64,000 nt of DNA. It comes from Hymenobacter tibetensis (GTDB lineage: Bacteria > Bacteroidota > Bacteroidia > Cytophagales > Hymenobacteraceae). How positions within the stretch are numbered: position 1 is the first letter of the stretch; every line of letters begins with the position of its first letter. The notes beneath the pieces are model-generated. The model did not search any database and was not told the DNA's origin. It saw only the letters and a list, made by a program, of their open reading frames with translations. Made by a program: the position numbers and the translations under genes. Shown piece by piece: positions 1-64,000 of the stretch. The stretch is taken from the NCBI RefSeq assembly GCF_022827545.1, contig NZ_CP094669.1, positions 2,756,001 to 2,820,000 on the forward strand, in the 5' to 3' direction.

Positions 1-169
1 AGGTTGGCGGCCATGCAACAGGGCTGCTATTTCACCTAAAGATGGCGTGGGCATTAAACCTACTGTGGTTTGCAGCATCCAATGCCTGCAAAAGCGTGTC
101 TGTTGCCATACCAAACGACATTATTACCTCGTTTCCGTAAGGTTGATTTTACTACTATTCTAGCTTGTC

Positions 170-379
170 ATGGTTATTACAGCTGATACTTTCTGCCGCT
201 TACCGCTCCCCGAACAGATCAGCACAGTGCTCCGGCAGGGCACTTTCCTGACGTTGCGCTATGAAGAAACATACGCCGTAACGCACTACTTACTTAATGG
301 CTTCTTTGCTGACCTCTATTATAACCAGCAAGCTCCTTGGCCTGAGCGTATTCAAGTGCTCGACGACCAGCTCTGGTAA
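170..379 (+). CDS. small hypothetical protein, 69 aa
   Basis: Short ATG-started gene with no function I can name. The protein is acidic and aromatic-rich with no signal peptide or membrane segment. Its middle (TFLTLRYEETYAVTHYLLNG, then FFADLYYNQ) resembles small, roughly 80-residue proteins that I recall as common in Hymenobacter, where they often sit alone or near mobile elements. It stands alone here, convergent with the monooxygenase gene. Bases 1-169 hold no gene I can support. Confidence 0.55.
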   Translation: MVITADTFCRLPLPEQISTVLRQGTFLTLRYEETYAVTHYLLNGFFADLYYNQQAPWPERIQVLDDQLW

Positions 380-468
380 GCGCATAGTCCAGTAGATGCC
401 TGCCTAGCACGTACTGCTTACGCCGCTGATAAAGTTGCTTAGCTGCTTTAAATGGAGAAGCTGTGTCC

Positions 469-1638
469 TTACCGCAGCGGCGCCGTAGTGAGCGGGGTGA
501 CGGGGGTAGTGGCGGGGCGGCGGCCTTGAAACTCGGGCATCGACACATTAGGCAGCCGGGGCAGCACGTACCGGGCGAAATAGTCGGCCTCGTTTAATAG
601 GGGGTAGCCCGAGAAGATGAACGCGCGGAAGCCCATGTCCATGTAGCGGTTGATTTTCTCCACAATCTGGTCGGGAGTGCCTACTAGGGCGCCGCCGGCT
701 CCGGAACGGGCCTTGCCGATATCGGTCCAGAGCAGGGGCTCCACGAAGCCTTCGTTGTCGGCGTGTTCGCGCAGTTGGTTTTGGCGGTGTACCCCCAACG
801 ACCACGAATCCTGCGCCCGGCTCTTGATTTCGGCGCCTTTCACCGGGTCAAATTTCGACATCAGCTTGCGGGCATAAGCCCGGGCTTCGTCCTCGGTTTC
901 ACGCACCACCACGTGGATGCGAAGGCCGAAGTCAATTTGCCGGCCGTGGCGGGCGGCGCGGGCGCTCAGATCCTGCATGGTTTCATAGAGCATTTCCTCG
1001 GTTTCCGGCCACATCAAGAACATGTCGCAGTATTCGGCGCACACTTGGCGGGCTCCTTCCGAGGTACCCCCGAAATACAGCAACGGGCCGCCGTTTTGCT
1101 GATATGGTTTGGCCGGATCAGAAGCCATATCAAACTGATAGATTTCTCCTTTGTGCACAATGCGCTCCTGGGTCCAGGCTTGCCGCAGGATGTCAATGGT
1201 TTCGGCGCAACGCTGATAACGCATCTCCGGCGCCTCCCGCAAACCAGGTAGGTCGGAGTTGATGATGTTGATGGTCAGCCGTCCTTCCAGCATATGGTCG
1301 AGCGATGCTAACGCGCGGGCCAACATAGGCGGATGAATTTCTCCGGTCCGAATGGCCGTAAGCAAGTTGATGCGCGACGTTTGGGGGGCAATGCCGGCTG
1401 CAAAGGTCATGACGTCTTGCCCCACCGTGTAGGAAGTGGGCAGCAGAATATTGGAGTAGCCGAGGCGCTCTGAGGCAAGCACTATGTCGCGGCAGTGAGC
1501 CCAGGAGCTACGGTAAGCGCCATCCAATACGCTCAAATATTGCGTGTCGCCACCGCATAGGTCGTCAAACCAAGATATTTCAGCTACGCGCTGGGGGGTG
1601 CGAATGGCAACGGAAGTGATAGGGGAGGAAAGCGGCAT
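469..1638 (-). CDS. LLM-class flavin-dependent monooxygenase, SsuD-like
   Basis: Predicted FMNH2-dependent bacterial-luciferase-family enzyme of the alkanesulfonate monooxygenase type, which releases sulfite from organosulfonates in the cytoplasm. The 389 residues fit SsuD (about 380). The TIM-barrel landmarks are present: an early EISWF segment, the [11 protein letters not shown] strand, NIINSDLPG, the substrate-side YFGGTSEGA stretch, and a C-terminal [14 protein letters not shown] motif typical of the family. No flavin reductase (ssuE) or ABC sulfonate transporter is seen in the window. It lies 85 nt from an APC permease on the same strand and may share its transcript. Family assignment is firm. 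The sulfonate substrate is inferred, and other LLM substrates are possible. Confidence 0.85.
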
Positions 1639-1723
1639 GAGGTGGGAGCGGAGTGAGCCGATGAAAACGTGAGTAGAACAGGAGAATGGTGCTCTGAGGC
1701 AAGAAAACTCTTTATGCAGGAGC

Positions 1724-3031
1724 TTACGGCAAGATGGGGTTCCGCTTGCGAGTCACTGTATACAAACCCAGCCCCACCACGGCGGCCACCGCAACGTCAC
1801 GCGCTTCCGTGCCTTTGCTGGTGGACAGCAGCCACACGCACAGGCCGACGCACAACGTAGCCAGCAACCGGCCACCCCGCACTTGAAACGGAGCTGGCTG
1901 GGTTGGAAAACGACGGCGCAACACGGGCAGGGCCGCGCAGGTAAGGGCGAAGTACGCCAGCCGAATGATGGTGCTCAGCGTGAGAGCATAGATGAAAGTA
2001 CCGGAAACTGCCAACGCCAGCTTCAGCACTGCCGAAACCAGCAAGGCAACATAAGGCGTGCGAAAACGAGGATGCGTAGCCCCAAAAACAGCCGGAATTT
2101 GCTTTTGCTCGGCTAAGGCAAACAACAACCGTGGTCCGGTCAGCATCAGGGCATTCAGGGTTCCCAGCGCCGTGAGCATAGCTGCGGCTGCAATGAAAGC
2201 CGCTCCAGCGGGCCCCAAAAATTGCTGGCTGGCACTGGCTAGGGGCCGCTCAGCAGTGGCCAATCCAGGTAGGGTTCCGATGCACACCACTTGCACTAAC
2301 AGAAACAGCAAGGCCACCGTGGCAATGGCCGTGAACAACGCAAACGGCACATTACGCTGCGGATTCTCGATTTCGCCGGCCGGAATAGCCGCCACATCGA
2401 AACCGGAAAAAGTGAAAATCAGCAGAAGCACGGCACTTGAAAAGCCGGTGTAGGAAGGAGGGGTAGCAAACGAGAAAGCCTGCCAATCCACGAAGAACAG
2501 CCCCACGACCGTGAATAGCAATAACACCAGCACCTTGCTGACCGTGAACAAGTTATTTAATAGGGAAGCCGTGCGCACCCCAATCAAGTTGACTAAGGTG
2601 AGAACCGCAACTAGCGCGGCCATCAGCACGACCCGCCCGCTGCCGACGCCGGCGCCTGGCCAGAAGTAAGCGGCATAATCCACAAACAGGTTGCACAATG
2701 CCGCAAAGCTCGCCAGGCGCGAAATCCACAACATCCAGCCCACTTCGAACCCCACCAGGGGCCCGTACGTCTCGCGGGCGTACAAATACGGCCCGCCCGT
2801 ACCGCTGAAACGGCTGCTTACTTCGGCAAAGCACAAAATGATAAGCGTGACGATGCCCGCACTCACGGCGTAGGCCACCAGGCTATAGGCTCCCACTAAG
2901 GCGTATATTTTCGAGGGTAGCCCGAGGATGCCTGCCCCGATGGTGATGTTGATAATAAGGGCCACAAAGTCCCAGCGGCGGATGCCACGTATCAAGTCGG
3001 GCCGGGCAGTGGCTGGCGGCAAAGGAGTCAT
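1724..3031 (-). CDS. APC-superfamily amino-acid permease
   Basis: Integral membrane transporter of 435 residues with about 12 hydrophobic segments. The N-terminal segment carries the APC signature ([21 protein letters not shown]) and is followed by [15 protein letters not shown], typical of amino acid/polyamine antiporters. I chose the ATG at 3031 because the family-conserved region begins soon after it. The longer frame to 3073 adds a poorly conserved leader. A good Bacteroidota promoter lies about 180 nt upstream. The substrate cannot be read from sequence. The location opposite a SAM riboswitch and beside an SsuD-like enzyme makes a sulfur-containing amino acid an attractive guess only. 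Confidence 0.88.
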
Positions 3032-3215
3032 GCGAAACAGGAAAGCGGTTGGAAACAGGCGGCGCAAAGCCACCAGCAGGGCACGGCGTTACGTTGTGGC
3101 AGGGCAACAACACGAGCGGTTTTCAATCAACTTCACTGGCAGCATCAACGAAAAGGCTAGAAGGTAGATGGGCTGATAGCCGTATGCTCGGCTGGTAACC
3201 GGCACGGCAGGAAAG

Positions 3216-3245
3216 CAAATATAGGTAGCGCATCGAGTGCAGCAA
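3216..3245 (-). promoter_or_regulatory. Bacteroidota promoter for the APC permease/monooxygenase
   Basis: Read on the minus strand: TTG (3245-3243), 20 nt spacer, then TATATTTG (3223-3216), matching the Bacteroidota consensus TTTG...TAnnTTTG. Transcription would start near 3209 and reach the permease ATG at 3031 after a leader of about 180 nt. Confidence 0.6.
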
Positions 3246-3306
3246 GTTCCGGCTGCTTGCGTGAAACTACCTCTGAAAGCAGAAGTTGAGGGAGAGAAAA
3301 ATAAAA

Positions 3307-3339
3307 TTTGCATTTCTAAAAAATGCACGATTACATTTG
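3307..3339 (+). promoter_or_regulatory. Bacteroidota promoter upstream of the SAM riboswitch
   Basis: TTTG at 3307-3310, a 21-nt spacer, then TACATTTG at 3332-3339, a full match to TTTG-N19-21-TAnnTTTG. The predicted start near 3346 falls about 27 nt before the riboswitch stem P1, as expected for a riboswitch leader. Confidence 0.75.
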
Positions 3340-3372
3340 CAACATCAATTCTTTCCAATAAAGTAAAGGATT

Positions 3373-3466
3373 GTTTTTATACAGAGGCGCGGAGAGACAG
3401 GCTCTATGAACCGCCGACAACCCCCGGAACATCCGGAACGGTGCCAAGTCCTGACCATATAAAAAC
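3373..3466 (+). ncRNA. SAM-I (S-box) riboswitch
   Basis: The S-box core is visible. A perfect 9-bp P1 is formed by GTTTTTATA (3373-3381) and TATAAAAAC (3458-3466). Inside lie AGAGGCGCGGAGAGAC, then GGCTCTATGAACCGCC followed by GACAACC (P2 with kink-turn and pseudoknot region), a short CCGGA/TCCGG P3, and the conserved GGTGCCAAGTCCTG J3/4-P4 segment. This class binds S-adenosylmethionine and turns genes off when methionine is plentiful. The next gene on this strand is the SusC-like receptor at 3989. I see no obvious intrinsic terminator as expression platform, so the mode of control is unclear. Confidence 0.92.
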
Positions 3467-3988
3467 AACAACGCCGTGAGCACCTTCACCAGCTTTGCCG
3501 TCCTAGTTATCACCCGCGCCACCCTACAGCATGGGTGTTGTGGCTTGATGCGCCCATTCGTCTGTATGCAGATGACTGGCATGAGCTGCTAAGGACCGGG
3601 TACTACCCTTTTTCCTTCTTGTTTGCTCTTGTAGCTGACAGCGGTAGCGCGCTCGTTGGCTGCCCCACACCCTACGGGCCGAAGTACGCCCTTTTGGCCC
3701 TGCTCTGACCGTTTTGGGCGGTTACGGGGCAGGCACAGCCACAGCCCTTCGGCCCCAACCACTGCTTGTTTCAGCCCCACTGGTTCCGTCGTTTTTCTCG
3801 ATGGATTTCATTTGGCTGTGCCTGACTTTAGGCTGTGCTGAAAGCCACGCTGTGAGGTGTTTACGCACTCTAAACCGTCGTGCTTGGGCAGTAGGGCCAT
3901 TTAGGCGGTGCACGCCGCTTCTCCAGCAATACATAGCTGCGCTGCTAAGCTGCGCGGGATTTCGCTTGCCACTTCACTTTACTTTCAT
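3467..3988 (+). other. long leader between riboswitch and susC, no gene seen
   Basis: About 520 nt without a convincing gene. Small open frames exist on both strands (for example a plus-strand frame up to a stop near 3710), but none has a recognisable domain. It may be an extended 5' leader for the SusC gene or the decayed remains of a gene once directly under the riboswitch. Confidence 0.5.
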
Positions 3989-6900
3989 ATGAAATTATCT
4001 ACTCTTGGGGCGGTGCCCATTGCCTTACTGAGCCTGGCTAGCACGGGTTTGGCCCAAAATGCCCCAACGCAAACTGTGACAGGCACCATCCTCGATGCCA
4101 CTGACCGCAGCCCGATACCGGGTGTAACGGTGGTGGTGAAAGGCACTACGGCAGGCGCTTCCACTGACTCCAACGGGCAATTCACGCTGGCGCTGCCTGC
4201 CGGTAATAACACGTTGGTAGTTAGCGCTGTGGGCTACGTAAGCCAGACGATAAATGCCACGTCGGGCACCGTAAGTATTGCCTTGAAGTCCGACGTGAAG
4301 CAGCTCTCGGAGGTGGTCGTGACGGGGTACAGCGAGCAGAACCGCAAAACCCTGACCAGCGCCATCAGCTCGGTGAAGGGCGACGACTTGCGCGACATAC
4401 CGGCGGCCAGCCCCGACCAGTTGTTGCAGGGCAAGGCGCCCGGTGTGCAGGTGTCGGCCAACTCGGGCGTGCCGGGCGGGGGCGTGTTTATCCGCATCCG
4501 GGGCAGCAACTCGGTGAATGCCAGCAACGACCCGCTGTACGTGGTGGATGGCGTGTTCATCAACAACAGCAACCTGATTGCTACGGGCCTCGGCCAACAA
4601 GTGGCCTCTAACCCGCTGGCCGACCTGAACCCGCAGGACATCGAGAGCATGGAAATCCTGAAGGATGCCAACGCTACGGCCATTTATGGCTCGCGCGGGG
4701 CCAACGGGGTGGTGCTCATCCGGACCAAGCGTGGCAAAGCCGGCGACAAAACGCGCATCACCTTCAACACCTACCACGCTCTTTCCAAAGCCCCGAAAGA
4801 ATTCAAGCTGGTAACCGGGCCGGAGCTGGCGACGCTGGAAAACGAGCGGTTTTTGAATGATGGTGGCAACCCCGCGCAGCTGCCGTACCGCTCGGTGGCG
4901 GCGGGGGGGCGTGGCCTGCCGGAAGAGCAGCAAACCTACGACCGGCTCTCCGACGTGTTTCGGACGGCCCAAACCCAGAGCTATGAGTTGTCGGCGGCTG
5001 GGGGCTCCGAGAAAACGCAGTTCTACATCGGGGCGGGCTATTTCAAGCAGGAAGCCATTGCCCGGCCCACCGATTTCGACCGGTTCAGCTTGCGCGTCAA
5101 CCTTGACAACTCGGTGAACGACAAGCTACGCATCGGCACCAGCACCGCCCTGACGCGCACGCACCGCAACGTAAGCAGCAACGACAACAACCCGGTGGGC
5201 GTCATCAACTCGGCCCTGTATCCGCGCACCAACCTGCCGGTGTACAACCCCGATGGCTCATACGCCAAGTACGGTTCCTTCGACAACCACCAGGCCCTGA
5301 TTGACAACCTCAACAACGATGCGGTGGGCACCCGCGGCATCTCGAACCTGTATGGCGAGTACCGCTTCCTCAAGAACCTGACCTTGCGCAGTAGTTGGAG
5401 CATCGACTTCAACGAGATGTACGAAAACAACTTCAACAACACGCTGATTTTGGCCGGGCAGCCGCGCGGCACCGCCACCTCCTACCTCTCGCGCGACATC
5501 ACCTTGCTCAACGAACAGACCTTGAACTACAACGTGGACTTCGGGGACAACCACTCGTTGCAGGCGCTGGTGGGGAACACCATCCAGAAAAACACGTTTC
5601 AGCGCACCTCTCTGTTTGGGCAGCAGTTCCCCAGCAACGACCTAACCAGCATTGCGTCGGCGGCCACCCAAACAGGTTCGTCGGAGCGTTCGGAGGCAGG
5701 GCTGCTGTCGTTTTTCGGCAAGGCGACGTACAGCTTCAAGCAGCGCTACACCGCCGATTTCAGCTTGCGGGCTGATGCCTCGTCGCGCTTCGGGGCCGAC
5801 AAGCGCTGGGGCTATTTTCCCGCGGTAGGACTGGGCTGGCGCCTGGGGGAAGAGAACTTCATCAAGGACCTGGACGTGTTCCAGGAACTGAAGCTGCGGG
5901 CCAGCGTGGGCAAAACCGGCAACCAAGCCGGCATCAGCGACTTTGCGGCTCTGGGGCTCGTACAGGGCGGGGCCAACTACCTCGACCTGCCGGGCACTAC
6001 CCCATTGCGGCTGGCCAACCCCAACCTGAGCTGGGAATCGACGCGGCAGTGGAACGTGGGCTTGGACGCCGCCGTGCTGCAAAACCGCTTGCAATTGGAG
6101 CTGAACTACTACGACAAGTACACCTCGGGCTTGCTCCTGAACGTGCCGGTGCCGCGCAAAACAGGCTTCGCGTCTGTGGTGGAGAATTACGGCGCTGTGA
6201 GCAACAAAGGTGTGGAAGTGCAGCTGACAGCCAACTGGTTGCCCCAGGGCGCGGTGCAGTGGAGCACCACCTTCAACCTGGCCCGCAACGTGAACCGCAT
6301 CGAGAAACTGGCCGCCCCCATTACGGCCGGCTCGCGCGACATCTTCCGGCTGGAAGAAGGCGCCCCGCTTTACTCGTTCTGGCTCTACCACCAAACCGGC
6401 GTGAACCCCGAGAATGGCAATGCCGAGTACGAGGATGTGAATGGTGACGGACAACTGTCGGTGGCCGACCGCAAGCTGGTGGGCAATGCCTGGCCTGACT
6501 ACTTCGGTGGCGTAAGCAACTCGGTGAGCTACAAAGGCTTTGATTTCGGGTTCCTGCTGAACTTCGAGCAGGGTGCGAAAATCATGAACATGAACCGCTT
6601 CTTCCTGGTGCACGGCGGCACACAAAGCAACATCGGCTACCTGCGCGAGCAGCTGGACCGTTGGCAGCAGCCCGGCGACGTTACGGACGTGCCGCGCCTG
6701 ACCACCAACGCAGCCAGCAACAATTACGGCGGCGTGGTGCAGAACCTGAGCGACCGGTACCTGGAAGACGGCTCGTTTCTGCGCTTGCGCACCCTCACGC
6801 TGGGCTATACCGTGCCTAAGGAAGTGGTAGGAAGGGCGCATTTGAACTCGCTACGGGTGTACGTGCAGGCCGCCAACCTCTTCACTATCACGCCCTACTC

Positions 6901-7015
6901 CGGCCTCGACCCGGAAATCAACTCGCAGAGCGGCGTGCAAAACAGCAAAAACATCGACTGGGCCACGGTGCCTCAGCCCCGCACCTTCCAGGTGGGCGTA
7001 ACGGTCGGACTCTAA
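3989..7015 (+). CDS. SusC/RagA-family TonB-linked outer membrane receptor
   Basis: Outer-membrane importer of 1008 residues. A signal peptide ends near SLASTGLAQ. It is followed by a CarboxypepD_reg-like beta-sandwich (about residues 25-105, VTGTILDATDRSPIPGVTV), a TonB-box-like SEVVVTGYSEQ, the plug with the SusC signature (DPLYVVDGVFI, ILKDANATAIYGSRGANGVV), and a 22-strand-type barrel ending in an aromatic-containing beta-signal. I chose the ATG at 3989 because the signal peptide begins there. The SusD partner starts 12 nt after its stop. SusCD pairs import oligosaccharides or peptides. The downstream M14 peptidase and upstream SAM riboswitch favour a peptide-like or sulfur-containing ligand, which is inference. 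Confidence 0.93.
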   Translation: MKLSTLGAVPIALLSLASTGLAQNAPTQTVTGTILDATDRSPIPGVTVVVKGTTAGASTDSNGQFTLALPAGNNTLVVSAVGYVSQTINATSGTVSIALKSDVKQLSEVVVTGYSEQNRKTLTSAISSVKGDDLRDIPAASPDQLLQGKAPGVQVSANSGVPGGGVFIRIRGSNSVNASNDPLYVVDGVFINNSNLIATGLGQQVASNPLADLNPQDIESMEILKDANATAIYGSRGANGVVLIRTKRGKAGDKTRITFNTYHALSKAPKEFKLVTGPELATLENERFLNDGGNPAQLPYRSVAAGGRGLPEEQQTYDRLSDVFRTAQTQSYELSAAGGSEKTQFYIGAGYFKQEAIARPTDFDRFSLRVNLDNSVNDKLRIGTSTALTRTHRNVSSNDNNPVGVINSALYPRTNLPVYNPDGSYAKYGSFDNHQALIDNLNNDAVGTRGISNLYGEYRFLKNLTLRSSWSIDFNEMYENNFNNTLILAGQPRGTATSYLSRDITLLNEQTLNYNVDFGDNHSLQALVGNTIQKNTFQRTSLFGQQFPSNDLTSIASAATQTGSSERSEAGLLSFFGKATYSFKQRYTADFSLRADASSRFGADKRWGYFPAVGLGWRLGEENFIKDLDVFQELKLRASVGKTGNQAGISDFAALGLVQGGANYLDLPGTTPLRLANPNLSWESTRQWNVGLDAAVLQNRLQLELNYYDKYTSGLLLNVPVPRKTGFASVVENYGAVSNKGVEVQLTANWLPQGAVQWSTTFNLARNVNRIEKLAAPITAGSRDIFRLEEGAPLYSFWLYHQTGVNPENGNAEYEDVNGDGQLSVADRKLVGNAWPDYFGGVSNSVSYKGFDFGFLLNFEQGAKIMNMNRFFLVHGGTQSNIGYLREQLDRWQQPGDVTDVPRLTTNAASNNYGGVVQNLSDRYLEDGSFLRLRTLTLGYTVPKEVVGRAHLNSLRVYVQAANLFTITPYSGLDPEINSQSGVQNSKNIDWATVPQPRTFQVGVTVGL

Positions 7016-7027
7016 GCCTTACTCTAG

Positions 7028-8383
7028 ATGAAAAAGAACCTATACCGCCTTCTTTTCGCTTTTCACGCCACTGCGGCCACCCTGGGGCTAAGCGCCTGCA
7101 ACGACTTGCTGGAACCCACGCCCGTGCAGCAGCTGCCCGCCGACCGTGCCATTACCGATGCTGGCAGCGCCCGCTCGGCCACCATCGGCGTCTACGACCG
7201 GGTGCAGGCTTATTATCAGTTGAACTGGCCGGTGCTTGGCTTTCTACCCGGCGAAGACGTGCGCTTCAACGGCACGCTCAACCAGTTCCTGCAAATCGAC
7301 CAGAACCAGCTCAGCGCCGACAACGTGCTGATTACCGAAGCCTGGACCCAAATGTACCAGGCCATCAACGGCGCCAACAACGTTATTGCGGCCGTGCCCA
7401 ACGTGAATGACCCGTTGCTGCCTGCCGCCGAGAAAAACCAATTGCTGGGCGAAGCCTACTTCCTGCGGGCCTTGGTGTACTTCGATTTGGGCCGGGGCTG
7501 GGGCGGCGTACCCTTGGTACTCACGCCTACCCGCAGCAAAGAAAACGGCCAGGGTATCCGCCGCAGCACGCTCGCCCAAACCTACGACCAGGTGCTGGCT
7601 GACTTAGCGGAGGCCGAAACCCTGCTGCCCGACGCTACCACCCGCAACCGGGCCACGAAAGCCACCACTCGCGCCCTGCGCGCCCGCTTGCACCTCTACC
7701 GCCAGCAGTGGACTCAGGCCGAAACCAACGCCACCCAGGTAATCGGGAATACCAACTACAGCCTCGTGACGCCATACCGCGTTATTTCCACCGCGCCTTT
7801 CCTGAGCCGGGAGTCTATTTTCGAGCTGACGTTCAGCAACTCCGACGCCAACGCCATGTGGAACAACTGGTTCCCGAGTGCGCTCGGCGGACAGTTCAAC
7901 TTCCAGCCAGTGCCGGCCGCCATTGCGTTACTCAACGACCCGGCCGCAGGCGGCAGCCGCTCGGCTTTACTGGCTACCACCACTATTGCGGGGGCCAGCG
8001 TCACCTACGGCAACCTCTACAGCCGCTCGGCCCAGCGCGACGACCCGAGCTACGTGCTACGTCTAGCTGAGCAATACCTAATTCGGGCTGAGGCCCGCGC
8101 CAAGCAAGGCAAGCTCACCGACGCCCTAGCCGATTTGAACGCCGTACGCAGCCGCGCCGGGGTGCCCGCCAGCACCGCCGCCAGCGCCGAAGCCTTGCTC
8201 TTAGCCATCGAAAACGAGCGGCGTATCGAGTTTGCCTTCGAGGCGGACCGCTGGTTCGACCTAGTGCGTACCGGCCGTGTCGGCGTGGTGCTCGGCGTCA
8301 CCGACCAGCGCCGCTGGCTGTTCCCAATTCCCTTCAACGACTTGGTTGCTGACCCTGACCTGGAGCAGAACCCTGGGTACTAA
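7028..8383 (+). CDS. SusD/RagB-family surface lipoprotein
   Basis: Ligand-capturing lid of the SusC receptor encoded 12 nt upstream. The 451-residue protein has a lipoprotein signal with Cys in LGLSACNDLL. The SusD TPR-like helices follow (LGEAYFLRALVYFDLGRGWGGVPL; LTDALADLNAVRSRAGVP) and the C-terminal family motif ERRIEFAFEADRWFDLVRTG. It ends in NPGY, as many SusD proteins do. It is somewhat short for the family (about 450-600), suggesting a compact ligand-binding face. The stop codon directly abuts a large inverted repeat that may end or buffer the transcript. Confidence 0.93.
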   Translation: MKKNLYRLLFAFHATAATLGLSACNDLLEPTPVQQLPADRAITDAGSARSATIGVYDRVQAYYQLNWPVLGFLPGEDVRFNGTLNQFLQIDQNQLSADNVLITEAWTQMYQAINGANNVIAAVPNVNDPLLPAAEKNQLLGEAYFLRALVYFDLGRGWGGVPLVLTPTRSKENGQGIRRSTLAQTYDQVLADLAEAETLLPDATTRNRATKATTRALRARLHLYRQQWTQAETNATQVIGNTNYSLVTPYRVISTAPFLSRESIFELTFSNSDANAMWNNWFPSALGGQFNFQPVPAAIALLNDPAAGGSRSALLATTTIAGASVTYGNLYSRSAQRDDPSYVLRLAEQYLIRAEARAKQGKLTDALADLNAVRSRAGVPASTAASAEALLLAIENERRIEFAFEADRWFDLVRTGRVGVVLGVTDQRRWLFPIPFNDLVADPDLEQNPGY

Positions 8384-8463
8384 GTGTCATTCCGACACAG
8401 GAGGAATCTGTGTTATTCACTCCAACGACTTCACTCAGATTCCTCCTGCGTCGGAACGATAAC
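8384..8463. repeat. long inverted repeat (REP-like hairpin) after susD
   Basis: Arms at 8384-8413 and 8433-8463 are nearly complementary over about 28 nt, sharing a core of TTCCGAC, one variable base, then CAGGAGGAATCTG. The loop is about 19 nt. The arm sequence resembles dispersed intergenic repeats that I recall from Hymenobacter genomes. It begins at the base after the susD stop, so it could act as a 3' stabiliser or terminator. Confidence 0.75.
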
Positions 8464-8555
8464 ATTCTTTCTTGGCAAGGCTGTCACCGAAGTAGCCGTC
8501 ATCATACGCTTTCAAATACAGGCTTGTAGAAACCTGTCTTTCGACCTCCATATTT

Positions 8556-11267
8556 ATGTTAAAACCATACTTTTCTACTGCCCTTCTTGCGCTGGGCTTG
8601 GGCCTGACGCTGGCGCCAGCGGTGGCTCAAACTACCGGCTCCATCAGCTACTATTTCCCGAAAGCGCCGGCGGGCTCCTTCGACCCGGCCATTCCTACGC
8701 CCGAGCAGTTTCTGGGGTACCCAATTGGCTCACACTACACCCGCACCGACCAGATTGTGGCCTACCTGCGGGAGCTGGACCGTGTATCCGACAAGGTGAG
8801 CTTCCGGGTGCTGGGCAAGACGTTTGAAGAGCGGCCTCAGGTAGTGGCTACCATCACGTCGGTGGAGCATCAGCAGAATTTGGTGAAGCTGCAAGCCGAG
8901 CGCAAGGGTCTGGTGGATCCATCGTTGCCGGCGCCTGACTACGGCAAGCTGCCAGTGGTTATTAGCTTGAACTATGGGGTGCACGGCAACGAAAGCTCCA
9001 GCTCGGAAGCCGCCTTGCTCACGGCGTATTACCTCACGGCCTCCACCGCGCCCGAAACCAAGCAGTGGCTCGACCAATCCATTATTACCATTGACCCGCT
9101 GGAAAACCCCGATGGGCGCGACCGGGCCTCGCACTGGTTCGACCAGAACAAGTCGTGGCCGGCGGTGACGGATCCGCTGGACCGGGAGCACACCGAGGCC
9201 TGGCCCAACGGCCGCACCAACCACTTCTACACCGACCTAAACCGGGACTGGCTGGCCCTAACCCAGCCGGAAAGCCGGGCCCGCATGGCGTTTTTCCACG
9301 AGTGGTACCCCAACGTGATGATTGATTTTCACGAAATGGGCACCAGCAGCACCTACTACTTCGAGCCCACCAAGCCGCTGAGCACCGAAAACGACCTGAT
9401 TCCAAGGGCTACTTACGAGGTGCTGAACGTGCACCTGGCCAAGTACCACGCCCAGGCCCTCGACCAGCTCGGCGCCCTGTACTGGACCAAAGAGCAGTTC
9501 GATAACCTCTCGCCCATCTACGGCTCCACGTATCCTGATTTCCAGGGTGGTGTGGGCGCGACATTCGAGGTGGGCAGTTCACGGGGCATAGCGCAGGAAG
9601 GGGGCAATGGCGTGGTGAAATTTCCGTTCACCATCCGCAACCACGTGGCCACCGGCCTGGCTACCGTGCGCGGCGCAGTGGAAGAGCGGGAACTGTATCT
9701 GCGGCACCAGCGCGAGTTTTTTAGCTCGGCCCTGACGGCTGCCAACAAGTTTCCCACCAAAGCCTACGTGTTCGGCAGCGCCCAAGATCCTACGCTCACC
9801 AACCGCTTCTTGGAACTGCTACTCCAACATAAAATCCGGGTGCACGAGCTGGGCAAGACGGTGACGCTCGACAAGCAAACCTTCGAGCAAGGCAAGGCTT
9901 ACGTGGTGCCTACAACGCAACCTCAGTACCGCATCATTCACTCGTTGTTTGAAGAAGTAACAGCCTTCCACGACAGCGTATTCTACGACGTAACGGGCTG
10001 GAGCCAGGCCCATGCCTACGGGCTGCCGCTGGCCAAACAGAAAAACACCAGCTTGGTACAGGGCGCGCCGGTAGGGGCCATAAAATCCCTGACGGGCACC
10101 GTTAATGGCGGGGCCAGCAGCTACGCTTACCTACTGCCGTGGTCGGATTACAACGCTCCTAAGGCCCTGGTAGCGTTGCAGCAAGCCGGAGTGACGGTGA
10201 AAACCGCTTTCAAACCATTCCGGGCCGGCACCGCTACCCAACCTGTGGATTTCGGGTACGGCTCGTTGGTGGTGCCGGTAGCCACGCAAAAGCTGCCCGC
10301 CGATTCGGTGTTTCAGATTATCAGCCGGGTAAGCCGGCAAGCCCAGGTGACGTTCACGGGCGTAAGCACCGGGTTCAGCGTGGGCGGTATTGACTTGGGG
10401 TCCAATAACGTGCGCACGGTGCCGGAAGCTAAGGCGGCATTGCTGGTAGGGGCGGGCACCAACGTGGCCGAAGTGGGCGAGGCGTGGTTTGTGGCCAGCC
10501 AGCATTTGGGCTTGCCCCTGAGCCGCTTGGAGTTGAGCAACGTAGGCCGCGCGCCACTGGGCCGCTACACCACCTTGGTGCTGGTGGGCGGCAGCTACGC
10601 CAGCCTCGACAAAGCGGCCGTTGATAAAATCCGGCGCTGGGTGACGGATGGCGGCACGCTTGTTACCTTGAAGAACGCCTCGGAATGGGCCATCAAGCAG
10701 GGTATCGTGAAAGAGAAACTGCTGATTCCGGCCAACGGCGGCTGGGCCGATACCACCGCCTTTGCCGTAGCAGTAGCCGAAGCCACCCCGCCCGCCCCGA
10801 AAGCCACCCAGCGGCCCAAGAAAAGCGAACTGCCCTTCGCTAAGCGCGTGGACTTTGTAGAGCAGGAGCAGGAAGGCACCCGTGCCATTGCCGGTTCCAT
10901 ATATAAAGCCACCGTGGACCCCACCAACCCCATCGGCTTCGGGCTGACCAACCGGCAGCTGTTTGTGTTCCGCAACGGCACCACCTTCCTGCGGCCGAGC
11001 CGCAACCCCTACGCCACGGTGGTGCAGTATACGGCCGCCCCCCTGGTGAGCGGCTACGTGTCGCGCGCCAACCTGCGCCAGATCAGCAACTCGGCGGCTG
11101 TGGTGGTTAGCAAAGCCGGTACTGGCCGGGTTATTCTGTTCGCCGACGACCCCAACTTCCGGCACTACTGGCACGGCACCGACCGCCTGTTCACCAACGC
11201 CTTATTGCTGGGTTCCTTGATCAACCTGCCCGAGGGCCCGGCCACCGTTGCGGCCGAAGAGGAATAG
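8556..11267 (+). CDS. secreted M14-family zinc carboxypeptidase
   Basis: Predicted periplasmic or exported metallopeptidase of 903 residues. A signal peptide ends near LAPAVAQ. The M14 domain spans about residues 50-400: the zinc ligands HGNE (H143, E146), DPLENPDGRDR with the substrate-binding arginine, NRDW, and a third zinc His in MIDFHEMG. A later GATFEVGSSRG may carry the catalytic Glu. The C-terminal half (about 480-900) is an uncharacterised extension with a glutamine-amidotransferase-like beta/alpha fold. It follows the SusCD pair after a hairpin and could trim imported peptides. Family assignment is strong and the link to SusCD is contextual. Confidence 0.9.
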   Translation: MLKPYFSTALLALGLGLTLAPAVAQTTGSISYYFPKAPAGSFDPAIPTPEQFLGYPIGSHYTRTDQIVAYLRELDRVSDKVSFRVLGKTFEERPQVVATITSVEHQQNLVKLQAERKGLVDPSLPAPDYGKLPVVISLNYGVHGNESSSSEAALLTAYYLTASTAPETKQWLDQSIITIDPLENPDGRDRASHWFDQNKSWPAVTDPLDREHTEAWPNGRTNHFYTDLNRDWLALTQPESRARMAFFHEWYPNVMIDFHEMGTSSTYYFEPTKPLSTENDLIPRATYEVLNVHLAKYHAQALDQLGALYWTKEQFDNLSPIYGSTYPDFQGGVGATFEVGSSRGIAQEGGNGVVKFPFTIRNHVATGLATVRGAVEERELYLRHQREFFSSALTAANKFPTKAYVFGSAQDPTLTNRFLELLLQHKIRVHELGKTVTLDKQTFEQGKAYVVPTTQPQYRIIHSLFEEVTAFHDSVFYDVTGWSQAHAYGLPLAKQKNTSLVQGAPVGAIKSLTGTVNGGASSYAYLLPWSDYNAPKALVALQQAGVTVKTAFKPFRAGTATQPVDFGYGSLVVPVATQKLPADSVFQIISRVSRQAQVTFTGVSTGFSVGGIDLGSNNVRTVPEAKAALLVGAGTNVAEVGEAWFVASQHLGLPLSRLELSNVGRAPLGRYTTLVLVGGSYASLDKAAVDKIRRWVTDGGTLVTLKNASEWAIKQGIVKEKLLIPANGGWADTTAFAVAVAEATPPAPKATQRPKKSELPFAKRVDFVEQEQEGTRAIAGSIYKATVDPTNPIGFGLTNRQLFVFRNGTTFLRPSRNPYATVVQYTAAPLVSGYVSRANLRQISNSAAVVVSKAGTGRVILFADDPNFRHYWHGTDRLFTNALLLGSLINLPEGPATVAAEEE

Positions 11268-11270
11268 CAT

Positions 11271-11374
11271 AGTAGCCCCGCGGAATGTCTGCCCCATTGT
11301 TATGGAGTTGGGAGCCTGGGTAGACAAACCCGGTGCTAGCCAGCACTAGCACCAAGGCTTTTCGCGGGGCTACT
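11271..11374. repeat. nested inverted repeat between convergent genes
   Basis: Outer arms 11271-11285 (AGTAGCCCCGCGGAA) and 11361-11374 (TTCGCGGGGCTACT) pair with one bulge. A second perfect inner stem is GGTGCTAG (11332-11339) with CTAGCACC (11346-11353). It lies between the convergent carboxypeptidase and the following minus-strand gene, whose stop codon falls inside the right arm. It is probably a bidirectional terminator or a mobile palindrome. Confidence 0.7.
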
Positions 11375-11933
11375 CCTGTACAAGGTCCGGGGCTCGGCCG
11401 TGCTGGGTGGCCCATTCCGCTTCCAGCGCGGGCAGCCGATCCGAGCCGTCGGTGAGCCAATCCATGGCTGATTCCGGGTCGGAGAAGTACTGCGAATCAA
11501 AGCGGATGGCGGGTTGCACTAGGTCGTGGAGCGCGTCAATGGCTAGTTGGTTGTGCACGCGTCCGATGTCGATAACCAGCACCAGCCGCTCCAGCGGGAG
11601 AGCTACCAGGCCGGGCATCCATTGGCGGCCCAGCCATTCCTGGTCGGCCACTGGCAAATCGGGCACACTGTCCATGTCGAGCAGCAAATGCCGCACGGCC
11701 AACGTCTGTAGGAGCAGCAGTAGCTCCTCGGCGCTTGTGCGAAGCCGGCTTGTGTCGGGGCCGGCCACCCACTCCAGACGTAATACGCCCAATTCTTCAT
11801 CATACTGCAAGCAGAAGTCGGGAATCTGTCGGAAAATCAAGTGCAAGTAGGTGAGGGGCGGGGCAGAGAACAAGGACGTATGGTACCCCAAAGGCAGCCC
11901 CTTGAGAAACCAGCTTACCAGCCAGACAAGCAT
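11370..11933 (-). CDS. hypothetical protein, STAS-like fold suspected
   Basis: A 187-residue product if started at the ATG at 11933. A longer frame needs a TTG at 11990 and would read through a hairpin repeat, so I discount it. The conserved-looking part starts at LIFRQIPDFCLQYDEELGVLRLEW, so an internal TTG near 11846 is also possible. Alternating strands and helices (AVRHLLLDMDSVPDLP, LERLVLVIDIGRVHNQLAIDAL) resemble SpoIIAA/STAS-like proteins common in Bacteroidota. No catalytic motif is visible. The gene near 55 kb looks like a distant relative. Confidence 0.6.
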   Translation of the reverse strand: MLVWLVSWFLKGLPLGYHTSLFSAPPLTYLHLIFRQIPDFCLQYDEELGVLRLEWVAGPDTSRLRTSAEELLLLLQTLAVRHLLLDMDSVPDLPVADQEWLGRQWMPGLVALPLERLVLVIDIGRVHNQLAIDALHDLVQPAIRFDSQYFSDPESAMDWLTDGSDRLPALEAEWATQHGRAPDLVQE

Positions 11934-12000
11934 GTAACACCACTTGCCCGGTAGTATCGAAGCCACCACAGCTCCGGTATTGCCGGGCAAGTGGTGCTAC
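11934..12000. repeat. inverted repeat with 18-bp arms
   Basis: Arms 11934-11951 (GTAACACCACTTGCCCGG) and 11983-12000 (CCGGGCAAGTGGTGCTAC) pair at 17 of 18 positions, with a 31-nt loop. It sits directly upstream of the ATG at 11933, between divergent genes, so it could shape the 5' region of either transcript. It is not a typical terminator because no T tract follows. Confidence 0.75.
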
Positions 12001-12142
12001 AGAGGTAGATCAGTGACGCCGGATATGGGCGCAAGTAGGTGCGGTTGCCGGTTCGGGCGCAGTAGCTGGGCCCGGCCTTCTGCCAAGACCAGCTAACACA
12101 ACCTTATATTAGCCTATTCTTAACTGTTTTTATCCACTTACG

Positions 12143-13258
12143 ATGAATAAAATAGTGTTTTTCATTGTCCTGCTATTGATTTCGCCGGATACTTATGCGC
12201 AGAAGGCTAAGGCAGGGGCAAAGAAGAGTATCTCTCGGTCGGCTGCGGTGGGCCAGCGCTGGACCATCGAGCAGGCGCAGGCGTGGTACAAGGCGCACCC
12301 ATGGATGACGGGCGCCAATTTCACGCCGAGCACAGCCATCAACCAGCTGGAAATGTGGCAGGCGGCCACCTTCGACCCCACCACTATTGACCGGGAACTA
12401 GGCTGGGCCGAAGGCATCGGCTTCAACACCATGCGGGTGTTTCTGCACAGCCAGGCGTGGCAGCAGGACCCGGAAGGCTTCAAGCAGCGCGTGGATACCT
12501 ACCTCGGCATTGCCGACAAGCACCACATCCAAACCATGTTTGTGTTCTTTGATGACTGCTGGAACAAAGACCCCAAGCCTGGCCTGCAGCCCGCGCCCAA
12601 AACCGGCATCCATAACTCCGGCTGGATGCAAGACCCCGGCGACCCCGCCTCCCGCGATTCCACCACCTTCGTGAAGCTCAAGCCCTACGTGCAGGACGTG
12701 TTGAACCGGTTCAAGAACGACCGGCGCATTCTGCTCTGGGACTTGTACAATGAGCCCGGCAACTCCGGCAAGCTGGCCACGTCGTTGCCGCTGCTGCGCA
12801 ATGTGTTTGCCTGGGCCCGCGAGGTGAACCCTAGCCAGCCGCTGAGTGTAGGGCTATGGGCCTGGGATTTTCAGCAGCTTAATACCTTCCAGGCCCAGCA
12901 TTCCGATATTATCACCTACCACAACTACGACGAGGCCGCCACGCACCAGCGGCTTATTGAGTTGCTGGAAACGCACGGCCGGCCACTGATTTGCACCGAG
13001 TATATGGCCCGCACCCGCAACTCGCGCTTTTCCACTATTCTGCCGCTTCTCCAGAAACAAAACGTGGGCGCCATCAACTGGGGCCTGGTGGATGGCAAGA
13101 CCAACACCAAGTACCAATGGGAAACCCCACTGGCCGACGGCAGTGAGCCAGTGGAATGGTTTCACGAAGTGTTTCGGAAAGACGGCAGCCCGTACCGGGC
13201 CGATGAGACCGAGCTAATCAAAAAGCTGAACGCGCAAGGGGCTCCGGCCGCCAAATAA
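12143..13258 (+). CDS. secreted GH5-like (clan GH-A) glycoside hydrolase
   Basis: Predicted retaining glycosidase of 371 residues with a signal peptide (cleavage near ISPDTYAQ). The TIM-barrel landmarks are visible: WAEGIGFNTMRVFLHSQAW, WDLYNEPGN with the acid/base Glu, a YHNYDE strand, and ICTEYMAR with the likely nucleophile Glu, followed by INWGLVDGKTNTKY. Proteins of this type are often labelled cellulase-family or 1,4-beta-xylanase, but the substrate is not readable. It lies on the plus strand, outside the minus-strand beta-glucan locus, and may act with it. Confidence 0.8.
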   Translation: MNKIVFFIVLLLISPDTYAQKAKAGAKKSISRSAAVGQRWTIEQAQAWYKAHPWMTGANFTPSTAINQLEMWQAATFDPTTIDRELGWAEGIGFNTMRVFLHSQAWQQDPEGFKQRVDTYLGIADKHHIQTMFVFFDDCWNKDPKPGLQPAPKTGIHNSGWMQDPGDPASRDSTTFVKLKPYVQDVLNRFKNDRRILLWDLYNEPGNSGKLATSLPLLRNVFAWAREVNPSQPLSVGLWAWDFQQLNTFQAQHSDIITYHNYDEAATHQRLIELLETHGRPLICTEYMARTRNSRFSTILPLLQKQNVGAINWGLVDGKTNTKYQWETPLADGSEPVEWFHEVFRKDGSPYRADETELIKKLNAQGAPAAK

Positions 13259-13445
13259 CGGGTGCAAACCATCTGATTTTGCACGGAGCGGGTAGGCGCA
13301 GAACCCGCGCAAAACTAGAAATACGGGCTTTAATGCGTTTTTAATGCCTGTTTGCTAGGTACTTATAGCTAGTATTTGGTTTTGGTAATCTGAACCGTGG
13401 TGGGGGTCGTAGGTCAGGGGGTATTTCAGTAACAACTCTTACCTC

Positions 13446-14963
13446 ATGAACCATTCTTTTCTTAGAAGTGTCCGCTCGTTTTCGTTTCTGCTGGGCATGA
13501 CCAGCTTGCTCACGGCCTGCGACGACGATTCAGAAACAGCGTCCGTCAACAAAATCGACCTAGCTTTCCAAGCGCTTTCCGACAACAACCAACTGCTGCA
13601 GTTCAACGCCAACAACGTGGCTAGCGCGCCAACTGCGGTGGCCATTACGGGGCTGCAAAGTGGTGAGAAGATCCTGAGCGTGGATTACCGCCCAGCCACG
13701 GGCCAACTCTACGGCCTTGGTAGCACCAGCCGCCTGTATGTCATCAACCCCACCACCGGCGTGGCACGCGCACTCGGGGCTGGCCCGTTTACACCTGCCA
13801 TCAACGGCACCTCGGCTACCATCGACTTCAACCCCACCGTGGACCGGCTGCGGTTGGTGAGCAACACCGGCCAAAACCTGCGCCTGAACCCAGAAACCGG
13901 CACCGTGGCCGTTACCGATGGCACCATCAATGGCGCCGCAACGGCCACGGTGTCGGCGGTAGCGTACACCAATCCGGTGGCAGGCGCTAGCACCACCGTG
14001 CTCTTCGACATCGACCCCACTACCGACAAACTCTACCGGCAAGACCCCCCTAACGATGGCACCCTGGTGGCTATTGGCGACTTGGGCGTAAACGCAACCG
14101 GTACGGCTGGCTTTGATATAGCCGCCGACGACAACAACGCCTTTGCTGCGCTAACGGTAAACAGCCGGTCCGGCTTGTACAGAATCGACCTGACCACCGG
14201 CCGCGCCACCCTCTACGACAACTTCCCCACCAACACCACCATTATTGGGGTGGCCATTCCTACCAAGGCGGTTGCATACGGCGTCGATAGCGACAACAAC
14301 TTTGTTGCCTTCAACCCGACCAGCCCTCAAACGCAGGTTACCAAGCCCTTCACCGGATTGCAGAGCGGAGAGCGAATTGTGGGCCTGGACATGCGGCCGC
14401 TTAATGGTCAGCTTTACGGCCTAGGCAGCACCAACCGCCTGTACACCATCAACCTAGCCTCTGGCGCTGCCGCCGTGGTAGGAGCCGGCGCGCCGTTGCC
14501 GCTAACTGGCACCAACTTCGGCTTCGACTTCAATCCTACCGTGGATAGAATTCGCATTATCAGCGACGCTGGCGTTAACCTGCGCGTGAATCCAACTGAT
14601 GGCGTAGCTCTAGTAGATGGCGTTTTGAACCCGGGAACCCCCAGTGTAACGGCCGCCGCCTACACCAACAACTTCGCGGGTGCCACTGCCACCGTGCTGT
14701 ATGACATCGACTCGAACACTGACATCCTCTACCGGCAGGATCCGCCAAATGCGGGTACTCTCGTGTCGGTGGGCCCATTGGGCGTAAACACCACTGGTGT
14801 CAACGGCTTTGATATTGGCGGCACCAGCGGTACGGGCTTCGCTGTCTTGACCGTAGGCACCACGGCCAGCGTGTACACTATTAACCTCACGAGCGGCACG
14901 GCCACCAAGGGTGCCGACTTGCCCCGCCCACTGCAGGCCATGGCAGTAGGCCTGGGTTTCTAA
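13446..14963 (+). CDS. DUF4394-domain lipoprotein, two tandem copies
   Basis: A 505-residue exported lipoprotein with lipobox Cys in SLLTACDDD. Two tandem units of about 235 residues follow. Each carries the DUF4394 pattern: ITGLQSGEKILSVDYRPATG / FTGLQSGERIVGLDMRPLNG, then LYGLGSTSRLYVIN / LYGLGSTNRLYTIN, FNPTVDRLRLVSNTGQNLRLN / FNPTVDRIRIISDAGVNLRVN, and DPTTDKLYRQDPPNDGTL / DSNTDILYRQDPPNAGTL. The fold is probably a beta-propeller. The role is unknown. It ends before a perfect palindromic terminator shared with the convergent GH30 gene. Confidence 0.88.
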   Translation: MNHSFLRSVRSFSFLLGMTSLLTACDDDSETASVNKIDLAFQALSDNNQLLQFNANNVASAPTAVAITGLQSGEKILSVDYRPATGQLYGLGSTSRLYVINPTTGVARALGAGPFTPAINGTSATIDFNPTVDRLRLVSNTGQNLRLNPETGTVAVTDGTINGAATATVSAVAYTNPVAGASTTVLFDIDPTTDKLYRQDPPNDGTLVAIGDLGVNATGTAGFDIAADDNNAFAALTVNSRSGLYRIDLTTGRATLYDNFPTNTTIIGVAIPTKAVAYGVDSDNNFVAFNPTSPQTQVTKPFTGLQSGERIVGLDMRPLNGQLYGLGSTNRLYTINLASGAAAVVGAGAPLPLTGTNFGFDFNPTVDRIRIISDAGVNLRVNPTDGVALVDGVLNPGTPSVTAAAYTNNFAGATATVLYDIDSNTDILYRQDPPNAGTLVSVGPLGVNTTGVNGFDIGGTSGTGFAVLTVGTTASVYTINLTSGTATKGADLPRPLQAMAVGLGF

Positions 14964-14987
14964 CCTAAGCACGTTTATTTAGTATCC

Positions 14988-15027
14988 CAAAAAAGAAAGC
15001 CCCTCACGTGAGGGGCTTTCTTTTTTG
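14988..15027. terminator. bidirectional terminator, perfect 40-nt palindrome
   Basis: A self-complementary 40-mer centred on CACGTG. The stem is GAAAGCCCCTCACGTGA with its mirror image, with A6 on the left and T6 on the right. Both strands therefore give a GC-rich hairpin followed by a U tract. It serves the DUF4394 gene (+) and the last GH30 gene of the PUL (-). Confidence 0.92.
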
Positions 15028-15043
15028 TATAGTCGTTCTGTTC

Positions 15044-16510
15044 TTACTTCACCACCATAGTCATAATGGAGTGGGGACGGCTGGTGGCCGGGGCGGCCTG
15101 GCCCTGAATCCAGAGCTGAAAAGGCTGTTCCTGTTCGGTGGTGTTCAGCACGACCACGGCCACGCTGCCGTCGAGGTTGACGAAGGCTGTGGACTGCAGC
15201 ACGTCGCGGCTGGCGGCCGTGGCGATGCGCCGGGCCCCGGGCCGGATGAACTTTGAGAAGTGGCCGATATAGTAGTAGGCGTTGGTGTAGAGTACCTTAC
15301 CGCTGCGCGTGTCACCGATGATGGGGGCGAAGCAGAAGTTGCCCACGTGGTTGGGCCCGCCGGTTTCGTCGAGCAGCACGTTCCAGTCGGTCCAGGCCTC
15401 GGTGCCGGCGTTGAAGTCGTTAAGCATCGAGTAGCCGTACCGCTCGCCCAGCTTCCAGTCCTGAATGCCGCTGAACTGGAAGTTCTCCACGCAGCCCTCG
15501 GTGAAGATCAGGTGCTTGTCGGGGTAGGTTTCGTGCACGCGGCGCACGTTTTCGAACTGCATGCCGGAGCCGGTCCACGTTTCGTACCAGTGGTAACCCA
15601 GGCCCCAGAAGTACTGGCTGGCTTCGGGGTCATCAAACAAGGTGGCGGCGCGCTGGTAGATCAGGTCGCGGTTGTGGTCCCAGCCGATGAGCTTCTTGCC
15701 GCCCAGCCCGGCTTTCTTCAGCGTAGGCCCGAGGTAGGCTTTGACGAAGTCGCGCTCTTCCTCGGCCGTGAACAGGCAGGATTCCCATTTCTGCTTAGCC
15801 ATGGGCTCGTTCTGCACCGACAGGCCCCAGATGGGGATGCCGGCTTGCTCGTAGGCCCGGATGAACTTGACGTAGTAGTCGGCCCAGCTTTGGCGGAACT
15901 CGGGGCGCAGCTTACCGCCGCTGAGCATGCTGTTGGTGTCCTTCATCCAGGCCGGTGGGCTCCACGGGCTCACGTACATGGTCAGTTGGCCGCCGGCTGC
16001 GGCTTGGGCCTGCTTGATGAAGGGGATGCGGTACTGCTGGTCATGCTGAATGCTGAAGCTCTTGAGCGTCTTGTCGTTATCGGCTACGTAGGTGTAGCTG
16101 CCACTGGAAAAGTCGGTGCTGTGGATGCTGGTACGGGCCAGCGTGTAGCCGATGCCTTTGGTGGGACTGTAGTAGGCTTGCAGCAATTCCTGCTGTTGGG
16201 CCTTGGGCAGTTTGGCGAAGGTTTCGGCCGCGGCATCGGTCAGCGCCCCCCCAATACCGAGCATGGTCTGGAAGCGGTGGCTGGGGTCGACGAAGACCGT
16301 GGGCTGGGTTTCCAGCGGCTGGCCCACGGGCTGGAAGCGCAGCGTGGCGGTGGCCGCCAGGCGCAGGTCGGTGTTCTGGGCCGTGGTATAGACCTGCACC
16401 TGTTTGCCGGCAGCGGAATATGGCTTGGTAGAGGGAGCGGGGGCTTTCTGGGCCAGGGCAGTGGTTGCGAGGGCCGACGCCAGGAAAGCGGCAATAAGTG
16501 TGTGGTGCAT
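15044..16510 (-). CDS. GH30-family glycoside hydrolase (1)
   Basis: Secreted retaining beta-glycosidase, 488 residues, with signal peptide ending near LATTALAQ. The GH30 landmarks are present: FQTMLGIGGALTDAAAETF, the acid/base Glu in LSVQNEPMAKQKWESC, the nucleophile in LIFTEGC, and the C-terminal beta-sandwich with YYYIGHFSKFIRPGARRI. The family includes glucosylceramidase-like enzymes and endo-beta-1,6-glucanases. It is the last gene of the minus-strand PUL, starting 20 nt after the second GH30 stop. It is the most divergent of the three GH30 copies, so it probably covers a different linkage or chain position. Confidence 0.9.
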   Translation of the reverse strand: MHHTLIAAFLASALATTALAQKAPAPSTKPYSAAGKQVQVYTTAQNTDLRLAATATLRFQPVGQPLETQPTVFVDPSHRFQTMLGIGGALTDAAAETFAKLPKAQQQELLQAYYSPTKGIGYTLARTSIHSTDFSSGSYTYVADNDKTLKSFSIQHDQQYRIPFIKQAQAAAGGQLTMYVSPWSPPAWMKDTNSMLSGGKLRPEFRQSWADYYVKFIRAYEQAGIPIWGLSVQNEPMAKQKWESCLFTAEEERDFVKAYLGPTLKKAGLGGKKLIGWDHNRDLIYQRAATLFDDPEASQYFWGLGYHWYETWTGSGMQFENVRRVHETYPDKHLIFTEGCVENFQFSGIQDWKLGERYGYSMLNDFNAGTEAWTDWNVLLDETGGPNHVGNFCFAPIIGDTRSGKVLYTNAYYYIGHFSKFIRPGARRIATAASRDVLQSTAFVNLDGSVAVVVLNTTEQEQPFQLWIQGQAAPATSRPHSIMTMVVK

Positions 16511-16529
16511 GCGTATAAAAGAAAAAGTA

Positions 16530-17984
16530 TTACCAGATGTAGGTTCCGACGGCCCCGCTGCCTAGTTGGCTGGTGACCACCTTACCCCGGTAGCGGATAT
16601 CGAAAGTCTGGACACTGGGGCCGGTGTTGAGGACGACAAGCACCTTCTTGCCCTCCGGATTCTTGAACGCCACGTTGGACAGGTTGGCGGGCAGCGTCGT
16701 GCCAATACGAACCGAGCCAGGGCGTACAAACTTGGCGGCGTGCGCCACGGTATAATAAGCGGTGTTGCGGGTTACGGCGTTGCCAACGATGGTCACGGCT
16801 CCGAGGCACGTGCTACAGCCTCCGGGCGTGTGCGGCCCATAGTTCTGATCGGCGGCCAGGTTCCACTCCAGCACATTGCGGCTCCAGTTGCGTGTCGCCC
16901 CGATGATGAGGTTGTTGACGTGCCAGTTCAGGTCGTCGGCAAAGTTGCCGGGGCCTCCCACCCATTGCTCGGTGAAGTACACGTTCTTGTCGGGGAAGGC
17001 ATTGTGCACCGTGCTCATGCCCGAGATGTTGCCGGCGTAGAGGTGGAAGGCCGAACCATCCACATATTGACTGGCCTTCGGGTCTTGCAGCACGGTCATG
17101 GGATAATCGGTACGGTCGAGGTTATGGTCGTAAACGATGATCTTGGTGGTGATACCCGCCGCTCGGAAGGCAGGTCCCACATGGTTGCCAATGAAGGTGG
17201 CCTGCTCGGTGGCCGTCATCACCATGCTCGGGTTGTTGTCGGGGTTCAGAGGCTCATTTTGCAGCGTCACGGCATCCACCCGAATGCCTTCGGCCTGCAT
17301 GGCTTGCAGGTATTTCACCAAATACTGGGCGTATACCGCGTAGTACTCCGGCTTGAGCGAGCCGCCCTTGGAGTTATTGTTGGTTTTCATCCAGTTGGGC
17401 GCCGTCCAGGGGGAGCCCAGGATCTTGATGGTTGGGTTAATAGCCAGAATCTCCTTGAGCACCGGAATCAGGTTGACCTTGTCCGGGGCCAAACTGAACT
17501 GTGCCAGCGTGGGGTCGGGCTGGGCAGCATCATCGTAAGTGAACACGGTGGCATCCAGATCGGAAGCTCCAATGCTGACGCGCAGGTAGCTGGTGCCGAT
17601 GTTGTTGTCGGTGGTGGCAAACAGCTCGGTCAGCAGGGCGGCCCGCGTGGGCGCACTCATTTGGTTGAGCAATTGGGCGCTGCCCCCGGTAAGCGTGTAG
17701 CCGAAGCCGTCGATGGTTTGGAACGTTTGGGTGGTGTCCACGTCAATCGTGGGGTTTTGCCCGACCGGGTCCTTGAAGTTCAAGCTCAGCGTACTCTTGT
17801 AAAAGAGGGTGCTTTTGTCGGCAGTTGTTAGCCACAGCGCCACCTGCGACGGGCCGGTAACCACAGGCGGTACCACTACGGGTGGCGTCGGGTCCGGCGA
17901 GTCGTTGCTGCCGCAACTAGCCGCTAGCCCTAGCAGCAGCGCACCAGCGGCACCGCGAAAAAATGGCAATGATATAGGCATCAT
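16530..17984 (-). CDS. GH30-family glycoside hydrolase lipoprotein (2)
   Basis: A 484-residue lipoprotein. The start at 17984 (or 17981) places a signal with lipobox Cys in LLLGLAASCGS. The longer frame to 18077 only adds a leader. Catalytic Glu residues lie in VTLQNEPLNPDNNPSM and in YFTEQWVGG. It has the GH30 FQTIDGFGYTLTGGSAQLL opening and C-terminal KFVRPGSVRI motif. It is closely related to the third GH30 at 20502-21929, consistent with a local duplication, with the GH5 gene between them. Probably a surface or periplasmic beta-1,6-glucanase, with substrate inferred from family and locus. Confidence 0.9.
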   Translation of the reverse strand: MMPISLPFFRGAAGALLLGLAASCGSNDSPDPTPPVVVPPVVTGPSQVALWLTTADKSTLFYKSTLSLNFKDPVGQNPTIDVDTTQTFQTIDGFGYTLTGGSAQLLNQMSAPTRAALLTELFATTDNNIGTSYLRVSIGASDLDATVFTYDDAAQPDPTLAQFSLAPDKVNLIPVLKEILAINPTIKILGSPWTAPNWMKTNNNSKGGSLKPEYYAVYAQYLVKYLQAMQAEGIRVDAVTLQNEPLNPDNNPSMVMTATEQATFIGNHVGPAFRAAGITTKIIVYDHNLDRTDYPMTVLQDPKASQYVDGSAFHLYAGNISGMSTVHNAFPDKNVYFTEQWVGGPGNFADDLNWHVNNLIIGATRNWSRNVLEWNLAADQNYGPHTPGGCSTCLGAVTIVGNAVTRNTAYYTVAHAAKFVRPGSVRIGTTLPANLSNVAFKNPEGKKVLVVLNTGPSVQTFDIRYRGKVVTSQLGSGAVGTYIW

Positions 17985-18139
17985 GGGGGAAGAATAGCGA
18001 GTGAAGAAGCGGATGCGGCCAGTAAGCGCAACCATAGGGTGGAAAGCTCTATGTATTAGGTGCTTGCGCCGGGGCAAGGGCTAGTGGAGCTGTGTCGTGT
18101 GACGTGGGTGTACAGTTGTATTCGATAAGCTAGCAGCAT

Positions 18140-18170
18140 AGCCTGCCCCGGCCAGGCGCAGGGGCAGGCT
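18140..18170. terminator. stem-loop between GH5 and GH30 (2)
   Basis: Perfect 10-bp stem AGCCTGCCCC (18140-18149) / GGGGCAGGCT (18161-18170) with an 11-nt loop, just after the GH5 stop. No U tract follows on the minus strand, so it may stabilise or process mRNA rather than terminate it. Confidence 0.55.
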
Positions 18171-18179
18171 GGTTCAACA

Positions 18180-20303
18180 TCAATGCGCCACTATCACCCG
18201 GCGCACCAACTGGCCGTCGGGGGTATCCACTTGCAGCAGGTACGTCCCGGCAGATACTGCCGCTACGGGCACCGTCACGGCGTTTTCGCCCACTGATACA
18301 GCGCGTTCGAGCTGGGGTACCACCACCCGGCCCGTCAGGTCGAGCAAGCGCAAGTGCAGGCGCTGGCTAGCTGGTGCGTTATAGCGGAAGTGCAAGTCGG
18401 AGCTGGTGACGGTGGGGTACACTTGCAGGCGGGCGTCAGTGGCAGCGCTGGTGGTAGCCAGGGCAACCCGGGCCGCGCCTTGGTCACTGAACCACCATCT
18501 TTGGTTGTCGCCGCCGCCGTAGGTCCACTGCTGAATAGCTGCGCCATCGGCCGTGGAGTTGTTTTGCACGTCGAGGGCCTTGCCACTGTACTTGTTCACA
18601 ATGCGGTAGGTGCCGTCGCCGTTGGCCAGAATTTGCCAGTACTGGTTGTCGGCACTCACCCAGTCCCACTGATGAATCAGGGCGCCATCGGCGGTGGAAG
18701 GGCCGGCAATGTCCAAGGACTTGTTGCTGTTCACGTTCACGATGCGCACGTAAGGGCTGCCGGCATCCACGAGCTTCCATTTCTGGTTGGCCGCACTCAC
18801 CCAGCCCCACTGCTGCACCCGGCCGCCATTAGCCGTAGAATTCGCCGATACTTCGAGGGCCTTGCCGCCGTTTTTCGAGCTGATTTCGTAGATGCGGCCA
18901 ATCTGCGGGCCGCTGGTTGTGCCACCGCCAGTGCCGTTGTAGTTGCCGCCACCAGGATAATTGACGATGCCGTTCTGGTTGGGCGACACGGCCGCCACGG
19001 TGGTATTGGGCACGCAATTGGCAAACCGGATATTGATGAGCGCCTGATTTAGGCCGGCCGGACCATCCACCACGTAGGGCGGGTTGATGTGCATAAAGGC
19101 CGGGTTGCTGCGGTCCTCGAAGCGCTTGTAGGTCCAGTGGCACCAGCCGATACCCACCGAGTTGAGGTTTTTGGCGGCATCACGCATCCAGGTGTCGGTG
19201 TTCTCGCCAGTTTCCCCAATCCAGATGGGCACGTTGTGAGTGGTGCGGAAGTTGCGCAGGTCGCCGATGAAGCGGATAGTGTTCGGGCTGCCGCCGGTGG
19301 AGTTCACGTCGTTGTCCATCTCGTAGCCGCCGCCGCTGTAGCGGTGCGAGTTGTACACCAAGTTCGAGCGGTTGGAGAAGGTAAACGGCTCCATGTAGTT
19401 GTAGTCGTTGCCCCAGCCGTTGCCTTCCAACAGAATCAGGTGATTGTCGCCGTTGCCCCGGATGGTGGTAATCAAGCGCTGATACACATCATGAATCTTC
19501 TGGTTGTTGGGGTAGTTGTTTGGCTCGTTGATTAAGTCGTACATGGCTACCCGGGCGTCGTTCTTGTAGCGGTTCGACACAAACGCCCACAGCCGGTTGA
19601 GCACGTCTTGGTTGATGGAGCGGTTCCACAGGTCGTTGGGCACGATTTGGTCGGCAATGTTGGCGTCGGTGCCTTGCGAGCCGGGCACGGCGTGCATATC
19701 CAGCACCACATACATATTGTTGGCCTGTGCCCACGCCAGCGTGTTGTCAATCATGCGCAGCGCCTCCATATTGTTGGGGTCAGTGAAGAGCTGATTGGCG
19801 TTGTACCAGTTGGTGAGCTGGCTCACGTAGGAGTCGTAGGAAACAGTGCCGCGCATCACGCTGCTGCGCACCGCCCGCTGGGCCGGCGTCAGAAACAGCT
19901 CGTAGTGCAGCGGCAGACGCACACAGTTGAAGCCTTTCGAGGCGATGTAGTCGATGTCGGGCTTGGTAATGAAGTTGTTGCGGTAATTCTGGTAGAAGGT
20001 TTCCACGGCGGCGTCGCTCATCCCGGCATTGTAGAGCGTCTTTTTCACCATCCCCTGGGTTTTCTTGTTGTTGATGCCTTCCCAGTTGTACTTCATCATG
20101 TAGCCTTCCTGCACGGCCCAGTTGCCCAGGTTCATGCCATTGAGGATAACCTCCTGGTTGCTGGCATTGACGATTCGGGGACCATCGGTCCGCAGAAAGC
20201 TTTGGGCCGTAGCGTGTTCGTTGATGCTTAAGCCCGCTAGCAACAGCGGCAGGCAGCGCACGGCGCGGGGCACCCAGGTGCCCCAGAAAGTACTGGTGTT
20301 CAT
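18180..20303 (-). CDS. GH5 hydrolase with ricin-type lectin and T9SS sorting domain
   Basis: A 707-residue secreted enzyme. I start it at the ATG at 20303, where the signal peptide begins. The GH5 domain spans about residues 30-440: NGMNLGNW, CVRLPLHYE, VVLDMHAVPGSQ, acid/base Glu in DLINEPNN, nucleophile in IWIGETGE, then CHWTYKRFE. The early NLGNW motif recalls exo-beta-1,3-glucanase-type GH5 members. A beta-trefoil CBM13/ricin module with three QxW-type repeats (NQKWKL, NQYWQI, NQRWWF) follows. The last 80 residues form a T9SS type A sorting domain. It sits between two GH30 genes, consistent with beta-glucan breakdown at the cell surface. Confidence 0.9.
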   Translation of the reverse strand: MNTSTFWGTWVPRAVRCLPLLLAGLSINEHATAQSFLRTDGPRIVNASNQEVILNGMNLGNWAVQEGYMMKYNWEGINNKKTQGMVKKTLYNAGMSDAAVETFYQNYRNNFITKPDIDYIASKGFNCVRLPLHYELFLTPAQRAVRSSVMRGTVSYDSYVSQLTNWYNANQLFTDPNNMEALRMIDNTLAWAQANNMYVVLDMHAVPGSQGTDANIADQIVPNDLWNRSINQDVLNRLWAFVSNRYKNDARVAMYDLINEPNNYPNNQKIHDVYQRLITTIRGNGDNHLILLEGNGWGNDYNYMEPFTFSNRSNLVYNSHRYSGGGYEMDNDVNSTGGSPNTIRFIGDLRNFRTTHNVPIWIGETGENTDTWMRDAAKNLNSVGIGWCHWTYKRFEDRSNPAFMHINPPYVVDGPAGLNQALINIRFANCVPNTTVAAVSPNQNGIVNYPGGGNYNGTGGGTTSGPQIGRIYEISSKNGGKALEVSANSTANGGRVQQWGWVSAANQKWKLVDAGSPYVRIVNVNSNKSLDIAGPSTADGALIHQWDWVSADNQYWQILANGDGTYRIVNKYSGKALDVQNNSTADGAAIQQWTYGGGDNQRWWFSDQGAARVALATTSAATDARLQVYPTVTSSDLHFRYNAPASQRLHLRLLDLTGRVVVPQLERAVSVGENAVTVPVAAVSAGTYLLQVDTPDGQLVRRVIVAH

Positions 20304-20394
20304 GATGGTGGGTTTTGGTGGTGGAAAAGAAACAAACAGGCCAGGGAAGGCCGGAAAGTCGCAGGAGCGGTGTGTATGCAGGACCAAGTCCTAG

Positions 20395-20427
20395 CTCTTT
20401 CCTGCCGTTGGGACGAGCAGGAAAGAG
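20395..20427. terminator. stem-loop between GH30 (3) and GH5
   Basis: Perfect 11-bp stem CTCTTTCCTGC (20395-20405) / GCAGGAAAGAG (20417-20427), 11-nt loop, in the gap between two PUL enzymes. No U tract on the minus strand. Possibly a partial terminator or processing site. Confidence 0.55.
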
Positions 20428-20501
20428 GTATTCAGAGCGGCGGTAATCAGTTAGCGCAAGGCACTAGGTAAATAGGAGGCGAGGTAGCTAGCCGTGAGCC
20501 G

Positions 20502-21929
20502 CTACCACACGTAGGTGCCAGCCGAGCCGGCATTGAGGGTAGTGTTCAGTGTTTTGCCTTGGTGGCGCAAGCTGAAGGTTTGAGGTTCTTTAGCGTTGTT
20601 CTGCACAATCACCACGCGTTGGCCGCTCGGCGTTTTGAACGCTACATTAGGCAGCGTCTCGGAAGTGGTGGACGCTATGCGAACCGAGCCGGGCCGCACA
20701 AACTTGCTGGCGTGGGCAATGATGTAGTAGGCATCTTCGCGCGTCACGGTGTTGCCGTCGAGCGTGAGGGCGCCGCGGCACTCGGTGCAGCCGCCGGGCG
20801 TGTGCGGGTTTTGCTGCGGGTCGGCGGCCAGGTTCCATTCCAGCACGGTGCGGGCCCAGTTGCGGGTGGCGCCAATGATAAGGGTGCGCACGTGCCAGGG
20901 CATGTTTTCTTCGAACTTGCTCTTGGAGCCCACCCATTGCTCAGTGAAGTACAGATTTTTGTCGGGGTGGGCGTCGTGCACCTTGCTTAGGGCGTCGATG
21001 GAGCCGGCGTAGAGGTGGAACGCGGAGCCGTCCACGTACTTCTTGGCTTCCGGGTCGTTGAGAATGGTGATAGGGTAGTCGGGGCGGTCGGCGTTGTGGT
21101 CGTACACGATGATTTTCGTGTCGAGCTTTTCGGCCTTGAGGGTTGGACCAAGATGCTTCTTCACGAACTCGGCCTGCTGCTCGGCCAGCATCAGCAGGCT
21201 TGGGTTGTTGCCGGGGTGCAGAGGCTCGTTCTGCACCGTAATGGCATCAATGCGAATGCCTTCGGCCTTCATGCCCTGGATGTATTTGGCGAAGTAGCGG
21301 GCGTAGGCGTCGTAAAATTCGGGCTTGAGCGAGCCACCCTTGGAGTTGTTGTTGGTTTTCATCCAGGTTGGCGGCGACCAAGGCGACCCCAGGATTTTGA
21401 TGGTCGGGTTGATAACCAGGATTTCCTTGAGCACCGGAATCAGGTGCGTTTGGTCGGGGGCGAGGCTGAACTTGGCTAGTGTCGGGTCGGTCTGGCCCTC
21501 CGGCATATCATCGTAGCTGAACACCTTGGCATCGAGATCGGAAGCGCCAATGCTGAGCCGCAGGTAGCTGACCCCGATGTTGGTGCCGTCGGTAGCAAAC
21601 AACTCCCGCAGGATGGCGGCTCGCGCCTCCGGCGTCATGGCGTGCAACAGCTCGGCGCTGCCGCCGGTCAGGCAGTAGCCAAAGCCATCAATCGGTTGAA
21701 ACTTCTGTTTCTCATCAATTTCAATGACGGTGCTCGTAGCAGCACTTGTGCCCCAGGTAAGCGTTGGCTGGGCCTGAAACAGCACCGATTTGTCGGGATT
21801 GGTAAGCCAGAAAGCCGCCGTGCCTTTCGCGGGAGCAGCGCCCGTCTGAGGAGGGCGCTGGCAGCCAGCACCTAAGCCTACGCTAAGCAGTAGCGCCAAT
21901 GACAGCGTGGATTTGGAAAACGAAAACAT
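20502..21929 (-). CDS. GH30-family glycoside hydrolase lipoprotein (3)
   Basis: A 475-residue lipoprotein, started at the ATG at 21929 so that the signal ends at the lipobox Cys in VGLGAGCQRPP. GH30 landmarks: FQPIDGFGYCLTGGSAELL, acid/base Glu in ITVQNEPLHPGNNPSL, nucleophile in YFTEQWVGS, and KFVRPGSVRI near the C-terminus. Long stretches match GH30 (2), including the IGASDLDAKVFSYDD region. It is the first enzyme gene after SusD, separated from it by a hairpin. Likely a beta-1,6-glucanase or related beta-glucosidase acting on captured polysaccharide. Confidence 0.9.
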   Translation of the reverse strand: MFSFSKSTLSLALLLSVGLGAGCQRPPQTGAAPAKGTAAFWLTNPDKSVLFQAQPTLTWGTSAATSTVIEIDEKQKFQPIDGFGYCLTGGSAELLHAMTPEARAAILRELFATDGTNIGVSYLRLSIGASDLDAKVFSYDDMPEGQTDPTLAKFSLAPDQTHLIPVLKEILVINPTIKILGSPWSPPTWMKTNNNSKGGSLKPEFYDAYARYFAKYIQGMKAEGIRIDAITVQNEPLHPGNNPSLLMLAEQQAEFVKKHLGPTLKAEKLDTKIIVYDHNADRPDYPITILNDPEAKKYVDGSAFHLYAGSIDALSKVHDAHPDKNLYFTEQWVGSKSKFEENMPWHVRTLIIGATRNWARTVLEWNLAADPQQNPHTPGGCTECRGALTLDGNTVTREDAYYIIAHASKFVRPGSVRIASTTSETLPNVAFKTPSGQRVVIVQNNAKEPQTFSLRHQGKTLNTTLNAGSAGTYVW

Positions 21930-22088
21930 GCAGAACAAGTGGAAGGAAAATGAAAAACCGAAGCCAAGCGCAAGCCTCCGGCAAAAGAGTCCAGGGCAGT
22001 TACTTTCTGGACTGGCGCTACTACCCGCTCCGAGGCTGGGTGCCAAGGCCCGGGCACTGCTGGCTTGCGCGTACAAGAACCGCAAAAG

Positions 22089-22119
22089 TCAGCCCAGCAG
22101 CACGGTACCACTGGGCTGA
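22089..22119 (-). terminator. stem-loop after susD in the PUL
   Basis: Stem TCAGCCCAG (22089-22097) / CTGGGCTGA (22111-22119). Read on the minus strand the hairpin is followed by CTTTTGCGG, a weak U tract. It may be an attenuating terminator that lowers enzyme expression relative to SusCD. Confidence 0.55.
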
Positions 22120-22126
22120 GTTCTTG

Positions 22127-23608
22127 CTAGTAGCCAGGGTTCTGCTGGAGCTGCGCGTTGTTGTTGATTTCGCCTTGCGGCAAGGGGAATAACAAGTAGT
22201 TCACATCGGCACGATTTAGTTGCCGCTGAATCAGGTCTAAGGCCGTAACAGTGTGGGCACCGGGCTCGGCCTGGTTGTGGCGCGCGTAACGCAGCAAGTC
22301 GTACCACCGCTCGCCCTCAAAGGCCAGTTCCAGGCGGCGCTGCCGGTCGATTTCGTCGCGCATAGCTTTCTTGCTGGCGTATTGCGCCGAAGCGGAAGTG
22401 AGGGCCTCAAGGCCGGCGCGGGTGCGCACCAGGTTCAATTTAGCCAGCACATCTGCTGACGGGCCACCTTGCTCGTTGGCTGCCTCCGCGTACATCAGCA
22501 GCACATCGGCGTAGCGTAGAATGTAGGTGTTGTCGGGGCTGTTGAATGAGTTGGGGGCGCCGGGCCACTTGTACACGAAGGGGCCGTTGTCGTTGGCATT
22601 GCTGTTGGTGCTAAGCACAAAGCTGGCGTAGTCGCGGCCGGCGTTGGTGCGGCCCACAAGGGTCCAGCGCTTGTCGGCGTTGGGTTTTCTGGTGCCGGTA
22701 GCCGTGAACGACGACGTGTCGGCGTATTGCAGCAACTCGGCCGTAGGAATGTTGAATTTCGGGAACGAGAACGTAGCAGGAGGGGAGGGCAGCAGCAAAT
22801 CGGGCAGGATGTTGTTGCCGTCGGTGTTGCCTTGGTTCTGCACTTCCAGAATGGTTTCAGACGCCTTATTTTCGGCCGGATACAAGCCTTTGAAATTGGC
22901 CAGCAACGAATACGTCCCGGCGCTAATTACCTTATTGGCGGCGGCGACGGCCGGTCCCCACTGGCGCTGGGTAAGGAGCACCTTGGCCAGCAAGGCATTC
23001 ACGGCTCCTTTGGTGATGCGGTTCGGGTTGGTAGCCGGCACCAGTGCATCGGCTTCCGTTAAGTCGGCTCCAATGCGGGCGTACACCGTTTCTGCTGCCG
23101 TGCGCGGCAGGGCAATAACCGACTGCTCGCCGGATTCGGTGGGTTCCAGGCGCAGGGGCACGTCGCCGTAGAGGCGCACTAGGTTGTAGTAGTGCAGGGC
23201 GCGCAGGAAATAGGCTTCGCCCAAAATCTGATTTTTGCGCTCGGCAGCCATCGACACGTTGGGTACGTACTTGAGCACCGCATTGGCCCGGTTAATGCCC
23301 ACGTATGAATCGCGCCAGATATTGGTCACCTGGCTGGTGGTGGGGGTCCAGTTGATGCGGTCCAGGGTCGTGACGTCGCCGTTGGTGCTGCTGCAGTTAT
23401 CGGAGGGCATTTCCCCTACCGCAATCAAATCCTGGCTGTAGAGGCCGGTGGCTTGGAGGGCGTCGTAGGCGGCCGTGATGGCGGCCTCGGCGTCGTCGGC
23501 GTTCTGGAAGAAGTTTTCGGGCGCAATGGTGGGGAGCGGCTCTTTGTCGAGCACATCGCAGCTGCCCAACAAGGTCAGTGCGAAAACGGGAATAAGTATC
23601 TTTTTCAT
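22127..23608 (-). CDS. SusD/RagB-family surface lipoprotein
   Basis: A 493-residue glycan-binding lipoprotein. The lipobox Cys is in LLGSCDVLDKEP. SusD helices follow: AEAAITAAYDALQ, LGEAYFLRALHYYNLVRLYGDVPL, and the C-terminal RRLELAFEGERWYDLLRYARH. It ends in NPGY. It starts 24 nt after the SusC stop and pairs with that receptor as its lid. By the company of GH30 and GH5 enzymes it probably binds beta-glucan oligosaccharides. The ligand is inferred. Confidence 0.94.
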   Translation of the reverse strand: MKKILIPVFALTLLGSCDVLDKEPLPTIAPENFFQNADDAEAAITAAYDALQATGLYSQDLIAVGEMPSDNCSSTNGDVTTLDRINWTPTTSQVTNIWRDSYVGINRANAVLKYVPNVSMAAERKNQILGEAYFLRALHYYNLVRLYGDVPLRLEPTESGEQSVIALPRTAAETVYARIGADLTEADALVPATNPNRITKGAVNALLAKVLLTQRQWGPAVAAANKVISAGTYSLLANFKGLYPAENKASETILEVQNQGNTDGNNILPDLLLPSPPATFSFPKFNIPTAELLQYADTSSFTATGTRKPNADKRWTLVGRTNAGRDYASFVLSTNSNANDNGPFVYKWPGAPNSFNSPDNTYILRYADVLLMYAEAANEQGGPSADVLAKLNLVRTRAGLEALTSASAQYASKKAMRDEIDRQRRLELAFEGERWYDLLRYARHNQAEPGAHTVTALDLIQRQLNRADVNYLLFPLPQGEINNNAQLQQNPGY

Positions 23609-23632
23609 GGGAAAAGGCGAAGAGAACTGGGC

Positions 23633-26600
23633 TTAGAAAGAGGCGTTCAAGCCAACAGTGTAGGTGCGGGATTGCGGATACACGCCGAAGTCGCGGCCGA
23701 TGCTGGTCGAGGAGAACGGGTCGGCGCTTACCTCGGGGTCGTAACCCGAATAGTCGGTCCAGGTAATCAGGTTCTGGCCGCTGACGTACACGCGCAAGCT
23801 GCTGATGCGGGCTTTGCTGATGATGCTGGCCGGTAGAGTGTAGCCGAGCGTCAGGTTTTTCAGGCGGACGTAGCTGCCATCTTCAATCCAGCGCGAGGAA
23901 AGGCGCCCGTTGTTGTTGGGGTCGTTGAATACCGCCCGCGGAATGTCGGTATCGGTGTTGGTCGGTGTCCAGCGGTTCAGCACGGTCGTCAGCTGGTTGA
24001 CTGGGCCGGTCAACGATTCCAGGGCCTGCCGGTTGGCGTTGTAGATATCGTTGCCGAAGCTGCCCTGGAAGAACACGCTTAGGTCCAGTCCTTTGAAGCT
24101 AAACGTGTTGGTGACGCCCCCTTGCGCCTTGGGGTTGGGGTTGCCGATGATGGTCCGGTCGTTGTTGTTGATGGTGCCATCCCCGTTCACGTCCACGAAC
24201 CGGATGTCGCCGGGCTTGGGGCTGCCCGGTTGCGTAGGCGCCGCGCTAATCTCGTCAGCCGACTGGAAGATGCCCTGCACCTGATGGCCGTAGAACACCC
24301 CGAGTGGCTGGCCTACCTGGGTGATGCTCCGGTTATCGTTGATAATCGTGCGGCTCACCTGCTGGTTCTGGTCGTTGGTCAGGGTGCCCAAATCCAGCAC
24401 CTTGTTGCGGTTGAACGACACGTTCAGGTTGGTATTCCACGAAAAGCCACCGTTTTGGCTTTGTACGTTGGTGGTGCTGAGGGCAAACTCCAGGCCCTTG
24501 TTTTCCACCGAACCTACGTTCTGAATGATATCAAGGGTGCCAGCGCCCGTGCTCGGCGCCAGGGGCACCACCAGCAGCAAGTCCTCGGAACGCTTGCGGT
24601 AGGCGTCCACTGTGAAGGTGAGGCGGTCATTGAACATGCCCAGGTCTAAGCCCAGGTCATATTGATACGACGTTTCCCACTTCAGGGCCTGGTTGCCGAT
24701 CCGCTCGGGCCGAATGCCACCCTGAACGGTGCCGGCACTACCCGCGTAGTTGGAGCCCACGCTGTACGAGCTGAAACGCTGGTAGGTGTAGGGCAGCTCC
24801 TGGTTGCCGTTGCCGCCGAAACTGCCGCGCAGCTTCAGCTCCGATACTTGTCCGTTCTGCGGGAAGAAGCTTTCCTTGGAAATGCGCCAGCCCAGGGCCA
24901 CGGCCGGGAAGTAGCCATAGGCGTCTTCGAAGCGGCTGGTGCCGTCCCGGCGCAAGCTAAGGGTGGCCAGGTAACGCTCATCGAAGCTGTAGATAGCCCG
25001 GGCAAAGAGGCTGGTCAGGCCCCATTCCTCTTCGTAGCTGCTTGTGCCCAGGCGCTCAGTGCCCGCCGACAGGTAGGGAACGGCATTCGAGGCATAGCCG
25101 CGCACCGAGGCGTTGGAAGCAAAGCGGTTGGACTCCTGAATGGACTGGCCGGCCAGCAGTTGGAGATTGTGCTTTTCGCCCAGCGTGGGGTTGTAGCTAA
25201 CCGTGTTTTCCCAGAGCCAGATGGCTTGTTGGGTGGTGCCGGTGCGGCCGCTGCCCCGGGTGGAGGCGTCGGCCCGCGACGTGCCGGGGTAGTTGCGGGT
25301 AATGAACTCGTTTTCCAGCTGGGTGCGGAAGTCCAGGCCCAGCGACGAGCGGAACTTCAGGTTTTTCAGGATGTCGTACTCGCCGTACAGGTTGCCGATA
25401 GCCTGGTAGGTTAGGGCTTTGTTGTTGGATTCGAGTAGGTTACCAACCGGGTTATCGGAGAGGGAAAACGGGTTGAGGCCATACACGCCGTTGGCGTCGC
25501 GCACGGGCACAGTCGGAATCTGAGCCAGCGTCCCGAGCACGGTGCCGGAGTTGCCGAGCCCCAATTCACTGCGGACGCTGCCGTTGGTGTTGGTGCGGCT
25601 CAGGTTCAGGTTGGTGCCTACCCGGAATTTGTCGCCGGCCTGCTGATCGAAGTTCAGCTTGAAGTTGAACCGGTCGAAGCCCGAGTTTTCAATGATGCCG
25701 TCCTGCTTGAAATAGCCGCCGCCCACGTAATAATGGGTTTTGTCGGTGCCGCCGCTCACGTTGAGCTGGTAGTTCTGAATGGCTGCCGTGCGGTACACTT
25801 CATCTTGCCAGTCGGTGTCGTAAGGCGGCAAGTTGTTCAGGTCGCGGAAGGCCGGTGCAGCGCCCCCGTTCACCTGCGACTCGTTGTAGTAATCGGCAAA
25901 CTGCTGCGTGTTCAGTACGTCCAGCTTTTTGCGCAGCTGCTGCACGCCATAGTAGGCGTTGAAGCCAACCTGCGCCTTGCCCGAACGGCCCCGCTTGGTG
26001 GTAATAACCACCACGCCGTTGGACGCCCGCACGCCATAAATAGCCGCCGCGGCCCCATCCTTGAGCACGTCAATCGACTCGATATCAGCAGGGTTGATGG
26101 AGTTCAATGGGTTGGGCTTCTGGTTGCCCACGCTCAGTTCCCGGTCGTAGGTTGGTAGCACCGGCACGCCGTCAATCACATACAGCGGCGAGTTGTTGCC
26201 GGTGATGGAGCTGTTGCCGCGAATCCGGACGTTGATGCCCGCGCCGGGCGCGCCGGTAGGGGCCGTTACCTGCACACCGGGCGCCTGGCCCTGCAACGCT
26301 TGGTCGAAGCCGGCCACTTTCTGCCGCTCAATCTGCTCGGCACCCACCGACGATACGGCCGTGGTTAGCTCTTGGCGCGCCAAAGTGCCGTAGCCTACCA
26401 CTACCACCTCATCCAGGGCCTGGGTATCCTCGGCCAAGGTCACGCTGCTGACTTGGGTGGTCTGGCCATCGGTTACCGCTACCGGTACGCGGGAGGTAAC
26501 AAAGCCCACCGACGACACAATCATGGTATAGGAGCCGGCGGGTACGTTCGGGATGGTGTAGGCTCCGGTGGCATCCGTTGCGCTACCCAGGGTGGTGCCT

Positions 26601-26839
26601 TCTAACAGCACCGTAACGCCAGGCAGGCCTTCGCCTTTGGCATCCACTATGCGGCCACTGATGGGGCTGTTCACCCACCGGGCGGGCGCTACCGTGGCAT
26701 CAGGCGCCGCGGGGTGGTACACCATACCCGTGGCGGGATGAGCGGCCGCAGCGCCCGAGAGCAGCATGCCACCTACCGCGGTCAGCAAACGAGGACTGCG
26801 GAGCGGGGACCCGTGTGGGAATTGTAAGGGAGACGGCAT
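23633..26839 (-). CDS. SusC/RagA-family TonB-linked outer membrane receptor
   Basis: Outer-membrane importer of 1068 residues. An unusually long N-terminal region (about 55 residues) precedes the CarboxypepD_reg-like domain (ISGRIVDAKGEGLPGVTVLL, about 60-140). The TonB-box-like LDEVVVVGYGT and plug motifs (SPLYVIDGVPV, VLKDGAAAAIYGVRASNGVV) and the large barrel ending in NASF follow. It forms an importer with the SusD gene 24 nt downstream. It lies 84 nt after the PfkB kinase on the same strand, with a strong stem-loop in the gap, so it may have its own transcript level. Confidence 0.94.
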   Translation of the reverse strand: MPSPLQFPHGSPLRSPRLLTAVGGMLLSGAAAAHPATGMVYHPAAPDATVAPARWVNSPISGRIVDAKGEGLPGVTVLLEGTTLGSATDATGAYTIPNVPAGSYTMIVSSVGFVTSRVPVAVTDGQTTQVSSVTLAEDTQALDEVVVVGYGTLARQELTTAVSSVGAEQIERQKVAGFDQALQGQAPGVQVTAPTGAPGAGINVRIRGNSSITGNNSPLYVIDGVPVLPTYDRELSVGNQKPNPLNSINPADIESIDVLKDGAAAAIYGVRASNGVVVITTKRGRSGKAQVGFNAYYGVQQLRKKLDVLNTQQFADYYNESQVNGGAAPAFRDLNNLPPYDTDWQDEVYRTAAIQNYQLNVSGGTDKTHYYVGGGYFKQDGIIENSGFDRFNFKLNFDQQAGDKFRVGTNLNLSRTNTNGSVRSELGLGNSGTVLGTLAQIPTVPVRDANGVYGLNPFSLSDNPVGNLLESNNKALTYQAIGNLYGEYDILKNLKFRSSLGLDFRTQLENEFITRNYPGTSRADASTRGSGRTGTTQQAIWLWENTVSYNPTLGEKHNLQLLAGQSIQESNRFASNASVRGYASNAVPYLSAGTERLGTSSYEEEWGLTSLFARAIYSFDERYLATLSLRRDGTSRFEDAYGYFPAVALGWRISKESFFPQNGQVSELKLRGSFGGNGNQELPYTYQRFSSYSVGSNYAGSAGTVQGGIRPERIGNQALKWETSYQYDLGLDLGMFNDRLTFTVDAYRKRSEDLLLVVPLAPSTGAGTLDIIQNVGSVENKGLEFALSTTNVQSQNGGFSWNTNLNVSFNRNKVLDLGTLTNDQNQQVSRTIINDNRSITQVGQPLGVFYGHQVQGIFQSADEISAAPTQPGSPKPGDIRFVDVNGDGTINNNDRTIIGNPNPKAQGGVTNTFSFKGLDLSVFFQGSFGNDIYNANRQALESLTGPVNQLTTVLNRWTPTNTDTDIPRAVFNDPNNNGRLSSRWIEDGSYVRLKNLTLGYTLPASIISKARISSLRVYVSGQNLITWTDYSGYDPEVSADPFSSTSIGRDFGVYPQSRTYTVGLNASF

Positions 26840-26876
26840 ACAAAAAGATGTTAAGTGGGGAAGAAATAGGAAAGTG

Positions 26877-26915
26877 GCCGCCTGCGGGGCCTCCCGGAGG
26901 AGAAGCGCAGGCGGC
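26877..26915. terminator. strong stem-loop between pfkB-like gene and susC
   Basis: Perfect 10-bp stem GCCGCCTGCG (26877-26886) / CGCAGGCGGC (26906-26915), with an inner CCTCCCGGAGG helix at 26890-26900. There is no clear U tract on the minus strand. It stands just upstream of the highly expressed class of SusC genes and may separate regulator/kinase and importer mRNA levels. Confidence 0.6.
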
Positions 26916-26923
26916 GGGTTGCA

Positions 26924-27787
26924 TTAGGTGTTAGGCTGAGCGGTTGGGGCTTCTCGCTGTTGAAGAGCCGTGAAGTCCTGGACGGCGGCCCGTACGCCTT
27001 CCGGCGAGCCCCAGTGGGCGAGCAGAGCCGCCAGGAAAGCGTCGCTGCTGCCAAGCGTGTCGTGCTCGAGGCCGGTTACAGTGGGGTAGTGGCAAGGCTG
27101 GTACTGTTGCCAGAGCGTGACGCCAGCGGCTCCTTTGGTTAGACAGATGGCCTGCAAGTGGAAGTGCGCCGCCAGCCACGGAAGGGCCGTTGCTTCGGTA
27201 GCGGGCTGCCCGAACCAGCCCATAATCTCGCGTAGCTCCTGCTCGTTGAGCTTCACCAAGTCGGCTTGCCGAAGCAGGTATTGCACTACCATGGGGGTGT
27301 AGTGCGGAGGGCGCAGGTTCACGTCGAACACGTTGAACCGGGCGACCTGCAACAGCCGGTACAGCGTTTCGCGCGTGACCGACCGGCGAGCGGCCAATGA
27401 ACCGTACACCAGCATCCGGGCTCCCGCTACGGCCGAGCGTAGCTGCTCGCTGTGTTGGACGTAGTCCCAGGCCACGGGCTCTACAATCTTGTACGTGCGG
27501 CGCCCGCCTTCCTCGTTGACTTTCACCACGCCCGTGAGGTGCGATTGGCTCCGCTGAATCAGTTGGCAGTCTAGCCCTTGCTGCTGCATGACAGCCAGCA
27601 ATTCGCCACCCAATTCGTCGTTCCCGACGCGGCTAACCAACTGAACGGGCTGCCCGAAATGCTGCAGGTGCCGGGCTACATTATAGGGCGCCCCGCCAGG
27701 CTGGCGGCCTACTGGCAGCACATCCCAGAGAAACTCTCCTATGCAAACGATAGCCGCTGGCTGACTCATGGTGGTAAGGCTTTGCAC
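26924..27787 (-). CDS. PfkB-family carbohydrate kinase, fructokinase-like, atypical active site
   Basis: Cytoplasmic ribokinase-fold sugar kinase of 287 residues (or 281 from the Met at codon 7). It opens with CIGEFLWDVLP and has the sugar-binding GGAPYNVARHL motif and VFDVNLRPPHY typical of fructokinases. The C-terminal catalytic motif reads DTLGSSDAF instead of DTxGAGDxF. The base Asp (D249) is kept, but the second Gly of GAGD, part of the anion hole, is Ser. The tail after it is short, about ten residues less than usual. It sits between the sensor gene and SusC. It may phosphorylate the released monosaccharide or may be weakened. Confidence 0.85.
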   Translation of the reverse strand: MQSLTTMSQPAAIVCIGEFLWDVLPVGRQPGGAPYNVARHLQHFGQPVQLVSRVGNDELGGELLAVMQQQGLDCQLIQRSQSHLTGVVKVNEEGGRRTYKIVEPVAWDYVQHSEQLRSAVAGARMLVYGSLAARRSVTRETLYRLLQVARFNVFDVNLRPPHYTPMVVQYLLRQADLVKLNEQELREIMGWFGQPATEATALPWLAAHFHLQAICLTKGAAGVTLWQQYQPCHYPTVTGLEHDTLGSSDAFLAALLAHWGSPEGVRAAVQDFTALQQREAPTAQPNT

Positions 27788-27889
27788 AAAAGTCCGTGCT
27801 CTGCCACCCCGGCTCGTTCACTATTATTTCAAAATGCGTTCAGGTAATGAAAATGTTGTAAAGGATTGGAAAACAAGAATTTATGTAAT

Positions 27890-27920
27890 AAAAAAACCGG
27901 GCCTTTGCAGGCGCCGGTTT
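27890..27920 (-). terminator. intrinsic terminator of the hybrid sensor gene
   Basis: Read on the minus strand, a hairpin with AAACCGG/CCGGTTT outer stem and CCT/AGG inner pairing is followed by TTTTTTTATT. It lies between the sensor stop (27951) and the kinase start (27787), so the sensor is probably transcribed apart from the rest of the PUL. Confidence 0.8.
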
Positions 27921-27950
27921 CGAATTTGGGACAGGGGTTTCAAGATTATT

Positions 27951-30770
27951 TCAATAATGAGGAGTAATATGCAAAGTCCGAAACTCGGAGGGTGCTAGCT
28001 GGTAGCGAGCCTTGAAGCTGGTAGAGAAATACGAAGGCGAGGAGAAGCCAAGTTCATACGCTACATCGGCAATAGTCAGCGACTCATCGAGCAGCAGTTC
28101 GCGGGCTTTAGTCAGGCGCAGGTTCTGGATGAAGTCGGTGACGCCGGTGCCGAGCACGGCCTTGACCTTGCGGTAGAGCTGCATGCGCGAGATGCCCAAA
28201 CTACGGGCTACGTCTTCTACACTTAAGTTGGAGCGGGTATAATTGGCCTCCACTATAGCCGTCAGATCAGCCAGGAATTTTTGGTCGGGGTCCGTGGCTA
28301 CCACCGTAGCTGTTTCCGTCGACATCTCCCGCCGAAAACGTTCGCGCTGGTGGGCACGGTTGGCAAGCAGCGTGCGCACACTCTCGAGCAGGAAGGTGGG
28401 GTTGAAGGGCTTGGTCAGGTAGAGGTCGGCGCCGGCCTGCACGCCCTCGACCTGCTGCTCGGGCGCGTTGCGGGCCGTGAGCAGCACCACGGGGATGTGG
28501 GAGCTGCGCCAGTCCTGGCGCAGCTGGGCCACGAGCTCGAGGCCGCTGAGGCCGGGCATCATCACGTCGCAGACGATGAGGTCGGGAATCAGGTCGGTGG
28601 CCAGGCGCAGGCCGGTGTGGCCGTCGGTGGCGGCGTGCACGCGGAAGTGCGGACGCAGCTTGCGGGCCACGAACTCGTTGACCTCCGCGTTGTCTTCTAT
28701 CACCAGGACCAGCAGCTGGCTTGTTGATTCCGGGAGGGCTTGCGTTGTGGCTGGCACCAAATCAGCATCCAGCATCTCCGTTTCCTCGAAGGCATGCAGC
28801 TTGGCCGCGGGCAGTGCCACCGAGCACAGCTCCTCGGGTAGCTCCCGCGGCAGCGTCACGACAAACGTGCTGCCCAATCCGAGCTGGCTGCTCACTGCGA
28901 GCTGCCCTTGGTGCAGGCGCACCAAGCCCAGCGCCAGGGCCAACCCCATGCCCGACCCCTTGGCTGCCGCCGCTTGCTCGCCCTGGTAAAACCACTCGAA
29001 GATGTGGGCCTGATCTTGACTACTGATGCCCGGGCCAGTATCCGCGACGCTGACTTGCAACGAGCGGCCTTCGTTGAGGGGTTGTAGGCTAATCGTTATT
29101 TGCCCATGGTCGGGCGTAAACTTCAGCGCATTGGACAGTAGATTGAAAAAGACCTTGTCTAGAATATTAACGTCGAACCAAGCCATCAGCACCGGTTCCG
29201 CGGCCAGAAACCGGAGTTCCACTCCCCGCAGCTGGGCCGGCTTCTCAAACGCATCTACAATCTCGCGGACAAAGCTCACCAAATTGCCTTCAGTAGCTCG
29301 GACCGCCATTTTGCCTACCTCAATTTTGCGGAAGTCGAGCAGCTGATTCACTAATTGTAGTAGGCGCTGGGTGTTGCGCCGTACCAGCGTCAGGTCTTGG
29401 CGCTGCATGGTGCTTAGGTCAGGGCTGCTGGTGAGCAGTTCTTCCACTGGCCCTTGGATTAGGGTCAGGGGCGTCCGCAGCTCATGCGAGAAATTGGTGA
29501 AGAAGCGGAGCTTGGCTTCCGTATCTGCCCGTGCCTGCTCGGCCAGCGCCTCCAGCTGATTGCGCTGCTGCCGAATCTCCTCGTTCTGGCTCACCAGCTG
29601 CCGGTTGATTTTGTCGTTGGCGGCATTCTGCAGAGCGAGCTGATGGTTGATATGCCGGTTCTTCCGCGCCGATAGCCACGCCATCATCCCCAGGACTAAG
29701 GCCCCCAGCAACGCGAAGAGCAACCCGTACAAAATGGTTTGCTGGCTGGCATAGGTAGCGCGCAAGGATTGCAGCAGGCCTTGCTGCCGCTCCACGTCCT
29801 GCTGCTGGCTTACAATCTTGTCGGTTTGCTGCTGCATCGTCTCCACGTTGGTGGAGTCGATGACGATGCTGCCCAGGAGGTTTTCGCGCTTGAAGGGCCT
29901 ATTGCGCAGTATTTTGAGGGCAGTCCGCATGGCATCTTCGCCGCCCGGCGAGTACAGCAGGGAGGCATCCAACACGCCTCGCTGTACTAAATCAATGCCT
30001 TCCCCTTTGCCATACAGCCCATCTACGCCAATGATTCGTATCTGCTTGGCCAGCCCGAGTTGCTGGCATACTTCAAAGGCGCCCCGGCCCATGGCATCGT
30101 TGTGGGCGAAAATCAACGAAACGTCTGGGTGCTGCTGCAGAGCCGTGGCTAGAGCTGGCTTCAGGGTCTTTTCCTGCCAGTTGCCGGTCACTTGCCCAAC
30201 CACTTGTAGCCCTGGGTATGCTCGTAGCCCCTCCGTGAATCCCTGATGTCGGTCGGATGTGGCAGACGACCCCGGGGTTCCCAGAATCTCGATGATGCGG
30301 CCTTGGTGGCCAAGTAAGCGGTCCGCGTAGCTGGCCGCCATTTCCCCCACGGCCTTGTTGCTGCCGCCAACATAAGCCGTGTACTCCGGGGAGCCGGTCC
30401 GGCGGTCAACCAACACGACCGGAATGCCTTGCCGCATCGCCTGCTCGACTGCCGGTGTTACGGGCTCCGACTCGTAGGGCGAGACAATCAACAAATCGAC
30501 ACCCTCCCGTAGCAACTCCCGAATCTGTTGTTGCTGGCGCTGGCTGTTATCGTGGGCATCCGTCACCCGCAGCTCCACTTCCGAGTGAAAGCTCAGTTCT
30601 CGTTGCATCCCGGCCAGCATGGCCTTGCGCCACGGGCCGTCCATGCTGCACTGCGAGAAGCCTATACGGTATGCCACGGGCTTTTTCTTCTCATTGCAGC
30701 CAGCTAGCAGCAGGAAGGAGAGTACTACTAGCAGAATCCGTCTACCACGGAAGGCGAGTATTCTATTCAA
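27951..30770 (-). CDS. hybrid two-component system protein with sugar-binding sensor
   Basis: A 939-residue one-protein signalling system. Order: N-terminal signal with a Cys in LLLAGCNEKKK; periplasmic sugar-binding-protein domain of the LacI/ribose-binding type (about 33-310, with AHNDAMGRGAFEV and IIGVDG); coiled coil; membrane helix about 346-366; HisKA with H429 in FSHELRTPL; HATPase (N, G1 and G2 boxes such as VADTGPGIS and GSGMGLALAL); receiver with acceptor Asp in LIVCDVMMPG; C-terminal AraC HTH (about 830-935). The layout matches BT1754 of Bacteroides thetaiotaomicron, which binds fructose. It probably switches on the adjacent PUL in response to a monosaccharide. Confidence 0.93.
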   Translation of the reverse strand: MNRILAFRGRRILLVVLSFLLLAGCNEKKKPVAYRIGFSQCSMDGPWRKAMLAGMQRELSFHSEVELRVTDAHDNSQRQQQQIRELLREGVDLLIVSPYESEPVTPAVEQAMRQGIPVVLVDRRTGSPEYTAYVGGSNKAVGEMAASYADRLLGHQGRIIEILGTPGSSATSDRHQGFTEGLRAYPGLQVVGQVTGNWQEKTLKPALATALQQHPDVSLIFAHNDAMGRGAFEVCQQLGLAKQIRIIGVDGLYGKGEGIDLVQRGVLDASLLYSPGGEDAMRTALKILRNRPFKRENLLGSIVIDSTNVETMQQQTDKIVSQQQDVERQQGLLQSLRATYASQQTILYGLLFALLGALVLGMMAWLSARKNRHINHQLALQNAANDKINRQLVSQNEEIRQQRNQLEALAEQARADTEAKLRFFTNFSHELRTPLTLIQGPVEELLTSSPDLSTMQRQDLTLVRRNTQRLLQLVNQLLDFRKIEVGKMAVRATEGNLVSFVREIVDAFEKPAQLRGVELRFLAAEPVLMAWFDVNILDKVFFNLLSNALKFTPDHGQITISLQPLNEGRSLQVSVADTGPGISSQDQAHIFEWFYQGEQAAAAKGSGMGLALALGLVRLHQGQLAVSSQLGLGSTFVVTLPRELPEELCSVALPAAKLHAFEETEMLDADLVPATTQALPESTSQLLVLVIEDNAEVNEFVARKLRPHFRVHAATDGHTGLRLATDLIPDLIVCDVMMPGLSGLELVAQLRQDWRSSHIPVVLLTARNAPEQQVEGVQAGADLYLTKPFNPTFLLESVRTLLANRAHQRERFRREMSTETATVVATDPDQKFLADLTAIVEANYTRSNLSVEDVARSLGISRMQLYRKVKAVLGTGVTDFIQNLRLTKARELLLDESLTIADVAYELGFSSPSYFSTSFKARYQLAPSEFRTLHITPHY

Positions 30771-30816
30771 ATGATTTTCAGTCTTTTAATGACTGTCTTA
30801 GTTGTTAAATTACACC

Positions 30817-30824
30817 CAAATATA
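30817..30824 (-). promoter_or_regulatory. -7 element (TATATTTG) upstream of hybrid sensor
   Basis: On the minus strand TATATTTG matches TAnnTTTG, about 47 nt before the sensor ATG. No convincing TTG -33 element is visible, so it may be weak or activator-dependent. Confidence 0.4.
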
Positions 30825-31208
30825 CCTGATTCCTGCGTTGCGTAGTCGGGCCGAGCATATAGGCATAGAGCCCTCTGATTCACCTACTACTCAGGCGCTA
30901 TTTTAGCCTCGGTGCGGGTGCCAGGGGCTTTCAAATCTCAGGCAGTGGAAGCAGCTATGGTGCTTCCGTAGGCTCTTCAACACGGAAGCAAGCAGACAAA
31001 GCAACGACGGAACGGCTGTTGGCTGACTGCTGCCCGCAAACCATTTGGCAGCACCCTTTTTCCACCGCACTGCACCGCGTATGCATGTGAGTGGCATCAT
31101 AAAGGGCTCTTATGGGCCGGGCCGGCCGGTTTTCTGCCAGTCTGCAAACGCATTGTATTGAATACAGCTTCGACAATATTTTTTCGAAACCTGTTCGTAG
31201 GTTTGTGA
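30825..31208. other. gene-free stretch upstream of the orphan gene
   Basis: About 380 nt with no supported gene. A small hairpin (GGAAGCA ... TGCTTCC near 30947-30968) is visible. Base composition becomes more AT-rich toward the right, marking the change from the PUL into the variable region. Confidence 0.4.
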
Positions 31209-31862
31209 ATGGTTAGTAAGCTGCATTTTCCTACGGTCGAGGAATACTCCAAGGAGTTGCAAATATTCTTGGTTCATGGATGGCAAGTTGACATCCAGAA
31301 CAACTATGAGGAAGGCAGTTCCATGCTCTATGGCGAGCGGGAAGAGGTAGATGTAAAATTCACTTCCTTGATCCAGGAAGAGGCATTGCTTAGCCCATCT
31401 TTAATGCCGGAGGCAATCAATACTATTTGGCAGCAGGTGCAGCAGACAGTAAAACCAGCGCTGACATTGCCTGCCCTGATGGTTTGGCGGTATGAGTCTG
31501 ATGGCACCAAAGCCAAAACGTGGGACCAACTAAAAACCCTAGTTGGGTACGCAGGTTCTTCTGTACGCCTCTCTGCGCAGGATATAGCAGACCCTGTTTG
31601 GCGCCATCAGCACCATGTTAGCCTGGTTGCTCCCACAAGGTGGAAAGGAGTAGACCTGTATGAAGGCGACGTTTTTATGTTCGAGGGGTATTTAGGCAAG
31701 CCAACTGAAGGGATGGTGGTAGTGGACGAGAGAGGATGGCAACTGCAGCTGCAAAACGGGCTGTTCATTCACCTCAGTACCATTGACCAAGGGCAGCGGG
31801 TTGGCAACATCCATCATGGCGAGAGCGGCAAAGCCATGTACTTGCGGCTCACAAGCAAATAG
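31209..31862 (+). CDS. hypothetical protein, 217 aa
   Basis: I do not recognise this protein. It is soluble-looking, with no signal peptide or membrane helix. The N-terminal half is helical and acidic. The C-terminal 75 residues are beta-rich (GVDLYEGDVFMFEGYLGKPTEGMVVVDE), a pattern that faintly recalls small-barrel YopX-like domains, though I would not assign it. It stands alone at the edge of the variable region and has lower GC than the PUL genes, which is consistent with acquired DNA. Confidence 0.6.
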   Translation: MVSKLHFPTVEEYSKELQIFLVHGWQVDIQNNYEEGSSMLYGEREEVDVKFTSLIQEEALLSPSLMPEAINTIWQQVQQTVKPALTLPALMVWRYESDGTKAKTWDQLKTLVGYAGSSVRLSAQDIADPVWRHQHHVSLVAPTRWKGVDLYEGDVFMFEGYLGKPTEGMVVVDERGWQLQLQNGLFIHLSTIDQGQRVGNIHHGESGKAMYLRLTSK

Positions 31863-32348
31863 GAATTGCTGGCTATATAATATCTCCTAGTCTGCCGAAT
31901 GACCTGTTTTGTGTGAGCTGAGCGAGTGGTTGCTACCGCATGATGCCTGCGTACGGAGCCAGTAGAAACAGCCTGTGTGTTGGCCCACAGCCCCTCATTT
32001 GCTGGACTTCGCATAGTAAGAAAGTAAAAAGACCTAGTTGATGCTTAATGGCTAGTTAATTCCACGATATGAGCGCTAGATCTAGCAAGTAAATGCAAAC
32101 TACTAGAGGTCAGAACAGAGAGTGGCTATCTTGATAAATCAGTCTGATAAGTCGTTTTTATGTTTAGTAAAACAAGGTAAAAGGAGGTGTTCGGATTACC
32201 TATCAAAAAATGCCCCTGAAAAACCGCGTTTTCGGGGGCATTAGCGTGGGGTGCAAAAGTGTTCGAAATAGAACTCAAATCTGAACAGCTACTTCCCATA
32301 CCTTTACTCTTGGCTTATTCTTCTTGCTACTTCACAATTTAGAATCGA
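31863..32348. other. gene-free stretch with one hairpin
   Basis: About 490 nt with no supported gene, AT-rich for this genome. The only clear structure is the hairpin at 32205-32240. No promoter matching the full consensus was found before the membrane protein gene at 32349. Confidence 0.45.
32205..32240 (-). terminator. hairpin left of the DUF6056 gene, terminator-like
   Basis: Stem TGCCCCTGAAAA (32211-32222) / TTTTCGGGGGCA (32229-32240), preceded by A6, so it reads as hairpin plus U tract on the minus strand. No minus-strand gene ends here. It closely resembles the hairpin at 33925-33962 in stem and in the bases after it. Confidence 0.6.
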
Positions 32349-33812
32349 ATGCTGATTGATTCACCAGTAAAAGAATCGCAAAGGGGGGCCTTCGTGATAC
32401 TGGTTTTCGCGGGGCTTTGCTTATTGCCCTTTCTATGTCTGACTCTCTATGCGCATTCCTTTCTGGACGATTTTTTGTTGCCGCAGTTAATGCGTGAGCG
32501 GGGATTGTGGACTCAGCTCCGCGATATCTATTTTAGTTATTCCGGTAAGTATTCCGCCCATTTGAGTATGGGGCTACATCCCCTCGCGTGGGGTGGCGTA
32601 GAGGCAGTGAAGCCTTTTGTCTTGGGCTTCCTGGTGTTTTTTGCCGGCTGTTTCCTGTTTGCCGGCCATGCGCTCCTGCAAGGGGGGGCGCTGCCATGGC
32701 CTACCCGCTTTGCTTCGGGCAGCCTCGTGCTAGCGTTGTTTTTATTGTTGTTAGGCAGCCCCAGTGAGGCCTTCTATTGGGTTACCAGTGCCTTGATGTA
32801 CATGGGTGGGGCAGCCTGTAGTCTGCTCTTATTAGGAGTTGTAGCTCATTTGCAACGGCCTCATGCGCTCCTGAAGCAACGCATCTGGTGGAGTACGGCG
32901 TTCGTCTTGGCTTTCGTAATGCCCGGGTTTTCGGAAGTAATCAGTTGCTTCGTGCTGGCTCTAGGTATCGTTCTCTTGCCTGCAATCAGACGGCGGGAAG
33001 TGAATAGAAAGTGGCTGCTGCTGCTCGGGATAGCAGTAGTAGGCGCTGCCATTGCGACACTGGCCCCTGGTAATTTTCTCCGGCAACAAGAAAAGGGGGT
33101 GGAACATTTATCTCTGGTGCGGACCCTAGGAATGGCAAGTGTTGCTCTGGTCTATACAGTGTTGAATTGGGCAGGAAACGGGTTACTGTTGCTGCTCACG
33201 CTGTTGGTGTTGCCTGCCTTACAGCGCTTCGTACAGGTGCCCACACTGCCTCTAACGATGCTCGTAAAACGGCCCTGGCGTTGGCCTCTGTGGCTGTTGC
33301 TCGGCCTGTTCATCTGTTACATATTCGGCTTTTTAGCCATTGATTCGCCCATGCCGTCGCGAGCCCGAAACTTGATGCTGGTGTTCTTTGTAAGCAGCTG
33401 GTTTATGTCGGTGCTGGGGTACTTGGCCTACCGTCAACAGACTAGCCAGCCCCCCTTACCATCGGTGCCTGGGTATGCTCGCACGGTCCTCGTGGCCCTC
33501 GTGTTGCTGCTCAGTACCTCCGACCACAATACCAAGCTGCTACATGACCACATTGGTACGCCAACGAACAGCGTGTTGCAGGCCTATCGCGATTGGTTGA
33601 GCGGGGATGCCAGCCAATACGACCGAGAAGAAGAAGCCCGCTATACGCTGTTACGCCAAGGCGGCTCCAGTGTAGAGTTACCCCCATTAAGCGTCAAACC
33701 CAGTACGATCTTCTGGTGGGATATCTCCTCGAATCCAACGCTATGGGGGAACCAAGCCTATGCGACCTTTTTTAAAAAGAAGGCCGTTTGGGTGAAACAA
33801 TCAGCGAATTAA
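32349..33812 (+). CDS. DUF6056-like polytopic membrane protein
   Basis: A 487-residue inner-membrane protein with roughly ten hydrophobic segments. It starts with a short cytoplasmic stretch, then a periplasmic-loop-like YAHSFLDDFLLPQL motif after the first helix. It ends in a soluble tail of about 90 residues (SDHNTKLLHDHIGTP, then AYRDWLSGDASQYDREEEAR). This architecture resembles DUF6056 or glycan-polymerising/glycosyltransferase-like membrane proteins of surface polysaccharide loci. No catalytic residue can be assigned confidently. It is flanked by two related hairpins and lies next to recombinase remnants, suggesting it arrived by transfer. Confidence 0.7.
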   Translation: MLIDSPVKESQRGAFVILVFAGLCLLPFLCLTLYAHSFLDDFLLPQLMRERGLWTQLRDIYFSYSGKYSAHLSMGLHPLAWGGVEAVKPFVLGFLVFFAGCFLFAGHALLQGGALPWPTRFASGSLVLALFLLLLGSPSEAFYWVTSALMYMGGAACSLLLLGVVAHLQRPHALLKQRIWWSTAFVLAFVMPGFSEVISCFVLALGIVLLPAIRRREVNRKWLLLLGIAVVGAAIATLAPGNFLRQQEKGVEHLSLVRTLGMASVALVYTVLNWAGNGLLLLLTLLVLPALQRFVQVPTLPLTMLVKRPWRWPLWLLLGLFICYIFGFLAIDSPMPSRARNLMLVFFVSSWFMSVLGYLAYRQQTSQPPLPSVPGYARTVLVALVLLLSTSDHNTKLLHDHIGTPTNSVLQAYRDWLSGDASQYDREEEARYTLLRQGGSSVELPPLSVKPSTIFWWDISSNPTLWGNQAYATFFKKKAVWVKQSAN

Positions 33813-33924
33813 AGGAACGCTTAGAAGAAGGTACTTCTGCTGGTCCACGCTTTGATCGAGTAGGAAGGAGGTGCACGTAAAACGCTGGTTTCACGCGCAC
33901 CTTATAGTGTCCAATAAAGGGTGT

Positions 33925-33962
33925 GAAAAAAGGCCCCGAAAAACAGGGTTTTCGGGGCCTTC
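33925..33962. terminator. hairpin right of the DUF6056 gene
   Basis: Stem AGGCCCCGAAAA (33931-33942) / TTTTCGGGGCCT (33949-33960), preceded by A6. The spacer from the membrane protein stop is about 110 nt. The decamer TGTCCAATAA occurs on both sides of it (about 33908 and 33980), which could be a small duplication. Confidence 0.6.
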
Positions 33963-33969
33963 TGCGTGA

Positions 33970-34413
33970 GTGCTGAAACTGTCCAATAACCGACTCTTTC
34001 TGGATGCCCACCAGGGTCGCTTTGATGTAGTGATCTTATGGGCACTCGACCGCTTCAGTCGCGAGGGAGTAGCTAAAACACTTAATTACTTGCAAAAGCT
34101 TTCCGCTTCTGGCGTACAATTCCTGTCCTTCACTGAGCAGTACTTAGATAGCACTGGTATTTTCAAAGATGCCATCATTGGCATCTTGGCCGCTATTGCC
34201 AAGCAGGAACGGGTACGATTAGGAGAAAGAACCAAAGCGGGTTTAGCGAAAGCTAAACTGAAGGGATCAAAGATTGGTCGACCGACCGTCGATGCTGAGA
34301 AGGTAACTCACGTTAAGCGGTTGAAGGCAACCGGTATTTCAGATCGTGCCATTGCTACGGCGCTAAATATTTCACCGAGCACTGTGTCAAAGTATCTAAT
34401 GACTATAAGCTAG
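33970..34413 (+). pseudogene. serine recombinase remnant lacking the N-terminus
   Basis: Remaining 147 codons of a resolvase/invertase-family serine recombinase. Kept parts: LFLDAHQGRFDVVILWALDRFSREG, the E-helix region KQERVRLGERTKAGLAKA, the GRPTVD hinge, and a C-terminal helix-turn-helix (ISDRAIATALNISPSTVSKYL). The first 60 or so residues, including the catalytic Ser of the RVST motif, are absent, and no matching frame is found upstream. The apparent GTG start lies just after a hairpin. It is therefore a truncated, probably inactive gene and a mark of past mobile DNA. Confidence 0.8.
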
Positions 34414-34487
34414 TGCTGCCACCGGTGTGCCGGTTGGTATTGTGCACAAGTATCTGATGAGAGGTAGATCAACCTGTTTAATTGTAG

Positions 34488-35588
34488 CTAGGCTACTGAA
34501 ATAGGTGCTTGCGCTTTCACATATTTGGTCCCAAAAGTAAGGAGCCACTTATGGCTGCGCTTTTCAACCATTTCATAAAAGAAGGTCGCAAGCAGAAGGT
34601 TCAGGAGCAACATGCCTGCTAGCACCACATAGCTTGTTGGCAGGCCAGTCAGTTGCTCCAGCGTAAACATCAGGCAGAACTGAGTAATGTAGAAACTGTA
34701 GCTGATGCGCCCCAAGTACACCAATACCGAACTTCCTAGCCACCGCCATATGCCAGCGGGTTCGGGCTGTGAAAGATTGGCTAGCAACAGCGCCAAGCCA
34801 GGAACTACCACGATGTTATGAATGACGGCTCCTTTTAAATAAGGTCCAAGCACAACCAGCCAGACTGCCAGCGCTGTAACTGCAGCTGCTCCCATCCAGG
34901 AAGGCACACTTACCTTGAACCGGAAAACAAGAATGGCGGTCAGCATACCCGCGACAAACTCAGCCAGGCGCAATGGTGGGAAGGCGTACTGCAGGTTCAT
35001 GGGTGCCCAACTCGGTGAAATGTTGTGTGCCAAGCCAGGCAAGGCGCTGAGCAGGCACACACCAAGTAGTACTACCCATACTATTCGCGCGGAACGAATG
35101 CTCAGCAGCACCGGCAACAGCAGCGGAAAGAGCAGGTAGAAGAAAAACTCAGCGGAAACCGACCAGGCCATGGTACCATACCACCAGAAGGCAATCCACC
35201 AGGTGTAAGCCTCCAGCATCAAGGTATTTAGTAGAATGATGTAGGCTGGGGGACGCTGCCCGAAGAGCATGCTAACACCTAAGCTCAGGAGGAGGCCCGC
35301 AAAATAGACCGGATAAATCCGGCTGAAGCGCTTGAACAGAAACCAGCGGTAATAGCCCGCTTTCATCTTTCCTCCATCCGTAAAATCTTGCAAGTGGCTG
35401 TAAGCAAGTAAAAAACCAGACAGTACGAAGAAAAAATTCACCCCCAAAGAGCCTTGCTGAACAACCGTTCGTACCCAATCGGGCAGAAATGTAAGGGGAG
35501 TGTGTAGGTCTATGTGGAATATGAAGACATAGAAAGCGGCAATAAAGCGTACTCCGGTTAGAGCTTTTAATTCTGATTTTGCAGCCAT
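34488..35588 (-). CDS. acyltransferase 3 family (OafA/YrhL-like) membrane protein
   Basis: A 366-residue integral membrane O-acyltransferase with about ten membrane helices. Family signatures are the opening LTGVRFIAAFYVFIFHID with the conserved His, and SLGVNFFFVLSGFLLAYSH. Such enzymes acetylate or otherwise acylate surface polysaccharides, lipid A sugars or antibiotics, using a cytoplasmic acyl-CoA donor. It starts at a clear ATG. It stands in the variable region with another envelope-type membrane protein, so a role in surface glycan modification is plausible. The substrate is unknown. Confidence 0.9.
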   Translation of the reverse strand: MAAKSELKALTGVRFIAAFYVFIFHIDLHTPLTFLPDWVRTVVQQGSLGVNFFFVLSGFLLAYSHLQDFTDGGKMKAGYYRWFLFKRFSRIYPVYFAGLLLSLGVSMLFGQRPPAYIILLNTLMLEAYTWWIAFWWYGTMAWSVSAEFFFYLLFPLLLPVLLSIRSARIVWVVLLGVCLLSALPGLAHNISPSWAPMNLQYAFPPLRLAEFVAGMLTAILVFRFKVSVPSWMGAAAVTALAVWLVVLGPYLKGAVIHNIVVVPGLALLLANLSQPEPAGIWRWLGSSVLVYLGRISYSFYITQFCLMFTLEQLTGLPTSYVVLAGMLLLNLLLATFFYEMVEKRSHKWLLTFGTKYVKAQAPISVA

Positions 35589-35687
35589 TTATAGTATTGG
35601 TAAATAGGGATAAGGTGGCAAAAGTAGTGAAATCAGGTTTTCAGCTAAAACACCTCTTTGCCACAGGTTGATGAAGGGGCATTGTAG

Positions 35688-36819
35688 TTAGAAGTCGGGC
35701 ATCTTGTCTAGTTGAGCCTCGTCATCAAATAGGCCCAGCTTGCGCAGATACGTGGCCGTAATGCCGGCGTGCGCGTGGCGGCAATGGCGACGCACTAGCT
35801 CAATATCCTTAGTAGCGAGGTACAAGTTAATGGCACCTGTGTGCTTGTAGCCGTACACCGTATGCTCGCCGTCGTTAAGGCCCACGGCTTCCAAAACCTT
35901 GCGGTGGCGCTTGGCAAACCAGTTCTTGCCTACAGGTACTGGTCCGAGTTGGCGCTCTTTAGTGAATACGTAGTAGTCCGGTGGGTAGCTGCACAACCGG
36001 TGTTGTTCAATCAAAGCCGCCAGCTGCTTAACGATGGCCACGTGCTCAGCCTTGCCATTTTTGGCTCGGGCAGCCGGCACCAGTACCGTACGCTCTTTTA
36101 ATTCTTTGACGCGCAGTAGGCGTAGCTCCGAGCCGCTGCGGATAAAGCCGTAATAGATGAAACCGATGTAGAGCAGGAACTGCTCGTCGCCCCGCTCCAG
36201 GATTTCAGCGGTAATACGTTGGCGCTCGGCCTCGGTGTAAGGAACGTAAATAGGGGAGGCCGCCACCTTACGCAGCTCGGCGGGCTTGCAGGGATTCTTG
36301 GGCAGAATCTCCTGCTTGACCAGATAATTGAAGGAGGCGTTGAGGCTGTTGCGGTAGTTGTTGTAGGTTTTCGCCTCAATGCCGCGCTTGCTCTGCTCGT
36401 CCAGGAAAGCCGTGATGTGCGCCAGCGTAAGATATTTCAGCTGCAGGGTGGCAATTACCCCCGCGGATTCGGCGCAGGGCCACGTTGTAGAAGGCGACGC
36501 TCCCGCCGGCCGCGGCCTTGCGCTCCACTACGCACTCCACCGCCTCGCGCACGGTGGCCGTCCTAGCGTCTAAGCCTAGGTTGACCGCGGGGGTGACGCC
36601 AGCCGTGTAGCCTTCATCAAGCAGCTGCCGAATTTCGGTTAGTTTTTCCTTGCACACCCAGCGTCGCTCGCGCAGGGTGCTGTAATTATTGATGCCCGTG
36701 TACTGCTTGCGCACGAACGCCTGCTTATCCGTATCCCAGATCCGATAGTCGATGTACCAGCGCTTGGAGAGGTCACCGTCCGCATCGAAAAGCCGGGGCT
36801 CATACTCAGGCGAAAACAT
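35688..36819 (-). pseudogene. tyrosine recombinase/integrase with a single frameshift
   Basis: One integrase split into two frames. The first, from the ATG at 36819, gives the N-terminal part (MFSPEYEPRLFDADGD ... AFYNVALRR). At a G5 tract (+ strand C5, 36458-36462) the frame is lost. Removing one G restores VIATLQLKYLTLAHITAFLD and runs without interruption into the catalytic half. That half retains the YGYKHTGA, RRHCRHAHAG and TYLRKLGL boxes, the last with the nucleophilic Tyr. Restored length is about 375 residues. It lies 81 nt from the 3' end of tRNA-Met, a classic integration site. It could be a true mutation, phase variation or a sequencing error. Confidence 0.85.
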
Positions 36820-36857
36820 GGCGTTGTGACAAAACTGTGATAAAAAAATCACGGACA

Positions 36858-36895
36858 ACAAAAAACGGCCTCTCCGCACTGGAAAGGCCGTTTTT
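36858..36895 (-). terminator. terminator of tRNA-Met
   Basis: Perfect 11-bp stem AAAAACGGCCT (36861-36871) / AGGCCGTTTTT (36885-36895). On the minus strand it is followed by a T-rich run. It lies 6 nt beyond the tRNA 3' end and upstream of the integrase start. Confidence 0.85.
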
Positions 36896-36900
36896 ACAAG

Positions 36901-36974
36901 TAGCGGGGACGAGAGTTGAACTCGTGACCTCAGGGTTATGAATCCTGTGCTCTAACCAACTGAGCTACCCCGCC
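36901..36974 (-). tRNA. tRNA-Met (anticodon CAT), elongator type
   Basis: The minus strand reads GGCGGGGTAGCTCAGTTGG at the 5' end. The anticodon stem-loop is CAGGA-TTCATAA-CCCTG, giving CAT, and the T arm contains GTTCAACTC. The acceptor stem closes with CCCCGCT plus discriminator A; CCA is not encoded. The 74-nt length and GGCGGGG acceptor fit elongator tRNA-Met rather than the initiator (usually CGC-) form. A tRNA-Ile with modified CAT is less likely. Confidence 0.93.
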
Positions 36975-36977
36975 GGG

Positions 36978-37010
36978 TTTTTGGTGCCGCAAAGGTAGAA
37001 ACTATATTTG
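36978..37010 (+). promoter_or_regulatory. promoter for the START-like gene
   Basis: TTTTTG (36978-36983), 19-nt spacer, TATATTTG (37003-37010): an excellent match to the Bacteroidota consensus. Predicted start near 37017, about 95 nt before the ATG at 37111. It overlaps the divergent tRNA promoter. Confidence 0.75.
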
Positions 37011-37021
37011 TTTCTGTGCAA
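36990..37021 (-). promoter_or_regulatory. promoter for tRNA-Met
   Basis: On the minus strand: TTG (37021-37019), 21-nt spacer, TACCTTTG (36997-36990). The tRNA 5' end at 36974 lies about 16 nt downstream. It interlocks with the plus-strand promoter. Confidence 0.7.
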
Positions 37022-37110
37022 GTATCTCCTTGAAAAAAAACACGTGTATATTGGCTCTTGTCCGACATTCTCTGAGTTGTCGGGAGAGTACATTCTTATT
37101 AGTTCCGCTT

Positions 37111-37524
37111 ATGCCTCTTTCCGCTACTCGTCGCAAACACCGCTTCACAGTCGAGTTTCCAATCAATGCGTCACCCAAAATTCTGTACCCATACTTGGCG
37201 TCAGCTTCTGGCCTTTCGCAATGGTTTTGTCAAGACGTGAAAATCGACGAAGACCACCGTTTCAACTTTATCTGGGACAATCAGCCCCACTACGCCGAAA
37301 TGAATTCTCACCGCACCAACCGGTCGGTTCGGTTTGTTTTTCTCGATGCCAATAAGCGTCTTACTCCCGATGCCAATTTTCTGGATTTTAGTTTGGAAGA
37401 ATCGCAGTTAACGCAGGAAGTATATGTGCGCGTGATGGACTATTCCGAAGAAACTGATGAAGAAGAACTACAGGAAATGTGGGAGGGCCTAGCCCAAAAA
37501 TTGCGGGAACAGGTAGGAGGGTAA
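37111..37524 (+). CDS. START-like/SRPBCC domain protein
   Basis: A 137-residue cytoplasmic protein of the AHSA1/START-like type: RRKHRFTVEFPINASPKILYPYLASASGLSQWFCQDVKI is the usual opening strand-helix-strand with the Trp of the ligand cavity. A conserved acidic C-terminal helix is present (EEELQEMWEGLAQKL). I chose the ATG at 37111 because the domain begins directly after it. The function is unknown; such proteins are widespread in Bacteroidota. The LptF/LptG-type gene follows on the same strand about 110 nt away. Confidence 0.8.
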   Translation: MPLSATRRKHRFTVEFPINASPKILYPYLASASGLSQWFCQDVKIDEDHRFNFIWDNQPHYAEMNSHRTNRSVRFVFLDANKRLTPDANFLDFSLEESQLTQEVYVRVMDYSEETDEEELQEMWEGLAQKLREQVGG

Positions 37525-37631
37525 TTTTCGTTTCTGCCTACGAATGTAGAGCGCGCACGAAACGAACAGTACCTTCGTTACCGAAACGCTCTTTCATGGT
37601 AGTTCCGTTGGGAGCAGCCCGTAGCGCAAGC

Positions 37632-39065
37632 ATGAAAAAACTCGATAAACTAATCTTACGGGCCTTTGCTGGTCCTTTTCTTCTCACGTTTGCGGTGGTG
37701 CAATTCATTTTGCTCACCCAATACATGCTCAAATACCTGGATGACTTGGTTGGAAAAGACCTTGGCATCGACATTATTGGGCAGTTGCTATTCTTTTTTA
37801 GTGTTTTGATGGTGCCCGTGTCGTTGCCACTGGCTGTGCTACTCTCGTCACTTATGACGTTTGGTACACTTGGCGAACACCACGAACTAACGGCCATCAA
37901 GACCTCCGGTATTTCGCTTACGCGTATCCTGCGGCCGGTGTTGATAACTAGCGCATTGCTGGCTGTGTTTGCTTTTTGGTTCAACAATACCATAGTGCCC
38001 AAGGCCAATCTAAAGGCATACAGCTTGCTTTGGGATTTGCGCCAACAGAAGCTAGCTCTTGATATTCGACCGGGTGTCTTTTACAACGGTATTCCCGGCT
38101 ACACCATTAAGGTGGACGATAAACAGGGAGAAGACGGGGAAATCCTGATGGGCGTTATGATTTACGACCATACGCAGGGCTCCGGTAGTATGCGCGTAAT
38201 TCTAGCCGATTCAGGCCGGATGTTTACGCGCTTTGGAGGGCAGTATCTAGGGCTGGAACTCTTTCGAGGCCAAAGCTACGTAGAGCAGCCCGATGCTAAC
38301 AGCCGCACAGGGGCTACCTTCATTCGGCAGGCGTTTGCTCGAAACATGATTACGTTCTCCCTCGCTTCTTTTGACCTCGACCGGACCAAAGAGGAATTGT
38401 TTTCCGACAACAAGATGATGAAGAACGTGGGGCAGTTGGAGCACTTCATCGACTCCCTGCAAAACCGCCTCCGTACCGAGAAGCGACAGGTGCCGCGCAT
38501 GGTGTCGCCCTACTACACGTACCTGCGCTTTGATACCACCGGGCGCGCGGCCAACCGTCGGGTGGCGGAGTGGCAGGTGCCAGCCACGCGGCTGCCCGTT
38601 GTGAATGCCAGCACGCTGGAGCAGGCGAGCAACCGAGCGCGCAATGTGCGAGCTTTCGCTGGAAGCACCGGTGAGCGGTTGGCAGGCTTGGTAAAAGAAT
38701 CCAGCAATTACCGCATCGAGGTGTTCCGCAAATACGTGCAGTCAACGGCTATTTTGCTGATGTTTCTGATTGGTGCGCCCCTGGGTGCAATCATCAAAAA
38801 GGGGGGCTTGGGTGTGCCCATCCTGGTATCTATTCTGTTTTTTATAGTTTACTACATCTTCTCTATTATTGGGGAGAAGTACGGGCGGGAAGGGGTGATG
38901 CCCGTTGAATTCGGGATGTGGATGTCCACACTTATCTTGTTGCCCTTTGGCTTGTTCTTTCTGTATCAAGCACGTAACGACTCGGGGCTGCTTGATTGGA
39001 ATCTGTGGGGAAAAGTGCCAGCCAAAATCCGGTGGCCTTTCCGCGGTTACAAACGCACAGTGTAG
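37632..39065 (+). CDS. LptF/LptG (YjgP/YjgQ) family permease
   Basis: A 477-residue inner-membrane protein expected to be part of the LPS transport ABC complex that extracts lipopolysaccharide toward the outer membrane. It opens with MKKLDKLILRAFAGPF and a first helix, then helices 2-3 (FFFSVLMVPVSLPLAVLLSS), a coupling-type stretch LMTFGTLGEHHELTAIKTSG, a large periplasmic jellyroll-like domain (about 110-370), and three C-terminal helices (STAILLMFLIGAPLGAIIKKGG). The ATG at 37632 fits the family; the longer frame is leader. Which of the two paralogues it is cannot be told. Confidence 0.9.
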   Translation: MKKLDKLILRAFAGPFLLTFAVVQFILLTQYMLKYLDDLVGKDLGIDIIGQLLFFFSVLMVPVSLPLAVLLSSLMTFGTLGEHHELTAIKTSGISLTRILRPVLITSALLAVFAFWFNNTIVPKANLKAYSLLWDLRQQKLALDIRPGVFYNGIPGYTIKVDDKQGEDGEILMGVMIYDHTQGSGSMRVILADSGRMFTRFGGQYLGLELFRGQSYVEQPDANSRTGATFIRQAFARNMITFSLASFDLDRTKEELFSDNKMMKNVGQLEHFIDSLQNRLRTEKRQVPRMVSPYYTYLRFDTTGRAANRRVAEWQVPATRLPVVNASTLEQASNRARNVRAFAGSTGERLAGLVKESSNYRIEVFRKYVQSTAILLMFLIGAPLGAIIKKGGLGVPILVSILFFIVYYIFSIIGEKYGREGVMPVEFGMWMSTLILLPFGLFFLYQARNDSGLLDWNLWGKVPAKIRWPFRGYKRTV

Positions 39066-39197
39066 CAGGGGTGCGAGGAGTATAGCACTCATTCTGGCAG
39101 CGTTTCTACTACGCTAGCTAGTTGCTAGCCGGCGGCTTATTCCAGAGTAGATTGCCTAGTATCAGCGTGAAACAACCAAATCGAAGCTAATTTTTCG

Positions 39198-39205
39198 TAC
39201 CTTTG
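39198..39205 (+). promoter_or_regulatory. -7 element (TACCTTTG) upstream of rpsO
   Basis: TACCTTTG matches TAnnTTTG, about 72 nt before the rpsO ATG at 39278. The -33 side is poor. The leader is long enough for S15 autoregulation, but no structure was established. Confidence 0.55.
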
Positions 39206-39277
39206 CGGCCACCTCGAGGTGCGGGGTGACATTTTCTTTTCATTTTTATATCCAAGACGGGGAATACCTATCTGCCG

Positions 39278-39553
39278 ATGAAACTCACAACCGAAGCAAA
39301 ACAGGCCATTTTCGAGAAAAACAGCCTGCAGAAAGTAGCCACCGACACCGGTTCGGCTGAAGCACAAATTGCGTTGTTCACGCACCGCATCACGCACCTC
39401 ACGGAGCACTTGAAAGTGAACAAGAAGGACTTCTCGACCCGTTTGGGTTTGTTGAAGCTTGTTGGTAAGCGCCGTCGGATGCTGGACTATCTCCAGCACC
39501 GCGAAATCAACCGCTACCGTGCCATCATCAAGGAGCTAGGTATTCGTAAGTAA
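39278..39553 (+). CDS. rpsO: 30S ribosomal protein S15
   Basis: A 91-residue small-subunit protein that binds 16S rRNA early in 30S assembly. The family pattern is complete: FEKNSLQKVATDTGSAEAQIALFTHRITHLTEHLKVNKKDFSTR, then LLKLVGKRRRMLDYLQHREINRYRAIIKELGIRK. Length matches the usual 89. It is followed by an intrinsic terminator and then pnp, the common rpsO-pnp order. Confidence 0.98.
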   Translation: MKLTTEAKQAIFEKNSLQKVATDTGSAEAQIALFTHRITHLTEHLKVNKKDFSTRLGLLKLVGKRRRMLDYLQHREINRYRAIIKELGIRK

Positions 39554-39568
39554 CCTAGCCCCGTGCAA

Positions 39569-39611
39569 GCAGGGAGCCTTTCGGCAACGAAAGGTTCCCT
39601 GCTCTTTTTTT
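39569..39611 (+). terminator. intrinsic terminator after rpsO
   Basis: Stem GCAGGGAGCCTTTCG / CGAAAGGTTCCCTGC with a GCAA-type tetraloop, then TCTTTTTTT. Read-through or a separate promoter would be needed to reach pnp. Confidence 0.93.
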
Positions 39612-39737
39612 GTCGGGTTTGGTACATTTCCGACCACTCCGCTGTTATCTTCCAAAGAGTAATACTCAGAGCAAAGTAGGGCCATTGCAGGCCCTGTTTT
39701 TTCGGCTGCTCGCCCGCTGTCGCTTCCAAGCAAATAG

Positions 39738-41903
39738 ATGATGCCCAACTACAACGCGGTTACCAAACACATTACCCTGCCGGATGGCCGGCAGATTTCT
39801 ATCGAAACCGGCAAACTGGCCAAATTTGCTGATGGCGCTGTCGTGGTGCGCCTCGGCGATGCTATGTTACTGGCTACGGTGGTGTCGCAACCAAGTGCCC
39901 GTGGCGACGTGGACTTCCTGCCGCTTTCCGTGGATTATCAGGAGAAATTTGGCGGTGCCGGTAAAATTCCAGGCTCCTTCCAGCGTCGTGAAGGTCGTCT
40001 TTCCGATCAGGAAATTCTGATATGCCGCATCGTGGACCGCATTTTGCGTCCCATGTTCCCGAAGGACTACCACTACGAAGTACAAGTTCTAATTTCGCTG
40101 ATTTCAGCCGACAAAGAAGTGCAACCCGACGCGCTGGCCGCCTTGGCTGCTTCGGCTGCTATTACTATATCTGATATTCCGTTTGCTGGCCCAATCTCGG
40201 AAGTGCGGGTTGCTCGCATCGATGGAAAGCTGCAAATCAACCCGAAGACGGCCGACATTGCCCGCGCCGACATCGATCTGATTGTAGGCGCCACGGCCGA
40301 TTCGGTGGCCATGGTAGAAGGGGAAATGGACGAAGTGAGTGAAGAGGAAATGGTGGAAGCCATTGCCTACGCGCACGAAGCTATCAAGGAGCAGTGCCGC
40401 GTGCAAAACGAGTTGGCCACTGCCGTGGAAAAGGCGCAAATCAAGCGCGAATACCCCAAGTACGAGGAAAACGAGGACCTCAAATCCCGCGTTACGCAGG
40501 GCATCTACGACTTAGCCTATAAAGTGGCCCAGTTGGGTGACACCAGCAAAGCTGGCCGCAAAAAAGGCTTCGGTGGCGTGAAAGAGCAGTTTTTGCAGCA
40601 GCTGATTGCCGAGCAGCCCGAACTGGATATGAAGCAGTTTGGCCGCTACTATTCATCGGCAGAGAAAAAAGCCATCCGCGACATGATGATCAAAGAGCGT
40701 ACGCGCCTCGATGGTCGTAAGCTCACTGAAATTCGTCCGATTTGGAGCGAGGTAAACTACCTGCCCGGTGCGCACGGTTCGGCCTTGTTCACGCGCGGCG
40801 AAACCCAGTCGTTGACCACGGTGGCTTTGGGTACTAAACTCGACGAGCAAATCATTGATTCGGCTATGCAGTCGGGGTACAGCAAGTTCATGCTGCACTA
40901 CAATTTCCCAGCTTTCTCGACCGGTGAAGTAAAGCCAAATCGTGGCCCCGGCCGCCGCGAAATTGGGCATGGCAACCTAGCTCAGCGTTCCTTGAAGCGG
41001 GTGCTTCCCGCCGACGAAGAAAACCCCTACACCATCCGTATTGTGTCGGACATTCTGGAGTCGAACGGCTCTAGCTCGATGGCCACGGTATGTGCTGGTT
41101 CGCTGGCGTTGATGGATGCCGGCGTGAAAGTGCGGGCAGCAGTGGCAGGTATTGCCATGGGCTTGGTACAAGACAAAGAAACCGGTGAATACGCCGTGTT
41201 GAGCGACATCCTCGGTGACGAAGACCACCTCGGCGACATGGACTTTAAAGTAACCGGCACCGAAAAGGGTATTGTGGCTTGCCAGATGGATATTAAAATC
41301 CAAGGCTTGAGCAACGAAATTCTGACGGCGGCATTGCACCAGGCACGTGAGGGCCGGCTGCATATCCTGCGCGAGATGGCCAAAACCATCAACGCTCCGG
41401 CTGCCGACCTTAAGCCGCATACGCCTCGTTCGCACAAGATGCTCATCGACAAAGAGTATATCGGTGCCGTTATCGGGCCAGGCGGCAAGGTGATTCAGCA
41501 GATCCAGAAGGATACCAACGCCACGGTTATCATCGAGGAGAAGGACGAGAAAGGCCACGTGAGCATCTACGCTTCCAACAAGGAAGATATGCAAGCCGCC
41601 ATCAGCCGGATCCAGGCTATTGCCGCTACGCCGGAAGTGGGCGAAACCTACAAAGGCAAAGTGCGCAGCATTCAGCCCTACGGTGCGTTTGTGGAGATTA
41701 TGCCAGGCAAAGATGGCCTGCTGCACATTTCGGAAGTGTCGCATGAGCGGCTTTCGGCACTGGAAGGCGTACTCGAGGTAGGGCAGGAAATTGATGTGAA
41801 ACTGCTCGATATTGACAAGAAAACCGGCAAGTATCGTTTGTCTCGCAAGGTGCTTTTGCCGAAGCCAGAGCGGGCAGCCGAACAGAACGGTGCGGCTCAG
41901 TAG
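39738..41903 (+). CDS. pnp: polyribonucleotide nucleotidyltransferase (PNPase)
   Basis: A phosphorolytic 3'-5' exoribonuclease of 721 residues, normal for the family. Order: first RNase PH domain (about 10-230; [28 protein letters not shown]), helical linker, second RNase PH domain (about 310-540; [34 protein letters not shown], and the catalytic Asp region [16 protein letters not shown]), KH domain ([15 protein letters not shown]) and S1 domain ([27 protein letters not shown]). Two ATGs in a row (39738, 39741) are possible starts. It follows rpsO as in many bacteria. Confidence 0.98.
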
Positions 41904-42015
41904 CAAACCGTAGAACTTTCGCGGGTACCACTGCGTTGCTAACAACTAATTGGTACCCGTAGGAAGGGTTTTAGATGCTCAACAATTTCAGAAATACATA
42001 CTTCTCGCGCCCGCA

Positions 42016-42879
42016 ATGAGACAGTTAAAAATCAGCAAGCAGATTACCAACCGCGAAAGCCAGTCGCTGGACAAATATCTCCAGGAGATTGGTAAGGTAG
42101 ATCTGCTCACACCCGATGAGGAGGTGACGCTGGCGCAACGCATTAAGGAAGGTGACCAGCAAGCGCTGGAAAAGCTGACCAAAGCTAACCTGCGTTTCGT
42201 AGTGTCGGTAGCTAAGCAGTACCAAAATCAAGGCCTTTCGCTGGGTGATTTGATCAATGAGGGCAACCTTGGTTTGATTAAAGCAGCCAAGCGCTTCGAT
42301 GAAACCCGCGGCTTCAAGTTCATTTCTTACGCCGTTTGGTGGATTCGCCAGTCTATCTTGCAAGCCTTAGCTGAGCAGTCGCGCATTGTGCGCTTGCCGC
42401 TGAACCGCGTGGGCTCGCTCAACAAAATCAGTAAATCCTTTTCTGAGCTAGAGCAAAAATTCGAGCGTGAACCGTCGCCCGAGGAAATTGCCGAAGTATT
42501 GGAACTGACCACTTCTGAAGTGGTTGATACCCTGAAAATTTCGGGTCGTCACGTATCGGTTGATGCTCCGTTTGTGCAGGGCGAAGAAAACCGTTTGCTT
42601 GACGTACTTGAAAACGAGGACGAAGAGTCTCCGGACACCGGCTTGATGAACGACTCGCTTCGCAAAGAAGTACAGCGCGCACTAAGCACGCTTACCAAGC
42701 GCGAAGCCGACGTTATTACGTTGTACTTCGGCTTAAACGGGGAGCATTCGCTGACACTGGAAGAAATCGGGGAGAAGTTCAACCTTACCCGTGAGCGTGT
42801 GCGTCAAATCAAAGAAAAGGCAATCCGTCGTTTACGTCATACTTCGCGCTCCAAAGCGTTGAAGCCGTATTTGGGGTAA
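42016..42879 (+). CDS. rpoD: primary RNA polymerase sigma factor (sigma-70/RpoD type)
   Basis: A 287-residue housekeeping sigma factor of the short Bacteroidota form that lacks region 1.1. Region 1.2 is [20 protein letters not shown]. Region 2 reads [57 protein letters not shown]. Region 3 follows, and region 4 holds the helix-turn-helix [28 protein letters not shown]. The ATG at 42016 matches this layout; the upstream frame is leader. It is the sigma expected to read the TTTG/TAnnTTTG promoters listed here. A clear terminator follows. Confidence 0.96.
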
Positions 42880-42893
42880 TTTTCTACCCCGCT

Positions 42894-42931
42894 AACAAAA
42901 GACCCCGGCCTTCCAGTTGGGGTTTTTTGTT
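42894..42931 (+). terminator. intrinsic terminator after the sigma factor gene
   Basis: Stem ACCCC / GGGGT with a 12-nt loop, extended by outer AACAAAA / TTTTTTGTT pairing that doubles as the U tract. Confidence 0.85.
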
Positions 42932-43049
42932 GCGAAAAGTGAGGAAGTGGAGCTCTTTTCAGTGTACGAAATTTACTGTTGGCTTCGCGTGTTATAGAGC
43001 TAGAGGGTAGTTGCTCGACAGAGCAGCATGCCACTCCGTTCTACTCGCT

Positions 43050-43057
43050 TACCTTTG
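43050..43057 (+). promoter_or_regulatory. -7 element (TACCTTTG) upstream of trxB
   Basis: TACCTTTG fits TAnnTTTG, about 56 nt before the trxB ATG. No TTG at the right distance upstream, so confidence is moderate. Confidence 0.5.
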
Positions 43058-43112
43058 CCATCCAAACTCATCATTTCACGGCGCAAGCGCAAGCGTGCGC
43101 TACCTGACTCTA

Positions 43113-44060
43113 ATGGAGAATAACACCCCAGAACACATAAAGTGTCTGATTATCGGCTCCGGCCCGGCTGGCTATACAGCTGCTATTTATGCTGCCCGCG
43201 CCAACCTAGCGCCCGTGATGTATCAGGGCTTGCAGCCCGGTGGCCAGCTTACCATTACCAACGATGTAGAGAATTTCCCGGGCTATCCTGATGGTGTAAT
43301 GGGCCCGGAAATGATGGAGGACCTGAAAAAGCAGGCTACCCGTTTTGGCACCGATATCCGTTACGGCATTGCCACTGCCGTTGACTTTTCGGGTCATCCG
43401 CACAAAATTACTATCGACGAAAAGCTGGAACTAACCGCCGATACCGTCATTATTGCTACCGGCGCTTCGGCCAAATGGCTTGGGCTAGATTCCGAAATGC
43501 GTCTGAATGGTTCAGGCGTATCGGCCTGCGCCGTTTGTGATGGATTTTTCTACCGTGGCAAAGACGTAGCTATTGTAGGTGCCGGCGACACAGCGGCCGA
43601 AGAGGCTACCTATCTGGCCAACTTGTGCAGTAAGGTGTATATGATCGTGCGGAAAGGAGAGATGCGCGCTTCTAAAATCATGCAAAAGCGTGTGGTCGAC
43701 AATCCAAAGATTGAGGTGTTGTGGAACACCGTAACCGAGGAAATTTTAGGTGAGCATGCCGTGGAAGGGGCCCGCGTTAAGAACGCACTAACCCACGAAA
43801 CGCGTGACCTGAATGTGGACGGATTCTTCGTAGCTATCGGCCACGAGCCTAACTCCAAGATATTTCAGCCATATCTGCACCATGACGAGCAAGGTTATCT
43901 GAAAACGCTGCCTGGTACTGCCAAAACCAACGTAGACGGCGTTTTTGCCTGCGGCGACGTGCAAGACTACACCTATCGGCAAGCTATTACAGCGGCGGGT
44001 TCGGGCTGCATGGCAGCGCTGGATGCCGAGCGGTACCTGGCTGGTCTCGGCGACCATTAG
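43113..44060 (+). CDS. trxB: thioredoxin-disulfide reductase
   Basis: A 315-residue NADPH-dependent flavoenzyme that reduces thioredoxin. It has an N-terminal FAD-binding GSGPAGYTAAIYAARANL, the redox-active CAVC in the SACAVCDGFFYRGK stretch, an NADPH-binding GAGDTAAEEATYL, and the C-terminal FAD motif GVFACGDVQDYTYRQAITAAGSGCMAALDAE. The ATG at 43113 starts just before the Rossmann strand; the longer frame to 43011 contains the promoter element and is not coding. Length matches the family. Confidence 0.97.
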   Translation: MENNTPEHIKCLIIGSGPAGYTAAIYAARANLAPVMYQGLQPGGQLTITNDVENFPGYPDGVMGPEMMEDLKKQATRFGTDIRYGIATAVDFSGHPHKITIDEKLELTADTVIIATGASAKWLGLDSEMRLNGSGVSACAVCDGFFYRGKDVAIVGAGDTAAEEATYLANLCSKVYMIVRKGEMRASKIMQKRVVDNPKIEVLWNTVTEEILGEHAVEGARVKNALTHETRDLNVDGFFVAIGHEPNSKIFQPYLHHDEQGYLKTLPGTAKTNVDGVFACGDVQDYTYRQAITAAGSGCMAALDAERYLAGLGDH

Positions 44061-44066
44061 TGAGCT

Positions 44067-44158
44067 GGTGAAATAGTGAGATGGTAAGTGACGTTCTAGG
44101 CCGTATCCCTGCGGGCTGCAACCAGGACGAACACTTGCCATCTTATTGTTTCTTCACC
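44067..44158. repeat. long imperfect inverted repeat between trxB and the M23 gene
   Basis: Arms 44067-44090 (GGTGAAATAGTGAGATGGTA plus AGTG) and 44132-44158 pair with a few mismatches and gaps; the loop is 41 nt. The GGTGA-GATGGT-type wording is repetitive and resembles low-complexity intergenic repeats of related genomes. It ends only about 25 nt before the possible start of the next gene. Confidence 0.65.
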
Positions 44159-44189
44159 TCGCCATTTCAACTTTTCATCTTTCTTGCTC

Positions 44190-45329
44190 TTGCTGAATTT
44201 TTTGAAACACTGGCTGCTGCCATTGCTACTGATCGGGCTGTTTCTTGGCTTGCCCGGCCAGCTGCAAGCTCAGCGTCGTCCGGTGCCCGCTCCGAAGGCT
44301 AAAGCCGGTTCTGCCAACAAGCGCAGCGACTTTTTTCGCCTCAAGTCGCCTACTATTCGCTACGTACGCCCCGACACTACCATTCTAATTGAAACCGAGG
44401 AGCTGCCAGACGACGGTTCCGATGCAGCAAAATCCATCTTTTTCAATCCGGCAAAGAAGCTTTCCATCGTGAGCGAGGATACTTCTTCGTTGAATGAAGG
44501 CGGCCAGCACATTGTAGAGGTAAAGGAAGAAGTAAGGATCGATTCTTCCTGGATTCAAGTAGCAGGCTATTATGCTATTTGGGATACGCACAACATCAAC
44601 CCATACCGGGTGGACGGTCGGCGCATTCGGGATACGCTGAACCTCAAACTCACCGAACCCGAGCGGCAGCGCTACGCCAAGATGCCCCTGGTAAAAACGC
44701 CCCTTACGTCGGACTTTGGGTTTCGTGGTTCCCGTTGGCACTATGGAGTCGACTTGGACCTGGAAACCGGCGACTCCGTGAAGGCCGCTTTCGACGGGGT
44801 AGTGCGCATCAGCAAATGGGACGGCTCTGGCTACGGCAACTATCTGCTGGTACGGCATTACAACGGCATTGAAACACTGTATGGCCACCTGCAGAAGGCG
44901 CTTGTAACGCCGGGTACCTTTGTAAAAGCTGGTCAACTGATTGGTTACGGCGGCAGTACAGGGCGTAGTACGGGTTCCCACCTGCACTACGAAGTGCGGT
45001 ACGAAGGCAACCCGATTGATCCGGAAAGGATGTATGACTTTCCCGACTACAAGCTGATTAAAGACAATTTCCAGATTACCTCCGCACTGTTCAACTACTA
45101 CAGTAGGTCCTTGAAATATAGAGGGGGGAGCGTACCAGGAGCTGCTACGCGCAGTAGCAGCAGCCGGGGCAAACCCTCCGCCGCCCGGCGAGTTGTGACG
45201 CACAAGGTCAGAAGCGGCGATACGCTGTCAGAAATTGCAGACAAATATGGGGTTTCGCAGGCGCAACTGCGGCGCCTGAATGGTGGAACAGCCGTTCTGC
45301 GGATTGGTCGTTCACTGAGAGTTAAATAG
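44190..45329 (+). CDS. M23-family peptidoglycan endopeptidase with LysM domain
   Basis: Exported murein hydrolase, about 379 residues. No ATG fits; TTG codons at 44184 or 44190 precede the signal peptide (LKHWLLPLLLIGLFLGLPGQLQAQ). The M23 zinc domain carries HYGVDLDLETG (His and Asp ligands), GYGNYLLVRHYNGIETLYGHL, and HLHYEV, all intact. A C-terminal LysM repeat (THKVRSGDTLSEIADKYGVS) would anchor it to peptidoglycan. Likely a DD-endopeptidase used in wall growth or daughter-cell separation, or an activator of other hydrolases. Confidence 0.92.
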   Translation: MLNFLKHWLLPLLLIGLFLGLPGQLQAQRRPVPAPKAKAGSANKRSDFFRLKSPTIRYVRPDTTILIETEELPDDGSDAAKSIFFNPAKKLSIVSEDTSSLNEGGQHIVEVKEEVRIDSSWIQVAGYYAIWDTHNINPYRVDGRRIRDTLNLKLTEPERQRYAKMPLVKTPLTSDFGFRGSRWHYGVDLDLETGDSVKAAFDGVVRISKWDGSGYGNYLLVRHYNGIETLYGHLQKALVTPGTFVKAGQLIGYGGSTGRSTGSHLHYEVRYEGNPIDPERMYDFPDYKLIKDNFQITSALFNYYSRSLKYRGGSVPGAATRSSSSRGKPSAARRVVTHKVRSGDTLSEIADKYGVSQAQLRRLNGGTAVLRIGRSLRVK

Positions 45330-45339
45330 AGCGCTTCAT

Positions 45340-45411
45340 GGTGGAAGTGGTAGCAGATTGGTGGTTCCCTAGCTCACGCAGTTGAACAACCAACCCGCTA
45401 CCACTTCTGCT
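45340..45411. repeat. long inverted repeat upstream of bshB1
   Basis: Arms of about 27 nt: 45340-45367, beginning GGTGGAAGTGGTAGCAG, and 45384-45410, ending GCTACCACTTCTGC, with roughly 22 complementary positions and a 16-nt loop. It lies immediately after the M23 stop and 19 nt before the bshB1 ATG, so it could end the first transcript or influence translation of the second. Confidence 0.7.
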
Positions 45412-45429
45412 ATTTATTAACCACACCAC

Positions 45430-46149
45430 ATGAAACTAGATATCCTGGCCTTTGGGGCGCATCCCGACGATGTTGAAATGTCGGCTTCCGGTACGTTGCT
45501 TGCAGCCGCGACGGCAGGTAAAACGATTGGTATCGTGGACCTGACGCGCGGAGAATTAGGCACCCGGGGCACGCCAGCTATTCGGGCGCAGGAAGCGGCG
45601 GCGGCCAGCCAGATACTAGGCCTGAGCACCCGCGAAAACCTTGGCTTGGCAGATGGCTTCTTCCGCAACGACCAAGAGCACCAACTGCCCGTTATTGCCG
45701 CAATCCGCCGCTACCAGCCCGAAGTAGTGCTCTGTAACGCCATCCACGACCGGCACCCCGACCATGGGCGCGGCTCACAGTTGGTATCGGAGGCCTGTTT
45801 TTTGGCGGGTTTGCGCATGATAGAAACACTAGACCACGATGGCCAGCCTCAGCAGCCCTGGCGCCCCAAGCACGTGTACCATTACATCCAGGACCGCCAG
45901 ATTCCTGCTGACTTTGTGGTGGATATTACCGCGCATTGGTCTGGGAAATGGGAGTCGCTCAAGGCGTATCAAACGCAGTTCTTTGACCCGAATAGCAAAG
46001 AGCCGGCTACCTACCTGTCAAGTGAAGAGTTCAGTAAGTTCATGGAAGCCCGCGCCCGCGAATTTGGCCACCTGATAGGAGTGGAGTTCGGAGAAGGCTT
46101 CACGCGGGAGCGCACCTTGGGCGTGCGGCAGGTTACAGATTTAATTTGA
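45430..46149 (+). CDS. bshB1: bacillithiol biosynthesis deacetylase BshB1
   Basis: A LmbE-family zinc deacetylase, 239 residues, which removes the acetyl group from GlcNAc-malate, the second step of bacillithiol synthesis. Zinc and catalytic motifs are visible: AFGAHPDDVEMSASG at the N-terminus and NAIHDRHPDHGRGSQLV in the middle. The closing region HLIGVEFGEGFTRER, then RTLGVRQVTDL, is typical of BshB1 and separates it from general LmbE proteins. Its presence implies bacillithiol as low-molecular-weight thiol, in keeping with trxB nearby. Confidence 0.94.
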   Translation: MKLDILAFGAHPDDVEMSASGTLLAAATAGKTIGIVDLTRGELGTRGTPAIRAQEAAAASQILGLSTRENLGLADGFFRNDQEHQLPVIAAIRRYQPEVVLCNAIHDRHPDHGRGSQLVSEACFLAGLRMIETLDHDGQPQQPWRPKHVYHYIQDRQIPADFVVDITAHWSGKWESLKAYQTQFFDPNSKEPATYLSSEEFSKFMEARAREFGHLIGVEFGEGFTRERTLGVRQVTDLI

Positions 46150-46268
46150 TGCAACGCAAAGCAGAATATACCCACCCGCGTTTTCGAAGAGTGCTCTAAC
46201 CTAACGTAGAGAAAATAGCAACGTAGTGTTTAGCTTGTGACGTCTTTTTTGACTTCACTTTCGATCTT

Positions 46269-47927
46269 ATGCTACAACCACTACGTTGGATTTACTCTTC
46301 ATTGGTATCCTGTGTGCTATTGCCCGCTTACACAGCTTCTGCGCAAGCGCCTACTGTGCAGTGGGAACGTTCATTCGGCGGTAGTCAAGCCGATGTGCTA
46401 AATACTGCCCAACCTACCTTGGATGGTGGCTTTATACTGGGCGGAGCGTCGAGTTCGGGTGTTTCAGGGGATAGAAGCCAGCCGAACCAAGGTGTTGCCA
46501 GTGACTATTGGATAGTTAAACTTGGAGCCGCCGGTATAAAGGAGTGGGACCGTAGGTTTGGCGGCGCGCAAAACGACGAGCTATGGAGTGTGTTGCAAAC
46601 AGCCGATGGTGGGTACCTTTTGGGAGGCACTTCCTTCTCAGGCATCGGGGGTGACAAAACCCAAGCTGGTCAAGGAAATTTTGATTACTGGGTCGTAAAG
46701 CTAGACGCGCAAGGTAATAAGCAATGGGACCGTGCTTACGGAGGAAGTGAAGGTGAAACACTTCGGAGCCTGAAACAAACCTCCGATGGTGGGTATATAC
46801 TAGGTGGTTATTCGAGTTCTGGTATCACTGGTGATAAAACGCAGCCTAACCGAGCTGATCCAGTCTTTCCTAACAGCACTGACTATTGGATTATCAAAAT
46901 TGATGTCCAAGGTAACAAGCAGTGGGACCGTACTTTTGGTGGTAATGCAACAGAGTTCTTTTCTGAGATACAGCAGACTACCGATGGGGGGTACATTTTA
47001 GGAGGATCGTCTCTGTCTGATGCTTCAGAAGACCGAACAGATGTACTAAGAGGAGTCCGAGACTATTGGATGGTAAAAATAGATGCGCAGGGAAACAAAC
47101 AGTGGGATCGTGCCTTCGGGGGAAGTGGTACTAATGCTATGCGCAGAGTACAGCAAACTGCCGATGGCGGTTATATAGTATGCGGAGAGTCAACATCGGG
47201 AATCTCGGGCGACAAGACTGAACCTAGCAAGGGCGAGAGTGATATCTGGTTGGTGAAACTGGACGCTGCTGGAGCAAAGCAATGGGACCGTACCATCGGC
47301 GGAACATCTGGTGATGTAGGCTATGCCATTCAGCAGACGCGAGATGGTGGTTATGCTATTGGAGGATCTTCAGTATCCAATATATCAGGAGATAAAACTG
47401 AGTCACCCCGAGGAGGAGGAGATTATTGGGTCGTCAAGTTAAACGCACAAGGCGCCAAACTTTGGGACCGTACTCTGGGGGGCAGTCAGGCAGATCAAGT
47501 ATATAGCTTACAACAGCTTGCCGACGGCAGTTATATAATTGGTGGTACTTCAGTCTCTGGCGCTACTGGAGACAAAAGCCAGCCCAGCCAAGGAAGCAGC
47601 GACTATTGGGTTATAAAGCTCGACAGCGAGTCCCTGCCAATGTCTGCTGCTGCTGTCAACGGTTCTGACTTCCATCAATTGGCCTTATATCCTAATCCTG
47701 CCCACGATGTAGTGCAGGTTCAATGGCCTTCTTCGGCAACAACACGGACTGGCTGGCATCTGCACTTGGTGGATGCGTTGGGCCGCACTGTGCTTCGGAA
47801 AGCAATAACTGGATTAGCCATTGAGCCGATAGAAATAGCAGTTAAGAATTATCCGTCGGGTCTATACATTCTGCGTATAGAGGGGCCTGAAGGTTCTGTA
47901 TACAGCCAACGTCTGGCTATCAACTGA
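46269..47927 (+). CDS. secreted seven-repeat propeller-like protein with T9SS sorting domain
   Basis: A 552-residue protein with a signal peptide ending near YTASAQ. Seven repeats of about 60 residues follow, each starting W(D/E)R-x-x-GG and continuing through QT-x-DGG(Y/F)-(I/L)-x-GG, SGxSGDKTQ and DYW(I/V)(V/I)K(L/I)D. Seven such units suggest a seven-bladed beta-propeller. The last 85 residues form a type A T9SS sorting domain (LALYPNPAHDVVQVQW ... GLYILRIE). Thus the protein is probably secreted or displayed at the surface. The function is unknown. DNA-level repeats here are coding, not a CRISPR or mobile repeat. Confidence 0.88.
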   Translation: MLQPLRWIYSSLVSCVLLPAYTASAQAPTVQWERSFGGSQADVLNTAQPTLDGGFILGGASSSGVSGDRSQPNQGVASDYWIVKLGAAGIKEWDRRFGGAQNDELWSVLQTADGGYLLGGTSFSGIGGDKTQAGQGNFDYWVVKLDAQGNKQWDRAYGGSEGETLRSLKQTSDGGYILGGYSSSGITGDKTQPNRADPVFPNSTDYWIIKIDVQGNKQWDRTFGGNATEFFSEIQQTTDGGYILGGSSLSDASEDRTDVLRGVRDYWMVKIDAQGNKQWDRAFGGSGTNAMRRVQQTADGGYIVCGESTSGISGDKTEPSKGESDIWLVKLDAAGAKQWDRTIGGTSGDVGYAIQQTRDGGYAIGGSSVSNISGDKTESPRGGGDYWVVKLNAQGAKLWDRTLGGSQADQVYSLQQLADGSYIIGGTSVSGATGDKSQPSQGSSDYWVIKLDSESLPMSAAAVNGSDFHQLALYPNPAHDVVQVQWPSSATTRTGWHLHLVDALGRTVLRKAITGLAIEPIEIAVKNYPSGLYILRIEGPEGSVYSQRLAIN

Positions 47928-47941
47928 TTCTCCTACTACTG

Positions 47942-47978
47942 AAAAAGCCCAGCCAAGTTGGCTGGGCTTTTCTTTTTT
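47942..47978. terminator. bidirectional terminator between T9SS protein and accC
   Basis: Stem AAAAGCCCAGCCAA / TTGGCTGGGCTTTT with almost no loop, A-rich on the left and followed by CTTTTTT on the right. It serves the two convergent genes. Confidence 0.9.
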
Positions 47979-47994
47979 ATCGTTGGTGCGTTTG

Positions 47995-49503
47995 CTACCG
48001 AACGCCCAATCGGTTTCTTTTCCACGCCGAGCCGGCGGCCGTCGGTGCATCCGAGGAAGCTACTACGGCAGGTTTCTTGTCGGTCATGAGCATTGCCCCT
48101 AGTACGGCGGCAAGTTTGGCGGTGCTTTCATCTAGCGGTGCGGGCTTGAGAGCATCGGCCGGGAAATGGTCACGAATGAAATTGGTGTCGAAATTGCCAC
48201 TCACGAAAGCGGGGTGTTCGAGCACGTAGCGGCCGAAGGCCAGGGTGGTTTCGATGCCAGTAATCTGGTACTCAGCTATGGCGCGCAGCATGCGTGCTAT
48301 GGCTTCCGTACGGTCTTTGCCAAAAGTCACCAGTTTGGCAATCATGGGGTCGTAGTAAATAGGAATTTCCATGCCTTGCTCGAAGCCGTCGTCGACACGC
48401 ACGCCCGGGCCTTGGGGGCGCACGTAGGTGGTGAGGGTTCCGATATCAGGCAGGAAGTTGTTCTGCGGGTCCTCGGCGTACACGCGCAGTTCCAAGGCGT
48501 GGCCGGTGATAGTGAGGTCTTCCTGCGCAAAGCGCAATGGCACGCCCTGGGCTACTTGTATTTGCTCTTTTACCAGATCGAGGCCGGTAATCTGTTCGGT
48601 TACGGGGTGCTCCACCTGCAGACGCGTATTCATCTCCAGGAAGTAGAAGTTCTTGTTTTCGTCGAGCAGAAATTCCACGGTACCAGCTCCGGTATAAGCA
48701 CAAGCGCGTGCTACATCCACGGCGCATTTACCCATAGCAGCACGCAGTTCAGGCGTGAGCACCGAAGAAGGCGCTTCCTCGATTACCTTCTGATGACGCC
48801 GTTGGATGCTACATTCCCGCTCAAATAAGTGCACAATGTTGCCATGCTCGTCGCCAAGAACTTGAATCTCGATGTGCCGGGGCGACCCAATGTACTTCTC
48901 TATGAACACCGAACCATCACCAAATGCCGAGGTGGCTTCAGACACAGCTAGCTGCATTTGTTCCTCGAACTCATCGACCGAGTTGACAATGCGCATGCCC
49001 TTGCCGCCGCCACCAGCCGAAGCCTTGATCAGAATAGGGAAGCCTACTTCCCGGGCTATGGATTTGGCTGCCTCCACGTTGGTGATGGCCTCTTCTGTGC
49101 CGGGCACCATTGGAATACCGTAGTGCGAGACAGCCGCTTTGGCTGCCAGTTTAGAGCCCATCAGCTCCATTGCTTCCGGCGAAGGCCCTACGAAAATCAA
49201 TCCGGCCTCTTTTACCATACGAGCAAAGCCCGCGTTTTCGCTTAGAAAGCCGTAGCCCGGGTGAATAGCGTCAACCCCTAGTTGCTGGCAGACCTCTATA
49301 ATCTTGTCGCCTCGTAGGTAGCTTTGGGCGGAGGCCGGTGGGCCTACACAGACGGCTTCATCCGCGTAGCGTACGTGCAACGCATTGCGGTCGGCCTCCG
49401 AATAGATAGCTACTGTTTGAATGCCCATTTCCTTGGCGGAGCGTAATACTCGCAGGGCAATTTCGCCGCGGTTGGCAACGAGCAGCTTGGTTATTCTTTT
49501 CAT
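47995..49503 (-). CDS. accC: acetyl-CoA carboxylase biotin carboxylase subunit
   Basis: A 502-residue ATP-grasp enzyme that carboxylates biotin on its carrier protein, the first half of the acetyl-CoA (or propionyl-CoA) carboxylase reaction. Motifs: KLLVANRGEIALRVLRSAKE at the N-terminus, HPGYGFLSENA, the ATP-binding KASAGGGGKGMRIV, MNTRLQVEHPVTE with catalytic residues, and LELRVYAEDP. It has a divergent C-terminal tail of about 50 residues rich in Ala, Thr and Lys. No biotin carrier gene is adjacent, so the carboxylase it serves is uncertain. Confidence 0.94.
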   Translation of the reverse strand: MKRITKLLVANRGEIALRVLRSAKEMGIQTVAIYSEADRNALHVRYADEAVCVGPPASAQSYLRGDKIIEVCQQLGVDAIHPGYGFLSENAGFARMVKEAGLIFVGPSPEAMELMGSKLAAKAAVSHYGIPMVPGTEEAITNVEAAKSIAREVGFPILIKASAGGGGKGMRIVNSVDEFEEQMQLAVSEATSAFGDGSVFIEKYIGSPRHIEIQVLGDEHGNIVHLFERECSIQRRHQKVIEEAPSSVLTPELRAAMGKCAVDVARACAYTGAGTVEFLLDENKNFYFLEMNTRLQVEHPVTEQITGLDLVKEQIQVAQGVPLRFAQEDLTITGHALELRVYAEDPQNNFLPDIGTLTTYVRPQGPGVRVDDGFEQGMEIPIYYDPMIAKLVTFGKDRTEAIARMLRAIAEYQITGIETTLAFGRYVLEHPAFVSGNFDTNFIRDHFPADALKPAPLDESTAKLAAVLGAMLMTDKKPAVVASSDAPTAAGSAWKRNRLGVR

Positions 49504-49682
49504 ATAGGGGTGGGAGAGGACGAGAGAAAGTAAAGAGCGTGCGGCGTTAAGATGGTTATTTAACCAATCAGCAAGTAAAGAAACGCCTTTCCGGCGTCTC
49601 CGTAAAGCCCTTTACCTGATTCTGTGCGGAGGGATAGAGACTAGGAAGCCAGCTAGTAGGCTGTTACTTTTACAGATTGCCA

Positions 49683-49690
49683 TAACTTTG
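49683..49690 (+). promoter_or_regulatory. -7 element (TAACTTTG) upstream of the SPT-like gene
   Basis: TAACTTTG fits TAnnTTTG and lies about 70 nt before the preferred GTG start at 49760. It overlaps the TTG at 49688 that a longer frame would need, an argument against that start. Confidence 0.5.
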
Positions 49691-49759
49691 TACATTATCG
49701 GAGGGTTAAGTGCAATCTTAACTACTCATTTTTCTTTTTCACATTTAACTTGTTCCCTC

Positions 49760-51004
49760 GTGGATCTTTTCGAAAAGATTGCCGCTAACCGCGGCCCGCT
49801 GGGTATTCACTCGCACTATGCGCACGGCTATTTTGCATTCCCTAAGCTGGAAGGCGAAATCAAGCCCCGTATGATTTTTCGCGGCAAAGAAGTACTTACC
49901 TGGAGCTTAAACAACTATTTGGGTTTGGCCAACCACCCGGAAGTGCGCAAAGCTGATGCCGATGGGGCAGCCGAATTCGGCATGGCCCTGCCGATGGGAG
50001 CGCGCATGATGTCGGGCAATTCCAACCTACACGAGCAACTGGAAAGTGAGCTAGCCGATTTCGTACAGAAGCCGGACTGCATGCTGCTCAACTTCGGCTA
50101 TCAGGGCGTAGTAAGCATCATTGATGCGCTAGTGAACCGGCACGATGTTATTGTGTATGATGCCGAATCGCACGCTTGCATCATTGATGGGGTGCGCTTA
50201 CACCAAGGCAAGCGGTTCGTGTATCCGCACAATGACATGACCAGCCTGGAAAAGCAGCTCCAACGGGCCAAGCGCATTACCGACGAAACAGGCGGCGGCA
50301 TCCTCGTTATTACGGAGGGCGTTTTCGGTATGTCGGGCAACATGGGCGACCTCCGCGGGGTGCTGGCATTGAAAGAGAAATACGAGTTCCGTTTGTTTGT
50401 TGACGATGCCCACGGCTTCGGTACAATGGGCACTACAGGGGCTGGAACGGGCGAAGAACAAGGCGTGCAAGATGGCATAGACCTATATTTTTCAACGTTT
50501 GCGAAGTCTATGGCGAGCATCGGTGCCTTCGTTGCGGGCCCCGAAAACGTAATTGAATATTTGCGCTACAACATGCGGAGCCAGATTTTCGCCAAAAGCT
50601 TGCCAATGCCGCTCGTAGTGGGCGCCATCAAGCGGTTGGAGTTGCTGCGGACCAAGCCAGAGCTGAAAGACAACCTGTGGACCGTAGTACGGGCGCTGCA
50701 AAGTGGTTTGCGCGAAAAAGGCTTCAATATTGGTACCACGCAGTCGCCGGTAACGCCTGTGATGCTGCAGGGCCAGATTTCGGACGCAACTCAGATAACC
50801 TTCGATTTACGCGAGAATTACGGCATTTTCTGCTCTATTGTCGTATATCCGGTGGTGCCAAAAGGCGTGATTATGCTGCGTCTTATTCCTACGGCGTCTC
50901 ATACGCTCGACGACGTGACGCAGACCATCAGGGCCTTCGAAATGGTAGCCGAGAAGCTCAACAAAGGGCTGTATTCCAAGGCAGAGGTGCCAGCAGGGCT
51001 TTAG
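49760..51004 (+). CDS. serine palmitoyltransferase-like alpha-oxoamine synthase
   Basis: A PLP-dependent enzyme of 414 residues, started at the GTG at 49760 (reading VDLFEKIAANRGPLG) because the longer frame overlaps a promoter element. Alpha-oxoamine synthase features: VLTWSLNNYLGLANHPEVRK, FVDDAHGFGTMGTTGAG, and STFAKSMASIGAFVAGP with the PLP Lys. The family joins an amino acid with an acyl-CoA. In sphingolipid-making Bacteroidota it is serine palmitoyltransferase, the first step of sphingolipid synthesis. 2-amino-3-ketobutyrate CoA ligase or BioF are alternatives, but the N-terminal segment favours SPT. Confidence 0.85.
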   Translation: MDLFEKIAANRGPLGIHSHYAHGYFAFPKLEGEIKPRMIFRGKEVLTWSLNNYLGLANHPEVRKADADGAAEFGMALPMGARMMSGNSNLHEQLESELADFVQKPDCMLLNFGYQGVVSIIDALVNRHDVIVYDAESHACIIDGVRLHQGKRFVYPHNDMTSLEKQLQRAKRITDETGGGILVITEGVFGMSGNMGDLRGVLALKEKYEFRLFVDDAHGFGTMGTTGAGTGEEQGVQDGIDLYFSTFAKSMASIGAFVAGPENVIEYLRYNMRSQIFAKSLPMPLVVGAIKRLELLRTKPELKDNLWTVVRALQSGLREKGFNIGTTQSPVTPVMLQGQISDATQITFDLRENYGIFCSIVVYPVVPKGVIMLRLIPTASHTLDDVTQTIRAFEMVAEKLNKGLYSKAEVPAGL

Positions 51005-51028
51005 GTAGCTTAATTGCTAAAATGAATG

Positions 51029-51067
51029 GAGGCCGGAAATCCGAGAGGGTTCCGGCCTCTGCTTTTT
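51029..51067 (+). terminator. intrinsic terminator after the SPT-like gene
   Basis: Perfect 10-bp stem GAGGCCGGAA / TTCCGGCCTC with an 11-nt loop, then TGCTTTTT. Confidence 0.9.
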
Positions 51068-51250
51068 GTACTATGGCAACAAAACCAGATGGGGTTGCTA
51101 CGGCGAAAGTGCATGAACAAAGGCCAAAATGTGCCTCTCGGGCTGACTAGGCGGCTTTGAAAAAAAATATGAGCTGTTGCTTGTATTTGAAATCCCTGTA
51201 TATTAGGCCCCAACAAACCCATTGTTTCATTCCTCTCAACCCCATCAAAC

Positions 51251-51511
51251 ATGAGCAATTTTAGCGACCTCAAGGACCTCGTGCTAGGCCTGGAAAGCGA
51301 CTTCGAGAAATTCTACGACAAGAAAAACTCGGCTGCCGGTACCCGCGTTCGTAAAGGCATGCAGGAACTGAAGAACATGGCACAGAGCATCCGTACGGAA
51401 GTACAGAACGCGAAAAACAGCGCTACTGCTGCTCCTGCTGCCGCTCCGGCTGCCAAGAAAGCCGCAGCTCCTGCTGCTGCCAAGAAGGCTGCTCCAGCAA
51501 AGAAGAAGTAA
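51251..51511 (+). CDS. histone H1-like DNA-binding protein
   Basis: An 86-residue basic protein. The N-terminal half is helical with a coiled look (DLKDLVLGLESDFEKFYDKKNSAAGTRVRKGMQELKNMAQSIR). The C-terminal third is a low-complexity Ala/Pro/Lys tail (AAPAAKKAAAPAAAKKAAPAKKK) like the tail of histone H1 and chlamydial Hc1. Such proteins occur widely in Bacteroidota and are thought to condense DNA. It has its own gap of about 250 nt upstream and a strong shared terminator downstream, so it is probably a monocistronic, highly expressed gene. Confidence 0.88.
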   Translation: MSNFSDLKDLVLGLESDFEKFYDKKNSAAGTRVRKGMQELKNMAQSIRTEVQNAKNSATAAPAAAPAAKKAAAPAAAKKAAPAKKK

Positions 51512-51556
51512 GTTAAAAGCAACAGAGCTGCGTTTCTCGCAGTTTTGATGTTACTG

Positions 51557-51590
51557 AAAAGGCCCTACCGAATAGCGGTAGGGCCTTTTT
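51557..51590. terminator. bidirectional terminator between H1-like gene and tyrS
   Basis: Stem AAAAGGCCCTACCG / CGGTAGGGCCTTTT with a 5-nt loop and T/A runs on both sides. It ends both convergent transcripts. Confidence 0.93.
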
Positions 51591-51613
51591 ATGTTAGCGC
51601 ACTTTTCGGTGTG

Positions 51614-52912
51614 CTATACTAACTTGATTAGAAAGTAATTCTTCCTGCCTTTTTGCGCTACAAAGTATTTATCCAGCAAGAGAGGAATGTCAAGGGCCAT
51701 TTGGTCGCCGGTTACTTTAATACGGTTCAGGCTCACACCACCGCCCTTAATCATGTTCTTGGCCTCGCCTTTCGAAGAAAAGATAACGGCATTAGTAGAG
51801 TCGCTGAGCAATGTCACCACATTCACCTCGGAAAGCGAAGCGTGTGGTACTTCCACGTGCGGTACGCCGGCAAATACATCCAGCAGCGTACCCTCATCTA
51901 AACTGCTCAACTCACCACCTCCGAACAATACTTGCGAGGCCGCCAGCGCCGCTTCGTAGGCCGCTTCAGAGTGTACCCGAATGGTCACGTCCTTGGCCAA
52001 GGCCTTCTGCAACACGCGTAGGTGCGGGGCCTGGGCATGTTCAGCTTCTAGGGCTTCAATTTCAGGCTGGGGTAGCAGGGTGAACACACGGATAAGGCGT
52101 GGTACGTCGGCGTCGGCAGCGTTAAGGAAGAACTGGTAGAACTGGTACGGCGAGGTCATGGTCGGATCCAGCCACACAGTGCCGGTTTCGCTCTTGCCGT
52201 ACTTGGTGCCGTCAGCTTTCGTGATAAGCTGGCCGGTAAGCGCGTACGCTTTGCCCTCGCCGCCGCTCATGCGCCGGATCAACTCCGTGCCGGTAGTGAT
52301 GTTGCCCCATTGGTCGCTGGCGCCCATTTGCAGGGTGGTGCCCAACTCCTTATAAAGGTGGAAGAAGTCGTAGCCCTGGAGCAGCTGATAGCTGAATTCA
52401 GTGTAGCTCAGGCCTTCAGCACCTGACTCTTCGTTGCCACTGATGCGGCGTTTCACCGAATCTTTGGCCATCATATAGTTCACGGTAAGGTGCTTGCCTA
52501 CTTCACGCAGGAATTGCAGGAAGCCAAACTCCTTGAACCAATCATAATTGTTGACTACCCGAGCGCCGGTTGGACTGTCGTTGAAGTCAAGAAACTTCTC
52601 TAGTTGAGTTTGAATACCGGCTTGGTTGCGCCGTAGGGCCTCCTCATCCAGCAGATTGCGCTCCGCCGACTTTCCCGACGGGTCACCAATCATGCCGGTG
52701 GCACCACCTACCAGCGCCAGCGGGCGGTGCCCAGCCCGTTGCAGATGCACCAGCAGCATGATGGTGGCCAGGTTGCCGATGTGCAGCGAAGAAGCCGTGG
52801 GGTCGAAGCCAATGTATCCGGTGATGGGTGCGTTCTGACGCAGATGCTCGTCGGTGCCAGGCATCATGTCGTGAAACATCCCACGCCAGCGCAGTTCTTC
52901 AATTAAATCCAT
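51614..52912 (-). CDS. tyrS: tyrosyl-tRNA synthetase
   Basis: A class I aminoacyl-tRNA synthetase of 432 residues charging tRNA-Tyr. The first signature is [17 protein letters not shown] (HIGH-type), followed by [17 protein letters not shown] and the tyrosine-pocket [11 protein letters not shown]. The second signature is KYGKSE (KMSKS-type). A C-terminal S4-like RNA-binding domain ([18 protein letters not shown]) is present. Length is normal. Its promoter region is divergent from holA. Confidence 0.97.
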
Positions 52913-52991
52913 CTAGTAGTTGTTGGTTAGTAAGTGTCAGGTGGTGGGTCCAGCGAGTTGCAGAACTGCAGGAAAACCGGGTAAGAGGCCG

Positions 52992-52999
52992 CAAAGGTA
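52992..52999 (-). promoter_or_regulatory. -7 element (TACCTTTG) for tyrS
   Basis: Minus-strand TACCTTTG, about 80 nt before the tyrS ATG. It is the mirror of the plus-strand element at 53012-53019, so the two form an inverted pair in the divergent region. Confidence 0.55.
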
Positions 53000-53011
53000 A
53001 CGTGCCTGCGG

Positions 53012-53019
53012 TACCTTTG
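53012..53019 (+). promoter_or_regulatory. -7 element (TACCTTTG) for holA
   Basis: Plus-strand TACCTTTG about 74 nt before the holA ATG at 53093. Paired with the divergent tyrS element 12 nt away. Confidence 0.55.
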
Positions 53020-53092
53020 CCATGCACTTTCCACCTGTTACGCTACTTGCCGCCTAAACTCCGCAATTGGCTGCTTCCAACTGATCTTCCCC

Positions 53093-54172
53093 ATGCCTGT
53101 TCTCTCCGCCGACGAACTACTCAAGCAACTCCAGCAGCGGCAGTATCAACCTGTTTATTTTCTGCAGGGTGAGGAACCGTACTATATCGACCACATAGCC
53201 GATATTCTAGAGAAAAACGTGCTGCAAGAGCATGAGAAGGGGTTCAACCAAGTGGTGCTCTACGGCAAGGATGCCGACGTAGCAACCATTCTCGGGCAAG
53301 CCAAGCGCTTCCCAATGATGGCGGAACGTTCGGTGGTAATTGTGAAGGAAGCACAAACTATTGCTGACTTGGAAGCCGAGAAGTCATGGCCCTTTCTGGA
53401 AGCCTACTTGAAGAACCCGTTGCAAAGCACCGTACTGGTTTTTTGCTACAAACACAAAACTCTAGATGCACGTAAGAAGCTAGGCAAGCTACTGACCGGC
53501 GACAAAAAGGAGCCTAGCCCGCCGGGTACCGTGCTTATGACCAGCAAAAAGCTCTATGACAACCAAGTGGCTGCTTGGCTGACGGGCTACGTGCGCAGCA
53601 AGCAACGCAACATCACGCCCCAAGCCACTGCCATGCTCTCCGAGTACATTGGGGCGGAGCTAGGACGCCTCACCAACGAGGTAGACAAAATGCTTCTCAA
53701 CCTGGCACCTAGCCAGCCTATTGACGAGGATTTGGTGCAGCGGATGGTGGGCATCAGCAAAGAGTACAACATTTTCGAGTTGCAGAGCGCCCTGATTCGG
53801 CGCGACGTGCTGAAGGCCAACCGCATTCTGCTGTATTTCGAGGCCAACCCGAAAGCCAACCCGCTCATTCCAAACTTAACGCTGCTGTTCAACTACTTCT
53901 CCCGGCTGCTAGCGTTGCACCAGTTGCCCAACCCAACCGAGGCCGATTGGAACCGGCTTAATCTGCGGAGTACTTTCGCCCGCAAAGACTACCAAACCGG
54001 TTTAAAGGTGTTTCCTTTCGAGCGTACTCGCAGTATTGTGCACCTAATTAGGCGCGCCGATGCACAGAGCAAAGGCATAGAAAGTGGCTCGATGACGGAT
54101 GGCGAGATACTGCGGGAGCTGGTATGGCTGGTGCTACATCCGGTGCCTTTACACGCCGTAACAGGGGGATAG
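53093..54172 (+). CDS. holA: DNA polymerase III subunit delta
   Basis: The 359-residue clamp-loader delta subunit, which opens the beta sliding clamp. The N-terminal region is typical: ADELLKQLQQRQYQPVYFLQGEEPYYIDHIADILEKNVL, followed by ATILGQAKRFPMMAERSVVIVKEAQ. The middle has EYIGAELGRLTNEVDKMLLNL, and a C-terminal collar-domain helix set ends the protein. It lacks Walker motifs, as expected for delta. Length and order fit the family. Confidence 0.93.
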   Translation: MPVLSADELLKQLQQRQYQPVYFLQGEEPYYIDHIADILEKNVLQEHEKGFNQVVLYGKDADVATILGQAKRFPMMAERSVVIVKEAQTIADLEAEKSWPFLEAYLKNPLQSTVLVFCYKHKTLDARKKLGKLLTGDKKEPSPPGTVLMTSKKLYDNQVAAWLTGYVRSKQRNITPQATAMLSEYIGAELGRLTNEVDKMLLNLAPSQPIDEDLVQRMVGISKEYNIFELQSALIRRDVLKANRILLYFEANPKANPLIPNLTLLFNYFSRLLALHQLPNPTEADWNRLNLRSTFARKDYQTGLKVFPFERTRSIVHLIRRADAQSKGIESGSMTDGEILRELVWLVLHPVPLHAVTGG

Positions 54173-54702
54173 AAGTCTTGGTAAAGACGAAAATACATAC
54201 TATTCAAAATACGCAAGTATTAGATGCAAAGGCATTAAGGCTCTAGGTGGCTTGAAACAGGCAAGATAAGCTCTACCTGATAGCCTAAAAATTATGTGAA
54301 TTGTACTAGTCACTGAGCCGTTGAACTTTTCCTTTTTCACGGAGGAGGTACGTGGTAGTTTTGTATCCACCTAGGATATTATTATGCTACCGATCCAACG
54401 CCTCGTACCTGCCGCAGTAGCCGCACCCCAGCCGGTATCATTGCCTCTCGTAGCCTTTGCTTTTTTAATCACTCAAGTCGGCGTTCCTTCCATTGTATCG
54501 TCGCCGCTACCGGAGTTGAGTGTTGCAGCCTAAGCGAAGTTGGCTGTAGAATAGCCTCTTACCTTAACAATTCGTTCTGGCAATACCAGGGCACGGAAGT
54601 GTAATTTGATGAAGTTGCACTATAAAAGGTAAATAGGGGAAAAGGGTGTTATTATTTGGCGGTTGGTATGTTTATTGCAAAAGTCATGGAAAAACACCTG
54701 CC
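54173..54702. other. long spacer after holA with one possible small ORF
   Basis: About 530 nt. Apart from the 49-codon frame at 54384-54533 and a TAGTTTTG element at 54356-54363, nothing recognisable was seen. No clear terminator after holA was found. Confidence 0.4.
54384..54533 (+). CDS. possible small hydrophobic peptide, 49 aa
   Basis: An ATG-started frame of 49 codons with a hydrophobic centre (SLPLVAFAFLITQVGVPSIV) that could span a membrane once. A TAnnTTTG-type element (TAGTTTTG) lies 20 nt upstream of the ATG, but no -33 element is at the right distance. No homology is recognised. It may be a chance frame. Confidence 0.3.
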   Translation: MLPIQRLVPAAVAAPQPVSLPLVAFAFLITQVGVPSIVSSPLPELSVAA

Positions 54703-54939
54703 ATGACTGAGACAGAAGTTGCTTTCCGAGCTGCATTGCACGACGAGAATTTCAGTACCGCTGCCGTTCTGCTATCTCAGGTAGTGGAAGCGCGCAACGA
54801 GCCTATCCGCCACATTACCCCGGTGCAGTTGCTGCGCTTGCAAATTGGGTGTCAGCAGTTGTTGGTGCAGCGCCCCGATATCGGCGCCGCCGCCTTAATT
54901 CAGGCGGCTAATAGCTACTTGCCCTATAGCCAGTCGTAA
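54703..54939 (+). CDS. small hypothetical protein, 78 aa
   Basis: Started at the ATG at 54703 (reading MTETEVAFRAALHDENFSTA) rather than at the upstream frame, which encodes a dissimilar leader. The protein is all-helical, with two or three helices in the manner of a short TPR-like hairpin (AALHDENFSTAAVLLSQVVEA; LLRLQIGCQQLLVQRPD). No function can be assigned. It is convergent with the next minus-strand gene and only 30 nt from it. Confidence 0.55.
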   Translation: MTETEVAFRAALHDENFSTAAVLLSQVVEARNEPIRHITPVQLLRLQIGCQQLLVQRPDIGAAALIQAANSYLPYSQS

Positions 54940-54969
54940 CGGGCTAGGAGTGTGGCGTAGCGTCAGAAG

Positions 54970-55434
54970 CTACTCTTTAGGCTCTGCTTTCGTAGAAAAG
55001 TGTCTTTTGCGCTTGGGCAACGGGTTGGTTTTTTCAGCATCAAGCAACCACGCAATGGCATCAGCCTCTTGCTCGAAGTATTGATACACTGGTAGTGGAC
55101 TTCGCTTGCTGTAGTCGTTGCCGGCGGCTGTCGTATCCAGGCGGGTAACCATGTTGCGGGAAAGTACGAAGGCCCCATAGAGGTAACCCGCTCGGACCGC
55201 CCGCGGCAACCAATCCAGGGCAACCCACGCAGATACCGGAATGCTGAGCGTCCCACGATTGTGTTGGTGAAATAGAACCTTATGCCACTGCTCTTGCTGT
55301 AGCTTTAAAAGAACTTGTTCTAGCAACTCGTAAATACTGTCGTCGGGTAGTTGATTGTTCGACCAATCCACGTGCAGATAAAAGCTGGCCGCGTTCACGC
55401 GTATACGACCGGCTGCGTTTTCATAGAAAGTCAT
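54970..55434 (-). CDS. hypothetical protein, STAS-like fold suspected
   Basis: A 154-residue protein from the ATG at 55434 (MTFYENAAGRIRVNAASFYLHVDW). Alternating strands and helices (DDSIYELLEQVLLKLQQEQWHKVLFHQHNRGTLS; GYLYGAFVLSRNM) and a C-terminal acidic/basic tail recall SpoIIAA-like proteins that are numerous and uncharacterised in Hymenobacter. No catalytic residues stand out. It is divergent from the BLUF photoreceptor gene. Functional connection with light signalling is possible but unsupported. Confidence 0.65.
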   Translation of the reverse strand: MTFYENAAGRIRVNAASFYLHVDWSNNQLPDDSIYELLEQVLLKLQQEQWHKVLFHQHNRGTLSIPVSAWVALDWLPRAVRAGYLYGAFVLSRNMVTRLDTTAAGNDYSKRSPLPVYQYFEQEADAIAWLLDAEKTNPLPKRKRHFSTKAEPKE

Positions 55435-55644
55435 TAAGTAAGAATAAGCTTGGTGCTGGTCCCAACAACAAGCGTTTTCTCGCATGGTTGGTAGGGCTTG
55501 GCAAAAAGTTGAAATTTTGTTCTCCTCTCGAGGGGCTTAATCGTATCAGAAAGAATGTTATTCGTTGTCTTGCCAGCTTAGTTACCGTTGTGCGCTGTGA
55601 GCACAGGTCAACTACTGACAGCAACTGTCTGTCTTCTCCGATTT

Positions 55645-56064
55645 ATGCACCTTCTTATTTACAGCAGCTCAGCCACGCATCCTTTCTCCGATGACGAGCT
55701 ACAAGAGTTGCTCACCAAAGCGCGGCTGCGCAACGCAAGAGAAAATGTCACAGGCTTATTGCTATATCACGATGGGCAGTTTATGCAGCTGTTGGAAGGA
55801 GATGCCGATGTTGTACACCGCCTTTACAGCTACATCGAGCAGGACCCCCGTCATACCAGTGTTCTTAAGCTAGCCGACAAGCACGTGGAGGCCCGGAGCT
55901 TTCCTGATTGGGCCATGGCATTTCGTCCTGTGCAAGCTGCGGATTTCGAGCGGCTCGAGGGGTTTCGCTCTCCTAGTAGCCTCGACCCGGCTTTTGAAGG
56001 CTTGAGTGGTGCCGACTCACTGCTGCTGAACTTGCTGCGCCAGTACATGCTAGTTGGGGAATAG
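55645..56064 (+). CDS. BLUF-domain blue-light sensor
   Basis: A 139-residue FAD-binding photoreceptor of the short, single-domain BLUF type. I start it at the ATG at 55645, directly before the first strand (HLLIYSSSA). The residues that create the light-sensitive hydrogen-bond network are present: Tyr6, Asn30 (LLTKARLRNA), Gln48 (HDGQFMQLLEG), and the Trp89/Met91 pair in SFPDWAMAF. About 40 residues of C-terminal helices follow, with no output domain, so it must signal through a partner. No obvious EAL/GGDEF or regulator partner lies adjacent. Confidence 0.9.
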   Translation: MHLLIYSSSATHPFSDDELQELLTKARLRNARENVTGLLLYHDGQFMQLLEGDADVVHRLYSYIEQDPRHTSVLKLADKHVEARSFPDWAMAFRPVQAADFERLEGFRSPSSLDPAFEGLSGADSLLLNLLRQYMLVGE

Positions 56065-56092
56065 CCTTCTGGTCTGTACTTGCGGGTACGCG

Positions 56093-56734
56093 CTAATCAC
56101 ACAGGGTGGGTATTTGCGGCTGACGTGCAAACGCAAACAGTGTGGTGAGCTGCGAGGCTGTAACCCGGTCCGTAGACAACGACAAGGCGCTGATTTCTTC
56201 TTCTCGAAACCAGCGCGCCCCAGTGGTTTCGGGAGTATCGGAAAGCAACATACCGCCGGTGATTTCGCAGAGCACAAACGCCTTGTACACGTACCACGGC
56301 TGGGGTGGGTGGGGGTGGTTTTTCTTATCGAAGAGGGCAAGCAAACGGCGGGCTTCTACGTGGTAACCGGTTTCTTCATGAGCTTCTTTCACGGCTACTT
56401 CGAAGGGGGTATAGCCGACATCGGCCCAGCCACCGGGTAGCGTCCAGTTGTTGGCATCCATCTTTTCCTGCACCAGCAAGAGTTCCTCGGAGCCTCGAAA
56501 TATAACGGCCCGTACATCTACCTTGGGGGTTTGGTAGCCGGTTTCAGAAGCAAATAGCCTAGTTATTTTGTCTAATGGCTCGTTGTTGGCACTCAATTCC
56601 TGTAGCAGCTGCACACTAATGGCACGAATTTCCTCGTAGCGTTCTACATCATAGTTGTTTTGCGTATAGGCCAAGCCAGCTTGTGCTAAGGCTTGTAGGC
56701 GCTGGGCATGATAAAGCAACGAGGCAGCAGTCAT
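56093..56734 (-). CDS. Nudix hydrolase with N-terminal helical domain
   Basis: A 213-residue predicted nucleoside-diphosphate-X hydrolase. The first 65 residues are helical, as in the NUDIX_N_2 type found in ADP-ribose pyrophosphatase-like proteins. The Nudix box runs GGWADVGYTPFEVAVKEAHEETGY, with Lys in place of the usual Arg of REXXEE. All acidic metal ligands are kept. The likely substrate is an ADP-sugar or similar, which the sequence does not settle. It is convergent with the BLUF gene. Confidence 0.87.
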   Translation of the reverse strand: MTAASLLYHAQRLQALAQAGLAYTQNNYDVERYEEIRAISVQLLQELSANNEPLDKITRLFASETGYQTPKVDVRAVIFRGSEELLLVQEKMDANNWTLPGGWADVGYTPFEVAVKEAHEETGYHVEARRLLALFDKKNHPHPPQPWYVYKAFVLCEITGGMLLSDTPETTGARWFREEEISALSLSTDRVTASQLTTLFAFARQPQIPTLCD

Positions 56735-56842
56735 TGGAAAGCGGGTAATGATGAGGAGGCAAGTTAGATTCTATCTTGTAGCCTTGAAAAATTGAGCGTT
56801 ACTGTAACGACCTTCGGCACGTATTTTTTGGCACTCTATCCC

Positions 56843-57106
56843 ATGCAGATCTTAGATATCATCTCCATCTCACTCACGGAAACCTTCTTGGTAGGGCATC
56901 TGGAAGGCGTTGTGAAACCAGGGGCGTGGGAGCTGCGGCAAAACGGACAGGTAATAGCAACGCTAGACGTAACCGGAGAAGCCCAGATTGAAGCAGGCCG
57001 CAAGGGGAAGCTGGCGCCTCCGCGTGTGGTAGTTTGCCGCGGTCCGGTTGATAAAAGCGCCATTGATTTCACCCGCGACGAGGTGACGCTGGAGCGGCAG
57101 GCATGA
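56843..57106 (+). CDS. small hypothetical protein, 87 aa, beta-rich
   Basis: Started at the ATG at 56843 (MQILDIISISLTETFLVGHL). The upstream frame from 56792 begins with TTG and is weaker. The protein is a run of short beta strands (VGHLEGVVKPGAWELRQNGQVIATLDVTGEAQIEAG) that resembles a small beta-barrel like translation-factor domain 2, but this is only a visual impression. Ends in a charged stretch. No function is known. Confidence 0.6.
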   Translation: MQILDIISISLTETFLVGHLEGVVKPGAWELRQNGQVIATLDVTGEAQIEAGRKGKLAPPRVVVCRGPVDKSAIDFTRDEVTLERQA

Positions 57107-57215
57107 GCGCTGCAAATGGCTAGGCCGTCTAGCTGAACAGCACACCAAACGGGCGTGGTATGGCGTTACGATAGTGGAAAAGTCGTTTTGGGGGCAACCC
57201 GCGCGAACTTTTCGC

Positions 57216-57223
57216 TACTTTTG
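57216..57223 (+). promoter_or_regulatory. -7 element (TACTTTTG) upstream of the TPR gene
   Basis: TACTTTTG fits TAnnTTTG and lies 43 nt before the ATG at 57266. A TTTTG about 25 nt upstream is slightly too far for the usual spacing. Confidence 0.4.
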
Positions 57224-57265
57224 GCTATCCCGGTCCTTTAGGGCCGCTTCCCGTAACGCCGAGCA

Positions 57266-60200
57266 ATGAAGTTTATACCCCGGATTGCGCTGGCCGCCTC
57301 TCTCAGCGCTGCTTCCCCGCTAGTCGCCCAGGCACAGCAAACACAGGTGTTCGCCAACGACGAGCGCCACTTTCAAGAAGGCCTCGAACTCTTTGATCGG
57401 GGTAAATACGGTGCCGCTCAGCAAGCTTTCCAACGCTACCTGGAGCTAACTCAACGCCGAGCGGGCGAGCTGGCCGCCAACCGCATTATTGATGCTGACT
57501 ACTACTACGCCGTGTCGGGGCTGTATCTGCAGCACCCCGACGCCGAGAACCGGATTTTAGCGTTTGCAACTCAAAACCCCGCTCATCCGAAAGCTGCGGT
57601 TGCCTTTTTCGAGCTAGGGAAGTTTTATTTCGACAAGAAAGACTACGCCAAAGCCACCGACTATCTGCAACGGGTTGGGGCCGACAACCTCTCGGGCGAG
57701 CAACGGGCGGAAGCCGAGTTCAAGCTAGGGTATAGCTATTTTGCCCAGAAAGACTTCGATAAGGCCAAGCTGCAATTTGACCGCAACAAGCAGGGACAGC
57801 ACGAGTACCGGTATGCTAGTTCGTATTACGCGGGCTACCTAGCGTACCGCGCCGGCGATTTTGCAGGGGCTCGAAAAGACTTGGCCGTGGCCGAGCAGAA
57901 CGATGCGTACCGCCCGGTGGTGCCGGCCGTGATGAGCCAGATATACTATAAGGAAGGAGACTTCGACGGCTTAATCGATTACGGTAGCAAAGCCCTAGCC
58001 CAGACGCCCCCGCCCCAAGGAGCCGATGAAATTCAACTCTTAGTGGGCGATGCATATTATCAAAAGAGTGATTTCAAGACGGCAGCCACGTATTTCAACA
58101 AGTATGCCGCGGGCCGTAAGAAGATAGAGCCAGCCGTACAGTACAAGATTGGCTACGCCAATTTCAAGCAAGGCGACTTCAAAGGGGCCATTGGGAGTTT
58201 GAAAAACGTAGCTGCGCGCCGCGATTCGCTGGGACAGAACGCCGCCTACCATCTGGGACTGAGCTACCTGCAAACCAACCAAAAACAACTTGCCCTCAAT
58301 TCTTTCGACGCCGCCCGCAAACTCGGCTTCGACAAGAACATCAGTGAGAATGCGGCGCTTAAGTACGCGCAGATAAACTATGAGCTAGGAAACACCCCAG
58401 AGGCAATTGCGGCGCTGAAAGATTTCAACAAGCGCTTTCCCCGCTCGAAAAACCGCGCTGTTGCCGACGATTTGCTGAGTGAGGGTTTCCTAAACTCATC
58501 AGACTACGCGCAGGCTCTCAACTACCTCGACAACCTCGATGACCGGAGTACTAAGCTGAACGCCACCTACCAGCGCGTGGCGTACTTGCAAGCGGCTACG
58601 CTCTACAACAACGCCCGCTACTCTGATGCGCTGCCACTGCTGGATAAAAGCCTGAAGTACCCGCAGGATGATGCGTTGCGAGCGGCGGCACAGGTGCTTA
58701 AAGGTGAAATCTACAGCGTGGGGCAGCAATACCAGCCCGCCATCACGGCGTACACGGCGGCGGCTCGTACGGCCCGGCAAGGTGGCGTGGATGCCGATGA
58801 GAAAGACTTCGAACAAAAAGCCCGCTACGGGTTGGGCTATGCCTACTACAATACGCAGCAGTACGACCGGGCCAGGCCCCAGTTTCAGGCTTGGCTGCAA
58901 GATCCGGTAGCTAAGCCCGCCGACCCGAACTACTACGATGTAACGCTGCGCCTTGCCGATACCTACTACGTAGCCAAAAACTACCAACAGGCTCTGGACC
59001 TGTACAACAAGGTAATTACGGCCAACGCGACCGATAAGGATTACGCCTACTATCAAAAAAGCATAGTGCTGGGGTTGATGGGCCGCCGCGACGAAGCGGC
59101 CAGTACCTTGAGCACCTTGCTGCGTACCACACCCAACTCGCGCTACGCCGCCGACGCAGTATATCAGCAAGCCCAACTCGACTACGAGGCCGGTAGCTAC
59201 CAGCAGGCTGTTGATGGCTTCACCAAGCTGATCAACAATCGTCCGAATTCCACTCTGATTCCGCAGGCACTACAAAAGCGGGGCGTAGCCTACGCCAACC
59301 TGCAGCAGCATGAGAAAGCAGTGGCCGACTTCAAGCAAGTGCTCACCGCTTATCCTCGTACCAAGTCAGCTAGCAGCGCCATCTATAGCCTGCAGGAAAG
59401 CTTGTCGGCACTAGGCCGTACCGAGGAATTCGATCAGTATCTGGCGCAGTTCAAGCAGCAAAACCCGGATAGTAAAGCATCCGAAAGCGTGGAATTTGAA
59501 GCTGCGAAAGCGCTGTATCTCGCTGAGAAATACGCGCAAGCTATTCCTCGCTTGGAGTCCTACTTGAAGCAGTACCCCGGCACAACGCTGGCAGCTGACG
59601 GCCGTTATTTTCTGGCGGACGCCCAGCTGAGAACCGACAAAAAAGTTGAGGCGTTAGCTGGTCTGAAAGCCGTGGTGGAGGAAGGGAAATCGGAGTACCT
59701 GAACCGGGCGGTAGGCCGGGTAGCAGAGCTGGAGTTTGAAAACAAGAACTACCCCGAGGCCATCAAATACTACACGCGGTTGCGTGAGGTTGCCCAAAAC
59801 AAGCGCGAAGCCGCCAACGCTGGACTTGGGCTGATGAAAAGCTACTATGAAAGTGCCGATTACGAAGGCACCCGCCGGGTAGCTACCGAGCTAGGTACCC
59901 AAGCCGCCTCGCCAGCCGCTACCAATGCGGCCTTGCTCTACCTGGGCAAAGCCAGCATGAAGGCCGGCAACCTCGACCAAGCCCTACCCGAGTTGAATAC
60001 GGCCGCCACCACGGCCGCGGCCGATGAGAACGGGGCCGAAGCGTCGTACTTGGTGGCTGACATTCTGTTTCAGCAGAAGAAGTACCCCGAAGCCTTGGAT
60101 GCCGCCTACAAGACCAACTCCTCCAATTATGAGTTGTGGCAGGGCCGAGGCTTCTTACTGATTGCCGACATCTACGCTGCCCAGGGGGAAACGTTCCAGG

Positions 60201-60478
60201 CGCGCGCCACGCTCAACTCCATCATCGACAACAAATTTCCGGTGGCCGAAATCATCACCGGAGCCAAGCAACGCCTAGCCGCGTTGCCCGCCGATGCGCC
60301 GGCTGGTGGTGCTACCACCACACCACCCAAGCCCACGACCACCAAGCCGGGAACCACCAAAACCACTCCGGCGCCGAAAGGCAAAACCGCTGGGCGCAGT
60401 TCCTTGCTGCCCTCAACGGCACAGCCTACGGACACTACCACCAACCGGACCGATGGACCGATTGGGCAGGAGGAATAG
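57266..60478 (+). CDS. large periplasmic TPR-repeat protein
   Basis: A 1070-residue exported scaffold. A signal peptide ends near SPLVAQAQ. From about residue 35 to 990 it is almost entirely tetratricopeptide repeats, with hallmark pieces such as AEFKLGYSYFAQKDFDKAKLQF, KIGYANFKQGDFKGAIGSL and RYGLGYAYYNTQQYDRARPQF. The tail (about 1010-1070) is a Pro/Thr/Lys-rich linker without structure. TPR arrays mediate protein contacts, so it probably organises an envelope complex. It is followed at 101 nt by an outer-membrane barrel gene, and the two probably work together. Confidence 0.85.
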   Translation: MKFIPRIALAASLSAASPLVAQAQQTQVFANDERHFQEGLELFDRGKYGAAQQAFQRYLELTQRRAGELAANRIIDADYYYAVSGLYLQHPDAENRILAFATQNPAHPKAAVAFFELGKFYFDKKDYAKATDYLQRVGADNLSGEQRAEAEFKLGYSYFAQKDFDKAKLQFDRNKQGQHEYRYASSYYAGYLAYRAGDFAGARKDLAVAEQNDAYRPVVPAVMSQIYYKEGDFDGLIDYGSKALAQTPPPQGADEIQLLVGDAYYQKSDFKTAATYFNKYAAGRKKIEPAVQYKIGYANFKQGDFKGAIGSLKNVAARRDSLGQNAAYHLGLSYLQTNQKQLALNSFDAARKLGFDKNISENAALKYAQINYELGNTPEAIAALKDFNKRFPRSKNRAVADDLLSEGFLNSSDYAQALNYLDNLDDRSTKLNATYQRVAYLQAATLYNNARYSDALPLLDKSLKYPQDDALRAAAQVLKGEIYSVGQQYQPAITAYTAAARTARQGGVDADEKDFEQKARYGLGYAYYNTQQYDRARPQFQAWLQDPVAKPADPNYYDVTLRLADTYYVAKNYQQALDLYNKVITANATDKDYAYYQKSIVLGLMGRRDEAASTLSTLLRTTPNSRYAADAVYQQAQLDYEAGSYQQAVDGFTKLINNRPNSTLIPQALQKRGVAYANLQQHEKAVADFKQVLTAYPRTKSASSAIYSLQESLSALGRTEEFDQYLAQFKQQNPDSKASESVEFEAAKALYLAEKYAQAIPRLESYLKQYPGTTLAADGRYFLADAQLRTDKKVEALAGLKAVVEEGKSEYLNRAVGRVAELEFENKNYPEAIKYYTRLREVAQNKREAANAGLGLMKSYYESADYEGTRRVATELGTQAASPAATNAALLYLGKASMKAGNLDQALPELNTAATTAAADENGAEASYLVADILFQQKKYPEALDAAYKTNSSNYELWQGRGFLLIADIYAAQGETFQARATLNSIIDNKFPVAEIITGAKQRLAALPADAPAGGATTTPPKPTTTKPGTTKTTPAPKGKTAGRSSLLPSTAQPTDTTTNRTDGPIGQEE

Positions 60479-60579
60479 ATGGAGTGCTGTTAGCTGTTGC
60501 CGAAAATAAAAATCTGAATTCTAGTTACTTGCTGCAGACTATTTAAACCATAGCCTGCAAAGAATCTAACCCTCGAACT

Positions 60580-62283
60580 ATGACGTTTCATCCGTCGAAA
60601 TTGCTGGCGTTGGCCGGTCTACTAGCTGCAGCACCTGCGGCAGTTCAGGCACAAACCACGCGCCCTAACACCCGCGGTAAGATTGAGGAGGCCGAAATTG
60701 AGATTGTAAAGGAGCGAGTGAATCAACTGCCAGAGGCCGCTCGCAACTTCGAGAAAATCAAGATTGACCCGCCGGCCAAAACGGCATCCAAAGTCGGCTA
60801 TACCTACCCGGATTTTCGCTTGCCGGCCGATCTGCTTAACCCCTCGGTGCGGGTGCTTACTATTCGGCAGGAAGAACCAGCTCCGCAGACCGGTAACTAC
60901 CTGAAAGCAGGGGTCGGCAACTACGGCACTTTTTTAGGCCGGGCACACCTGCACAACACGCGCAGCAACTCCGCCTCTTATGGCCTCGATCTGAACCATC
61001 TTGCTTCGGCCCGTGGCCCCATCGACAAGAAAAACTCCGGTCAGAGCCGCACTAGCTTGGACCTGCATGGCGAAACCTACAGTGGCGCTACGGCGCTCGG
61101 AGCCAAAGTGGAACTAGGCCGGGAACGGTACAACTTCTACGGGTACAACCGCGACGTAGCTATGCTGCCCGAAGCCGATAATCTCAAACAAACTTTCACC
61201 CGAGCTGGCGTAAAAGTATATGCTCGTAATCAGGCTCCGGAAACCACTTTTCAGTATGATTTGGGAGTAGGTTTTCGCCACTGGAACGACCGTTTCGAGG
61301 CCAAGGAAAACAATCTATATGCTACGCTGCGCTCGGCGTATGTGCTTGGGGAGAAGGGCCGGGTGAGTATCAATGGCGACTTGTCGTTCATTTCATTCGA
61401 GGACTCGTTGAAATACAACCGGCCTTATTTCCAAATCACACCGGCCTATGAAGCGACGCTGAACAGGCTGGCGGTGACTGTGGGTGCCACTATTGGCTAT
61501 ACCGGCGACACCATCCGGCAGGCTCAGCAGTTCAACGTGTACCCGGCGGTGCGGGTGGGCTATACCGTAACAGAAGACAAGTTTGTGGTCTATGGAGGCC
61601 TTGGCGGTGGCGTGGAACGAGTTACGATGTACGACCTTACCACCGAGAATCCGTGGTTGGCACCCAACCAACGCGTTGCGGATACGCGTCGTGGGCCAAC
61701 GGTATACTTTGGCTTCAACGCGGCACCAGCCCGCGCGCTGGAGGTGAATGCCCGCCTGACCCTAAGCAACGACCGGAACCTGTACTTCTATAACAACTCG
61801 CGCCGTGACTCCACCAAGTTCGACTTGGTGTATGACAAGAAGGCGACGCAATTAGTGAACATTCACGGTGAAATCATCTACAACGCGGCGGAAAAAACAC
61901 GCATTGGGTTGAAAGCTGACTACAACGGCTACAATGTGAAAACTCTGGCCGAAGCGTTTCACCGGCCGGCATTTCAGTCGGTGTTGTTTGCCACGCACAA
62001 CGTGTATGACAAGCTTTTGCTGGGCGCTGAACTCTACACCTACAGCTCTAGTTTTGGCTCTTCATTCCGGCGGCCGGTGGGTGGTCCGTTCCAGCCGCAG
62101 CGCGAAGTTGTCCGTCCCACTGACTCTGTGGTGGACCTGAACCTGCGCGGTGATTACCGCATTAAGGAAAATCTGTCCATCTTTGCCATGGGCAATAACC
62201 TCCTTGGTCGCAAGTACGAACGGTTTCTGAACTATCCGGTGAAAGGCATTAACGTGCTAGCCGGCGTGACCTACGACTTCTGA
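60580..62283 (+). CDS. outer-membrane beta-barrel, TonB-receptor-like without plug
   Basis: A 567-residue protein with a signal peptide ending in AAVQAQ. After an acidic helical N-terminal segment (about 30-75) come amphipathic strands typical of TonB-dependent-receptor barrels (GNYLKAGVGNYGTFLGRAHLHN; KVELGRERYNFYGYNRD) and a C-terminal beta-signal ending in VTYDF. No plug domain or TonB box is seen, so it is a barrel-only protein, perhaps a structural channel. It sits between the TPR and HU/SPOR genes on the same strand. Confidence 0.85.
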   Translation: MTFHPSKLLALAGLLAAAPAAVQAQTTRPNTRGKIEEAEIEIVKERVNQLPEAARNFEKIKIDPPAKTASKVGYTYPDFRLPADLLNPSVRVLTIRQEEPAPQTGNYLKAGVGNYGTFLGRAHLHNTRSNSASYGLDLNHLASARGPIDKKNSGQSRTSLDLHGETYSGATALGAKVELGRERYNFYGYNRDVAMLPEADNLKQTFTRAGVKVYARNQAPETTFQYDLGVGFRHWNDRFEAKENNLYATLRSAYVLGEKGRVSINGDLSFISFEDSLKYNRPYFQITPAYEATLNRLAVTVGATIGYTGDTIRQAQQFNVYPAVRVGYTVTEDKFVVYGGLGGGVERVTMYDLTTENPWLAPNQRVADTRRGPTVYFGFNAAPARALEVNARLTLSNDRNLYFYNNSRRDSTKFDLVYDKKATQLVNIHGEIIYNAAEKTRIGLKADYNGYNVKTLAEAFHRPAFQSVLFATHNVYDKLLLGAELYTYSSSFGSSFRRPVGGPFQPQREVVRPTDSVVDLNLRGDYRIKENLSIFAMGNNLLGRKYERFLNYPVKGINVLAGVTYDF

Positions 62284-62380
62284 GAAGAACACCCGCTATT
62301 GGGATATCAGTGCTTTGATGATGCAGCTGTAATCATCAAGTACTGAGCACCAAGCACTACCCACTTAATCCGACTACGCC

Positions 62381-63556
62381 TTGCCGCTATCCACCCATAT
62401 TCGCACCCTGCTTCGGGACCATGACTGCGTTATCATCCCTGATTTTGGCGGCCTGATTGCCGACTATGCGCCCGCTCGGGTTCACCCGGTGCGGCATACG
62501 CTGGCCCCTCCAGCCAAGCGCATTGCCTTCAATCAGTCGCTGACTCGCAACGATGGATTGTTGGTGGATGCGTTGAGTGTGCAACTGAATCTGAGCCCGG
62601 CCCAAGCCCGCCAGATGGTACGCGAAGCCGTAGCCCGGATGCAACAAGAGTTGGAAGCGAACCAACGGACCGAGCTTCCCGGTATTGGCATCTTCCGCCG
62701 GGCTGCTGGCCGCGGGCTGGAGTTTGAATACAGTGGGAGTGATAACCTGCTCAACGCCAGCTTTGGGTTGCCTGAGTTGGTAGCCCGCCCTGTGCGTGCC
62801 ACCGATGCCTTGCTTTCGCGGGAACGGCAGCCTGCCGTGCCGCAGCTTGCTTCAGGACGTGCCACACGCGGCATAAAATTCCTGCGTGGAGCAGTGGCTG
62901 CGGTTTTAGTTGGGTTGGTGTTCTCAGCTAATTACATGTTTGCCGATCAGCAGGGCTATTTGCCTGATGCATTGCGAATAAAAGAGTCTTCGGTAGAGAA
63001 GCAAGCCCCCCACGTTCGGGTGGAGCCAGTAGCGCAAACTGCTCCAGCCGTCAGCCAGCAGGAAGCGGCTTTAGCTACTACCAACAACTTTAAGGCCACC
63101 CGCCCCGTGGAAACGCCGCCAGCTCCCAAGCCCGCGGTAGTTGCCAAAGCCACTCCAACGGCAGCAGCTAAGCCGGCTGCGGCATTGCCCGCACACGATG
63201 GCCAAGGCCAGAAAAGCAAGCCCGCCAAAGCTGTTGCCAAGCCTGCTACGAAAGCGCCCGGTTGGGAAAAAGCTGCCGCCACCAATGCAACCGCCGCTAC
63301 CTCCGCCACGACAGTTAAAAGCCGCACCGGCCGTTACTACGTCATTGCGGGTTCGTATACCACGATGGTTAATGCCGAAAAAGGCCGCCAGGCGCTCGTG
63401 CGCTTAGGGCATCCGGCGCGCGTTATCACCCCGCCTGCTGGTAGCCGCCAGTACAAGCTTTCCGTGGCCGACTTCTCCGACCGCACTTCCGCTGACCGCC
63501 AAGCCACTATTCTGCGCAAGCGGATGGGCAATACTCTCTGGGTTCTCAACTACTAG
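62381..63556 (+). CDS. HU-like (CCDC81-type) and SPOR domain transmembrane protein
   Basis: A 391-residue bitopic membrane protein. It begins with TTG at 62381 (no ATG fits). The N-terminal domain (about 1-135) is HU/IHF-like of the HU-CCDC81 type: DHDCVIIPDFGGLIADYAPARVH, then AFNQSLTRNDGLLVDAL and LPGIGIFRRAAGRGLEFEYSG. One membrane helix follows at about 168-190. A long Ala/Pro/Lys-rich linker (about 200-315) leads to a SPOR domain (RYYVIAGSYTTMVNAEKGRQAL ... YKLSVADFSDR), which binds glycan strands stripped of peptides at the septum. The ExbB-like gene begins 1 nt after its stop. Confidence 0.9.
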   Translation: MPLSTHIRTLLRDHDCVIIPDFGGLIADYAPARVHPVRHTLAPPAKRIAFNQSLTRNDGLLVDALSVQLNLSPAQARQMVREAVARMQQELEANQRTELPGIGIFRRAAGRGLEFEYSGSDNLLNASFGLPELVARPVRATDALLSRERQPAVPQLASGRATRGIKFLRGAVAAVLVGLVFSANYMFADQQGYLPDALRIKESSVEKQAPHVRVEPVAQTAPAVSQQEAALATTNNFKATRPVETPPAPKPAVVAKATPTAAAKPAAALPAHDGQGQKSKPAKAVAKPATKAPGWEKAAATNATAATSATTVKSRTGRYYVIAGSYTTMVNAEKGRQALVRLGHPARVITPPAGSRQYKLSVADFSDRTSADRQATILRKRMGNTLWVLNY

Positions 63557-63557
63557 C

Positions 63558-64000
63558 ATGACGCTTTTGCTTTCCCTGCTGCTTCAAATGCAAGTTGGCA
63601 GTGCTCCCGCTGCTGCCGCTGATTCTTCTGCTACTGCCGCCAATGCCGCCGCCAACGCCGCGGCTGCCGACCTTTCCCTGATTGATTTGATAGTGAAAGG
63701 CGGCGGCATCATGATTCCGCTGTTTTTGCTGTCGTTCATCTCGCTCTACATCATCTTCGAGCGCTACATCACCATTCGCAAAGCCGCGGCAGTACCTGAG
63801 TCGTTCATGCCCGGCATTCGCAACCTGATGGTGAAAGGCGACTTGCAAGGTGCAAAAATGCTGTGCGCTCAAACGGCTACGCCGCTGGCCCGCATGATCG
63901 AGAAAGGCATCCGCCGTATCGGTTTGCCGCTCAAAGACATTGAAACCAGCGTAGAGAACGTTGGGAAAGTGGAAATTGCCCGCCTCGAAAAAAACATCAG
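63558..64000 (+). CDS. ExbB/TolQ/MotA-family proton channel (partial, cut by window end)
   Basis: The first 147 codons of a gene that runs off the window. After a short hydrophobic start and an Ala-rich stretch there is LIDLIVKGGGIMIPLFLLSFISLYIIFERYITIR, the first membrane helix typical of ExbB/TolQ, and then a cytoplasmic helical segment (AKMLCAQTATPLARMIEKGIRRIG). ExbB with ExbD uses the proton gradient to energise TonB; TolQ does the same for Tol. The ATG overlaps closely with the HU/SPOR stop, so the genes are probably co-transcribed. Its ExbD partners would be expected beyond the edge. Confidence 0.9.
   Translation, partial: MTLLLSLLLQMQVGSAPAAAADSSATAANAAANAAAADLSLIDLIVKGGGIMIPLFLLSFISLYIIFERYITIRKAAAVPESFMPGIRNLMVKGDLQGAKMLCAQTATPLARMIEKGIRRIGLPLKDIETSVENVGKVEIARLEKNI

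Follow-up and report, generated by a model that had tools for sequence, protein, structure and literature searches.

Results

Gene Content of the Locus

The window, a 64,000-nucleotide stretch of the Hymenobacter tibetensis genome, carries on its forward strand the genes for a SusC/RagA-type TonB-linked outer-membrane transporter (3989–7015), a SusD-type lipoprotein (7028–8383; PF07980, PF14322), and an M14 zinc carboxypeptidase-like protein (8556–11267; PF00246, 64.6 bits). The SusC protein falls in the TIGR04056 class, scoring 849 bits against a curated cut-off of 368 and having a SusD partner in the next gene; these matches bear out the SusC/SusD-M14 set that a preliminary description had placed behind an S-box RNA. 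Among solved SusC chains the best score was obtained with 8aa4 (430 bits); the peptide transporter RagA (335 bits) is not top-scoring, and BT_2264 reaches 180 bits. The M14 protein shows the HxxE…H pattern and catalytic Glu in H143, E146, H259, and E338, invariant in 10 orthologs, which we take to be the zinc ligands and the catalytic Glu. It is probably exported, judging by eye from a putative signal peptide, and its AlphaFold model has a mean pLDDT of 60, with much of the catalytic region below 50.

Two neighbors diverge from this set. A flavin-dependent (luciferase-like) monooxygenase (469–1638, reverse strand) is closest in score to the solved chains 7olf and 7oh2 (453 and 449 bits), filed as methanesulfonate sulfonatase/alkanesulfonate monooxygenase, and lies below the SsuD equivalog cut-off (TIGR03565; 247 vs. 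518 bits); it occurs in 26 of 204 genomes of the family, and 11 of the 26 copies adjoin this SusCD locus. The second is an APC-type amino-acid permease (1724–3073, reverse strand; PF13520).

The SAM-I Aptamer and Its Promoter

A full-length covariance match to the SAM-I (S-box) riboswitch model RF00162 spans 3374–3465 on the forward strand (model positions 1–108; 66.7 bits against a gathering cut-off of 44.4; E = 2.3e-13 for 64 kb), which confirms the S-box RNA proposed in the preliminary description at 3373–3466 with a search against this Rfam model as its check; a tRNA is the sole further gathering-level Rfam match in the 64-kb window. The aptamer is closed by an extended P1 helix of 11 bp between 3371–3381 and an A-rich 3′ strand at 3458–3468, the latter 8–18 nt 5′ of the start codon of a leader ORF (see below). 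Upstream, a motif scan and the alignment of close loci place a promoter at 3307–3339 (forward strand), where one had been claimed, with the sequence TTTG-N21-TACATTTG, which we take to be the Bacteroidota form. Of 38 close loci, the window counted in, 27 have this motif upstream in relaxed form and 20 in strict form (shuffled controls: mean 0.31, maximum 2).

The aptamer is not a single-genome accident, as its arrangement with SusCD is conserved: SAM-I precedes SusC/SusD in 37/37 close-ortholog loci of the genus Hymenobacter and in 12/20 loci from the family's other genera, and in 10 of these 12 the M14 peptidase gene has a SAM-I element of its own. Named genomes gave 27/27 Hymenobacter loci with SAM-I, largely from the same genomes as the close-ortholog set. 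Since the close loci, the named loci, and the elements of one genome overlap and are related, the shuffled controls used throughout overstate independence.

The home genome holds six further SAM-I elements, which precede a cysK-like gene; cysH-D-N-(SUMT)-J-TonB receptor; metH-metF; metY-metX-ssuACB; an ATP-grasp/flavin monooxygenase pair; and an amino-acid permease (some of these gene names were read from translations only). Because the SAM-I-SusCD link is widely conserved and these six elements precede such genes, the importer is placed in a sulfur regulon. A link between the S-box RNA and the importer, as first suggested, is thus supported; control by that RNA alone is not, because a Cys-rich ORF (3476–3592) and a covarying hairpin (3577–3628) lie between the aptamer and susC, where the riboswitch had been called the only control element.

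A Cysteine-Rich Leader ORF and a Conserved Hairpin

The leader ORF (forward strand; GTG start, TAA stop, 38 codons) begins 10 nt 3′ of the aptamer and has Cys codons at positions 21, 22, 30, and 38, the last directly 5′ of the stop; short, with Cys codons near its stop and 5′ of sulfur genes, it has the form of a poly-Cys attenuator leader. The tandem Cys codons TGT TGT (codons 21–22; 3536–3541) recur in 22/22 and 20/22 distinct 38-codon leaders, TGTTGT being almost invariant among the close loci, and the length is 38 codons in 26/38 close leaders. The N-terminal half of the peptide is weakly conserved. Residue-level selection was not found in the leader peptide, with a pN/pS of 0.83 that is no lower than that of the shifted frames (0.80 and 0.89); the peptide as a whole is therefore unconstrained, and its translation is not proven by residue selection.

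A conserved hairpin (3577–3628, forward strand) encloses the last part of the ORF together with its stop codon. Two-sided changes occur in 9 of its 13 pairs, and its covariation score was reached by 0/500 shuffles, for 22 related sequences chosen from 38 and a structure derived from that same alignment. In the remainder of the 5′ leader (3593–3988) conservation in the alignment fades from about 3640. Between 3250 and 4050 the search for intrinsic terminators gave no more than chance would (one site, 3785–3805, vs. a shuffle mean of 1.2), and a classical intrinsic-terminator riboswitch was rejected for the susC leader on this ground. In the predicted fold the GTG is largely base-paired whether P1 is present or absent (unpaired 0.17 vs. 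0.06), so simple hiding of the leader start codon is unsupported; only the stretch from −18 to −8 becomes accessible (0.04 to 0.97), an effect due in part to the construction of the comparison. Thus neither platform that is usual, if not required, for SAM-I riboswitches, terminator or start site, was seen: the lone terminator-like site is 3785–3805 and the GTG is mostly paired in both states. Past the leader stop, C exceeds G modestly, a bias that lends slight backing to Rho.

Poly-Cys Leaders in Other Lineages

A leader-ORF rule was applied to SAM-I elements at large: the first ATG or GTG 0–15 nt past the aptamer opens a frame of 15–70 aa with at least three Cys, including a CC pair in the last 20 residues. 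It was passed by 33/37 close loci (or 35 with any start in range admitted; of the four that fail, L077 and L088 have no CC pair, and in L076 and L090 a two-codon ATG frame comes first), by 21/22 elements in other genera of the family, by 11/27 and 19/40 in two sets from the order, which are best-scoring matches and not random draws, and by 5/50 in other orders; shuffle means were 0.02–0.26 per set. Poly-Cys ORFs thus recur directly 3′ of SAM-I aptamers in Cytophagales, and the rule was passed by 0/30 TPP riboswitches (2/30 with any start within 300 nt). The aptamer mostly ends 7–10 nt 5′ of the leader start codon; leader lengths across positives range from 23 to 55 aa, and Cys lies within the last three residues in 93 of the 112 positives. 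Seven of the 112 are of cysK type and start at +5 (the home genome's own cysK, L016, L019, L023, L029, L117_11062, and L120_1708); they are counted as false because a terminator-like site of 10 pairs followed by T7 lies at that place in the own cysK leader.

Outside the family, the Cys codons of 33 leaders comprise 125 TGT and 62 TGC, and TGY triplets near the leader end are distributed 198:34:27 over the three frames (35 leaders, two from the family). This mixture and bias to one frame indicate that conservation acts on the codons and not on a fixed RNA motif, and disfavor a fixed TGTTGT motif in these lineages. Behind 30 chosen positives, the genes, read from sequence, are 19 metY, 4 cysH, 2 metX, 2 sulfite reductase, and 3 membrane protein genes, including a TonB receptor; metH is behind none of these 30 and makes up 10 of 22 chosen negatives. 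The motif TGYTGYTGYTRA occurs at 80 sites across the home genome and at 20 in the backward control, a count that is unspecific alone; only sites adjoining aptamers matter.

Most SusCD-M14 orthologs outside the family have no SAM-I, and 11 of 25 SAM-less loci have a poly-Cys ORF 5′ of SusC (shuffle mean 0.08); 14/25, including both Spirosoma loci, have none by the rule, and the SAM-less Chryseolinea locus has at most a weak candidate. In 10 loci with a divergent ATP-grasp unit, that unit has no poly-Cys ORF worth counting. Among 21 family SusC loci set as controls, five were positive (L140, L142, L144, L145, and L148); all are SAM-less loci of the 46–51% class and are therefore members, not controls, and none of the rest, the 38–42% class included, was positive. 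Partner genes travel with the importer: among 28 named loci with an M14 gene from genera other than Hymenobacter, the fetched flank contains an ATP-grasp gene in 14 (55–82% identity), the monooxygenase in 15 (75–84%), and the permease in 4 (72–81%). Spirosoma has these three partners in one row, and in the home genome they lie in separate units, each with SAM-I and a Cys leader. Redoxin proteins and a PLP enzyme of Cys/Met metabolism are further neighbors of SusCD-M14.

Discussion

A SAM-sensing RNA and a Cys-codon ORF stand before the importer genes, which are therefore probably opened only when both forms of sulfur are short. We consider it likely that susC-susD-M14 forms a sulfur-scavenging unit under a composite leader, in which the SAM-I aptamer is followed by a translated Cys(/Met)-rich ORF. 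When SAM is bound, the extended P1 would take up the A-rich stretch just 5′ of the leader start codon, the ORF would be poorly translated, and the transcript would be cut short (OFF), probably by Rho or another factor, which is proposed because no intrinsic terminator was seen. When SAM is low the ORF would be translated: with cysteine plentiful the ribosome would reach the stop and expression would stay low, and with Cys-tRNA(Cys) scarce it would stall at the Cys codons, the downstream hairpin and attenuation would be reset, and susC would be ON. Bacteroidota rely little on Shine-Dalgarno sequences.

Parts of this arrangement have precedents. It shares with known SAM-I riboswitches (RF00162) an aptamer whose sequence and fold exceed the curated cut-off and sulfur genes downstream; it differs in that no intrinsic-terminator platform was seen, the aptamer abuts a Cys-rich ORF, and the genes under it encode a SusC/SusD importer. 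Among known SusCD importers, RagAB and the glycan utilisomes likewise pair SusC/SusD with an exported hydrolase, and sugar-responsive regulators are usual for systems such as the glycan utilisomes, whereas the set in the window has SAM and cysteine leaders. The mgtA leader combines Mg2+ sensing with a proline-codon ORF, and so resembles the present one in joining a ligand sensor and a codon sensor, but differs in ligand, codons, fold, and lineage. Leaders of mycobacterial cys operons are described as containing a small ORF in which a run of Cys codons lies close to the stop; a conserved terminator hairpin is absent there, and Rho has been suggested (PMC1262725; a 2020 mycobacterial attenuator paper is cited in PMC13236596). 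The leader studied here likewise has a small ORF with Cys codons toward its end, but belongs to Bacteroidota and to a class of ORFs linked to a SAM-I aptamer, which in most cases ends 7–10 nt before the start. In Rhodobacterales, uORFC-8-2 before cysS likewise has tandem Cys codons, and attenuation has been proposed (PMC8632094); it has its own intrinsic terminator, precedes another gene, and no riboswitch is named in the accessible part of that source. A riboswitch ahead of an outer-membrane receptor is described in Flavobacterium, where a cobalamin riboswitch precedes a TonB receptor (PMC9723704), but the ligand is B12, and the accessible part of that paper reports no Cys leader. In a search of open-access papers, neither a Cys leader nor SusC turned up in combination with a SAM riboswitch.

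A plain SAM-I riboswitch might control the importer, with the Cys-rich ORF an untranslated by-product of conserved expression-platform sequence; the lack of residue-level constraint (pN/pS 0.83) would agree with this, and the near-fixed TGTTGT of the close set could pair with ACAACA 5′ of the start codon. Such an origin is improbable, as poly-Cys runs elsewhere mix TGT and TGC and keep one frame up to the stop, the ORF also lies 5′ of SusCD-M14 where SAM-I was not found, and the TPP control gave 0/30. A still smaller chance is given to the ORF encoding a working Cys-rich mini-protein, such as a metal or redox binder, instead of an attenuator peptide: the Cys-rich tail and the constant 38 codons of 26/38 close leaders fit that function, but the N-terminal half is weakly conserved, pN/pS is near 1, lengths vary from 23 to 55 aa, and the ORF adjoins the aptamer 5′ of sulfur genes in the cases examined.

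The composite control may also be real while the cargo of SusCD-M14 is general peptides or glycans and the tie to sulfur has another cause. The scores of 8aa4 over RagA and BT_2264 point that way, and the M14 family comprises general peptidases; shared control with cys/met genes and the company of the monooxygenase, redoxin, Cys/Met PLP enzyme, and permease argue against it, and we regard it as unlikely, if less so than the two preceding explanations. Sulfur-containing amino acids or peptides as cargo would be compatible with the M14, permease, redoxin, and PLP-enzyme neighbors, but a peptide is less readily suggested by the second place of RagA among the solved SusC chains named here and by the likeness of the divergent gene to sulfonate monooxygenases.

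On a broader scale, we give even chances to the view that much of Bacteroidota sulfur control consists of a SAM-I aptamer whose output is translation of a poly-Cys leader, and not a terminator or the start site of the gene, forming an AND gate for SAM and cysteine. Such a gate would govern the sulfate and homocysteine routes and an unrecognized salvage pathway from outer membrane to cytoplasm (SusCD, M14 peptidase, redoxin, permease, ATP-grasp ligase, and flavin monooxygenase), with the cysteine sensor as the older layer, on top of which the SAM sensor was gained or lost several times. If true, Bacteroidota would be seen to make a riboswitch act via a leader peptide, and a SusCD importer under sulfur control would be in hand, along with a pathway that can be tested; a poly-Cys ORF, with or without SAM-I, would then be a simple sequence sign for sulfur uptake among SusCD pairs of unknown cargo.

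The SAM-I Element and a Probable Second, Cys-Rich Control Element

The importer locus of H. tibetensis (genome, 6.33 Mb), whose nearest named relatives are Hymenobacter species with SusD identities of at most 92% (H. norwichensis), carries a SAM-I riboswitch at 3374–3465 on the + strand (RF00162; 66.7 bits vs. a cut-off of 44.4). The promoter at 3307–3339 fits TTTG-N21-TANNTTTG, a relaxed form of which lies 5′ of the aptamer in 27 of the 38 close loci, the genus orthologs of the importer with SusD identities of 76–92% (shuffles, mean 0.31). SusC (3989–7015), SusD (7028–8383), and an M14 peptidase (8556–11267), all on the + strand, are as named in the preliminary description; the riboswitch, promoter, and gene assignments all hold, therefore the observation is real at these coordinates. 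Its interpretation is supported in part and has to be extended. That SAM-I is the only control element of the importer is not supported: a 38-codon Cys-rich ORF 3′ of the aptamer had been missed.

This leader ORF runs from GTG 3476 to TAA 3592 (+), with Cys at codons 21, 22, 30, and 38. Conservation among close-ortholog leaders continues for ~170 nt beyond the aptamer and then fades; the GTG start and the stop occur in 22/22 distinct 38-codon leaders, and the four Cys codons are retained in 22, 20, 20, and 18 of them, respectively. Four further SAM-I leaders of the home genome (cysH, ATP-grasp, permease, and metY units) contain such ORFs, ending in CCC or CCCCC.

Distribution of the Composite Leader

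SusD was searched in 120 genus and 204 family genomes, and a model (R1), built from 12 genus RF00162 matches including the window element, was run on 80 loci and the window. The element was found in all 37 close loci fetched (L073–L109), 3–4 kb 5′ of SusD on the same strand; in L091 and L109 the SusC and/or SusD frames appear interrupted, with SAM-I and leader retained. It is likewise placed in 9 of 12 loci of the paralog class (SusD 46–49%; absent from L110–L112) and in 12 of the 20 loci from other genera within the family (L133–139, L146, L147, L149–151). In ten of the latter 12, M14 is separated from SusCD in divergent or convergent orientation and has its own SAM-I element; the sensor has been placed twice, independently, once before each half of the system. 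Among named genomes, the element occurs in 27/27 Hymenobacter loci and was not found in 43 of 45 loci outside the genus (L356, L374, and L391 end before the relevant region); an Rfam scan of 11 of these 45 gave no SAM-I element either. The two exceptions, Pedobacter L376 and L377, have it before a redoxin-like gene just 5′ of SusC-SusD-M14. On the SusD tree (72 rows; 24 rows in no group left out of the change count), the SAM label needs four changes, three of them forced by supported branches.

A leader ORF was scored where the first ATG or GTG lay 0–15 nt past the aptamer and opened a frame of 15–70 aa with at least three Cys, including CC in the last 20. Positives numbered 6/7 SAM-I elements of the home genome, 33/37 close loci, 11/13 paralog-region elements, 21/22 in other genera, 6/29 best genus matches, 11/27 and 19/40 in the best and second order sets, and 5/50 elsewhere in the class, outside this order. 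Both the order and the class sets consist of top-scoring matches and not of random draws; each order set holds one positive from within the family (L191, L264), and L181 of the order set, at a contig edge, was left out. Dinucleotide shuffles gave means of 0.02 to 0.26 per set, and TPP riboswitches from 26 genus genomes gave 0/30 (2/30 with any start within 300 nt permitted). Of the four close loci that fail, two are without a CC pair, and in the other two a two-codon ATG frame comes first. Cys runs are up to nine residues long; across 33 leaders outside the family, Cys is encoded 125 times by TGT and 62 times by TGC, and TGY triplets in 35 leaders distribute by frame as 198:34:27.

Seven positives starting at +5 are of cysK type (own cysK, two paralog-region, four best genus matches) and were not counted as leaders, because in the home-genome cysK leader an intrinsic-terminator-like site (10 pairs plus T7) lies at the ORF position. 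Elements of this type (L008 7953–7976 and similar) have P1 CTTATC/GATAAG, unlike composite leaders, where P1 is mostly TTTATA/TATAAA.

SusCD-M14 loci without SAM-I have a poly-Cys ORF in 11 of 25 cases, ending 81–199 nt 5′ of SusC (shuffles: mean 0.08, max 1), and so do five of the 21 SusC loci of the family initially chosen as controls, all five from the SAM-less 46–51% class. By the rule, the other 14 of the 25 have none; a looser rule adds weak candidates in Chryseolinea and one Pedobacter, and none in both Spirosoma loci. The Cys leader is therefore associated with the importer family independently of SAM, but not in every member. Paralog SusCD units (L110–L121, including L116 and L117; L140–L145; L382–L387) are under SAM-I or poly-Cys leaders; 3′ of them sit proteins of ~490 and ~560 aa, for which two of each size had no family match in Pfam, and fewer were compared with NCBIfam, also without a match.

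Among 30 chosen positives, 19 precede metY, four cysH, two metX, and two sulfite reductase; the last three stand before genes for an NhaC-like protein, an HPP-like protein, and, in L272, a TonB receptor. Among 22 chosen negatives, ten precede metH and seven metY or metX (names of the positives read from sequences). Thus the putative Cys sensor is found chiefly at genes for making or importing reduced sulfur and not at homocysteine methylation, with some such elements lacking it. In L272 (G254:C64), from another family of the order, SAM-I and a leader ending RCCCCCC precede the TonB receptor, ~5 kb from a sulfite-reductase unit (L271) with the same kind of leader. Two SAM-I elements of another order, ahead of a SusC-like receptor gene in L225 and a peroxiredoxin-like gene in L222, are not followed by a Cys leader under the rule (names read from sequence).

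Possible Mechanism of the Leader

The 3′ strand of P1, TATAAAAACAA, pairs over 11 bp and ends 7 nt 5′ of the leader start codon; across all positives, the start lies 1–15 nt, mostly 7–10, past the aptamer. In a computed fold, the stretch from −18 to −8 is sequestered when P1 forms and freed when it does not. The GTG stays largely base-paired in either state, so the switch may work through ribosome landing instead of the start codon, or in some other way. In a hairpin at 3577–3628, over the ORF end, nine of the 13 pairs vary on both sides across 22 chosen sequences; its covariation score was reached by 0/500 shuffles, and slid structures were clearly worse. Stalled and finished ribosomes would affect this hairpin differently. 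Folding of the whole leader was no better than shuffles (z −1.2), and no intrinsic terminator was seen in the window leader. C exceeds G at 60–180 nt past the leader stop in 75–81% of 36 leaders, a bias that is compatible with Rho and does not demonstrate it.

The SAM-I Regulon and the Candidate Cargo

RF00162 has seven matches in the home genome, six of them ahead of units other than the importer, which thus makes up one SAM-I unit in seven. The remaining six contain genes for a cysteine-synthase-like enzyme; for a RimK-like ATP-grasp protein and an SfnG-like flavin monooxygenase; the row cysH-cysD-cysN-SUMT-cysJ, with a TonB receptor gene after it; metH-metF; an APC permease gene; and metY-metX-ssuA-ssuC-ssuB (names without a family match were read from translations). 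All six are plainly sulfur-related or tied to sulfur via partner genes. The TonB receptor of the SAM-I-led cysH-D-N-J row (959 aa; L010:588–3467, −) is a second outer-membrane receptor within the regulon; a DUF2490 protein (L012:13361–14128, −) also belongs to this row.

In the fetched flanks of the 28 named loci from other genera that carry M14, homologs of home-genome proteins recur: the ATP-grasp protein in 14 (55–82% identity), the SfnG-like monooxygenase in 15 (75–84%), and the APC permease in four (72–81%). Redoxin-like proteins (three cases examined) and a Cys/Met-metabolism PLP enzyme (one case) are also in the neighborhood. Spirosoma has the row redoxin-SusC-SusD-ATP-grasp-monooxygenase-M14-permease, and the home genome has the same genes split over three units, each behind SAM-I and a Cys leader.

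A monooxygenase and APC permease at 469–3073 (−) are encoded divergently from the importer in 11 of the 38 close loci, window included, and this strand has no SAM-I match. The monooxygenase (469–1638; 92–95% identity across the genus) is a different protein from the SfnG-like one and is close to 7olf/7oh2, which are probably sulfoquinovose monooxygenases (SmoC type), although their database entries carry other names and any such link is tentative. SquD/SmoC are listed in a review (PMC12890257).

The shared gene rows and shared leaders make an outer membrane-to-cytoplasm route for a sulfur compound likely. Sulfonates are candidate cargo, based on the monooxygenases; cystine or S-substituted cysteine peptides, to which the M14 peptidase, redoxin, and permease point, are favored over them.
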